Positions 1 through 35,069 of a stretch of DNA of 35,069 nucleotides are shown here, piece by piece. The stretch's first letter is position 1, and every line of letters starts with the position of its first letter. The stretch spans positions 1 through 35,069 of IMG/VR virus record IMGVR_UViG_3300025759_000299; one strand, written 5' to 3'. This DNA comes from a virus. The notes beneath the pieces were generated by a model. The model was given only the letters and a program-made list of their open reading frames with translations, ran no database searches and was not told the DNA's origin. The translations under genes were made by a program, and so were the position numbers.

Positions 1-1
1 A

Positions 2-385
2 TCAAACGGCACAGAGAGTGCAAGCACAACAACGACGCTAAACGTAAAAGCAGGTTGGACAAACACAGTCGTAGCCAGCATTGACACGGTAACAGCAAGT
101 TATCTGTATCAACTCATAACGACGCAACTGCCAACACTGCCAGCGCCAGCAAACGGCGATACCTGGTATTATCCTACAGCAGATAGCACAGTTATTAGTG
201 CGGCTGGTGGCATAACTACAGATCTAAGCACATTCACATTCCAATACATACATGATGTGGCTGGTACACTGACGGCATACACGATTACATGGTCTAATGG
301 ATCATTATCGATCGGCACGATAACAGCAACAGATATAAGTGCGGACGTGATATCTTCTAGCGCAATATCTTCTAGCACAATATGA
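2..385 (+). CDS. Partial structural-type protein, C-terminal 127 residues
   Basis: The reading frame is open from the window edge to a TGA at 383-385, so the start lies upstream. The visible part is rich in Thr, Ser, Ala and Ile in short alternating beta-type stretches, with no charged clusters, cysteines or membrane segment. This composition suits a secreted or virion beta-structured protein such as a tail or decoration component. It ends in a short tandem repeat, ISSSAISSST, encoded by a repeated ATATCTTCTAGC unit. The next gene starts 18 bases downstream in the same direction, so it belongs to the late operon. No family is recognised; the virion role is inferred from composition and position upstream of the terminase genes. 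Confidence 0.6.
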   Translation, partial: SNGTESASTTTTLNVKAGWTNTVVASIDTVTASYLYQLITTQLPTLPAPANGDTWYYPTADSTVISAAGGITTDLSTFTFQYIHDVAGTLTAYTITWSNGSLSIGTITATDISADVISSSAISSSTI

Positions 386-403
386 TTGAATTAAGGATTC
401 CAC

Positions 404-1204
404 ATGGCATCAAATAGGATAGGGCCTTTCGACGGTTCTTATTGCATGAGCCAAAACGACTCTAGAATGGCTTTTGCATTACGTGAGATATATTCGACAT
501 TTGGCGACAAGACTAGGGTAAATCGAAAGAGTCTAAGGAAGTTCGGTGCCAACTTCAGTGTTGGAACAAGCCAAACCCCTGTAAACTCATGGGGAGAGTA
601 CGAAGATTACCAGACAAGTAATGTGACGTTAAATCTAAGTAGCTCAAGCGCATTAGATACGGCTACAGTTACTATTGAGTACATGTATTTTGTTGGCTCT
701 GATTTAACGTTCGCTATTCAGACTAAGCAGCTGCAAGGTCAAACCCCCGTCGCATTAGATAGCGCCGGTTGTCGATGGATGCGAATGTATACTGATTCAA
801 ACGTGACAGGCGACATATGGCTTTACAGAGGCGCGGCAACGGCTGGTGTGCCAGATACAATAAGTAACACACACAATCAAATAACAGCTGGGTTCAATCA
901 GAGCCAAAAAGCGGCAACGAGCATAGCGGCAACCAATTATCTGATATTGACTTACGGTTGGATGGACATTGTAAGATCGGCATCAGCAGCTGGCGCAGGA
1001 TTCTTGAAAGTACGACAGCTTGGGAGTGACTTCAGGGTGGCTCCAACAAGGGGTATTAGTGCTAGTAACTCAGTAAACTATTACTTTGATCCATATGCTA
1101 TTATCCCACCCAACAGCGACATTGAGATAGACGCACAAGCCACAAGCGGTTCAAGTAATGACGTAACGGCGGGTTTTGATGGCTACTTTGCAGATATCTA
1201 CTAA
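404..1204 (+). CDS. Predicted virion-associated protein of unknown function (266 aa)
   Basis: A complete reading frame from ATG to TAA. The N-terminal 60 residues are mixed and basic (around RVNRKSLRKFG). The rest is beta-rich with many Ser, Thr, Ala, Asn and Tyr residues and ends in an aromatic FDGYFADIY. There is no signal peptide, membrane helix or catalytic motif I can identify. A GGATT just upstream may serve as a weak ribosome-binding site. Placed between a beta-rich partial gene and the terminase genes, it is likely a late virion or fibre-associated protein. That is a position-and-composition inference, not a family match. A 56-base AT-rich gap separates it from the small terminase gene. 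Confidence 0.6.
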   Translation: MASNRIGPFDGSYCMSQNDSRMAFALREIYSTFGDKTRVNRKSLRKFGANFSVGTSQTPVNSWGEYEDYQTSNVTLNLSSSSALDTATVTIEYMYFVGSDLTFAIQTKQLQGQTPVALDSAGCRWMRMYTDSNVTGDIWLYRGAATAGVPDTISNTHNQITAGFNQSQKAATSIAATNYLILTYGWMDIVRSASAAGAGFLKVRQLGSDFRVAPTRGISASNSVNYYFDPYAIIPPNSDIEIDAQATSGSSNDVTAGFDGYFADIY

Positions 1205-1260
1205 TAATGTACTATTAGTTTAAATAAATTCATTCTTGTTCAATTACTTACAGATAGAGT

Positions 1261-1626
1261 ATGCCAAGATATAAAAACATACCCAATAAGAACAAAAAGT
1301 TCTTAATGAATCGCCTCAAAGATATGTTTGGCGACGACTTCGACCCAATAATGAAAGCCAGCCAACATGCGCTAGAAATGGAAAAGATTGCATCAGGCGT
1401 GGATATGGCAAAAGAAGAACCAGAGAAAAGACTAAAGGCACACAAAGACTGCCTGGATGGCTGGGACAAGATAGCCCAATACATCGAACCAAAACTGAAA
1501 GCCGTAGAAGTGGAAATTTCAGGGGAAATAGAAGTTAATGAAGCAAATGACGCAGAAAGAGCTGCTAGAGTTGCTGCCATATTTGACGAAGCAAGAGGTA
1601 GAAGAACTAGACAGCTTGACAGCTAA
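1261..1626 (+). CDS. Probable small terminase subunit (121 aa)
   Basis: Small terminases recognise phage DNA and hand it to the large-subunit motor. This 121-residue, mainly helical, highly charged protein has a basic N-terminus (PRYKNIPNKNKKF) followed by helices with KDMFGDDFDPI and a charged C-terminus. Size, charge pattern and position directly before the large terminase support the call. No diagnostic HTH motif is obvious, so the name rests mainly on synteny. Its last 89 bases overlap the start of the large terminase in another frame, which suggests translational coupling. The ribosome-binding site is weak (AGATAGAG just before ATG). A reverse-strand reading frame over the same bases is a shadow. 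Confidence 0.6.
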   Translation: MPRYKNIPNKNKKFLMNRLKDMFGDDFDPIMKASQHALEMEKIASGVDMAKEEPEKRLKAHKDCLDGWDKIAQYIEPKLKAVEVEISGEIEVNEANDAERAARVAAIFDEARGRRTRQLDS

Positions 1627-3076
1627 CGTCATTCCCCCTCTATGGATACCAATGGAGGGGCCGCAAACCAAGGCCTTGGATAGTGAGGCTGATATAACTT
1701 TCTATGGTGGTGCGGCAGGTGGCGGTAAGACTGATCTAGCTATAGGGCTTGCTCTTACTAAGCATAAAAAATCAATTATCTTTAGGCGTGAAGCAACACA
1801 GCTGACAGGCGTGATTGATCGAATGACCGAAATCATTGGTAATCGTGAAGGTTACAACGGTCAGGAGAAGATCTGGCGGCTCGATGGTCGTCAAGTAGAA
1901 TTTGGGTCAATGCCACACCCAGGTGATGAAACAAAGTACCAGGGTAGACCACATGACCTGATCGTTTATGACGAAATCCCCCACTTTTTAGAATCAATGG
2001 TTCGTTTTACTATGGGCTGGCTACGTACTACAGAAGAAGGTCAACGCTGTAGAGTGGTATTCACTGGCAACCCACCAACAGACTCGCAGGGCGACTGGGT
2101 AATACCTTTTTTTGGGCCGTGGCTTGATGAAAAACATCCTAATCCTGCAAAGCCAGGGGAATTGCGATGGTTTGCTGTCATCGATGGCGAAGATATCGAA
2201 GTTGATAGCCAAGAGCAAATAAAACACAAAGGCCAACTGATAACACCTAAAAGCCGCACGTTTATCCCTTCCTTAGTTACTGACAACCAATACTTAGTAA
2301 ACACAGATTACATCGCTACCCTGCAAGCATTGCCAGAGCCATTGCGTAGCCAAATGTTATATGGTGACTTTAGCGCAGGCCGAACAGATGGCGAATGGCA
2401 AGTGATACCCACACGCTGGGTTGATCAAGCTATGGAGCGATGGACTGAGCAGCCGCCAGAACAGTATCAGCGAATGGAAGCTATGGGCGTCGACCCTAAC
2501 CGTGGTGGTCAGGATAAAATGATTTTGTCCCCACGTCATGGCCCTTGGTTTGCCAGACAGATATCATATACGGGTGCAGAGGTTCCTGATGGTCAGACCG
2601 GCGCGTCACTCGTTATAAAGAACCTCACACATGGCGCTGTGCCACTGGTTGATATGATTGGCTATGGTTCCTCTTGCTATGATCATTTAACTACTTTTGG
2701 CGTGGAAGCAATAGCACTTAACGGTTCTAAATCAGATGCCAGGAGAGATATCAGTGACCAGCTTAACTTTCCAAATCTAAGGTCATATTGGATCTGGAAA
2801 ATGCGAGACTTACTTGACCCTCGAAACGGGTATAATCTTATGCTGCCTGTTGATGCTGAGCTAAAGGCTGACTTGTGTTCTTATGAGTACAAAATGACGG
2901 CTCGCGGTATGCAGATTCGCTCTAAGCAGGAAATGAAGGAGCGACTAGGTAGGTCGCCAGACAAAGGGGATTCGCTTATATATGCAATAGCAGAGCGAGT
3001 CGATAGAGTAGCGTATGAAGATCACTACGAAGATAAAACTAGATTCGAGGGCCGTTCAGCGGTTACAGGTTACTGA
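1538..3076 (+). CDS. terL: Large terminase subunit (packaging ATPase-nuclease)
   Basis: This motor protein pumps DNA into the prohead and cuts concatemers. In 512 residues it shows a Walker A motif (GGAAGGGKT, residues 57-65), a Walker B with catalytic acid (LIVYDE, 141-146) and a likely coupling motif VFTGNPP. A C-terminal RNase-H-like nuclease region begins near GVDPNRGG (around 315), with a late acidic DKGDSLIYA segment. The N-terminal MTQKELLELLPYLTKQE helix is typical of this family, which supports a start at 1538 (or the nearby ATG at 1547) despite the 89-base overlap with the upstream gene. AGGGG at 1521-1525 is a distant ribosome-binding site. The portal gene follows after 2 bases. 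Confidence 0.95.
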   Translation: MKQMTQKELLELLPYLTKQEVEELDSLTANVIPPLWIPMEGPQTKALDSEADITFYGGAAGGGKTDLAIGLALTKHKKSIIFRREATQLTGVIDRMTEIIGNREGYNGQEKIWRLDGRQVEFGSMPHPGDETKYQGRPHDLIVYDEIPHFLESMVRFTMGWLRTTEEGQRCRVVFTGNPPTDSQGDWVIPFFGPWLDEKHPNPAKPGELRWFAVIDGEDIEVDSQEQIKHKGQLITPKSRTFIPSLVTDNQYLVNTDYIATLQALPEPLRSQMLYGDFSAGRTDGEWQVIPTRWVDQAMERWTEQPPEQYQRMEAMGVDPNRGGQDKMILSPRHGPWFARQISYTGAEVPDGQTGASLVIKNLTHGAVPLVDMIGYGSSCYDHLTTFGVEAIALNGSKSDARRDISDQLNFPNLRSYWIWKMRDLLDPRNGYNLMLPVDAELKADLCSYEYKMTARGMQIRSKQEMKERLGRSPDKGDSLIYAIAERVDRVAYEDHYEDKTRFEGRSAVTGY

Positions 3077-3078
3077 TT

Positions 3079-5139
3079 ATGAATGATGATAAGAACTCAC
3101 CAAACAGCTTGCCAGTACATCAAGACGTTGATGTTAATGTGTATGAAGCTCAAGTTATCTATGAGCTGCCCAAAGACTTGCAGAAGATATTAGATAGTGA
3201 AAACCCCGTCGATATGGTCGATGACGACACTTTGGCCGATTTGATCAATGGGATCGAGGAAGATCGTCAGACCATGAAGCCATACCTAGAGAGGTACAAC
3301 GTTGCACTCAAGCTGGCCAAGATGGATGATGAGAAAGTAGACAAGAATTTTCCATTTCAGGGGGCCTCTAGAGTTATGATGCCCTACGTTATGGAGGCTG
3401 CCTTGGACTTCTGGTCACGAACTACGCCCGAAGTGGTTGAACGAAAGAACATAGCTCAGGCTGAAATATTCTCGAAAGAAGACCCAGAAACGGTAGCGCG
3501 TGGCGATAGAATCTCTGACTTCACTAACTATGATCTACGCAAAGGCATTAGTAATTGGCGCGATGATCAGTCAAAGGCCCTGTTATCCCTTCCAATCACA
3601 GGTATGTACTACAAGAAGATATGGTATGACCCATCGACTGGGAAGCGCCGATCCCAGTTAATTCAACCAGACGAGCTAATCTGTGACCACACAAAAGCCT
3701 CGTTCAAAGACTGCCCGCGTAAGTCGTTCGAATACACGATGACTAAGAGTGAAGTAAGGACAGCAATATTAATGGGGCAGCTTATTGAGTTTGATTATGG
3801 TGAAGATGATGACACTAGAGACGATGTCGAATTCATAGAGTCTCATTGCTTGCTAGACCTAGATGGTGATGGATGCCAAGAGCCGTATGTAGTCACTATA
3901 GCCAAGGATTCAAGCGAGGTCGTTTCCGTATCTGCTCGATTCGATGTTTCAGACGTAACGCTCACTGAAGACAGCAAGGTCGTTTCTATTGATGGCGAGG
4001 CTCTATTTACTCTGACCATTTACATACCAGATCCAGGCGGCTCATTTCTTGGTATGGGGTGGGGAGTACTGCTGTGCGACATGTTCCATTCGATGAATTC
4101 GATCACCCGCCAGCTAATTGATGCAGGAACTCTACAGAATACGGCAATGAATAGCGGCTTCATATCTGTAGGTCGTGGGTTAGGGCCGAATAGCCGAAGC
4201 CGCAAAGGTAGCTTTGAATTGGAAATGGGCAAATTTAAAGCCCTGGAAGCTGACAACTTAGGTCAATCTATATGGCAGCCTAGTTTTAATGGACCCTCTT
4301 CAACGCTGTTCCAACTACTTGAATCGATGAAGGTAGACACGAGGAATGTGGTATCAACTATCCACAACGTTGAGTCTAACCCAGGTGAAGCGGCTGAACT
4401 GTACTTGGCTCGACTTTCACAGGCTCAGAAACTGCCCAACGCTATAAAGATAAACGTATTCAGTGGCATTACTGGCGACTTGCTGCGGTTACAGGAGATT
4501 TACAGGGATTATTTGACTACTGAAGAGTATTCAATGGTTGTTGGCGAAGGATTTAGTTTCGAGCAGGACTTTGACGAGAACTATGTCTCGCTTTGCTTAA
4601 CTGCCGATCCTGCACAAGGTAGCGATGAGGAGCGAGTAGCTAGGGCTAAGATTGTCTTAGAAGAAGCCAAACAAAACCCAGTGCATAACTTACGTGAAGC
4701 ATATAACCGTTATTACAGCGCACTAGGTGTGCGTGATCCTGAACAGATCCTACCAAAGCCTAAACCACAGCAGCCAGACCCGCTAGCAGTAATGCAAGCC
4801 CAGTCTATGGAAAGAATCTCAAAGGCTGAAGAGCTTAGCAGTCAGGCCAAGATGATGTCGTCAATGGCTAGCATGATGAAAGCCCGCGTCGAAATGTTCC
4901 AAGTGGATTCTAAAATTAAGAAGACCGAATCTGAGACATTAAAGAATTTGTCTCAGGTTGATAAAAATGAGCGTGAATTAATGCTCAAAACGTTGAAGCA
5001 AGACTACGAAAACCTAAGAGGTGTTTTTGATGATGCAAGAAAGATATTCGAAACCGACCAAAGCGCAGTTGCTATCAGTACTGAGGGGCAACGAGTTCAA
5101 GGCGATTCAAGCGGCTTACCGCAAGAAACATTCCAGTGA
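3079..5139 (+). CDS. Portal protein, P22/podovirus type (686 aa)
   Basis: The portal forms the dodecameric ring through which DNA enters and leaves the head and on which packaging and tail proteins dock. At 686 residues it has the size of large podovirus portals (P22 gp1 is 725). It shows an acidic N-terminus, a FPFQGASRVMMPYVMEAA segment typical of this portal type, a central wing and stem region, and a long C-terminal helical, Gln/Met/Lys-rich coiled-coil-like tail (about 570-670) resembling the barrel of P22-like portals. It follows the large terminase directly. The last 110 bases are overlapped by the next gene in another frame. The portal call is strong; the P22-type assignment rests on size and on the rest of the tail module. 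Confidence 0.9.
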   Translation: MNDDKNSPNSLPVHQDVDVNVYEAQVIYELPKDLQKILDSENPVDMVDDDTLADLINGIEEDRQTMKPYLERYNVALKLAKMDDEKVDKNFPFQGASRVMMPYVMEAALDFWSRTTPEVVERKNIAQAEIFSKEDPETVARGDRISDFTNYDLRKGISNWRDDQSKALLSLPITGMYYKKIWYDPSTGKRRSQLIQPDELICDHTKASFKDCPRKSFEYTMTKSEVRTAILMGQLIEFDYGEDDDTRDDVEFIESHCLLDLDGDGCQEPYVVTIAKDSSEVVSVSARFDVSDVTLTEDSKVVSIDGEALFTLTIYIPDPGGSFLGMGWGVLLCDMFHSMNSITRQLIDAGTLQNTAMNSGFISVGRGLGPNSRSRKGSFELEMGKFKALEADNLGQSIWQPSFNGPSSTLFQLLESMKVDTRNVVSTIHNVESNPGEAAELYLARLSQAQKLPNAIKINVFSGITGDLLRLQEIYRDYLTTEEYSMVVGEGFSFEQDFDENYVSLCLTADPAQGSDEERVARAKIVLEEAKQNPVHNLREAYNRYYSALGVRDPEQILPKPKPQQPDPLAVMQAQSMERISKAEELSSQAKMMSSMASMMKARVEMFQVDSKIKKTESETLKNLSQVDKNERELMLKTLKQDYENLRGVFDDARKIFETDQSAVAISTEGQRVQGDSSGLPQETFQ

Positions 5140-5326
5140 TGAGAAATCTTTATTGGAATACTTGGATAGTGGCCAGGTCAAAGATGCTGATGCAAAAGAC
5201 TTGCACAGCTCAATGGTAGTCTACAACAGCACTAGAGCGGCTGAGGCTAATTTTATTGACGTTGAGGATTTAGTGGAATTTTGCAAGATTCAAGACGTAC
5301 TAGAAAAGGATGGTGACGATGTTTAA
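5030..5326 (+). CDS. Hypothetical small head-operon protein (98 aa)
   Basis: The frame is open from a GTG at 5021, but I place the start at ATG 5030 because AAGAGGTG at 5016-5023 lies 6 bases upstream. An adjacent ATG at 5033 is also possible. This makes a 110-base out-of-phase overlap with the end of the portal gene. The only downstream alternative would leave about 38 residues. The protein is helical and charged, with an N-terminal basic part (LRGNEFKAIQAAYRKKHS) and an acidic C-terminus (LVEFCKIQDVLEKDGDD). No known domain is recognised. It overlaps the GroES-like gene by 8 bases, so the two are probably translationally coupled. A role in head assembly is inferred from position only. Confidence 0.65.
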   Translation: MMQERYSKPTKAQLLSVLRGNEFKAIQAAYRKKHSSDEKSLLEYLDSGQVKDADAKDLHSSMVVYNSTRAAEANFIDVEDLVEFCKIQDVLEKDGDDV

Positions 5327-5699
5327 GCCGAAAGGAAACATGATCTTGATCGAGCAATTACCTGTTTCTAAGATGAGCGGCGGCGGCATCATCATGTCAT
5401 CAGCTCTAGAAGAGAAGCGACAGCAGCGAGGACAGCAAGTGGGTATTGTCCGCGAAATGGGGCCAGACTCTTACCACAAATGCAGTGGCTTTGATGGCAG
5501 TGAGGCCTATTGCGAAGTAGGCGACGTTGTACTGTTCCCGCGATATTCGGGTGTTCAATATCAGATGTCAGATATTATGAATACGACTCCAAAGGAAAAC
5601 GAGACGTTTTGGCACTTAATGGAAGATACTGACGTCATGGGTGTTATGCCGAAAGATCAGGCATTGGAATATAAAAACCAACGAGGGCTTAAAGAATGA
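5319..5699 (+). CDS. GroES-like co-chaperonin (Cpn10 fold)
   Basis: Cpn10 proteins cap GroEL and let substrates fold inside; phage versions such as T4 gp31 serve capsid protein folding. The 126-residue protein matches the fold in order: KGNMILIEQLPVSK, then a GroEL-binding mobile loop KMSGGGIIM (GroES has TKSAGGIVL), then QQVGIVREMGPDS (GroES: GEVLAVGNG), then EVGDVVLFPRYSGVQY (GroES: VGDIVIFNDGYG), and a late DTDVMGVM like ESDILAIV. The start at 5319 is chosen because AAAAGGA at 5304-5310 gives an 8-base spacing; an in-frame ATG at 5310 lies inside that site. A roughly 15-residue insertion with two cysteines (HKCSGFDGSEAYC) is not typical. It lies between portal and scaffold genes, which fits a capsid-folding role. 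Confidence 0.88.
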   Translation: MFKPKGNMILIEQLPVSKMSGGGIIMSSALEEKRQQRGQQVGIVREMGPDSYHKCSGFDGSEAYCEVGDVVLFPRYSGVQYQMSDIMNTTPKENETFWHLMEDTDVMGVMPKDQALEYKNQRGLKE

Positions 5700-6679
5700 G
5701 CGAACAAGAGCAAAGCGTTGATGATGCGCTGTCAAGTATGCAAGCCGGTATTGAAGCTTTAAAAGCTGGTGATCCAGTAGAAGCTGAAGAAGAAAAGCAA
5801 GAGGAATTATTCGAGGTTGTCGATGAGGCCGAGGAAGTAGAAGCGGCTGAAAGTGGCGAGCTAGAAGATGAAGAGCCGAGCGACGACATTGATGAAACAG
5901 CTAGTGAAAGCGAAGGATCTATCGAAGAGCAGGCGTTGGCGCTTGGATGGACTCCCTACGATGAGTATACGGCTGGCGGTGGTGATCCAAACATGTACCG
6001 TGGTGCCAAAGCTTTTATGCAATTTCAGGAAGTAAAAGACAAGTACCGTGGTCAGCGTGACGAGGAAGCTGACAAGGTTAAAAGTCTAGAATCCAAGATA
6101 GATGAGTTATCCACATTATTCATCCGCACACAGCAAGAATCTCAAACTAGGCACAAGAAAGAGCTTGAGAATGCCCTAAAAGAAGCTAGAGACACTATGG
6201 ACGTGGATGCAGTCCAAAAGATATCTACAGACATTGCAAAGCTTGATGGTGGTAAGGCTGAGGCTGAAACAGAAGCAGAGCCAGCCCCGCAAATGCCAGC
6301 CGCATTGATGAAACTTGTGTCTGAGAACCCCATCATTGATAAAACTAGCGACCAGTTTGATGGTGATATCGTAGCCGCGTTTGGAACCCGTCTAGATAAC
6401 AGGCTCGCAAAGCTAGACGGCAAGCCCGATGAGGACAGGATGGCAGCCATTATCAATCAAGAATGGGAGGCTGTTACTAAGAAGTTTGCACCAAAACAAC
6501 CAGCGCGAATAAGGAAGACAGCGCCAAATACAGCCACGACAAGGCCAACCCAGGCCAAAGCTAAGCCAAAGGCTGCGAAGATGAATGCAGAAGAGAAAGC
6601 ATTTTATGAGTTGATGAAAGATACCCGACCAGAATATGCAAAGGCATATTACAAGACGATACAGGAGAGAACATCATGA
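5696..6679 (+). CDS. Probable scaffolding protein (327 aa)
   Basis: Scaffolds guide capsid protein into proheads and then leave or are degraded. This protein has the usual make-up: a very acidic N-terminal 80 residues rich in Glu and Asp, a central charged coiled-coil-like helix (about 115-185), a low-complexity Ala/Pro/Lys linker (about 265-300), and a short basic-helical C-terminus ending AKAYYKTIQERTS, a plausible coat-binding segment. It starts in an ATGA overlap with the GroES-like gene and ends in an ATGA overlap with the next gene. Position before the major capsid gene supports the call. Scaffolds diverge too fast for a firm family match, so the name is by composition and synteny. Confidence 0.75.
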   Translation: MSEQEQSVDDALSSMQAGIEALKAGDPVEAEEEKQEELFEVVDEAEEVEAAESGELEDEEPSDDIDETASESEGSIEEQALALGWTPYDEYTAGGGDPNMYRGAKAFMQFQEVKDKYRGQRDEEADKVKSLESKIDELSTLFIRTQQESQTRHKKELENALKEARDTMDVDAVQKISTDIAKLDGGKAEAETEAEPAPQMPAALMKLVSENPIIDKTSDQFDGDIVAAFGTRLDNRLAKLDGKPDEDRMAAIINQEWEAVTKKFAPKQPARIRKTAPNTATTRPTQAKAKPKAAKMNAEEKAFYELMKDTRPEYAKAYYKTIQERTS

Positions 6680-7227
6680 GCCAGCGCGGACGCCCCAGAA
6701 AGACTGAAGAGAAAAAGAAACTAACGCCGAAAGAGCTGCGCAAGTTCTCAGGTCGCAAGTCAAAAACAGACTTTAGCTTCCTAAAAGAGATGTTCCCTAA
6801 AAAATTTGGCAGCAAAGTGTTTCGCCTGATAACTGAGGATAATGAGGGCGTTAACGAGTATGACTACGCTGATCGAGGTTGGGAGCCAGTCATATTGACG
6901 AGCGCAGACGCTAGCAGTAACCCCATTCTAAAGCGGTTTTTGCGTGATAAGGAGAGCGGCGATGGGTCAGTTGTGCGTATTCCTGTTAACAAGTATAATA
7001 ATTCACTAGGTACATTTGGTTTACTTATGATGAAAGACCGTGAAGCATTCGAAGAGGAAGAGCGAGCGGCCCTTGCATACGAAGTTGAACAGACTACCGA
7101 GAAATTTAAAAGCGGTCAAAATCAAAGTGACCGAGGTGTAGACGGCGATGTTCTTTATGCCCCTTACACTGATTCATCCCAAAAGAATAGGGGATATCAG
7201 GAAGAGCTAAAAGACAAACTGATCTAG
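6676..7227 (+). CDS. Hypothetical protein with AT-hook-like N-terminus (183 aa)
   Basis: The protein opens with SQRGRPRKTEEKKKLTPKELRKFSGRKS. The RGRPRK core is the AT-hook pattern, which binds the minor groove of AT-rich DNA. The middle part is mixed alpha/beta (KVFRLITEDNEG, GWEPVILTSAD, VVRIPVNKYN), followed by an acidic helix and a Ser/Asp-rich tail ending EELKDKLI. It starts in an ATGA overlap with the scaffold gene and precedes the cement and capsid genes, so it is most likely a head-assembly or internal head protein. Whether the RGRPRK motif binds DNA or is just a basic tail cannot be settled from sequence. No homologous family is recognised. Confidence 0.7.
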   Translation: MSQRGRPRKTEEKKKLTPKELRKFSGRKSKTDFSFLKEMFPKKFGSKVFRLITEDNEGVNEYDYADRGWEPVILTSADASSNPILKRFLRDKESGDGSVVRIPVNKYNNSLGTFGLLMMKDREAFEEEERAALAYEVEQTTEKFKSGQNQSDRGVDGDVLYAPYTDSSQKNRGYQEELKDKLI

Positions 7228-7299
7228 GCTAACCTGCTTGCACAAGACTGTGACAGGTGTTGAAAACTTAAACATTAATGCGAAATAGAGGATAATTCT

Positions 7300-7881
7300 A
7301 TGACTACACAAGTAGATCGCGCATATGGTTTTCGCCCTGTCACAAAACGAGGTGAGCCATATTGCGGTAGTGAAAGAGCAGTTATTTTTGATTCTGGTGA
7401 TGCGACAGCGGCGTTTGTCGGCTCATTAGTTAAATTTACCGGAACCTCGGTATTAAAAGACGGTAAGTATTACTCAGTAGTTACCATTGCTAGCGCGGGC
7501 GACTCAATCGCCGGAGCAGTCACACGATTCTCACCGGATAACGATACATACTTAAGTTATCGACCCGCATCAACTGAGCGTCTGGCTTATATCCCACAAG
7601 ATCGTGATGTGCTTTATTCAGCGCAAGAAGATCAAGACACATCATCACTAGCAGTAACTTCAGTTGGCTTAAACGTTGACTTTACGGCTGAATCTGGTGA
7701 TACGGTAACAGGCCAAAGCACGATGGAAATTGACTCAGACACCGCTGCAACAACAAACACGCTTTCTTTGCGGCTTGTTGAAGTTCAGGGCATTGATGGC
7801 AACACCGTCGGATCTGGTAATTACACGCAGTGGCTTGTTTCTACAAACCTTGATCCATACAGCAACACCACTGGTGTATAA
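7300..7881 (+). CDS. Probable capsid cement/decoration protein (193 aa)
   Basis: A beta-rich protein without cysteines in its core or membrane segments. It begins VDRAYGFRPVTKRGEPYCGS and continues through sheet-like stretches (AAFVGSLVKFTG, YYSVVTIASAGDSIAGAVTRF, TLSLRLVEVQGIDG) to a polar tail. The arrangement resembles capsid cement proteins that are encoded directly before the major capsid gene in many podoviruses. I name it on that resemblance and on its place 11 bases before the capsid gene. AGAGGA about 8 bases before ATG is a good ribosome-binding site. The 72-base gap upstream could hold a capsid-gene promoter, but I do not see a convincing one. Confidence 0.7.
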   Translation: MTTQVDRAYGFRPVTKRGEPYCGSERAVIFDSGDATAAFVGSLVKFTGTSVLKDGKYYSVVTIASAGDSIAGAVTRFSPDNDTYLSYRPASTERLAYIPQDRDVLYSAQEDQDTSSLAVTSVGLNVDFTAESGDTVTGQSTMEIDSDTAATTNTLSLRLVEVQGIDGNTVGSGNYTQWLVSTNLDPYSNTTGV

Positions 7882-7892
7882 GGGGTTATAAA

Positions 7893-8819
7893 ATGACTAT
7901 TACAGTAAACGGTGGTTTAACTGGTAGCGGCAACACTGCACGTATGCTCCAAGAGGGGCTTAACGCTGTCACTAATACAGAATATAAAGACTATGAGCCT
8001 GAATACGTAAAAATACTTGAGGTTTTAAAATCAAAGAAAGCTTATGAAGAAGACGTTCCATTTGCAACGACAGGTCTAGCAAATCAAAAGCCTGAAGGCC
8101 AGCAAATCGAATATGATGCAATGCAGGAAGGCCAAAAAAAGCGGTACAATCATATCGTTTATGCGCTGGGCATGATTATTTCTGATGAAGCTATCCGAGA
8201 TAACTTGTATTTGGACCTCGTTACTAAGGGTGGCGCAGCACTCAAGCGTTCTTTAGTGCACACCGAAGAACAGATTGCAGCTAACTTATTTAATAATGGC
8301 TATAGCTCTTCTCTTCTTTGGGACGGGTTAAGTATTTTTAACGACTCTCACAAGTTGATTAAAGGCGGTACGTACTCAAACGTTTTGGCTACGCCATCAG
8401 ATTTGTCTGAAGCTAGCTTAGAAGATGCCATTATAAACGTTGAAGACTTCCGCGACGATGCGGGCTTAATCATTTCTGCTAAAGTGCAAACTCTCCACAT
8501 TCCAAGGCAATTGCGTTTTGTTGCTGAACGAATCTTGGGCAGCACATTGCAGAATGACACAGCTAGTAATGCTATCAACGCACTGTCTAAAACTGGCTCC
8601 GTTCCAGGTGGCTACCATGTCAATCATCGTTTTACGGATGCAGACAACTGGTTCCTACGCACTGATGTCCCGGATGGCGGCAAGTTCTTTCGTCGATATG
8701 ATCATGAGTTCGCTCAAGATAATGACTTTGGTACTTCTAACTTCCGCTATAAAGGTGCAACTCGATTCTCGGTTGGTGTTACTGACGGGCGTCAGTATTA
8801 CGGATCAGGTCAAGTTTAA
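7893..8819 (+). CDS. Major capsid protein (308 aa)
   Basis: Size, position and sequence style fit a HK97-fold coat protein: an N-terminal helical arm, a long helix-and-sheet central region with TEEQIAANLFNNGY and LSIFNDSHKLIKGGTYSN, a Gln/Leu-rich helix (TLHIPRQLRFVAERIL), and a final beta segment ending FRYKGATRFSVGVTDGRQYYGSGQV. Features such as the NDSHKL-GG-YSN stretch recall Mu gpT-type major head proteins. It follows the cement gene by 11 bases with its own ribosome-binding site (AAGGGG) and is followed by a hairpin terminator, as expected for a very highly expressed gene. Forward and reverse overlapping reading frames in this gene are shadows. Confidence 0.9.
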   Translation: MTITVNGGLTGSGNTARMLQEGLNAVTNTEYKDYEPEYVKILEVLKSKKAYEEDVPFATTGLANQKPEGQQIEYDAMQEGQKKRYNHIVYALGMIISDEAIRDNLYLDLVTKGGAALKRSLVHTEEQIAANLFNNGYSSSLLWDGLSIFNDSHKLIKGGTYSNVLATPSDLSEASLEDAIINVEDFRDDAGLIISAKVQTLHIPRQLRFVAERILGSTLQNDTASNAINALSKTGSVPGGYHVNHRFTDADNWFLRTDVPDGGKFFRRYDHEFAQDNDFGTSNFRYKGATRFSVGVTDGRQYYGSGQV

Positions 8820-8833
8820 GCACTAATTAAACT

Positions 8834-8850
8834 GGGGCGAAAGCCCCTTT
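8834..8850 (+). terminator. Hairpin terminator after the capsid gene
   Basis: GGGGC-GAAA-GCCCC forms a 5-bp GC stem with a GNRA tetraloop, followed by TTTGTT. The T-run is short, so termination may be partial. That would lower, not abolish, expression of downstream genes relative to the capsid gene. It starts 14 bases after the capsid stop codon. Confidence 0.7.
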
Positions 8851-8898
8851 GTTCATTACCTACTGCCTTACGGTGGTTTATAAAACTGGTGGGTTACT

Positions 8899-9588
8899 AT
8901 GACAACTAGATTTCCAAATGGGTTAACTACGGCAAGCAAGGGTGCGCCATTGGGCGAATTCTTACTTCCTGACGTTACCAAAGCACACATCTACTTTGAT
9001 GATTTTGATTATTTTACAGCAGCAGATTGGACTATAACCACGGTTGAAGCAGGCGCAGGCAATGCTACTGAAGCTCTGACCGATGCCGATGGCGGGGTGT
9101 TGCTCATTACTAATGATGACGCTGACAACGACAGTGACTTTTTTAATAAAGTCGGCGAGTCATTTACTTTTGAAGCTGGGAAAAAGCTTTGGTTTGATGC
9201 TCGTATTGCTGTTTCTGATGCCACGCAGTCTGACTGGGTTTGCGGCCTACAGATCACAGATACCACGCCCTTAGATGTCACAGACGGCGTATTCTTTAGA
9301 AAGGATGACGGCGACGCTAACATTGATTTTGTTGTTGAGAAAAACGACACAGCGACTACAGCAGCGGCAATAGCAACAAATGCTGACGCAACATTCGTTA
9401 AGTTGTCTTTTTATTACAACGGTAAAGATAAAATCGATTATTTTGTTGATGGCGTCAAGCAAGGTTCAAGCGTTACCACGAACTTGCCAGACGATGAGGT
9501 TCTTACTGTTAGCTTTGGCGTTCAAAATGGCGAAGCTGCTGCAAAAACTATGAGCGTTGACTATATCCTAGCTGCAAAAGAACGGTAA
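8899..9588 (+). CDS. Lectin/glucanase-like (LamG-type) virion protein (229 aa)
   Basis: A beta-rich protein whose layout resembles concanavalin-like jelly rolls: FDDFDYFTAADWTITT near the start, LWFDARIAVSDATQSDWVCGLQIT in the middle, then DGVFFRKDDGDANIDFVVEKND, FVKLSFYYNGKDKIDYFVDG and TVSFGVQNGEAAAKTMSVDYILAAKE. Such domains in phages often decorate the capsid or bind surface sugars. The gene is monocistronic in look, with a hairpin terminator on each side and its own ribosome-binding site (GGTGGG), so it is probably made in quantity. The jelly-roll assignment is by pattern. Decoration is the most likely role, with receptor binding as an alternative. Confidence 0.7.
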   Translation: MTTRFPNGLTTASKGAPLGEFLLPDVTKAHIYFDDFDYFTAADWTITTVEAGAGNATEALTDADGGVLLITNDDADNDSDFFNKVGESFTFEAGKKLWFDARIAVSDATQSDWVCGLQITDTTPLDVTDGVFFRKDDGDANIDFVVEKNDTATTAAAIATNADATFVKLSFYYNGKDKIDYFVDGVKQGSSVTTNLPDDEVLTVSFGVQNGEAAAKTMSVDYILAAKER

Positions 9589-9601
9589 TTTGACAAGGTA
9601 T

Positions 9602-9620
9602 GCAGCCCGATAAGGGCTGC
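9602..9620 (+). terminator. Hairpin terminator after the LamG-like gene
   Basis: GCAGCCC-GATAA-GGGCTGC is a perfect 7-bp stem with a 5-base loop, followed by ATTTA. It lies 14 bases after the stop codon. The T-run is weak, so read-through into the next genes is likely. Confidence 0.7.
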
Positions 9621-9645
9621 ATTTACCACCTTAAAGGGGTGATTT

Positions 9646-9966
9646 ATGTCAGCATACGTAAGTAAAAGCGTCGACTTGTCTTCTGATGATGTCGTCGTTG
9701 TGCCAATCAATGGCCGCTGGGGTTCTGGTGAAACATCTGTAATTGTTGTCTATGCTGGAACTGGCACTGTTACTGTTAAGGGGACAGTTTCAAAGCTCAA
9801 TCGAGGCGAAACAGCAACTTGGTTTGATATTACTGGGTTGACTTCGTTAACTGCTGATGCAAGCGTTGTTGTTTCTGATACGCCCATTGAGGCACTCCAG
9901 GTAACAGGGGCAACAATGGCTGGCGGCGGGGCTACAGTTCAAGTTCTTAACGCTGGCAGTGCGTGA
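9646..9966 (+). CDS. Small beta-rich virion protein (106 aa)
   Basis: The protein is almost wholly beta-type: Val, Thr, Gly and Ser rich, with VVVVPINGRWGSGETSVIVVYAG, VTVKGTVSKLN and a Gly/Ala-rich end. This looks like a small Ig-like or decoration domain. AAAGGGGTGA 6 bases upstream is a strong ribosome-binding site. The stop overlaps the next start (TGATG). It lies just after the hairpin of the LamG-like gene, so it begins a new late block of head-completion genes. No family is recognised; a minor head or decoration protein is a fair guess. Confidence 0.65.
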   Translation: MSAYVSKSVDLSSDDVVVVPINGRWGSGETSVIVVYAGTGTVTVKGTVSKLNRGETATWFDITGLTSLTADASVVVSDTPIEALQVTGATMAGGGATVQVLNAGSA

Positions 9967-10250
9967 TGAGATACAAGACGGCAAGCGGAAAAGGCAAGCC
10001 GCATAATAATTCTTATTATGAGAACGGCACCTGTAACACAATTGATGATTTGACAGGCTTCAAGATTAAAATGTCTGATTCTGTTGAGCTATGGAATGGC
10101 TTAATAGTACAAAAAGACAATTACGAGCCACGACAGCCTCAAGACTTCCCGCCAGAAATTAGGCCTAATCGTGTGTTTAAAGGCGCGAAAGATGAAAGCG
10201 AGGAAAGTGTTAATGTTTACACGCCGCCAGAGGATATCACGCAACTATGA
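9966..10250 (+). CDS. Hypothetical head-to-tail region protein (94 aa)
   Basis: The start is ATG 9966, overlapping the previous stop as TGATG; an in-frame GTG at 9963 is the alternative. The sequence has a GF-KIKMSDSVELWNGLIVQKDNYEPRQPQDFPPEIRPNRVFKGA core and an acidic, Pro-containing tail. The tryptophan-containing middle followed by Pro-rich EPRQPQDFP is seen in small phage head-region proteins, but I cannot assign a function. It overlaps the next gene by ATGA. Tight coupling on both sides suggests one assembly unit with the adaptor protein that follows. Confidence 0.65.
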   Translation: MRYKTASGKGKPHNNSYYENGTCNTIDDLTGFKIKMSDSVELWNGLIVQKDNYEPRQPQDFPPEIRPNRVFKGAKDESEESVNVYTPPEDITQL

Positions 10251-11260
10251 GCGCACCAGTATCAACTACTGATCCGTTTGGCAGAGATTCCAGCGGCTCT
10301 ACAGCATTTAGAATGACGACAAGCGACATAATTAGAGAGTCTTTCGCTATATGTCAAATTGGAATCGAAGGTGAGTCACTAAGTGCTGACCAGTTCGAGA
10401 ATGGCCGCCGTAGTCTCAATATATTACTTACTAGCTTTCTCAATCAAGGGCTTCACCTTTGGACGTATTCAGAGGGTATTGTTTTTTTAGAAGCTGGCAA
10501 GAATAACTACACAATAGAGCAAGTAAGAGCCACTGATTTTTATACAAAAACAGAGCTTACTGCTGATGCCTTGACAGCAGCAACTACAGTCACTCTGTCA
10601 ACGACTGAGCTTGCGCTAGGTCAAGAGGTAACTGCGTTTCTTGACGCGGGCTGGTGGATCGGATTTTTAAAAGAAGACTGCAATATATTCTGGACTCAAG
10701 TGTCCAGCGTATCTGGTAACGATGTAACTATAGACGATGGCTTGCCAGAAGACATGGACAGCGGAACACAGCTTGTGTTCTACCGTGACCAGATAGACTC
10801 AGTTGACCGCATATTCAATGATAGTGTTAGGCGTCTAGATGGTTTTTGGAGTTCAACAGGGCCAAATACAACGCCGTTGTTTAGCTTGTCGCACAAGCGG
10901 TTTTTTGATTTGCCAACTAAGGACAGTTTGGGTCAGGTATCTCAAACTTATTATCAGCGCAGCTTGCCACAAGGCACATTATGGACGTGGCCAACACCGG
11001 CAGATTCAACATACCCGCTAAACTTTACTTATGAGCGCAAGATCGACGACTTTGTGAATAATGACGACTGCGCAGACATGCCCAAGTCGTGGCTTGAGGC
11101 AGTAACCTATAACCTTGCTGATCGGCTAAAGATAAAATACAGGGTGCCTCAACAGCTATCAATGGAAATCAAAGAAATAGCTATAAGATCACTATCTGAC
11201 GCTTTAGCATTTGATAATGAAAACACAGATTTAGAGATTAGCTTGAATGGTGGCCGCTAA
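10247..11260 (+). CDS. Head-tail adaptor / tail accessory protein (337 aa)
   Basis: The N-terminal helical region (SDIIRESFAICQIGIEGESL, then FENGRRSLNILLTSFLNQGLHLWTY) is typical of podovirus adaptors that sit under the portal, functionally like P22 gp4 or T7 gp11. A central beta insert (about 100-180) carries LTAATTVTLSTTELALGQEV. The C-terminal half has SLPQGTLWTWPTPADSTYPLNFTYERKIDDF and a helix LEAVTYNLADRLKIKYRV. At 337 residues it is about twice the length of P22 gp4, the extra mass being the beta insert. It starts in an ATGA overlap and shares one base with the gp10-like gene. The adaptor role is well supported by order; the exact family name is less sure. Confidence 0.78.
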   Translation: MSAPVSTTDPFGRDSSGSTAFRMTTSDIIRESFAICQIGIEGESLSADQFENGRRSLNILLTSFLNQGLHLWTYSEGIVFLEAGKNNYTIEQVRATDFYTKTELTADALTAATTVTLSTTELALGQEVTAFLDAGWWIGFLKEDCNIFWTQVSSVSGNDVTIDDGLPEDMDSGTQLVFYRDQIDSVDRIFNDSVRRLDGFWSSTGPNTTPLFSLSHKRFFDLPTKDSLGQVSQTYYQRSLPQGTLWTWPTPADSTYPLNFTYERKIDDFVNNDDCADMPKSWLEAVTYNLADRLKIKYRVPQQLSMEIKEIAIRSLSDALAFDNENTDLEISLNGGR

Positions 11261-12684
11261 TGTACCAACAAATCGCGCTTGGCGGGGCTGACCAGAACTA
11301 CAACTCAAGACGCTCTCGTTCGGAAGCGATCAACTGCTATATTGAAGCAAACAAAGACGGTAATTTTACGCGAGTAAGGCGAGCACCAGGACTTAAAACA
11401 TTTGCTAGCGTTGGCAGTGGCCCAATACGTGGGCTTTACTCGCTAAAAGAGTTTATCTATGTTGCATCACGAGACGAGCTTTACCGTGTTGACGAATTAG
11501 GCGCGGCTACTTTGTTGGGGAATATTGGCGGGACTACAGCAAAAGTCAGTATTAACGCGAATGGCACAGACGACAATCAGCTAATCATCATAAGCGAAGG
11601 CAACGGCTATATTTACGATGACGCGGGCGGGTTTCAAGCAATAACTGATCCAGACTTTTCGGCTGATGTTTATGTTGCTTCGTTAAACCAGATATTTTGG
11701 CTAAATCGCCCAGATTCAAATGTGTTTATCGGAAGCGATACCGCTGACGGACTTAACTATTCAGCAACTAGGCTAGCAAGTGCAGAGGCTTCGCCAGACC
11801 CACTAAAAGCAATCGCCGCAACTAAGACGAATTTGTGGCTTTTTGGCTCAAAAACTATCGAATATTGGCAGCGTGACCCAACAGACACCACAGTTCCTGT
11901 TAGGCCGGTTCAAGGTGCTGCGATTGATCGCGGTATCGCCGCACAAGACTCACTAGCACAATGGAAAGATAATTTATTTTGGCTTGCTAATGATCTTACG
12001 GTCTGGCAAATAGACGGTTCAGAAGCCAGAAAAATTAGCGATATCAATCTTGAGTATGCAATAAGCGGTGAGGGGTTTGGAGAATACACGGGATACGCCA
12101 ACCCTGAATTGGCGCAAGGATTTTTTATCGATCACCCTGTACATAAGTTCTATGTGCTAACGTTCCCCGTTGCAGAGGTTACATGGGTGTACGATGTTTC
12201 AACAGGGCTTTGGCATAAGCGAGAATCCAAAGGCATTTCAAGATGGCGCGGCAAAGAATCAGTTCTTAATTTCAATAAAGTCATTGTTGGTGACTGGCGC
12301 TTAGGCACTCTATGGGAGTTTGACGATGCGACTTTCACTGAAGCGGGTGAAGCCATACCAGTTACTATTGTCACTCCTGCTATTTCTGACGATTCCGCTG
12401 CTTTGTTCATATCTATGTTTGAGCTGAACATGGAAGTTGGAAGCGACTTTGCGCCTACTTACACGCCAAAAATACAGCTAAAATATAGTAAAGACGGCGG
12501 CGTTACCTATAAGTCAAAAAAAGATATAAGTATTGGCGAGCCAGGGGATAGGAATATAAGAGTCGTTTCTCGTAGCTTCGGTATGGTTAAACGAGGTTTT
12601 GAAATGACTTTTAAGATAATCGTTACAGAGCCTATTTCGTTTGTTGTTTACTACCCAACACTTTACGTTGAAAAGGGGGTTTAG
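11260..12684 (+). CDS. P22 gp10-like tail accessory (packaged-DNA stabilisation) protein
   Basis: The 474-residue length matches P22 gp10 (472), which plugs the portal-adaptor channel and carries the tailspikes. The start (YQQIALGGADQNYNSRRSRSEAINCYIE) and the phrase RRAPGLKTFASVGSGPIRGLYSL are typical of this family. After this come repeated beta blades (EFIYVASRDELYRVD, NQLIIISEGNGYIYDD, LWLFGSKTIEYWQRDPTD, NLFWLANDLTVWQIDG, VTWVYDVSTGLWHKRES) consistent with its propeller-like body. It is fused tightly to the adaptor gene (one-base overlap) and followed by a 59-residue gene. It likely closes the head after packaging and anchors the tailspikes encoded downstream. Confidence 0.9.
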   Translation: MYQQIALGGADQNYNSRRSRSEAINCYIEANKDGNFTRVRRAPGLKTFASVGSGPIRGLYSLKEFIYVASRDELYRVDELGAATLLGNIGGTTAKVSINANGTDDNQLIIISEGNGYIYDDAGGFQAITDPDFSADVYVASLNQIFWLNRPDSNVFIGSDTADGLNYSATRLASAEASPDPLKAIAATKTNLWLFGSKTIEYWQRDPTDTTVPVRPVQGAAIDRGIAAQDSLAQWKDNLFWLANDLTVWQIDGSEARKISDINLEYAISGEGFGEYTGYANPELAQGFFIDHPVHKFYVLTFPVAEVTWVYDVSTGLWHKRESKGISRWRGKESVLNFNKVIVGDWRLGTLWEFDDATFTEAGEAIPVTIVTPAISDDSAALFISMFELNMEVGSDFAPTYTPKIQLKYSKDGGVTYKSKKDISIGEPGDRNIRVVSRSFGMVKRGFEMTFKIIVTEPISFVVYYPTLYVEKGV

Positions 12685-12864
12685 ATGGCTTGTAACCCGA
12701 TACCAGCGCCAGAGCTGGACGTAAACATAAGCATAGTTGACGAGCGTGGCAGACCGACAAAGTATTTTGAAGACACATACTACCAATTAACTAAATCCAT
12801 TGATTCACTTATCGAGTGCATAGAAGACTTGGACGCACGAGTCACTGTGTTAGAGGGGCCATAA
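12685..12864 (+). CDS. Small conserved-looking tail-region protein (59 aa)
   Basis: This short gene begins at the base after the gp10-like stop, with AAAGGGGG about 6 bases upstream, and ends one base before the next start. The protein has an N-terminal Pro-containing stretch (ACNPIPAPELDVNISIVDERGRP) and a C-terminal acidic amphipathic helix with a heptad look (YYQLTKSIDSLIECIEDLDARVTVLEG), likely a coiled coil. It fills the space between two structural genes exactly, which supports it being real. Function is unknown; a small trimerising or bridging tail protein is possible. Confidence 0.7.
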   Translation: MACNPIPAPELDVNISIVDERGRPTKYFEDTYYQLTKSIDSLIECIEDLDARVTVLEGP

Positions 12865-12865
12865 A

Positions 12866-14191
12866 ATGTTTGATATAGCTTCATTGGCTATGGGTGTAGG
12901 CCCAGCCTCACTAAATGCCTTGACTGGCGGCAAAGCCCTGGAATCAGTGGGTGATTTTATGGGGCTTGGATCACTTGATGATCTAAACACGCCAGAAAAC
13001 ATAGATTTTGCTGCCATGCTTAATCCAGCAATAAGCCAGGGTTCTGCTGGAATAGCTCAGGGCTATAAAGGCGCAGAGCAAAGCATACGTGACGCCCTCA
13101 TGAGTGCAAACCAGCAGCTAGCAACCGGAACAACCGCCGCCCGTGGTGATGTATCTGGTGGGCGAGATAGGGCGCTACAAGCCTTAAATCCTGCATTAGC
13201 TCAAGCTACAGGGAACGTGCAAACAGGCATTGACCAGGCTAGGCAATCGCTAGTTCCTGGCTTTGCAAGTGCTCGTGAAATGTTATCCCCGCATATGCAG
13301 AGAACAGAGCGAGCAGCACAACGATTTGAAGATATGCTTTATGGTGAAAGAACGCCCTTAGAGCAAACTCGTGGCTATGGCGCAATGGAGCGAGGCAGGA
13401 AGTCTGCTATAGATGATCTTGTCACTAATCGCGCTGGATTAGGAAAGCTGTTCTCAGGCTCTACTGCTGAGCAAGCCGCTGACATTGGCGGCGCAATGGA
13501 AATGAGCTTGCTGGATCGTCAAGACATGCAGCGCGAGCGAGAACTTGCAAGGCTTGCCTCTGAAACAAGCGCCGGTCGTAACTTAGCGGGTGCTGGCGCT
13601 AATCTTGCAACTCAGGAAGCCATGAGCATAGCTGATCTGCTACGTGGCGGTGGCTCAGAATTGGCACAGTTAGCTTTGACGGGTGGTCAACAGCGTGCTG
13701 GCTTAGAAACTGATGCAGCAAATAGGCTAGCTCAGTTAGCGCAACAAGGCGCTGTCGCAGGTGCTGGTAATACGGCAAACCTATCGCAGTATTTGGCTGG
13801 CTTGCAAAGTCAAGGCGGCGTGAATCAAGCGCAATTTAATTTAGGCGGTCAGCAATCAATTGCAAATATGCTAATGGGTCAGCGCGGACAAGATTTGAAT
13901 GCAGCTCAAACACAGGCCCAGATGGACGCAAAAGAAGCTGAGGGCCGACGTGGATTTGTTGGTGACATTATTGGAGCGGGTGCATCAGTCTTGCCGTTTT
14001 TAAGTGATAGACGGTTTAAGGAGAACATCGAGCCATACAAGAAAATAGGCAAGCACCAGTGGTATAGTTACAACTACATTTTTGATAAAACTCCAATGGT
14101 CGGCGTGATGGCTCAGGAGGCAATGGAAATAACACCTGATGCTGTTCACAATGTTGACGGAATCTTATTTGTAGATTACGCGAGGTTATAG
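12866..14191 (+). CDS. Ejection-type internal virion protein with C-terminal S74-like domain (441 aa)
   Basis: Residues 1-370 are Ala/Gln/Gly-rich and helical with many QQ and AG pairs and no membrane segment until a short hydrophobic FVGDIIGAGASVLPFL. This is the make-up of podovirus DNA-ejection proteins (P22 gp7/gp20 class). Residues 380-441 read SDRRFKENI...WYSYNYIF...MVGVMAQEA...GILFVDYARL, the pattern of peptidase S74 intramolecular chaperones, with the Ser and Lys of the usual catalytic dyad in SDRRFKENI. In tailspikes this domain cuts itself off just before the Ser; cleavage here would release a 62-residue tail. Position between the gp10-like gene and two other ejection-type genes supports the main role. 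Confidence 0.78.
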   Translation: MFDIASLAMGVGPASLNALTGGKALESVGDFMGLGSLDDLNTPENIDFAAMLNPAISQGSAGIAQGYKGAEQSIRDALMSANQQLATGTTAARGDVSGGRDRALQALNPALAQATGNVQTGIDQARQSLVPGFASAREMLSPHMQRTERAAQRFEDMLYGERTPLEQTRGYGAMERGRKSAIDDLVTNRAGLGKLFSGSTAEQAADIGGAMEMSLLDRQDMQRERELARLASETSAGRNLAGAGANLATQEAMSIADLLRGGGSELAQLALTGGQQRAGLETDAANRLAQLAQQGAVAGAGNTANLSQYLAGLQSQGGVNQAQFNLGGQQSIANMLMGQRGQDLNAAQTQAQMDAKEAEGRRGFVGDIIGAGASVLPFLSDRRFKENIEPYKKIGKHQWYSYNYIFDKTPMVGVMAQEAMEITPDAVHNVDGILFVDYARL

Positions 14192-14192
14192 C

Positions 14193-15260
14193 ATGGCTGG
14201 TTATGGATCGATAGGTCTTACAAACGCAGTTCAGAACTTTCTGAGGTCAAAACAGTATGTAGATGAGCGCGACCAAAACAAAATGACTAATATGTTATTT
14301 GGCAAAGCGATAACTGGTGATCAAGACGCATTGGGTCAGTTATCAAAACAGTCGCCTCAGATGTACATTGGGGCAAAGGATTACTTGTCGGGTCAGGCTG
14401 CAAGTAAGGCAGAGGCTAATAGGGTCATGTCTGATGAGCGAGACAAGCAAGATATTATGCAGCTAATATCGGTTGGTGATGATGTCGATTCGCAAAATCA
14501 GATCTTACAGAAGAGGCTGCAAGATATTGGCGCTGGCGGAGGTAATGCTATGGATACGCAAATGCTGATTAATATGCGGCCAGAGCAAAGACGTATAATG
14601 ATAAATATGCTAGCGAAGCAATCCGGTATAGAACTAGATCAGCAAGAAAAAGGCCGATTTCAGGTCAATGAATTTGGCGTCTTTGATACTGCAACGGGTG
14701 AGCTGTCCAAGAATCCATCTATTGATGAGTGGATGGCATCACAAGCTGAAGAGGTAGACACAAAGACCATTAGAGACATAAGCAAGGATATTGACGGCAT
14801 AGTCAAGGAATCAAAAGCTATCAGACAGGCTGCTGAGGACTTGGAAGTACTAGGGCAAAGTTCTTCACCATCGGATCAATTAGCAATTGTGTTCAAATTT
14901 ATGAAGGCTTTAGACCCTGGCTCTGTTGTCAGGGAAGGCGAACAAGTAATGCTTCAAAAATCCGGTGGTCTTTTTGATTATATGTCTAACTACATAAACA
15001 AGTTGAATACTGGTGAGGCTTTATCGCCAAGGATGATCAGCGAGATAGTGACCACGGCAAAACGGCTTTCTAACAGCTCTGTCAAGAATTCTAACTCAAC
15101 AATGGACGAGTATTTGTCGTTGTACGAAAACAGAATAAATGAAGACCTATTAGACAAGTACAGGGCCAGAAAACCTGGGATGTTTGATATGCCTGATTTG
15201 GTAAGCACTGACGAAATGAGCGACGATGAGCTATTGCAGCATTATAGGGGTCAATTATGA
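14193..15260 (+). CDS. DNA-ejection (internal virion) protein (355 aa)
   Basis: A helical, charged, cysteine-free protein with a Met/Gln-rich N-terminal half and a C-terminal region containing PSDQLAIVFKFMKALDPGSVVREGEQVMLQKS, a stretch I recognise from internal virion or ejection proteins of several podoviruses. It starts one base after the previous stop and overlaps the next gene by ATGA. Proteins of this class leave the head at infection and help DNA cross the cell envelope. It is probably the counterpart of P22 gp20 by position. The exact division of labour among the three ejection genes cannot be read from sequence. Confidence 0.78.
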   Translation: MAGYGSIGLTNAVQNFLRSKQYVDERDQNKMTNMLFGKAITGDQDALGQLSKQSPQMYIGAKDYLSGQAASKAEANRVMSDERDKQDIMQLISVGDDVDSQNQILQKRLQDIGAGGGNAMDTQMLINMRPEQRRIMINMLAKQSGIELDQQEKGRFQVNEFGVFDTATGELSKNPSIDEWMASQAEEVDTKTIRDISKDIDGIVKESKAIRQAAEDLEVLGQSSSPSDQLAIVFKFMKALDPGSVVREGEQVMLQKSGGLFDYMSNYINKLNTGEALSPRMISEIVTTAKRLSNSSVKNSNSTMDEYLSLYENRINEDLLDKYRARKPGMFDMPDLVSTDEMSDDELLQHYRGQL

Positions 15261-17668
15261 CCACCAACAATGTCGAGCAATTAAAGCAAGCTATGAGAGC
15301 GGCGCATGAAGCTGGCGACAGGAACGGCGCGGCAAGATTGGCGGCTATGATTGAGGCCGCTGAGCGCAGTGATATAAGGGCAAACCCGGTAGGTGCCGTC
15401 ATACCCCAGGGCGCAAGCAATGAATTTGGATTGCCACAGGATGTATATGCAGACATCATGGCTAGAACCGGAAATACTGGAGACAGGCGAAGAGACACCA
15501 GAACAAAAAGGCGTAGACTTAAAGAGCGTGAGCGACTTATAAAGCTTGAGCAGTTACGACAAGTCAACCCTTATCAGGCGGCTCAAATTGAAGATATGTC
15601 AACCCTGGACAATTTTCTGGTCGGCACTGGTAGGGGATTCTCTACAGTTGCTAGGGGCTTAGGGATGATGGAAAAAGAGGACGAATTTGACCTTAGATCA
15701 ATGGAGCAGTTAAAACAAATTTCACCCACTGGTGGGGCTGTTACTGCTGGTGAGTTTGTTGGTGAGACTGCGCCATTTTTGGCGGCAGGTGGCGGGGCTG
15801 GTGCTGTAGCGAGCAAAGTTCCAATGTTAAGCTCAACGGCTGCCAGGGTTGCTGGAGCTGGATTATTAGGAGCGTCAGAAGGTGGGATTATTTCCCAAGG
15901 TAGAGGGCAAGACCCCTTGGCTGGGGCGGGTATTGGCGGCGGCGTGGCCTTGGCTATCGAAATGGGCATTCCTGTTGTTGGTCGCGGTCTTGGTTCGGTA
16001 TATCGGAGGATGACCGGAAAGGCTCCAACTGTCCCACTCATAAAAGCTACAGGCGAGCCAACAGATCATCTAGTGTCAGTACTTAGTGCCAACGGGGTTA
16101 CTTACAATGATGCCGTAAAGGATGCGATGAGCATTGCCCAAGAAGGCGGCCAGAGAGTTGATGAACTAGGCCAGGTGACGCAGCTTGCTGGTGAAACGGT
16201 AACTAAACCGACAACTGATAGGGTTTCGACGTTAGCGGCAGAGGTAGAGGTAAACCCCGCAACAATTGAAGCGGCTGAAAGGTTGGGCGTTGCTGATCAA
16301 ATGCCACTATCAGCCGCTTCGCAAAACCCGCAATTCCAGGATTTTGAAATGGGACTTGCGACCATTATTGGCAGTGAAACAGCAACCAAGAAAGCAAGAT
16401 TTATAGATCAGATGTCATTAAAAGCTGATGAAATCATTAAAGAGTTTGGCGGCGACATTGACACCGCAAGCATGTCAAACAGGATAACCCAAGGAGTCGA
16501 GGACACAAGGCTAGCATTACAGGATGAAGCTAACGCCCTTTATAATGCTATAGGCGATGCTATTCCAGGTGATGAGGTTGTTGATGTTTCTGGTCTAGGT
16601 GATGTATTAAGCCAAAGGCTGGCCGTTTATGGCGGCGATGTTTCTGAATTGTCGCCAGTAGAAAAAAAGCTTTATAGGTTTGTAAGTGACCCCGACAAGG
16701 TAGTAACTTATGAGTTGATAGACAGGGAAAGAAAGCTTATAGGTGAACAGCTAGCTAAAAAATCAACACCATTTGAGAATGCCTCGGAGGCTGAGCTTTC
16801 CAAATATTACGGGGTTTTAACTGACATACAGGGACAGATAGCAGATAACCCGATTTATGGTGTTCAAGGTGTTTGGGATCAAGCTAAAAACTTGACTGCT
16901 CAGAAAAAAGGCATTGAGGGGGCGATGATTGACGCCCTAGGTCGCAATTTACAAAAGAGCATTATTCCTGAGCTCGGCGCTGTTGTGCGTAGAGCTAGTG
17001 TTGATGAGCTTAGAAACTTTGATAGGGTCATGGCAGCTATTCCTGAAGATATGCGGCAAGAGGCGATGGCGACCTCTTTGCGTTATGCGTTTACGAATGG
17101 CGGAAGGAATGCAAGCCAATTGACCATGCCAGGGTATGCTAGCTGGTATGAGGGTTTACAGCGTTCTCCTACTTTAAAAAACAAGCTTTTTCAACATTTC
17201 AGTGAAGATCAAGTTAGTAGATTGGATGATCTATATAAAGTGTCGAAAGGCTGGAGTGCAGCCGCAAAGAGAGCCGCACCTACAGGGAGAATACAAACGC
17301 TTTTGCGTCAGTTTGATAAAAAAGACGGTATTGTGTCTAGGCTCTACAATATAGCAAGTACAGCCCAGGTAGACCCAGCATTTAGCGCATTGGCAAGCAC
17401 CCTGTCAGGGAATGGGGTGAAGCAGAGCACGTTAGATGCCGCTGACTCGCTGATGGCAAGCCCGCAGTTCACTAGGGCTGTATTAGTCGCTGCTAGCAAT
17501 CCAGCATCCCAGGCAGCAAGAAGGACTAGGAGAGCACTTATAGACAGTAGAGCTTATAATGACTGGGTAGCGACTTTGCCAGAGGCAACTAGGGCTGAAA
17601 TAGCAACTGTTGGTATAATACCTTGGCTTATTGAGGGTGAGGGCGACGAAGCCCAGGAGAATAACTAA
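15257..17668 (+). CDS. Large DNA-ejection protein, P22 gp16-like by position (803 aa)
   Basis: The third and largest of the ejection block. The N-terminal 130 residues are strongly charged and basic (RRRDTRTKRRRLKERERL). A Gly/Ala-rich hydrophobic region follows (about 155-250: FLAAGGGAGAVASK, AARVAGAGLLGASEGGII, GIGGGVALAIEMGIPVVGRGLG) that could insert into membrane. The rest is a long soluble helical part with no lytic transglycosylase or peptidase motif that I can see. P22 gp16 (609 residues) has a similar role and also carries an amphipathic or hydrophobic portion. It overlaps the preceding gene by ATGA and shares one base with the first tailspike gene. A membrane-channel role is inference from the hydrophobic stretch. 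Confidence 0.75.
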   Translation: MTTNNVEQLKQAMRAAHEAGDRNGAARLAAMIEAAERSDIRANPVGAVIPQGASNEFGLPQDVYADIMARTGNTGDRRRDTRTKRRRLKERERLIKLEQLRQVNPYQAAQIEDMSTLDNFLVGTGRGFSTVARGLGMMEKEDEFDLRSMEQLKQISPTGGAVTAGEFVGETAPFLAAGGGAGAVASKVPMLSSTAARVAGAGLLGASEGGIISQGRGQDPLAGAGIGGGVALAIEMGIPVVGRGLGSVYRRMTGKAPTVPLIKATGEPTDHLVSVLSANGVTYNDAVKDAMSIAQEGGQRVDELGQVTQLAGETVTKPTTDRVSTLAAEVEVNPATIEAAERLGVADQMPLSAASQNPQFQDFEMGLATIIGSETATKKARFIDQMSLKADEIIKEFGGDIDTASMSNRITQGVEDTRLALQDEANALYNAIGDAIPGDEVVDVSGLGDVLSQRLAVYGGDVSELSPVEKKLYRFVSDPDKVVTYELIDRERKLIGEQLAKKSTPFENASEAELSKYYGVLTDIQGQIADNPIYGVQGVWDQAKNLTAQKKGIEGAMIDALGRNLQKSIIPELGAVVRRASVDELRNFDRVMAAIPEDMRQEAMATSLRYAFTNGGRNASQLTMPGYASWYEGLQRSPTLKNKLFQHFSEDQVSRLDDLYKVSKGWSAAAKRAAPTGRIQTLLRQFDKKDGIVSRLYNIASTAQVDPAFSALASTLSGNGVKQSTLDAADSLMASPQFTRAVLVAASNPASQAARRTRRALIDSRAYNDWVATLPEATRAEIATVGIIPWLIEGEGDEAQENN

Positions 17669-18981
17669 TGGCGACGCTAAAGCAAGAAATCCTATTTTTT
17701 AATGATGCAGTTGGGCGAACTCTGCCAGGTGCTAAAATATACACTTATGAGTCAGGAACATCGACTTACAAAGATACATTTACAGATAGCTCCTTGGTCA
17801 ATCTCAACACGAACCCCGTCATTGCTGACGATGGCGGCGTTTTCCCTCCCATATTTTTAGAATCTGGCGCATATAGAATTGTAGTCACTGACGAGAATGA
17901 TGTTCAGCTATTTGACCGAGATGGGATAAACGCTGCTGAGGGTACTGTCTTAACAACCAGCGCCCTATACTTCGATGACTTAGTTGACGCCAAGCAAGGC
18001 ATTACAATCACTGGCGAAACGGTTGATTTACAGATTGGGCAAACCATCGTAACGCTTGGCACTGCAAATGAAACAGACGATGAAGGCGCTCAATGGCTTG
18101 TTGTGGCTGGCGGAACTGGCACCGCAGATGATGACGCTTTTGCTGATCTCGATAACGGCAACCAAATACAGCGATTATATAATTACCTTTATACAAAGAA
18201 TAATCTATCTGAGATAGCAGCGGCTGGCGGTGCAGCTCAGTCTGCCGCAAGAACTAATTTAAACATTGCAGGCCAGTTTTTACAGATAGCGAACAATCTA
18301 TCTGATGTGTCTAACGCGGCAACAGCTAGAACTAACCTAAGCATTGCAAGTGAGTTTTTAAGTCGCGCCAACAACTTATCAGATGTAAATAGCGCATCGA
18401 CAGCTAGAACTAACCTAGGTATCGCTAGCGAGTTTCTCAGTATAGCCAATAATCTTTCCGATGTTGCCAATGCAGCCACAGCTAGAACTAACTTAGGATT
18501 AGATGCACCAACGGTTTCCGGTTTTACTGCCGACATATTTTATTACAGCGCTGAGGATTATCCTTCAGGTGTTGGCTCTATTGATTTGATTGGTTCGATA
18601 AATGACACTACAGATTCCAATGTTACTGTAGGTCCAACAGGCTCAGGCGCAACGATAATAGACGCTGACCTAGACATACTTCCGTCTGACACCGTTTATA
18701 TAGATGTGATTTGGCAGGCTACAGCATCAGTAAGCCCTGCTGATGATTCATTTATTGTTTATGCGGGAAAGTCATCAGGGTTCACTAAAGACCTACGTAG
18801 AGCGCAATGCTCGACTATCGTAACTACAGCGGCTGGCACTGACAATGTTATGTATGAAATGTCAAGAATATACTTAGAATCAAACAATTCATTTACTGTC
18901 GGTGTTGGCACTAATGATGTCGCCAACACTGTAGTGCTGGGGGTTTTTAAGTTTAAAATAAAAGGCTTTGGTACTGTATGA
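17668..18981 (+). CDS. Tailspike/fibre with P22-like head-binding domain and fibre repeats (437 aa)
   Basis: Residues 1-90 form a head-binding domain like that of P22 tailspike: FFNDAVGRTLPGAKIYTYESG, then YKDTFTDSSLVNLNTNPVIADDGG and VFPPIFLESGAYRIVVTDEN. A linker (90-177) follows, then four copies of a fibre repeat NNLSDV-NAATARTNL-IASEFL (residues 178-279). The C-terminal domain (about 285-437) is beta-rich and ends FKFKIKGFGTV, a probable trimeric tip. I see no enzyme motif. It shares its anchor type with the two following genes, so all three probably attach to the gp10-like or portal ring, or to one another. It overlaps the next gene by ATGA. Host-surface binding is the expected role. 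Confidence 0.8.
   Translation: MATLKQEILFFNDAVGRTLPGAKIYTYESGTSTYKDTFTDSSLVNLNTNPVIADDGGVFPPIFLESGAYRIVVTDENDVQLFDRDGINAAEGTVLTTSALYFDDLVDAKQGITITGETVDLQIGQTIVTLGTANETDDEGAQWLVVAGGTGTADDDAFADLDNGNQIQRLYNYLYTKNNLSEIAAAGGAAQSAARTNLNIAGQFLQIANNLSDVSNAATARTNLSIASEFLSRANNLSDVNSASTARTNLGIASEFLSIANNLSDVANAATARTNLGLDAPTVSGFTADIFYYSAEDYPSGVGSIDLIGSINDTTDSNVTVGPTGSGATIIDADLDILPSDTVYIDVIWQATASVSPADDSFIVYAGKSSGFTKDLRRAQCSTIVTTAAGTDNVMYEMSRIYLESNNSFTVGVGTNDVANTVVLGVFKFKIKGFGTV
18199..18504 (+). repeat. Tandem fibre repeats coding NNLSDV-NAATARTNL units
   Basis: Four in-frame units in the first tailspike gene, three of about 26 codons or less and the first slightly longer (31). Units share NNLS(D/E), TARTNL and (S/G)IASEFL. 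The DNA of the units is similar but not identical, so they are old or have been diversified. The pattern is common in phage fibre shafts next to the collar or tip. Confidence 0.8.
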
Positions 18982-20126
18982 GCATTTTCAGCCTACCCAA
19001 AACATTCCAAAATGATAGTGATGGGCGCACTAGTGCTTATGCTAGGTACTCTTTTTATGAAACAGGCACATACAACCCTAAAGCAATATATTCTGATTAT
19101 GCTCTAACTAAAACCACAGACAATCCTGTATATGCTGACGGTGCCGGTCGATTCCCTGTTTTTTACGCTACTGAGCGAGAAGAGTATAGAGTTGTCTATG
19201 AGGAGCGTATACGAGAAGGCCTTTACAAGACAGTATGGGAGCAAGACGGCGTTGTTTATGGGGCTGCCCCTGCAAATGGCGTCGTAGAATATACCGGCAA
19301 CAGTGAAAACGTTCCATACCATTTCAGTTACCAGAATCTTTCTGGCAGCGTGGCTAATTTTACCGATGACGTTTTAAGTGTCACGACACCTACGGCAGGC
19401 TTTGAAGTACAGCCAAACGGTGAGCGATTCTTTCTTGGTTATGGTGGCACAGGCCGAGTCATTCAGTCGTTTGTGTTAAGTAACTTGCTTGATCTATCTT
19501 CATACTCGCTCGAATACGCAGAAGCTATAGACGGCGGCACGGTAAATGTTGGTTGTTTCACATTCAACGATGACGGCACTAAGTTTTATATAATAGATAA
19601 TCTTGGCGATTTATACATACAGTATGCACTAACCACAGCTTATGACTTAAGAACCGCAACTAGAGAAAAGACGTTTACTACGACAGGTCAGTTTTTAGCG
19701 GGTGGCGTCGATATAATTTGGTCTAACAGTGGATCTGCTTTTTATGTCTGTAATGTTAACGACCAAGAAATTTTATACTATTTGGCCTCAACGCCTTACG
19801 ACATAGCTACTCTAACCTATATTGGCGCTTATGATCTTACGTCTGGCGTGGCTCAGGAGAACAGCATAAATTCAATACAAGTGACGCCAGACGGAAAGAA
19901 GGCTTACTTTTACGGCAGCTCATCAGAGCGCGTGTACTCGTTACACATGGAGACGCCATTTAATATAACCACTGCTGTTCCAGGCAGGCAATTTTTAAAC
20001 TTAACTTCACAGATTGGCGTGTACGGTAGGTTTAGGTTTCTTGATTCTGGCAAACGATTGTGGTTTGTTGATGAGCAATGGTACAGAATTTATGACTATT
20101 TAACTAATTTTGAGAGGCCCGCATAA
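18978..20126 (+). CDS. Tailspike 2: anchor domain plus beta-propeller-like body (382 aa)
   Basis: Residues 1-95 repeat the anchor of the gene before: FSLPKTFQNDSDGRTSAYARYSFYETG, then YSDYALTKTTDNPVYADGAGRFPV and EEYRVVYEERIREGLYKTVW. Residues about 130-375 consist of blades of roughly 45 residues with the recurring pattern FNDDGTKFYIID...YALTTAYDLRTAT, WSNSGSAFYVCN...YLASTPYDIATLT and VTPDGKKAYFYG...SLHMETPFNITTA, typical of a beta-propeller. No catalytic motif is visible, so it probably binds a surface receptor or glycan. It overlaps both neighbours by 1-4 bases. The propeller call is by repeat pattern. Confidence 0.78.
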   Translation: MSIFSLPKTFQNDSDGRTSAYARYSFYETGTYNPKAIYSDYALTKTTDNPVYADGAGRFPVFYATEREEYRVVYEERIREGLYKTVWEQDGVVYGAAPANGVVEYTGNSENVPYHFSYQNLSGSVANFTDDVLSVTTPTAGFEVQPNGERFFLGYGGTGRVIQSFVLSNLLDLSSYSLEYAEAIDGGTVNVGCFTFNDDGTKFYIIDNLGDLYIQYALTTAYDLRTATREKTFTTTGQFLAGGVDIIWSNSGSAFYVCNVNDQEILYYLASTPYDIATLTYIGAYDLTSGVAQENSINSIQVTPDGKKAYFYGSSSERVYSLHMETPFNITTAVPGRQFLNLTSQIGVYGRFRFLDSGKRLWFVDEQWYRIYDYLTNFERPA

Positions 20127-22375
20127 TGGCGCTTTTTAGCAACCCCAAAGCCTTTGCTAACGACAAAAAAGGCCTGTCATTACCTTATGCTAGCCTTACT
20201 TTTTATCAGTCTGGCACTGCTATTTTGCAGCCCGTTTATTCAGACTCCGGGCTTGGTTTTCAGATAGACAACCCTGTTATAGCTGATGAAAATGGTATAT
20301 TCCCGCAAATTTATATAAATGATGCCTTGTCGTATACGGTGGTTTTATCTAAGCGCACAAGACCTGGAGTTTATGAAGAGCTTTATTCTGTTGATGATTA
20401 TCCATTGGCACCATCCGACAATGATACACAAAGAGATATAGTTGGATCTAATGAGGCAATTTATTACACCCCCGATGTGTTTGATTATTTGAGCTTTTGT
20501 CCTGATTCCAGCTCTAGGACGCCGAACGGCGGTGTTGATTTCAATAGCGATGGCACAAAGGTATTTATCGCCCAGGCAACAACAGGGTTTTTTAAAGTAT
20601 TTACTCTAAGCACTGCTTACGACTTAAATAGCAGAGATAGCGGCGTTGACGTTGAAATACCAGGCTTAACAAGCATGAGGAGTATTAAGTTTAATTCTGA
20701 CGGCTCTAAAATAATGGTGCTTCAGAATCTAACTGGAACCGATGGTCTAAGAGTGTACACACTTGGCACAAATTACGATCTATCGACCGCTTCACTGAGC
20801 CAATCGCTTGACCTTGGCAATGATGGTCATTCTGGGCTTTATGTTTCACCGGACGGCCTGAATTTATTTTCATGCGACAAGACGAACTCGCTTATAGAAA
20901 AAAGAGTACTTTCTTCTGACTTTAACATTACGGGCGCTACGATATCGGAAACGTTCGAATCATCAGACGGTTTGCTAGGCACTCCTAATGCTGTGTGCTT
21001 TTCAGATGACGGGCTTACTTGTTACGCTACCCAGGAATCCAGCGGAGTTAGGAGGTTGGTGCAGTACAAATGCACGACAGCGTTCAGCCTTAGCTCTATA
21101 AATGGCAGCTACTATTTAGATATTGTTTATGACGAGGACTTCACAGACAGTGACAGCGATAACCGCGATTGGCTTCAAATAGCTTTTTTTAGCGGGGGGA
21201 AATACTTTTCTATCGTCAGATTAAGAGGTGTGAGCATATACCCTGCAAGCTATTTAAGGGCTGCGGGGAGCACTACAGGCCTTTTTAGCCTGCCAAAAAC
21301 ATTTCAGAACGACAAGACAGGCAGGTCTGTGCAGGGTCAATTAGAGTTTTTTACTACAGACTCATACGACCAAGAAGATGTATATTCAGATTCTGACCTG
21401 CAAAATGTCATAGCCCAGCCCATTAAATCTGACGCTGACGGCGTTTACCCAATTATACACCTTGATGATGCCATTAGTTATAGATGTATTTACAGTGAAC
21501 GATTGTCAGAGGGCAGATATAAAAGGGCATGGGTTGCTGACGAGATAAACAAAGACCCGCTATCACCTGCACCTACATCAAGTCAGCTACTGTATGGACC
21601 GGCAGCAATTTATGATCCATCAGCAATAGATTTAGGCGACTTCCAGTTATTAGGGTCATTGTCTTTTAGGGATGTCTTTATTGATCCTGGCGGCAACTTT
21701 GCTCTAATCATGACAGGTACATCGCCTTATCGTATCGTAAAGTACGACTTTGCAACTCAATATGTAGTTTCTGGCGCTACCTTGAGCGACACCTACACTT
21801 TGTCTGATTCGCTTTACCAGTCTTTTGATTTCAGTATAGACGGCACAAGATTATTTTTAATGAACCAAAGTATTGGAACTGAATTTATTATTGAAGAGTA
21901 TAGTTTAAGTTCAGCTTTTGACATATCCAGCATAACCGGACTGTCATCAACTGCGACTTATAGCTCCTCGATCCCAGTGAAAAAATTAAGAATAATTGGA
22001 GAAGGAAGTCAGTTTTTAGTAATGGAAGATAACGGCTCTACATCTTCTGGCGTTACTTATTCTGCATATACTAATTACGACATATCGACATTAACTCAAA
22101 CGGGTAGTATTAGCTTGTCAGCAGCAACCTTAACCAGAGTCGATGCCTTTGATGCAGAGCAAAGCGGTGCGTATGCTGTTGCTTTTGGTGTGGATAGATT
22201 CTTGAATTTATTCTTCTCAAATCCTGGGCTTTTTGAGAACGCAACAAACACAAGCACAAAACAGCTCGATAGCTTAGCCTTCAAAGGGTTAAAATTTGCC
22301 AAGTCAAATCAATATATGTTTGCTGTTGATTCAACAAGCATTTACAGGTTTGATGTAGGGCGGGTATCAAGATAA
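20126..22375 (+). CDS. Tailspike 3: two anchor-plus-propeller units fused in one chain (749 aa)
   Basis: The protein holds two full copies of the architecture of the 382-residue neighbour. Unit 1: anchor 1-95 (FSNPKAFANDKKGLSLPYASLTFYQSG, NPVIADENGIFPQIY) and propeller-like blades about 120-380 (FNSDGTKVFIAQ...LSTAYDL, FNSDGSKIMVLQ...LGTNYDLSTAS, VSPDGLNLFSCD). Unit 2 begins near residue 385 (nt 21278) with GLFSLPKTFQNDKTGRSV, has YSDSDLQNVIAQPIKSDADGVYPII, and ends with divergent blades (FSIDGTRLFLMN, YSLSSAFDISS, YTNYDIST). The internal anchor sits where a stop and start would be expected, so it looks like a fusion of two tandem genes. No stop or frameshift lies at the junction. Late gene, probably a receptor-binding protein. 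Confidence 0.78.
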   Translation: MALFSNPKAFANDKKGLSLPYASLTFYQSGTAILQPVYSDSGLGFQIDNPVIADENGIFPQIYINDALSYTVVLSKRTRPGVYEELYSVDDYPLAPSDNDTQRDIVGSNEAIYYTPDVFDYLSFCPDSSSRTPNGGVDFNSDGTKVFIAQATTGFFKVFTLSTAYDLNSRDSGVDVEIPGLTSMRSIKFNSDGSKIMVLQNLTGTDGLRVYTLGTNYDLSTASLSQSLDLGNDGHSGLYVSPDGLNLFSCDKTNSLIEKRVLSSDFNITGATISETFESSDGLLGTPNAVCFSDDGLTCYATQESSGVRRLVQYKCTTAFSLSSINGSYYLDIVYDEDFTDSDSDNRDWLQIAFFSGGKYFSIVRLRGVSIYPASYLRAAGSTTGLFSLPKTFQNDKTGRSVQGQLEFFTTDSYDQEDVYSDSDLQNVIAQPIKSDADGVYPIIHLDDAISYRCIYSERLSEGRYKRAWVADEINKDPLSPAPTSSQLLYGPAAIYDPSAIDLGDFQLLGSLSFRDVFIDPGGNFALIMTGTSPYRIVKYDFATQYVVSGATLSDTYTLSDSLYQSFDFSIDGTRLFLMNQSIGTEFIIEEYSLSSAFDISSITGLSSTATYSSSIPVKKLRIIGEGSQFLVMEDNGSTSSGVTYSAYTNYDISTLTQTGSISLSAATLTRVDAFDAEQSGAYAVAFGVDRFLNLFFSNPGLFENATNTSTKQLDSLAFKGLKFAKSNQYMFAVDSTSIYRFDVGRVSR

Positions 22376-22397
22376 ACAAACTAAAGAGGAAGATAAA

Positions 22398-22466
22398 ATG
22401 CCAACTAAACCGAAAGACGACAAACCTTCACCAAAGCCTAAGCCTCGCAAGGCCAAGCGCAAGTAA
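22398..22466 (+). CDS. Tiny Lys/Pro-rich peptide (22 aa)
   Basis: A 22-residue frame with a good ribosome-binding site (AGAGGAAG, about 7 bases before ATG), ending exactly one base before the next start. The peptide is highly basic, rich in alternating Lys and Pro, and ends KPRKAKRK. It lies between the last tailspike gene and the membrane-protein block. Its exact fit between neighbours supports translation, but so short a frame could be chance. Function is unknown. Confidence 0.45.
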   Translation: MPTKPKDDKPSPKPKPRKAKRK

Positions 22467-23090
22467 ATGGAGCAATGTCAAGAGCTGACCAGTTGCATGA
22501 TCTATATTGACCATCTTTCAATATTAGTCATGCTAACTGCTGCGATGCTATTTTGTCGCAATATGGTTGGCCTTGGCTTCGCTCTTTTTTACTCCTTTTT
22601 AGTACTTATTGACTGGCACATTCTAACTCTGTTTGACCTCCAAGGACGCCATTGGGCCTTGATATTCGGCGGTTTTTACGCTACAGCCTTAGTTTATATG
22701 CTTGTTTTTGTGAGTCGTTTTGCACTTTTAAAGCTTGCTATCAGCACGAGTGTTATACTGTTGTTCAGTAGTCCAGTTTTATATTACTTATATGAAAATT
22801 ACTATGTGCTGGTTTATTCGATTTTTAACAACGAGTGGTGGTCAATACCACCGCCTAGCTTGATTTATGATATTGATATTGAGGTTTTCTGGACTACTTA
22901 CGACTACATTGACGATATCATGCCTGAACTCTGGCTGATATTAGTCTCGATGATGGTAATGGGCTTGGTAATAGGAGGTTGGAATGATCGAGGCTTTAGT
23001 CGCCGCCGTCTCCTTACTAGCTTTTATCGCAAGTATAACCATTTTTATAGCAATAGCCCCAGCAGCATTCAGAGAGCTGAAAAAAAATGA
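22467..23090 (+). CDS. Multi-pass membrane protein of unknown function (207 aa)
   Basis: Four or five hydrophobic segments are visible: about 14-32 (LSILVMLTAAMLFC), 33-55 (MVGLGFALFYSFLVLIDW), 62-85 (WALIFGGFYATALVYMLVF), 88-107 (LLKLAISTSVILLFSSPVLYYL) and 152-172 (PELWLILVSMMVMGLVIGGW), followed by a basic Ser/Tyr-rich tail. It lies at the start of the lysis block, starting directly after the tiny basic peptide and overlapping the next gene by ATGA. It could be a holin-like or superinfection-related membrane protein, but no family is recognised. The last 100 bases are also covered by a different reading frame starting at 22984. Confidence 0.65.
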   Translation: MEQCQELTSCMIYIDHLSILVMLTAAMLFCRNMVGLGFALFYSFLVLIDWHILTLFDLQGRHWALIFGGFYATALVYMLVFVSRFALLKLAISTSVILLFSSPVLYYLYENYYVLVYSIFNNEWWSIPPPSLIYDIDIEVFWTTYDYIDDIMPELWLILVSMMVMGLVIGGWNDRGFSRRRLLTSFYRKYNHFYSNSPSSIQRAEKK

Positions 23091-23289
23091 GCGAAAAGAA
23101 AATTGTAGAAAATATAAGATCGAACTCAATCGAAGAGCGTTTGCGAGGAGTAGAAATACAGATGTCGCAATTAGCGACGGAAATGAAGCACTTAGCAGAG
23201 ACGGCAGCGGCAAGTCAGGTGCAGATGGCAGGGCAATCAAAAATACAGACAGATTTACTGATTACAATGCAAAGAGATCGAGCCGATAA
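22984..23289 (+). CDS. Possible embedded small transmembrane protein in an alternative frame (101 aa)
   Basis: ATG 22984 has the best ribosome-binding site of the area, AGGAGGT at 22973-22979, with 5 bases between AGGAGG and the start. The first 45 residues (IEALVAAVSLLAFIASITIFIAIAPAAF, then basic ELKKNERKENCRK) look like a single-pass membrane protein with a positive inside flank. The rest is polar and low in character, as expected of a frame read through a neighbour gene. The frame overlaps the end of the 207-residue gene and most of the 129-residue gene, so all three forward frames are open here. It may be a nested lysis or holin-partner gene, or the site may be a chance feature of the codons for VIGGWN. 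Confidence 0.4.
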   Translation: MIEALVAAVSLLAFIASITIFIAIAPAAFRELKKNERKENCRKYKIELNRRAFARSRNTDVAISDGNEALSRDGSGKSGADGRAIKNTDRFTDYNAKRSSR

Positions 23290-23476
23290 CGCAGCGATTG
23301 TTGAACATGTGACTTGCTTAGTCGAAGATGTTTCCGATCTGCGAACCTGGGTGAACAAGCAAAAGGGCGGCATGGAAATCAAAAAAGGCATCAGGGCTAT
23401 TGTCGCTGTGACTGTTTCGGGTATAGTAATTTCAGCATTTGCATTTTGGTTGAGCTTTAAATTTGGGGGCCCGTAA
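23087..23476 (+). CDS. Coiled-coil protein with C-terminal membrane anchor (129 aa)
   Basis: Residues 1-90 form a charged helix with heptad tendencies (SIEERLRGVEIQMSQLATEMKHLAE, then VSDLRTWVNKQKGG). Residues 103-124 (AIVAVTVSGIVISAFAFWLSF) form a single membrane helix near the C-terminus. This resembles XhlA-type membrane-associated lysis proteins and other small phage proteins beside the endolysin. It starts in an ATGA overlap with the 207-residue gene, with a weak ribosome-binding site, and ends one base before the endolysin gene. A role in lysis is inferred from position and topology. Confidence 0.7.
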   Translation: MSEKKIVENIRSNSIEERLRGVEIQMSQLATEMKHLAETAAASQVQMAGQSKIQTDLLITMQRDRADNAAIVEHVTCLVEDVSDLRTWVNKQKGGMEIKKGIRAIVAVTVSGIVISAFAFWLSFKFGGP

Positions 23477-23959
23477 ATGATAGATTGGACAAAAACAGAC
23501 AACTTTGAAGCTAATGAATGGCCTGGGAATGTTCTTGGCAGCATGGATTATTATTTATTTCATGAGTGCATATTCCCGTTGCGTGAAGCTACCGGCGTGC
23601 CTATGACACCCTCCCCGCTAAAAGAGGGCCATATCAGGGCAGTTGGCGGTTCAAGACACAGCTTAGATCACGGCGACGGCCCCAGACTCTCTGACGCCAG
23701 CGACCTATTCATTGCTTCAGATAAAAACAAAGTCGCAACTGTTCTCAGTCACGCAAGACAGATTCACGCTATCGGTGGCTTTGGTTTGTACTTTGACACC
23801 AAACCATCAGTAATGATTCATGTCGATGCGCGGCCCGTCGTTAAGCGCGTAAACGGCATGCAGATAAGGTGGCTACGTGTTGACGACAACTACATTTACG
23901 AACACAAAGACGCTTCGTTGTACTATGCGGAATTAGCTAATCAACTGGAGAAACTATAG
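23477..23959 (+). CDS. Endolysin, peptidase M15-like (160 aa)
   Basis: The M15 family cleaves peptide bonds of peptidoglycan with a zinc ion bound by His, Asp and His. These ligands are visible as SRHSLDHGDGPRLSDASDLF (His61 and Asp76) and MIHVDARP (His115, with the general-base region Asp117). The spacing SxH...D...HxD fits the M15/VanX-like fold, as in phage L-Ala-D-Glu endopeptidases. At 160 residues it is a single-domain enzyme without signal peptide or cell-wall binding domain, as usual in Gram-negative hosts. It therefore needs a holin to reach the wall, and one is encoded next. The gene shares one base with the holin gene (TAGTG). Confidence 0.85.
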   Translation: MIDWTKTDNFEANEWPGNVLGSMDYYLFHECIFPLREATGVPMTPSPLKEGHIRAVGGSRHSLDHGDGPRLSDASDLFIASDKNKVATVLSHARQIHAIGGFGLYFDTKPSVMIHVDARPVVKRVNGMQIRWLRVDDNYIYEHKDASLYYAELANQLEKL

Positions 23960-24375
23960 TGAGTTGGTTATCAAAGTTATTTGGTGTTGGTGGTGGTACT
24001 GATGCTATAACAGCAGTAGGCAATGCTTTTGATGAGATATTCACAAGCGACGAAGAGCGGGCGCAGGCCAAAATGGTCATGGAAAAGCTGAAGCAGCAGC
24101 CCGCCGCACTGCAAGTAGAGCTGAACAAAGTCGAGGCAACGCACAGATCGACCTTTGTGGCTGGGTGGCGTCCTTTCATTGGCTGGGTGTGCGGCTTTGG
24201 CTTTGGATATCATTACGTATTGCAGCCATTCCTGATATTCATAATAGCCGCTACTGGTGCAGAACTTCCCGAATTGCCTGAGTTCGACATGATATCACTT
24301 CAGACTGTGCTTATGGGTATGCTTGGTCTTGGTGGATTGCGAACGTTCGAGAAGCTCAAGGGTAAGGCTAAGTAA
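23959..24375 (+). CDS. Holin of the 3-TM type (138 aa)
   Basis: The start is a GTG overlapping the previous stop, with GGAG 9 bases upstream. The protein has a Gly-rich N-terminus (LSKLFGVGGG), an acidic helix, the STFVAGWRPFIGWVCGFGFGYHY motif common to the 3-TM holin/GTA-release family, then a hydrophobic hairpin (VLQPFLIFIIAATGA and LQTVLMGMLGLGGLRTFE). It ends in a basic cap. The AGWRPFIGW stretch is the main diagnostic feature. Position directly after the endolysin and before the operon-end hairpin supports a role in lysis timing. The number of true membrane helices is not certain. Confidence 0.82.
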   Translation: MSWLSKLFGVGGGTDAITAVGNAFDEIFTSDEERAQAKMVMEKLKQQPAALQVELNKVEATHRSTFVAGWRPFIGWVCGFGFGYHYVLQPFLIFIIAATGAELPELPEFDMISLQTVLMGMLGLGGLRTFEKLKGKAK

Positions 24376-24378
24376 TGA

Positions 24379-24396
24379 AGCGGCTCATTTGCCGCT
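24379..24396 (+). terminator. Convergent operon-end hairpin
   Basis: AGCGGC-TCATTT-GCCGCT gives a perfect 6-bp GC-rich stem with a 6-base loop. It follows the holin stop by 3 bases, and its loop contains the stop codon of the leftward gene. It therefore probably ends transcripts from both strands where the late rightward and early leftward operons meet. There is no clear T-run on either side. Confidence 0.55.
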
Positions 24397-24657
24397 ATCT
24401 ATGACAGTAAAAGCAACCTCCTTAAATTCTGATTTATCCTTTTTATCAATAAACCACCACACGCCATCTTTTGATGGCCTCTGCCTACGCTTTAATCCTC
24501 TTATGGTAAATTTATCACCGGACAAAAGCACTGGCACTAGCTGTTTAATTTCATCGTCTGTAAGTCCCGCTAGCTTAGCAAATCGCCGCGCCATTGGTAT
24601 ATGATACATGGTTTTACACGAACGCATTACTTTTATAGCCTTCTCTTTTGCAGTCAT
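24385..24657 (-). CDS. Hypothetical leftward protein (90 aa)
   Basis: The last gene of the leftward block. It starts in an ATGA overlap with the MazG-like gene and stops inside the operon-end hairpin. The protein is basic: an N-terminal helical region AKEKAIKVMRSCKTMYHIPMARRFAKLAGLTDDEIKQLV that could be a small helix bundle, then a beta-type basic part (DKFTIRGLKRRQRPSKDGVWWFIDKKDK) ending FKEVAFTVIDSGK. It may bind nucleic acid given the RGLKRRQRPSKDG segment, but no family is recognised. Coupling to the MazG-like gene suggests joint expression. Confidence 0.65.
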   Translation of the reverse strand: MTAKEKAIKVMRSCKTMYHIPMARRFAKLAGLTDDEIKQLVPVLLSGDKFTIRGLKRRQRPSKDGVWWFIDKKDKSEFKEVAFTVIDSGK

Positions 24658-25199
24658 TTCACAAGCCCCGCTAGTTCAGCCTCATTAACAGGCTTATAAA
24701 ACGGCTCAGCTTTAAGTAATTTACCTTTTTTGTATTCCTTCCCGCCAACCTTTTGATCTTCAGATGAAAATATACCAATGAGCCTGCCGTCAACAGCCTC
24801 GCCATAAGTTTTTATTCCCCGATCTGAATACCATAGCAACGACTCTGACACGTTTTTTTCATCGAAGATAAACTTAGATAGATTGGATTCGTTAACTAAC
24901 CTTAAAGCTTTATTCGCGGCATCTTCTCCAAGCGCATCATTGAGCCAGGTAAACGCTTTCCAAAATTTCGTCACACAGACATCGCCGTCGACCACCCCAA
25001 TAACATTGCTAGCTGCCACTCGATAGCCAATACAAACCACAATGACATCACACGCCTCTTTTATTTTATTGCCTATTTCTATCGCGCTTTCAAATTCCTT
25101 CCATTCCTCTTCTATTAAATCCTCGTATAACTTCTGGTGCTCGTCACCCGGCGTGACAATTAAGCGTTGAAATTTCGTAATATCATCAATAGAGTTCAT
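24654..25199 (-). CDS. MazG-like nucleotide pyrophosphohydrolase (181 aa)
   Basis: The N-terminal half carries the all-alpha NTP pyrophosphohydrolase pattern: LIEEEWKEFESAIE (metal-binding EExxE) followed about 15 residues later by IKEACDVIVVCIGY (ExxD). These enzymes cleave nucleoside triphosphates or related nucleotides to monophosphate and pyrophosphate. In phages they may clean modified nucleotides or lower alarmone levels. The C-terminal half (about 90-181) holds an alpha-beta segment YGEAVDGRLIGIFSSEDQKVGGKEYKKGKLLKAEPFYKP that I cannot assign. The chain is longer than minimal MazG-like domains (about 100 residues). AGGAT about 8 bases before the start is the ribosome-binding site. The substrate is unknown. 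Confidence 0.75.
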   Translation of the reverse strand: MNSIDDITKFQRLIVTPGDEHQKLYEDLIEEEWKEFESAIEIGNKIKEACDVIVVCIGYRVAASNVIGVVDGDVCVTKFWKAFTWLNDALGEDAANKALRLVNESNLSKFIFDEKNVSESLLWYSDRGIKTYGEAVDGRLIGIFSSEDQKVGGKEYKKGKLLKAEPFYKPVNEAELAGLVK

Positions 25200-25285
25200 A
25201 AAAATTTATCCTGTCTAAAAATAAATGAATGTTAATAAGAGCAAGGAAAACGAAAACGTTGTGCTCTATGTATAGCCTTAACTCT

Positions 25286-25468
25286 TCATTCATGGTCTTC
25301 AAATTGCGCCAAATAAGCCGCACAACCCAAAAAGATTATCTGTAGCTTTGTCGGTTCGTGCTTGTCGTAGTTGCGCAAAGTTTCGGTTGTAACTCCATAA
25401 ATTTCTGCAACTTGTGACAGGCTTTTAAAACCTGCCGCTTTTGCTTTACTTGATGTCGTTGTCGTCAT
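25286..25468 (-). CDS. Small HTH-like DNA-binding protein (60 aa)
   Basis: The core KSLSQVAEIYGVTTETLRNYDKHEPTKLQIIFLGCAAYL reads as a helix-turn-helix (LSQVAEIYGVTTETLRNYDKH) followed by a hydrophobic helix, preceded by a Thr/Ser/Lys/Ala tail. It is closely similar in layout to the 58-residue protein at 30471-30647 (KSLTAVSEITGVSLNTLTNWHKHKP...FAIVLLGC), so the two are paralogues on opposite strands. No ribosome-binding site is evident, and the start is preceded directly by TATAAT, so translation may be weak or leaderless. A possible target is the palindromic promoter 300 bases upstream. It likely regulates its own or a neighbouring operon. Confidence 0.7.
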   Translation of the reverse strand: MTTTTSSKAKAAGFKSLSQVAEIYGVTTETLRNYDKHEPTKLQIIFLGCAAYLAQFEDHE

Positions 25469-25491
25469 TATTATAACTGCGCTTTTATATG

Positions 25492-25545
25492 TTATAGCTC
25501 AAGTTGAGCGCCGTTAGCTGCGATTCTTACTTTTACAGCCTCCAT
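25492..25545 (-). CDS. Tiny leftward frame with strong ribosome-binding site (17 aa)
   Basis: ATG at 25545 is preceded by AAAGGGGA at a spacing of about 6 bases. The frame runs 17 codons (EAVKVRIAANGAQLEL) and ends just upstream of the HTH gene. It may be a leader peptide whose translation affects the HTH gene, which lacks a visible ribosome-binding site. It may also be chance. Confidence 0.3.
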   Translation of the reverse strand: MEAVKVRIAANGAQLEL

Positions 25546-25564
25546 TGCATTCCCCTTTGTGTTT

Positions 25565-25582
25565 GCCAGCTTATAAGCTGGC
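25565..25582. terminator. Perfect 18-bp palindrome over the stop of the 55-aa gene
   Basis: GCCAGCTTATAAGCTGGC is a perfect palindrome that can form a GC-ended hairpin on either strand. It overlaps the TAA of the leftward gene at 25571-25573. There is no T-run in the leftward direction, so it may act as a weak terminator or as an mRNA end-stabilising hairpin. A protein-binding site is also possible. Confidence 0.4.
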
Positions 25583-25738
25583 ATCTTTTAAAATTAGTTC
25601 AATAGTTGCTTTGTGTATTACTTCTGCGTACAGCTCAAACTCATATTGTAGCGCCGCCATTGCTTGTAAATGGGAGCGACCATTTTTGAGCTCATTTTTT
25701 AACATTTTTTTAAATTGTGCTTTAGTTAATTTTTTCAT
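25571..25738 (-). CDS. Small leftward protein (55 aa)
   Basis: A short frame from ATG at 25738 to TAA, with an AAGGG some 12 bases upstream. It reads as a basic N-terminal helix (KKLTKAQFKKMLKNELKNGRSH) and an amphipathic C-terminal helix (LQAMAALQYEFELYAEVIHKATIELILKD). The forward frame over the same bases is a shadow. A convincing leftward promoter lies 40-67 bases upstream, so it is the first gene of the operon with the HTH and MazG-like genes. Function is unknown. Confidence 0.6.
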   Translation of the reverse strand: MKKLTKAQFKKMLKNELKNGRSHLQAMAALQYEFELYAEVIHKATIELILKDASL

Positions 25739-25777
25739 TATTGGTTAGCCCTTTTTGCTGTTTGCTTCAATATCTAT

Positions 25778-25805
25778 ATAATACCAAAATGCTTGGCATA
25801 GTCAA
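25778..25805 (-). promoter_or_regulatory. Leftward sigma70-type promoter with palindromic spacer
   Basis: On the minus strand: -35 TTGACT (25800-25805), 16-base spacer, -10 TATTAT (25778-25783). The spacer contains the perfect palindrome ATGC-CAA-GCAT (25789-25799), a likely operator. It should drive the 55-residue, HTH and MazG-like genes. Confidence 0.7.
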
Positions 25806-25857
25806 CACTTTTATCAAATATTTTTGCATAATCAGCGTGTAAGCTAAAAAACCAATA

Positions 25858-26208
25858 TTATTTCGTTCTCTCTTTAGCTACTGTCGCAACCCAATCGTGT
25901 AAGTACCCGTCAATTTCCCGATCTATACCGAGAACTGAGGTCTTTGCTGTTGTTTGCTTAACTGTTACGCCCTGTCGATTCTTGATTTTTATCTCAAATG
26001 GCAGATCTTTAGAAAGCATCAAATCAATCTCTTTTGCGCTTGCATTCAGTCCGTCAGACCTCTTTATTTTTTTAAGATCGCCGTTTATTTTGTATACTTT
26101 ATACCCTGTAAAATCTCGCATGTTTTCCTTCCAAATTGTCAATATAAGCCAAACCGTAACTATAAAAGCTAGTGTGATTAATATCTCGTCTTTGTAATCA
26201 ATTAACAT
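25858..26208 (-). CDS. Membrane-anchored hypothetical protein (116 aa)
   Basis: One N-terminal membrane helix (about 9-25, ILITLAFIVTVWLILTIW) is followed by a soluble part of about 85 residues with basic and acidic residues, ending ATVAKERTK. The first residues are acidic (LIDYKDE). A cytoplasmic location of the soluble part is likely because the helix is flanked by KENMRD on its C-terminal side, but topology is uncertain. It starts one base after the stop of the upstream gene, with GGGGATGAA as ribosome-binding site. No family is recognised. Confidence 0.6.
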   Translation of the reverse strand: MLIDYKDEILITLAFIVTVWLILTIWKENMRDFTGYKVYKINGDLKKIKRSDGLNASAKEIDLMLSKDLPFEIKIKNRQGVTVKQTTAKTSVLGIDREIDGYLHDWVATVAKERTK

Positions 26209-26209
26209 C

Positions 26210-26593
26210 TTATTTCATCCCCAAATCAGAAAGCATGACTTCCAACATCCCGTTAGCTTCCAGAAAGTTAGCGTAGAAATCCCCTAGGCTGCTAGCTGCA
26301 TCACGATCAGCCATACCGTAAAATACGCGGCGAATGTCAATCGATAAGACGTTGCGGTCATCTTCGGTCATTGCAAACGCCAGCCAACTTGCAAAACTGT
26401 ATTCGCGGTGCTTGGCGTGATCGAGGCCTAGCATTTCTAAGTTTTCCTCAGCCTTGCCTGCCCAGTCGTTGTAGACAAGCACGGCATTCACTACGCTTTC
26501 TGACACTGCCTGCTTGAGGTCTTCATACATATTGTCGTCCTCGCAGATCAATTGGTACTGTGAGTCATATACTGATTCGCTTGATAAAGTCAT
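26210..26593 (-). CDS. Hypothetical acidic helical protein (127 aa)
   Basis: The protein is acidic and mainly helical (MYEDLKQAVSESVVNAVLVYNDWAGKAEENLEMLGLDHAKHREYS, then DDRNVLSIDIRRVFYGMADRDAASSLGDFYANFLEANGMLEVML). It has no motif I recognise. AGAGGTAA about 6 bases before the start is a good ribosome-binding site. A 17-bp operator-like site lies 32-48 bases upstream, so it is the first gene of a repressor-controlled leftward unit that includes the membrane-anchored gene. Small acidic early proteins of this sort sometimes bind or inhibit host enzymes, but nothing here shows that. Confidence 0.65.
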   Translation of the reverse strand: MTLSSESVYDSQYQLICEDDNMYEDLKQAVSESVVNAVLVYNDWAGKAEENLEMLGLDHAKHREYSFASWLAFAMTEDDRNVLSIDIRRVFYGMADRDAASSLGDFYANFLEANGMLEVMLSDLGMK

Positions 26594-26624
26594 CTTGTTA
26601 CCTCTATTTACTGTTACTCAACTG

Positions 26625-26641
26625 TTTAATGATAGTAAACT
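26625..26641. promoter_or_regulatory. Operator-like site 5 (GTTTAAT-GAT-AGTAAAC)
   Basis: Near-perfect 17-bp palindrome, 6 of 7 half-site positions symmetric. On the minus strand it reads GTTTACT-ATC-ATTAAAC and contains TATCAT, a plausible -10 for the gene ending at 26593, with TTTCTT 16 bases upstream. It matches the three sites by the repressor gene and the one at 33976. Confidence 0.6.
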
Positions 26642-26689
26642 CACTAGCCAAAGAAATAAAATACTAAATAGTTATAAGCCAACTCCTGC

Positions 26690-26866
26690 TTATGCAGCTT
26701 CAACAAGTAAATCCTTTAGTCTGTCGATAGCTGCAATTAGCCCTAAGGCCTCGTGTTGAGCACGAAAAGCAGCTTGGGTATTGGTATCGTCTGCAACAAT
26801 ACAAAGCGCCCTGTATACTGCTTCTGCGTGTCTATTTGCTTCGTCTATCATCACGTCAGTGTCCAT
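26690..26866 (-). CDS. Small helical leftward protein (58 aa)
   Basis: The frame runs from ATG at 26866 to TAA, with TAGGTAAGGA directly upstream as ribosome-binding site. It codes for two or three amphipathic helices: DTDVMIDEANRHAEAVYRALCIVADD, then TQAAFRAQHEALGLIAAIDRLKDLLVEAA. The leftward promoter at 26893-26921 lies 27-55 bases upstream, so this is a first gene. Coiled-coil-like periodicity suggests an oligomer. Function unknown. Confidence 0.65.
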   Translation of the reverse strand: MDTDVMIDEANRHAEAVYRALCIVADDTNTQAAFRAQHEALGLIAAIDRLKDLLVEAA

Positions 26867-26892
26867 AGTCCTTACCTATGGTAGTTTTAGCC

Positions 26893-26921
26893 CTTATACT
26901 ATAAGTTTATAAAATAGTCAA
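26893..26921 (-). promoter_or_regulatory. Strong leftward sigma70-type promoter
   Basis: On the minus strand: -35 TTGACT (26916-26921), 17-base spacer, -10 TATAAG (26893-26898). It is close to consensus and lies just upstream of the 58-residue gene. Confidence 0.72.
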
Positions 26922-26922
26922 T

Positions 26923-27138
26923 CTATATATCATTTGATATTATACGCTTGCGGGCCTTGTCTATTTGCTTGTGTAAGTCTATCAGTCCGTTTGTGACCAT
27001 CGCCGTAGCAGCAGAAACAATCGTTGCTATAACGCTGATCCAGCCGATTACAATAGCTGGCCCTGCGACCAGCAACGTGTTTAACAAGAACATTACCCAA
27101 CCAACAACGGTTAGCCCTGCTTTCTTTAGTTTAGTCAT
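26923..27138 (-). CDS. Small two-helix membrane protein (71 aa)
   Basis: Two hydrophobic segments (about 9-25 LTVVGWVMFLLNTLLVAG and 30-50 VIGWISVIATIVSAATAMV) are followed by a charged tail (IDLHKQIDKARKRIISND). I choose ATG 27138 because GGGTGAT lies about 6 bases upstream; a start 12 bases earlier lacks one. Holin-like or an early membrane-modifying protein is possible, but this gene sits in the recombination operon, away from the lysis genes. Its stop codon is 2 bases from a palindrome. Confidence 0.6.
   Translation of the reverse strand: MTKLKKAGLTVVGWVMFLLNTLLVAGPAIVIGWISVIATIVSAATAMVTNGLIDLHKQIDKARKRIISNDI
26927..26940. promoter_or_regulatory. Palindrome upstream of leftward promoter (ATATCA-TT-TGATAT)
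   Basis: Perfect 6-bp arms around TT, lying 6 bases from the -35 TTGACT at 26916-26921. It could be an activator or repressor site. It also overlaps the last codons of the membrane-protein gene. Confidence 0.45.
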
Positions 27139-27199
27139 GTGATCACCCATTAAAGTTTAAAGCGGCCTATTTTTTTATGTCCCGACCGCTAGAAGGGAC

Positions 27200-27646
27200 T
27201 TAACTAAAAGGTATGTCGTCCCCGAAATCATCAGTTGCCAACGGTTGCGGTGTCGGTGCCGCTTGCTGATTAGACCTGCCACCTTGATTCGCACTTGTAT
27301 TGTCGTCACGACCGCCAATGAACTGCATTTCATTACCAATAATTTCAGTCGTGTATCTATCTTGACCGTTTTTATCTTGCCATTTGGTAGTTTGCAGCCT
27401 TCCCTCTATATAGACTTGCGAGCCTTTATTGAGGTACTGACCGGCTATCTCCGCAGTCTTACCGAATAGAACAACCCTGTGCCATTCTGTCGCATCCTGT
27501 CGATTTCCTTGCTCATCTTTGGAGCCGAGCGCATTGGTCGCTACGCTTAAATTTGCAACACTAGTGCCGCTTGCCGTCTGCCTGACATCTGGATCTTGGC
27601 CCAATCTGCCCAAGATGATCGCTTTGTTTACTGTGCCTTTAGCCAT
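27200..27646 (-). CDS. ssb: Single-stranded DNA-binding protein (148 aa)
   Basis: OB-fold SSB. The start (AKGTVNKAIILGRLGQDPDVRQTASGTSVANLSVATN), then QDATEWHRVVLFGKTAEIAGQYLNKGSQVYIEGRLQTTKWQDKNGQDRYTTEII and the acidic end DDFGDDIPFS, give an OB domain (1-108), a Gln/Asn/Pro-rich linker and the DDIPF protein-binding tail. It protects single-stranded DNA in replication and recombination and recruits partners through its tail. It overlaps the erf gene by 8 bases, so the two are co-translated. The length is slightly below that of E. coli SSB (178). Confidence 0.93.
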   Translation of the reverse strand: MAKGTVNKAIILGRLGQDPDVRQTASGTSVANLSVATNALGSKDEQGNRQDATEWHRVVLFGKTAEIAGQYLNKGSQVYIEGRLQTTKWQDKNGQDRYTTEIIGNEMQFIGGRDDNTSANQGGRSNQQAAPTPQPLATDDFGDDIPFS

Positions 27647-28217
27647 TCTTTCTTGCCTCTCTTTCCTGTTCTATTATCTTTTTTATTTGCGCTCGATCTG
27701 TAGAGTTTAGGTACTTCCAAGCTTCAGCCACGAAGTCGTTGTCCTTAGCCTCAAATTCAGTTAGTAGCGCATCATCTTCTTTGGCTTGCTTGTATCCGAT
27801 TAGTAGTGCCGCCCACTCCTGATGCTTATTAGGTTTGTGATTGTTTGTTGAATCAGCGTCTTTGGTGTCGTCGGCCAAGAACAAGCCACCAAGCGCATAC
27901 TTACGAGCGTAAGAGCTAGCAGCGCCTGTAATCTGTGATTCATCCATACCCTTCTTCATCACTGGCTCACGAGCGTATGCCGTATTGCTTAGCTTTGCTT
28001 CACCGTACATCAGAGTTGCCGTAGCTTTCACATAGACTCGATCACCAATAGACACTATTTCATCACCTACCACTAAGGCACAGCCACCAAGTAGAGGTTT
28101 AACAGCTTCCAAGATGTCCTCTTGGTTTCTATAAGAGTACTTACCAAAGCTGTTAAATTGACTCTTTGGCGCTTTCAGTGTCTTCTGTATTTCCGCTAAA
28201 CGTTCCGTTATATCCAT
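27639..28217 (-). CDS. erf: Erf-type single-strand annealing recombinase (192 aa)
   Basis: The N-terminal domain matches the ERF family (P22 Erf, 204 residues): KSQFNSFGKYSYRNQEDILEAVKPLL, then VSIGDRVYVKATATL and the conserved GAASSYARKYALGGLFLADDTKDAD. Annealing proteins of this kind join complementary single strands. In P22 the protein circularises or recombines the genome after entry. The C-terminal part is helical and charged (EQEREARKNG). It overlaps ssb by 8 bases and shares 65 bases out of frame with the upstream gene. Synteny with SSB fits a recombination module. Confidence 0.9.
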   Translation of the reverse strand: MDITERLAEIQKTLKAPKSQFNSFGKYSYRNQEDILEAVKPLLGGCALVVGDEIVSIGDRVYVKATATLMYGEAKLSNTAYAREPVMKKGMDESQITGAASSYARKYALGGLFLADDTKDADSTNNHKPNKHQEWAALLIGYKQAKEDDALLTEFEAKDNDFVAEAWKYLNSTDRAQIKKIIEQEREARKNG

Positions 28218-28347
28218 TACTGTTCATTTCCTCTCGTTGGTATTCTAAGTCATAGCCTGCAAGCCTAGCTTTAGACGCATTTTCTGGTATTGCCCGACCT
28301 GCTTTGCAATCTAGCTGCCCTTCAATAAACTCTAGTAAGTCAGTCAT
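28153..28347 (-). CDS. Small hypothetical protein with FxxGxxDCxxG-like start (64 aa)
   Basis: I place the start at ATG 28347, with AAGGG about 6 bases upstream. It overlaps the repressor gene by 8 bases and the Erf gene by 65 bases. The first half, TDLLEFIEGQLDCKAGRAIPENASKARLAGYDLEY, resembles small phage proteins with the pattern F-x2-G-x2-D-C-x2-G-x-P. Its tail (SNGYNGTFSGNTEDTESAKES) is polar. Function is unknown. The long out-of-frame overlap with Erf means mutations in the tail would also change Erf. Confidence 0.6.
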   Translation of the reverse strand: MTDLLEFIEGQLDCKAGRAIPENASKARLAGYDLEYQREEMNSNGYNGTFSGNTEDTESAKESI

Positions 28348-28567
28348 CGTCACCCTTTTCCTCAGCCCTCTTAACCAGCCGCCAAACTTTAACGTTAAGC
28401 ACTTTAGCGATGCGTATTAGAGCGCGTATGCTGTTTAGTTTAATGCTCCCACCATCGTCTAAAATGCGACTGATGTATCCCCGTGTATAGCCTGCCTGAT
28501 CAGCTAACTCTGATCTGGTAACGCCTTTTTTGCTCATTTCGTTTAATATAGCTTTTCTAAGATCCAT
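28340..28567 (-). CDS. XRE-family HTH repressor (75 aa)
   Basis: A Cro/CI-type helix-turn-helix protein: LRKAILNEMSKKGVTRSELADQAGYTRGYISRILDDGGSIKLNSIRALIRIAKVLNVKVWRLVKRAEE. The HTH proper is RSELADQAGYTRGYISRIL (about 17-35), followed by a helical dimer-type part. It lacks a separate oligomerisation or autoproteolytic domain, unlike lambda CI (236 residues), so it is Cro-size. It is the first gene of the leftward recombination operon and faces the divergent control region with three operator-like sites, a typical regulator position. Autoregulation is likely. Whether it acts in lysogeny or only in timing is unclear. Confidence 0.85.
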   Translation of the reverse strand: MDLRKAILNEMSKKGVTRSELADQAGYTRGYISRILDDGGSIKLNSIRALIRIAKVLNVKVWRLVKRAEEKGDDD

Positions 28568-28584
28568 TCATAAGCCCTCAAAGT

Positions 28585-28601
28585 GTTTACTCATAGTACA
28601 C
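28585..28601. promoter_or_regulatory. Operator-like site 1 (GTTTACT-CAT-AGTACAC)
   Basis: 17-bp pseudo-palindrome, 6 of 7 half-site positions symmetric, with a perfect TACT-N3-AGTA core. It overlaps the probable -10 of the leftward repressor promoter, as expected for autorepression. Confidence 0.68.
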
Positions 28602-28623
28602 TAATCTATTTAACATTAAACAA
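28595..28623 (-). promoter_or_regulatory. Probable leftward promoter of the repressor operon
   Basis: On the minus strand: -35 TTGTTT (28618-28623), 17-base spacer, -10 TGTACT (28595-28600); TACTAT with 19 bases is an alternative. The match is moderate, but operator 1 overlaps it. Confidence 0.5.
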
Positions 28624-28639
28624 TTATTTTAGCATAAAA

Positions 28640-28656
28640 GTTTACTAGCATATAAC
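28640..28656. promoter_or_regulatory. Operator-like site 2 (GTTTACT-AGC-ATATAAC)
   Basis: The left half is perfect; the right half matches the symmetric partner at 4 of 7 positions. Middle site of the divergent region, between the two promoters. Weakest of the three here. Confidence 0.5.
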
Positions 28657-28665
28657 CAAACGGTC

Positions 28666-28693
28666 TTGATTAAGTTTACTGGGAGTATATAGT
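28666..28693 (+). promoter_or_regulatory. Rightward early promoter
   Basis: -35 TTGATT (28666-28671), 16-base spacer, -10 TATAGT (28688-28693). Operator 3 fills the spacer. It leads into the small early genes from 28724. Confidence 0.72.
28674..28690. promoter_or_regulatory. Operator-like site 3 (GTTTACT-GGG-AGTATAT)
   Basis: Perfect TACT-N3-AGTA core, 5 of 7 symmetric half-site positions. It lies between the -35 and -10 of the rightward promoter, where a bound repressor would block RNA polymerase. Confidence 0.65.
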
Positions 28694-28723
28694 TAAGGTA
28701 TCGAAACGGGAGGGTATCAAACG

Positions 28724-28927
28724 ATGTTTTGCAAGCATGATTGGGAGCTACTTAGTAGCGAAGTGACAAAAAGCAAGTTTGAATGTGTTACTGAGTCGCT
28801 GGATTCGCTGGGTGGGTTATCAAAAATTAAGTTATCACCCTACCTTTGCGATACCGACAGAAAGCATATACAGGTTTTTTCATGCTCTAAGTGTGGAAGA
28901 CTGAAAAGGTTTGTTGAAGAAATATAG
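28724..28927 (+). CDS. Small Cys-rich early protein, probable zinc binder (67 aa)
   Basis: It begins FCKHDWELLSS, has FECV and PYLCDT in the middle and ends with FSCSKCGRLKRF, so Cys and His pairs (CKH, CSKC) could bind one zinc ion. Small zinc-binding proteins of this sort are common among phage early genes and may bind nucleic acid or a host protein. GGGAGG is about 10 bases upstream. The rightward promoter at 28666-28693 lies 31 bases upstream of the start, so this is its first gene. Confidence 0.65.
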   Translation: MFCKHDWELLSSEVTKSKFECVTESLDSLGGLSKIKLSPYLCDTDRKHIQVFSCSKCGRLKRFVEEI

Positions 28928-28950
28928 ATGTTATGTTTGGAGGTAAGACA

Positions 28951-29139
28951 ATGAACGAAGAAGTAATCAAAGCGCTGAATTTCTTGGTAGGCGAACACTA
29001 CGTAGTCAGGAAGAGTGATGTAGTCAGTACCATAGCTGAATCACTGGGAGTACCTGTGTATAGGGTGCGTGATGCTATAAAAGAAGAGGCAGGCAATGAT
29101 TGGTCTGAGATAGTCTACAAAATCATAGTGGATAAATAA
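28951..29139 (+). CDS. Small helical early protein, HTH-like (62 aa)
   Basis: The start is ATG 28951: GGAGGT at 28938-28943 gives a 7-base spacing, better than the ATG at 28933. The chain is helical (NEEVIKALNFLVGEHYVVRKSDVVSTIAESLGVPVYRVRDAIKEEAG), and the segment VRKSDVVSTIAESLGVPVYRVRDAI has the shape of a winged-helix or HTH element. The stop overlaps the next start by one base (TAATG). DNA binding is plausible but not shown. Confidence 0.6.
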   Translation: MNEEVIKALNFLVGEHYVVRKSDVVSTIAESLGVPVYRVRDAIKEEAGNDWSEIVYKIIVDK

Positions 29140-29258
29140 TGGGATTTAGGAGCACATTTTGTACACAAGACTATTCTATAGAATGGCCTTTATGGTTCAA
29201 AGAAAAATACCACACTCTTTGTTTTGATAGGGCTATATCTTACATTTCCTACAAATAA
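29139..29258 (+). CDS. Small early protein ending inside a direct repeat (39 aa)
   Basis: The frame starts in a one-base overlap with the previous stop. It begins GFRSTFCTQDYSIEWPLWFKEKYHTLCF, reminiscent of small phage proteins with a RSTF-x-(T/D)-Y start and a W-W pair. It ends RAISYISYK, encoded by the first copy of the 106-bp repeat. The same end is coded in the second copy behind an ATG that gives only 14 residues. The gene may have been cut short or given a new C-terminus by the duplication. No strong ribosome-binding site is seen; coupling is likely. Confidence 0.5.
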   Translation: MGFRSTFCTQDYSIEWPLWFKEKYHTLCFDRAISYISYK

Positions 29259-29329
29259 TTTAAAATAAACCTTGCTTTCTTTAAATAGTTGGGTATAATG
29301 ATTACATCAACTAGAGATACCGAGGCAAA
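29224..29329 (+). repeat. Direct repeat copy A (106 bp)
   Basis: Identical over 106 bases to 30182-30287, with the starts 958 bases apart; one extra A follows in this copy. It contains the end of a small gene, a sigma70-type promoter and a leader up to the ribosome-binding region of the following gene. Confidence 0.95.
29272..29299 (+). promoter_or_regulatory. Duplicated promoter, copy A
   Basis: -35 TTGCTT (29272-29277), 16-base spacer, -10 TATAAT (29294-29299). The -10 is perfect. It lies within repeat copy A, upstream of the 52-residue gene. Confidence 0.75.
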
Positions 29330-29334
29330 ATAAA

Positions 29335-29493
29335 ATGACTAAATTAATCGCGGTTTTAGGGCTAAAAAAGAACGTTATCAGAGAAGCAAAACAGGAAGGC
29401 AGCAAGTTTTACGCATGGGTTTCTGAAGCAAATTATGGGGCTGGCGAATGGCAACGAGTAGCAAAAACAAAAATCAAGAAGGTGGCGGCGTGA
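29335..29493 (+). CDS. Small basic early protein behind promoter copy A (52 aa)
   Basis: The frame runs from ATG 29335 to TGA. CGAGG about 8 bases upstream (in the repeat) is the ribosome-binding site. The chain has a hydrophobic-basic N-terminus (TKLIAVLGLKKNVIREAKQEGSK) and a Trp-containing aromatic middle (FYAWVSEANYGAGEWQRV) ending in basic TKIKKVAA. No family recognised. The GTG of the next gene overlaps its stop. Confidence 0.55.
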   Translation: MTKLIAVLGLKKNVIREAKQEGSKFYAWVSEANYGAGEWQRVAKTKIKKVAA

Positions 29494-29630
29494 GCCGTTA
29501 CGGATGGGCTGTTGATGGTTACGGCAAATGCCATGTATATAAAAAAGGAGATAACAGGGTTTTGTTTTCAGGGCTAAAGGGTGTTAGCGGTTATGAATTG
29601 GTTTGGATTTATGAGGATTTTGGCAAATGA
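29490..29630 (+). CDS. Small early protein with GTG start (46 aa)
   Basis: The longer frame begins at 29448, but I choose GTG 29490, because AGAAGGTGG just upstream is a good ribosome-binding site and the GTG overlaps the previous stop. It codes for a compact beta-type protein (SRYGWAVDGYGKCHVYKKGDNRVLFSGLKGVSGYELVWIYEDFG). Its stop overlaps an ATG of a remnant frame. No family recognised. Confidence 0.5.
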   Translation: MSRYGWAVDGYGKCHVYKKGDNRVLFSGLKGVSGYELVWIYEDFGK

Positions 29631-29799
29631 CACCAGCACAGCAAGCAAAGAGTGTGGCGGCATAACAAGAGTGCAAATAGAAAAAGACAAAATATACTAT
29701 TCAGAACCAACTTACTGGGAATTAACTAAGGGCGCAACGCACTCAGGTTGTTACGAATGTTCAGACATACCGCCAGCTGGGCGAGTAGGCTTAGAATGA
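29611..29799 (+). CDS. Small Cys-containing frame, start uncertain (62 aa)
   Basis: The C-terminal part (IEKDKIYYSEPTYWELTKGATHSGCYECSDIPPAGRVGLE) looks like a real protein, with a CYEC pair and an aromatic YYSEPTYWEL. The upstream part overlaps the HTH remnant and reads poorly (ANDTSTASKECGG). ATG 29611 is the listed start; a GTG at 29671 is possible. Neither has a good ribosome-binding site. Its TGA overlaps the next ATG, which favours expression as part of the chain. Confidence 0.4.
   Translation: MRILANDTSTASKECGGITRVQIEKDKIYYSEPTYWELTKGATHSGCYECSDIPPAGRVGLE
29627..29665 (+). pseudogene. Remnant of the 5' end of the small HTH gene
   Basis: The first 23 bases (ATGACACCAGCACAGCAAGC and the next AAA) are identical to the start of the HTH gene at 30471-30493. 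After that the copy degrades and stops after 12 codons (TPAQQAKSVAA). It is not a functional DNA-binding protein. It marks a second copy of a unit that once ended in the HTH gene. Confidence 0.6.
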
Positions 29800-29969
29800 A
29801 AAGGCATAAATACTCACGAATATTCACATGCGAGCGTTGCCACAAGATCAAGAAAGTTAAAGGCCACAGCTGGCGTCAACTAGATAGCATTCAGCGTGCA
29901 ATGAACCGCGCTTGTTCGGACAAGCTTAACTTAGAGCGTAAAGAGAGGGTAGAAAGCAATGAAACTTGA
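29796..29969 (+). CDS. Small basic protein with CxxC motif (57 aa)
   Basis: The start is ATG 29796, overlapping the previous TGA; the longer frame upstream is not needed. It reads KRHKYSRIFTCERCHKIKKVKGHSWRQLD...MNRACSDKLNLERKERVESNE: a basic N-terminus with one CERC pair and a further Cys, so zinc binding is possible but only partly supplied with ligands. The rest is helical and charged. Its stop overlaps the next gene by a few bases. Nucleic-acid binding is plausible; function unknown. Confidence 0.6.
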   Translation: MKRHKYSRIFTCERCHKIKKVKGHSWRQLDSIQRAMNRACSDKLNLERKERVESNET

Positions 29970-30138
29970 TGGGCAAACTTACGATCAATGGCTAGAAACG
30001 CTAAACGAAAGAGCGAAAGAAGTTGGTTTTGATTTTAAGTTGCAGCAATACCATTATCACTCATGGTTTTCACATGGATACACGCCCGAAGCAGTGATAA
30101 ACGATATGAGAGAGGCCGTTGCTGGAGGTGACAGCTAA
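29959..30138 (+). CDS. Small phage protein with YHSWFSHGYTPEAV motif (59 aa)
   Basis: ATG 29959 overlaps the end of the previous gene by 11 bases; GAGAGGGT lies upstream. The protein reads KLDGQTYDQWLETLNERAKEVGFDFK, then YHYHSWFSHGYTPEAVINDMREAV. The (Y/H)-x-SWF-x-x-GYTPE-V pattern occurs in small phage proteins of unknown role, which supports it being real. The last gene before the second repeat copy. Confidence 0.65.
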   Translation: MKLDGQTYDQWLETLNERAKEVGFDFKLQQYHYHSWFSHGYTPEAVINDMREAVAGGDS

Positions 30139-30181
30139 CCTACGCATAAATTGATAATGGAGCGTAGCGGAATGAGTCAAA

Positions 30182-30287
30182 TTGATAGGGCTATATCTTA
30201 CATTTCCTACAAATAATTTAAAATAAACCTTGCTTTCTTTAAATAGTTGGGTATAATGATTACATCAACTAGAGATACCGAGGCAAA
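30182..30287 (+). repeat. Direct repeat copy B (106 bp)
   Basis: Identical over 106 bases to 29224-29329. An ATG at 30172 makes a 14-residue frame ending RAISYISYK, the same end as the 39-residue gene before copy A. Directly upstream (30140-30167) CTACGC and GCGTAG form a weak 6-bp hairpin with a 16-base loop. Confidence 0.95.
30230..30257 (+). promoter_or_regulatory. Duplicated promoter, copy B
   Basis: -35 TTGCTT (30230-30235), 16-base spacer, -10 TATAAT (30252-30257), identical to copy A. It drives the 59-residue and small HTH genes. Confidence 0.75.
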
Positions 30288-30291
30288 TAAA

Positions 30292-30471
30292 ATGGAAACT
30301 ATCAACAAATCAACAACTAACAACACTGCAACTTATTACTGGGACGCTAAAAGCGAGCTTTTCACCACTTTTGATGATACTCGCTTAAGCTTCCAGCCTA
30401 CACACAAAATTATCGTTGATGCTGACCTTTACGCTGATGAGCTTGATGCAATTTTTGTGGAGGTTATTTAA
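30292..30471 (+). CDS. Small early protein behind promoter copy B (59 aa)
   Basis: The start is ATG 30292, in the same place relative to the repeat as the 52-residue gene is to copy A; an upstream frame start lies within the promoter and is rejected. It reads ETINKSTTNNTATYYWDAKSELFTTFDDT, then HKIIVDADLYADELDAIFVEVI: an acidic mostly beta-type protein. It shares no similarity with the gene behind copy A. The stop shares one base with the HTH start. Function unknown. Confidence 0.6.
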   Translation: METINKSTTNNTATYYWDAKSELFTTFDDTRLSFQPTHKIIVDADLYADELDAIFVEVI

Positions 30472-30647
30472 TGACACCAGCACAGCAAGCAAAAAGCGTA
30501 GGGCTAAAAAGCCTCACTGCTGTTTCTGAAATAACAGGCGTTAGTTTAAACACGTTGACGAACTGGCATAAACATAAACCTAGGCTTTTTGCAATTGTAT
30601 TGCTGGGGTGTGTTTTGAAAATAGATGAAAATAGCTCTAATGGTTAG
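30471..30647 (+). CDS. Small HTH-like DNA-binding protein, rightward paralogue (58 aa)
   Basis: GGAGGT lies 6 bases before ATG 30471. TPAQQAKSVGLKSLTAVSEITGVSLNTLTNWHKHKP is a helix-turn-helix with LTAVSEITGVSLNTLTNWHKH as core, followed by RLFAIVLLGCVLK. It is paralogous to the leftward protein at 25286-25468 (VAEIYGVTTETLRNYDKHEP). It ends the second unit after the duplicated promoter. The proteins probably regulate neighbouring early operons. Its DNA target is not visible. Confidence 0.7.
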   Translation: MTPAQQAKSVGLKSLTAVSEITGVSLNTLTNWHKHKPRLFAIVLLGCVLKIDENSSNG

Positions 30648-30684
30648 CTCTGGGGGTTTGACCAAAAAACAGTATTATAATGAT

Positions 30685-30717
30685 AAAAAACCCCGTTGAC
30701 CAAATCGGAAAACGGGG
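30685..30717 (-). terminator. Strong intrinsic terminator on the minus strand
   Basis: Read on the minus strand: CCCCGTT, 13-base loop, AACGGGG, then TTTTTT. A 7-bp GC-rich stem and a 6-base T-run, the best terminator in the window. There is no annotated minus-strand gene to its right, so it ends a transcript of its own. Confidence 0.85.
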
Positions 30718-30791
30718 CTATATTACTTAAATGCCGGTTCGCACCCGGTCTGACATTACAAACCATGAAAAATGACAAACCGGTCCGGCGT
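30685..30791 (-). ncRNA. Candidate small structured RNA (about 107 nt)
   Basis: A minus-strand unit with a good promoter (30798-30825), a start near 30791 and a strong terminator. The body forms a long hairpin: arms 30771-30783 and 30745-30757 (CCGGTTTGTCATT with AATGTCAGACCGG, 12 of 13 paired counting one G-U), with a 13-base loop. An alternative pairing uses GAACCGG near 30734. No good reading frame with a ribosome-binding site is present. It lies opposite to the rightward early region and about 340 bases before the helicase operon. C4- or CI-type antisense RNAs regulate P1/P4-like phages; that parallel is only a suggestion. Confidence 0.65.
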
Positions 30792-30797
30792 AAAGCC

Positions 30798-30825
30798 ATT
30801 ATAGCCAAATCCCATTTTTCCTCAA
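30798..30825 (-). promoter_or_regulatory. Promoter of the candidate small RNA
   Basis: On the minus strand: -35 TTGAGG (30820-30825), 16-base spacer, -10 TATAAT (30798-30803). The -10 is perfect. The start would be near 30791, which gives a transcript of about 107 bases to the terminator. Confidence 0.72.
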
Positions 30826-31134
30826 GTTCTGTTCAGACCTACCGCGCATGAGAATCATTCTTTGTGGGCGTGACACTCTATAAAGCAAGTTCCACACACT
30901 GCCAGAGCTTAGGGCGTTAAATAAGCAATCAAGGTAACACCTGCAAGTTGAATGACGTTAGAGCGCGGATAAACAGCGGTAATGTCAGGGTTAATGGTCT
31001 GGACGTACCATCATGGATGAGAAACGGTCGCTGATACTGTTCAGCTTGCTTGTAAACCAATAGAGTGGCTAGGAATAAGGGGTTTGCTATATCCCTGACT
31101 AACCGCTCTAAGATGACCTTGTGGAGAAAACAAA
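30826..31134. other. Gene-free leader upstream of the replication genes
   Basis: No reading frame of this stretch combines length, start and a ribosome-binding site; the longest one, on the minus strand, looks like chance. It contains several short frames of 12-18 codons and no clear promoter. It may be a long 5' leader of the helicase-primase transcript, a replication origin or a regulatory RNA target. I see no tandem iterons. Confidence 0.4.
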
Positions 31135-31383
31135 ATGATAATGCCAAAGGTACGCCACAAGCACGATGAGAGGTGGCTTGACGAGAGGTTTGCGGAGCTG
31201 GTGGGCATCACTGGCTTAAACCACGGCAAAGCGATTGCTGAGAAGTACAGCGCAGTCTATGAGGTAGAATACGAACTAGAGGCAACAGAGCATAAGAAGC
31301 ACAATAGAGCACGACATGAAGCTAATTCAAGACTGGTCAAGGTAATTAGAGGATTAAAAGAAAGGCCAGTAAAACCAACCTAA
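31135..31383 (+). CDS. Hypothetical protein preceding the helicase (82 aa)
   Basis: GGAG 8 bases upstream favours ATG 31135 over ATG 31141. The protein is basic and helical: PKVRHKHDERWLDERFAELVGITGLNHGKAIAEKYSAVYEVEYELEATEHKKHNRARHEANSRLVKVI. The segment from AIAEKYSAVYE to NRARHEANSRL recalls small phage proteins with a conserved A-E-x-Y-x-x-VYE and an RR-A-N-RL-like helix that often precede replication genes. DNA or helicase-loading interaction is possible. No firm family. Confidence 0.65.
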   Translation: MIMPKVRHKHDERWLDERFAELVGITGLNHGKAIAEKYSAVYEVEYELEATEHKKHNRARHEANSRLVKVIRGLKERPVKPT

Positions 31384-31406
31384 TTTGCTACTAGCAAGGG
31401 GATAAT

Positions 31407-32975
31407 ATGCAATTTGAACAACTACGACCAAAACAACAGAAAGCTATAGCCATGCTTCGCCAGGGGTGGAAGCAAGAAAGAACACACCTAATTTCAGCAG
31501 CGGTAGGATTCGGTAAGACAGCAGTAGCATCTTATTTGGTACAGTCATTTATAGAGCGCGGCAAAAGAGTGCTATTTGTAGCTCCCTATACCGTGCTGGT
31601 AACTCAGACAGCTGCAAGGTTTGAGGAATACGGACTACCTAAAGCGGGCCTGATCTGGCGTGACCATCCAGATTATGACCCTAAAGCCCTAATTCAGATA
31701 GCTAGTGCTGACACGTTGATCAGGCGTGACTTTCCAAGTGATATTGATTTGATGATTGTTGATGAGTGTCATATCAGGCGTGTCAAATTACTAGAGATTA
31801 TCGAGGAGGCCACTTTTCCAGTGGTAGGCCTAAGTGGTACGCCATTCGCCCCGTGGCTGGGTAAATACTATGGTCATTTCGTCAAGCCAACGACAATGCG
31901 AGAGCTGATTAATCAGAAGTTCTTATCTGACTATGAGTTTTACGCACCAACCAAGCCGGATCTAAGTAATGTCAAGCAGAGCAATACTGCTGGTTTTGGT
32001 ATGGATTACAAAGAGCAGGAAGTGGCTGAAATCATGGGTGATTCAGTCATAGTTGGGAATATAGTTGAGAACTGGCTAGAAAATGGCAAGGATTTGCCGA
32101 CAATTGCATTTTGCTGCAACGTTGCCCACGCTAATGAAGTATGTAACCGCTTCAACGGTTCTGGGATCACAGCAGAAGTAATGACAGCCAAGACGCCACA
32201 CGATGAGCGTCAGGACATTATTTATAGGTACGAAAGCGGCATAACAAAAGTAATATGTAATGTTGGTGTGCTGGTCGCTGGGTTCGACGCTGATGTCAGA
32301 TGTATTATTTATGCGAGGCCAACAAAATCAGAAATCAGATGGTTGCAGTGCCTTGGTCGCGGTCTAAGGATAGCTAAAGGCAAGGACGTGCTTATAGTGT
32401 TTGATCATTCTGGAACAGTTCACAATCTAGGATACCCAGATTCAATTGAATACGACGAGCTAAAGAGCACCAATGACGGCAAAGACACGCCCAAACAGAT
32501 ACAGAAAGAAATAGAGAAAATAGAAGCTAAGCCCAAAGAATGCCCAAAATGCACTTACATGAAGCCAGCAAAGACGCCCATTTGCCCTAAATGTGGCTTT
32601 AAGTCTGTTGGTGGCCAAGATGTTGATGTTGACGAAAGCCGACAAATAGAAAAGCTAAAGGGTAAGCTGGCACCAACAAACAAGGACAAACAGCAGTTTT
32701 ATAGTGAGTTGCTGGGCTATATACGAGAAATGAGGGCCAAAGGAAAGCTATATTCTGAAGGCTGGGCAGCCCATATGTTTAAGAATAAATTTAGTCACTG
32801 GCCAAACAAGTTCAACAAATCACCATCAACAGCATCAATCGAGACAAGAAACTACATTAAGTCGCAGAACATACGTCGCGCCAAGTCAAAGACACCACTA
32901 ATAAGTAAAGAGACTAGAGAAAGAGGCTCAAAGGTTCTCAGGGAGCTTAGGGATATGCTAGGGGGTAAAGCATGA
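31407..32975 (+). CDS. Superfamily 2 helicase with C-terminal zinc ribbon (522 aa)
   Basis: A DNA-dependent ATPase that unwinds or remodels DNA. Motifs in order: Q-like start (LRPKQQKAI), Walker A AAVGFGKT (31-38), DEAH-type DECH (119-122), SGTP (143-146), a long middle, VAGFD (290-294) and motif VI QCLGRGLR (314-321). A zinc ribbon follows with CPKC (379-382) and CPKC (393-396). The C-terminal 120 residues are basic (KFSHWPNKFNKSP, RGSKVLRELRDMLG) and probably bind DNA. AAGGGG lies about 8 bases upstream of the start. It overlaps the primase gene by 4 bases, forming a helicase-primase pair as in many phage replication modules. It is not a replicative RecA-fold (DnaB-type) helicase. Confidence 0.9.
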   Translation: MQFEQLRPKQQKAIAMLRQGWKQERTHLISAAVGFGKTAVASYLVQSFIERGKRVLFVAPYTVLVTQTAARFEEYGLPKAGLIWRDHPDYDPKALIQIASADTLIRRDFPSDIDLMIVDECHIRRVKLLEIIEEATFPVVGLSGTPFAPWLGKYYGHFVKPTTMRELINQKFLSDYEFYAPTKPDLSNVKQSNTAGFGMDYKEQEVAEIMGDSVIVGNIVENWLENGKDLPTIAFCCNVAHANEVCNRFNGSGITAEVMTAKTPHDERQDIIYRYESGITKVICNVGVLVAGFDADVRCIIYARPTKSEIRWLQCLGRGLRIAKGKDVLIVFDHSGTVHNLGYPDSIEYDELKSTNDGKDTPKQIQKEIEKIEAKPKECPKCTYMKPAKTPICPKCGFKSVGGQDVDVDESRQIEKLKGKLAPTNKDKQQFYSELLGYIREMRAKGKLYSEGWAAHMFKNKFSHWPNKFNKSPSTASIETRNYIKSQNIRRAKSKTPLISKETRERGSKVLRELRDMLGGKA

Positions 32976-33910
32976 AAACGACTGATTTCGTTAAAGGTAA
33001 AACCCCGCAAATTTTAGAGTATTACAGCTTGCCGCCCGTCAATCCAAGGCACCATCACAAAGGCGAGTGCCCAATGTGCGGGAGAAAAGGGAAGCTAAGG
33101 ATAGATGATCAAGACGGCTCAGGGTCATGGATTTGCGTGTGTGGTAGCGGTGATTTATGGGAGCTCTTGAAGCTATCAACGGGCAAGGACTTTAAGACTC
33201 TAGCAAAAGAGATTGATCAAGCCTTTGGCAACGCTTTCTCAACTGAGCATCAAACACCAAAAGTAAACAACAATTTAAACCAGGCTGTAGCGCGATTCAA
33301 GTCACTATCTGTAATAAGAGGTACTGACGCTGAAAGATATCTCAATTCAAGAGGTATAACACAACTACCCACGGGAGGCGTTAAATACAGCGCAGGTGAA
33401 TACAACTCTGAAACTGGTGGTAAGTTACCATGTATATACGCAATCGCCTCAAATGAGTATTCAGAGGCCATACAGCGGCATGTTACGTACCTGGACGGGG
33501 CAACAAAAGCAAAGGTTGAAGTGCAGAAAAAAGCACTATCACTACAGGAGTATAGTGGCTCAATTTCAGTCAAGTTATTCCAACCAAAATCAACACTAGG
33601 AATAGCTGAGGGCATCGAAACGGCATTGAGTGCCCACCAGCTCTACAAAGTACCTGTCTGGTCAACTCTCAACTCTTCACTGATGAAGAGGTTCAAAGCA
33701 CCTTCCGGCGTCGATACGCTCTACATATTTGCAGATAATGACACTAATGGAACCGGCTTGGCTGCTGCTTTTGCCTGTGCCAACAAGAATATATTAAGTA
33801 ACAACGACGTACGGCGGGTAATTGTGCGATGGCCAGAACTGGAAGATTACAACGACATGCTCATGAGTGGCTGCAAAGTGTTCGAATGGGAATTAACCAG
33901 AGAGTTATAA
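32972..33910 (+). CDS. TOPRIM primase with N-terminal zinc finger (312 aa)
   Basis: Primases start DNA chains with short RNA or DNA primers. This one has a zinc site near the start (ECPMCGRKGKL, residues 32-42, and WICVCGSGD, 53-61: CPMC and CVC). A linker part follows, then a TOPRIM domain with LGIAEGIETALSAHQLY (catalytic Glu213) and LYIFADNDTNGTG (Asp255, Asp257). Total length and architecture fit phage P4-alpha-like or T7-like primase domains without a fused helicase; a DECH helicase is encoded immediately upstream (4-base overlap). A DnaB-type helicase is not seen in this window, so the phage may rely on a host one or encode it elsewhere. Confidence 0.88.
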   Translation: MKTTDFVKGKTPQILEYYSLPPVNPRHHHKGECPMCGRKGKLRIDDQDGSGSWICVCGSGDLWELLKLSTGKDFKTLAKEIDQAFGNAFSTEHQTPKVNNNLNQAVARFKSLSVIRGTDAERYLNSRGITQLPTGGVKYSAGEYNSETGGKLPCIYAIASNEYSEAIQRHVTYLDGATKAKVEVQKKALSLQEYSGSISVKLFQPKSTLGIAEGIETALSAHQLYKVPVWSTLNSSLMKRFKAPSGVDTLYIFADNDTNGTGLAAAFACANKNILSNNDVRRVIVRWPELEDYNDMLMSGCKVFEWELTREL

Positions 33911-33949
33911 AAACATATAAGACCAAGACAAAACGATCTATAGAAATCA

Positions 33950-33992
33950 TTGCAAGAGTTGTCTAATAGTATATAGTTTACTCATAGACAAC
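33950..33992 (+). promoter_or_regulatory. Promoter and operator 4 ahead of the 34012 gene
   Basis: -35 TTGCAA (33950-33955), 16-base spacer, -10 TATAGT (33972-33977). Operator-like GTTTACT-CAT-AGACAAC (33976-33992) starts inside the -10 and shares the 12-mer GTTTACTCATAG with operator 1. A 7-bp inverted repeat, TTGTCTA (33959-33965) and TAGACAA (33985-33991), brackets the -10. Repression here is likely. Confidence 0.7.
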
Positions 33993-34011
33993 AAACAACG
34001 AGGAAATTGAA

Positions 34012-34284
34012 ATGGCTACTTACATTAAAAAAGCGACTTTAGAATTCCCTAATCTTTGGGCTGATTTTGGAATGTCAAAAGACAATGGAGATCGTTGGTA
34101 TCCAAGCCAAGACACTCAAAAATATGTGGTTGAATTTCTTGAGGGTCATAGAGCACCTAGCCGCCGGTGGCCAAACTCTTACGCAACAGCGATGCTGACA
34201 CAGAAGTTCGCAAAGTTAGTCGTAGAACATGAGCCGGAATTAGCTGTTAAGTTAGGTCTTGCAGTGGAAGAAGTCGAAGCTTGA
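34012..34284 (+). CDS. Hypothetical early protein (90 aa)
   Basis: GAGGAAAT about 8 bases before ATG is a good ribosome-binding site, and a repressible promoter lies 35 bases upstream of the start. The protein is helical with a Trp-rich start (LEFPNLWADFGMSKDNGDRWYPSQD), a basic SRRWPNSYATAMLTQKFAKL and an acidic end VKLGLAVEEVEA. No family recognised. Its placement as first gene of an operator-controlled operon suggests an early role, possibly in host takeover or replication. Confidence 0.6.
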   Translation: MATYIKKATLEFPNLWADFGMSKDNGDRWYPSQDTQKYVVEFLEGHRAPSRRWPNSYATAMLTQKFAKLVVEHEPELAVKLGLAVEEVEA

Positions 34285-34294
34285 GGTAATCAAA

Positions 34295-34543
34295 ATGGTT
34301 ATGAGGCACACAATAAAATCACGAAAGCTAAATAAAACTTTCTCGTTTTACAAGCGTTCAACTGATGACAAGGAAAGTTATATATTTTTAGGGTCAGACG
34401 ATGAAGCTGGGCTTTCAGACGACCAGATATGCAATGGTGGATGGTTTCATGGCCCAACAATTACAGCAACAGATGATAATTTTGTTAAAGCATGTGAAAA
34501 ATGGTACAGGCAGCATATGCGTGGATTGGATGAAGAGCTTTAG
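34295..34543 (+). CDS. Hypothetical basic/acidic early protein (82 aa)
   Basis: I choose ATG 34295, because GAGGTAAT lies about 5 bases upstream; a longer frame begins at 34259 and would overlap the previous gene. It is a mixed alpha/beta protein with a basic N-terminus (RHTIKSRKLNKTFSFYKRS), an aspartate-rich middle (FLGSDDEAGLSDDQI) and a short C-terminal helix (FVKACEKWYRQHMRGLDEEL). No family recognised. Confidence 0.55.
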   Translation: MVMRHTIKSRKLNKTFSFYKRSTDDKESYIFLGSDDEAGLSDDQICNGGWFHGPTITATDDNFVKACEKWYRQHMRGLDEEL

Positions 34544-34576
34544 GTGTAATTATGAACAAGCAAAGGGGAAATTAAA

Positions 34577-34939
34577 GTGCATATTATCGTAGAGCAAAGA
34601 GCACGACATATTCTTGGCTTGCCTTGGGATGATTTGGTATCAATTTTTAATATTGGTGATCCGCCGACAACATACGAAAAGCGGGCTTCTAAAGTTAATT
34701 CAATGTTGGAGCGCATTGACGGTGAAACCAAGTATGCGCCTGGTTCGCTTGCACTAAACGTTCTGTGTGATGGCCAAAGCTTGATTGATTTACTAAAAGC
34801 TGATGACTTTGATGTTGTTAAGATAGATGCAGTCTTGGCGAAGATAAAAGCCAAGCAGAAAGCTATGGACTGCGCGACACATAGCACTACAGGAGCTGTT
34901 AAAGAATCCACCATAGACGATCTAACACGCCAAGTATAG
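34577..34939 (+). CDS. Hypothetical early protein with GTG start (120 aa)
   Basis: The start is GTG 34577, with AAAGGGGA about 9 bases before it. An ATG at 34552 opens only a 7-codon frame. The chain is alpha/beta: HIIVEQRARHILGLPWDDLVSIFNIGDPP, then a long helical part with DGQSLIDLLKADDFDVVKIDAVLAKIKAKQKAMD. Its stop lies 10 bases before the next gene. No family recognised. Confidence 0.55.
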   Translation: MHIIVEQRARHILGLPWDDLVSIFNIGDPPTTYEKRASKVNSMLERIDGETKYAPGSLALNVLCDGQSLIDLLKADDFDVVKIDAVLAKIKAKQKAMDCATHSTTGAVKESTIDDLTRQV

Positions 34940-34949
34940 TGAGGTAATT

Positions 34950-35069
34950 ATGAATACATATAAAGATCAGCACGCAAAAGCAAAGCCTGGGCATAGCTTA
35001 GTTGGAGTTATGTTCACAAGTAAGACGGGCAACTTTGAATATGATGTCAGATTTAAAGATCTAACTGCT
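34950..35069 (+). CDS. Partial early protein cut by the window end (40 codons)
   Basis: ATG 34950 follows GAGGTAAT, the same ribosome-binding pattern used at 34295. The visible part (NTYKDQHAKAKPGHSLVGVMFTSKTGNFEYDVRF) is mixed and basic. It runs out of the window without a stop. It belongs to the same early operon. Function not identifiable. Confidence 0.5.
   Translation, partial: MNTYKDQHAKAKPGHSLVGVMFTSKTGNFEYDVRFKDLTA

Follow-up and report, generated by a model that had tools for sequence, protein, structure and literature searches.

A predicted minus-strand small RNA, OOP-like in layout, ahead of the replication genes of an uncultured lambdoid phage

Several small antisense or regulatory RNAs are known from phages and plasmids near genes for early control or replication. 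The C4 RNAs of phages P1 and P7 and the CI RNA of P4 come from the operon strand itself, and the P4 CI RNA is processed from the leader transcript of the replication and immunity operon on that same strand. In plasmid ColE1, a long structured RNA fronts the replication region, and RNA I, of ~108 nt, is antisense near its 5' end. The layout closest to the locus described here is that of the lambda oop unit, which runs leftward between cII and O from TTGAGT-17-CATAAT to a 7-bp terminator stem followed by T6; the T-run comes 77 bases after the -10 hexamer ends. The oop RNA targets the cII mRNA and the RNase III cut falls 12 nt outside the coding region (PMC5869508), so overlap with a coding region is not essential to the mechanism. 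Convergent activity of its promoter, pO, limits pR readthrough into the origin and affects replication, on which the oop RNA as such has little influence (PMC3985674). In the P22 record, an oop promoter and an oop terminator are annotated in the interval from c1 to the replication genes, and in the Salmonella prophage BTP1 an RNA in the same position, OOP-BTP1, was detected by RNA-seq (PMC7067206). Folding gave a 5' hairpin followed by a terminator hairpin for both the lambda and the P22 RNA. Here we analysed a viral record of 35,069 nt (the window, meaning the whole of this stretch). Judging by its sequence, the phage very probably makes a 107-base minus-strand RNA in the interval that separates its early control genes from those for DNA copying.

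The minus-strand unit and its gene setting

The record is lambdoid in character, as PHROG and Pfam scans of some of its genes indicated. The same scans placed the terminase, portal and head genes on the rightward strand and a leftward block at 27200-28567 with SSB, an Erf recombinase and a small HTH repressor, after which come small rightward early genes; the phage is probably temperate. The last gene before the small RNA (30471-30647, plus strand) encodes a 58-aa HTH protein of PHROG 409, the P22 Cro family (match at 1.8e-5, compared to 1.7e-25 for P22 Cro itself). Ahead of the two last early ORFs stands TTGCTT-16-TATAAT (30229-30257, plus strand), likely a rightward promoter, from which readthrough would be the antisense target of the small RNA. 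The replication operon, assigned by PHROG scan, starts with an 82-aa PHROG 852 protein (31135-31383, plus strand) and continues with a DNA helicase (PHROG 16; 31407-32975, plus strand) and a DNA primase (PHROG 510; 32972-33910, plus strand). The PHROG 852 gene recurs immediately 5' of this helicase in Klebsiella, Salmonella (Fels-1), Vibrio and other phages (in contig L003 at about 3112-3370), and its product is a candidate replication accessory protein. Between the PHROG 409 and PHROG 852 genes lies a non-coding gap of 487 bases, and the small RNA occupies its left part.

All the elements of the complete transcription unit that had been predicted from the letters of this DNA are in place on the minus strand. 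A -35 hexamer TTGAGG (30820-30825, four of six consensus bases) is followed after a 16-nt spacer by a consensus -10 hexamer TATAAT (30798-30803), and transcription would likely start at A30791. The predicted RNA of 107 nt (30685-30791) would end at an intrinsic terminator (30685-30717) consisting of CCCCGTT (30717-30711), a 13-nt loop, AACGGGG (30697-30691) and T6 (30690-30685), i.e. a 7-bp stem with its T-run. Its 5' part (30733-30789) forms a hairpin with an outer clamp, GCCGG (30789-30785) with CCGGC (30737-30733), and a long imperfect stem between the arms CCGGTTTGTCATT (30783-30771) and AATGTCAGACCGG (30757-30745); folding also yields this stem, which the original prediction had read by its arms. 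Likewise, the position and strand of the unit fit the proposal that it is antisense to any rightward transcript crossing from the early to the replication genes, and the absence of a frame with a ribosome-binding site on this strand was borne out, as no SD-like sequence precedes the ATG at 30766, the frame of which stays open through the terminator. A coding function was dropped because there is no ribosome-binding site; a tRNA or tmRNA was also considered and dropped.

When folded as the minus strand, the RNA forms two hairpins at -39.6 kcal/mol (z = -3.6, with 0 of 200 shuffles as good), whereas its plus-strand complement reaches only -32.6 kcal/mol. Taken by itself, the 5' hairpin scores z = -2.4 as minus-strand RNA and z = -1.9 as plus-strand RNA; 4 of 400 shuffles fold as well. 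One U.G pair of the long stem would turn into an A.C mismatch if the plus strand were read, and the T-run is of use to the minus strand alone; both points support the minus orientation. On the plus strand, a putative promoter TTGACC-17-TATATT (30696-30724, a 10/12 match) overlaps the unit; RNA from it would start at about 30731, and its first ~60 nt would be complementary to the 5' hairpin of the small RNA.

How often would such a unit arise by chance? Promoter-like matches alone numbered 10 in the region versus 6.0 +/- 2.4 expected, which is not significant, so a lone promoter-like match says little here. We therefore counted strict units, in which a promoter of at least 10/12 has, 50-250 bases further on, a perfect GC-rich stem with a run of five or more T (a terminator rule with loops of up to 8 misses the 13-nt loop of the small RNA's terminator). 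The small-RNA unit was the only strict unit on either strand of the window, none of 60 shuffled windows contained any, and 472 kb of other loci contained four; these criteria were chosen after the unit had been seen, which biases the shuffle and rarity figures somewhat towards it. In a control run at a promoter cut-off of 9/12, this detector found oop and nothing else in the 2.4-kb cII-O stretch of lambda; it did not recover the annotated P22 oop. The unit is real, non-random and of ordinary anatomy.

Relatives of the locus and the neighbouring RNA elements

Searches for DNA similarity to the small RNA in phages, plasmids, E. coli genomes and the viral scans found no relative, only 28-base chance matches. 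A portal-protein search retrieved one contig with an identical portal, the 26.4 kb of which stop short of the region, with only a 15-base match there. The PHROG 852 search for further relatives returned contig L002 alone. This nearest relative (helicase 74% identical, PHROG 852 protein 54%) has no minus-strand unit; at the start of its gap a plus-strand promoter, TTGCAA-16-TATAAT, precedes an RNA that has GCC-T7 as its end. In contig L038, read as its reverse complement, a minus-strand promoter (GTGACT-16-TATAAT) and a strong terminator occupy the same place, with an early ORF on one side and the structured RNA described below on the other. The predicted RNA of this unit is about 72 nt long and unrelated in sequence to that of the window. 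L038 is lambdoid-like, and the unit there has an HTH gene on its upstream side and, by eye, a possible replication protein downstream; the contig has no listed equivalent of the plus-strand promoter-like site at 30696-30724.

From 30852 rightward the window and L002 align again despite the lack of coding sequence. Alignment and covariation define here a conserved multi-pseudoknot RNA element on the plus strand (30943-31111), which we call RNA-B; it starts some 150 bases further right than the unit and was absent from the original prediction. Its helices are P0 (30943-30953/31039-31049), P1 (30958-30965/31104-31111), P4 (30974-30978/31029-31033) and P2 (30984-30990/31093-31099); P0 and P1 interlock, as do P4 and P2, and the core reads GGATAAACAGCG...GCTGATA. 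Pattern searches found this core in five more viral contigs, which makes at least seven with the window and L002, and pattern search or alignment located the copies at L002:3515-3699, L038:2071-2232 (minus), L039:3186-3378 (minus), L049:6949-7111, L068:7656-7817 and L070:8536-8700 (minus). In a six-sequence alignment with the variable linker removed, 91.2% of the cells paired, compared to 31-38% when partners were shifted by one to three columns. Both sides had changed in 12 of the 31 pairs, most of them in P0, and 0 of 500 shuffles reached the covariation score. A covariance model of P0, P4 and the P3 hairpin found L038, which had been left out of the model, at E 0.003.

No Rfam family matched RNA-B, even at relaxed thresholds. 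The RNA-B pattern gave eight matches in the genome contigs, those listed being chance-like, inside genes and without the RNA-B helices, and the model gave a single weak match among 369 gammaproteobacterial genomes, inside a chromosomal gene, which we took as chance. RNA-B precedes replication genes in the window, in L002 and probably in L038; from the sequence it precedes unassigned small genes in L039 and L070 and apparently lies among structural genes in L049 and L068. The order of its P4, P2 and P3 helices recalls the topology of HDV-like ribozymes, a likeness of helix order alone. GOLLD and ROOL, large ornate phage RNAs of unknown function (PMC12286853), are likewise phage-borne with multiple pseudoknots, but the conserved core of RNA-B is much smaller and it matched neither of them in Rfam, even at relaxed thresholds. 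With its strong covariation and no Rfam entry, RNA-B is a concrete candidate for a new phage RNA family.

In L002, L039, L068 and L070, RNA-B is preceded by another plus-strand RNA, RNA-A (L002:3189-3335 by pairing analysis), the two helices of which interleave in the pseudoknot order A-B-A'-B', with a terminator-like U-run close after the last arm. The positions in L068 and L070 come from reading the sequence, as the pairing script missed them; promoter-like sites stand ahead of RNA-A in L002, L039 and L070. RNA-A is absent from the window and from L038, each of which has a minus-strand unit there instead. One tentative idea, which we regard as doubtful, is that the slot upstream of RNA-B holds exchangeable regulatory RNAs, either a plus-strand pseudoknot RNA that has a promoter of its own and a terminator-like end, or a minus-strand antisense RNA, and that these control the production or folding of RNA-B, which would itself be a new class of structured phage RNA. 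The unusual part of the locus is RNA-B together with this apparent swapping of the regulatory RNAs in front of it.

Two further groups of phages have other elements upstream of their replication genes. Vibrio and Pseudoalteromonas relatives (L032:3240-3594, L036:2546-2840) carry AT-rich DNA with iteron-like repeats, recognised by eye, and then repL, in the place that RNA-B and PHROG 852 take in the window and L002. A group with a distant helicase (31-35% identity) has a plus-strand promoter and terminator unit of about 120 nt, TTGACA/G-18-TATATT with CCCCCAG...CTGGGGGT5, 2-2.3 kb upstream of the helicase (L017:484-608, L018:1881-2005, L028:1740-1873), possibly a separate small RNA; the same terminator stem also occurs in L016, L020, L021, L023 and L029.

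Possible modes of action

By analogy with lambda OOP, we consider the small RNA to be a phage-encoded, cis-acting antisense RNA, with a probability of roughly 0.55. Early rightward transcription would pass the Cro-like gene, enter the gap and run on through RNA-B into the replication operon. Meanwhile a short two-hairpin RNA would be made from the leftward promoter, which lies shortly before the replication segment, and would stop at the terminator just past the Cro-family gene, and the rightward transcript would contain a perfect complement to all 107 bases of it. The duplex might be cut by an RNase III-type activity in the intercistronic region from the Cro-like gene to the structured leader, and/or the converging polymerases might collide; either route could lower or time readthrough into the replication genes, or shorten the upstream message. 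No trans target in the window rose above chance (13 of 27 shuffled RNAs paired as well), and thus a cis role is likelier than a trans role.

The original prediction had pointed to immunity or timing RNAs of the C4 and CI kind, and this proposal fared poorly. A short hairpin RNA near early genes in a probably temperate phage would suit it; however, no Rfam family reached its curated threshold in the window, the suggested covariance search with the C4 family (RF01695) returned nothing even up to E = 10, and the suggested scan for antisense pairing found no duplex better than shuffled RNA elsewhere in the window. C4 would require complementary segments in the leader of an ant-like operon, and no second complementary copy, in a leader or elsewhere, exceeded chance. 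P4 CI RNA does not fit as a model since the unit lies on the strand opposite to the operon and has its own promoter and terminator. We therefore regard a C4- or CI-type immunity RNA as very improbable. Searching Rfam with the small RNA and with the adjoining region, both at the gathering thresholds and at relaxed ones, gave nothing credible; plant and animal microRNA matches scored far below the cut-off.

Could the small RNA instead act on a plus-strand RNA that starts within the unit? In a control like that of ColE1, it would pair with the 5' end of an RNA from the promoter-like site at 30696-30724, alter the folding or processing of RNA-B and so gate replication. The complementary first 60 nt, the RNA-B lying downstream and before replication genes in the window, L002 and probably L038, and the four relatives that hold a pseudoknot-order plus-strand RNA with a terminal U-run in that place are all consistent with such gating. 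But the plus promoter is a 10/12 match only, of which about six are expected by chance in the region, and L038 has none. Moreover, since L049 and L068 have RNA-B away from replication genes, a role in replication would not apply to all its copies, and the pairing of the small RNA with 30850-31134 (-44.2 kcal/mol) is not unusual given the best values for shuffled RNAs over all windows (-49 to -62). We consider this control unlikely.

It is also conceivable, at similarly long odds, that the promoter and not the RNA matters, the minus-strand promoter and terminator forming a roadblock of convergent transcription. The small-RNA sequences of the window and L038 differ despite their same place, and lambda offers a precedent in which pO activity limits pR readthrough while the oop RNA has little effect on replication (PMC3985674). 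A roadblock has no need, however, of a long 5' hairpin that only 4 of 400 shuffles match. Finally, the CCGG-rich inverted repeat might be a DNA-level site for an initiator or regulator, with the promoter- and terminator-like features incidental. Four CCGG-containing motifs lie within 57 bp, and the iteron-like repeats upstream of repL in the Vibrio and Pseudoalteromonas relatives occupy the corresponding stretch. Yet the motifs are irregularly spaced, and chance would not be expected to pair a consensus -10 hexamer with a terminator this strong and directional; we regard a DNA-level site as improbable.

Comparison with known antisense systems

Among the known systems, the best sub-threshold Rfam shape match was the Bacillus sRNA ncr1175 (RF02450), with a hairpin, a linker and a terminator, but it scored 26.2 bits against a gathering score of 60 and the match is to a generic two-hairpin shape. 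C4 (RF01695; phages P1, P7 and P22) is likewise a small phage antisense RNA with hairpins; it is encoded in the operon leader, while the RNA of the window is encoded against the operon. ColE1 RNA I offers an analogy in size and in placement relative to a structured RNA before the replication genes, although the phage uses helicase-primase replication and the plus-strand start here is putative.

The likeness to OOP extends further. As in lambda, P22 and BTP1, a leftward promoter stands at the left edge of the replication genes, and in the window, as in lambda, this promoter and an intrinsic terminator lie between early regulators and replication genes. The -35 hexamer is TTGAGG where lambda pO has TTGAGT, the RNA is short (107 nt versus about 77 nt in lambda) and would be antisense to the early rightward message, and its 5' hairpin plus intrinsic terminator hairpin fits the arrangement of the lambda and P22 RNAs. 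In contrast to lambda, the gene upstream belongs to the Cro family (PHROG 409) and not to the CII family. The RNA does not overlap this gene, the stop codon (30647) and the RNA end (30685) being 38 nt apart, whereas that of lambda ends inside the gene, and between the unit and the PHROG 852 gene that opens the replication operon lies a conserved structured RNA of ~170 nt. Since it neither overlaps a cII-family gene nor shows any significant DNA match to known oop RNAs in the phage collection, the small RNA is best filed as OOP-like in layout and not as an OOP homologue. If it is transcribed, this uncultured phage adds to a handful of known cases in which a backward small RNA guards the way into the replication genes, and its Cro-like rather than CII-like neighbour suggests that the oop layout has come up more than once, its sequence and the genes beside it differing from case to case.
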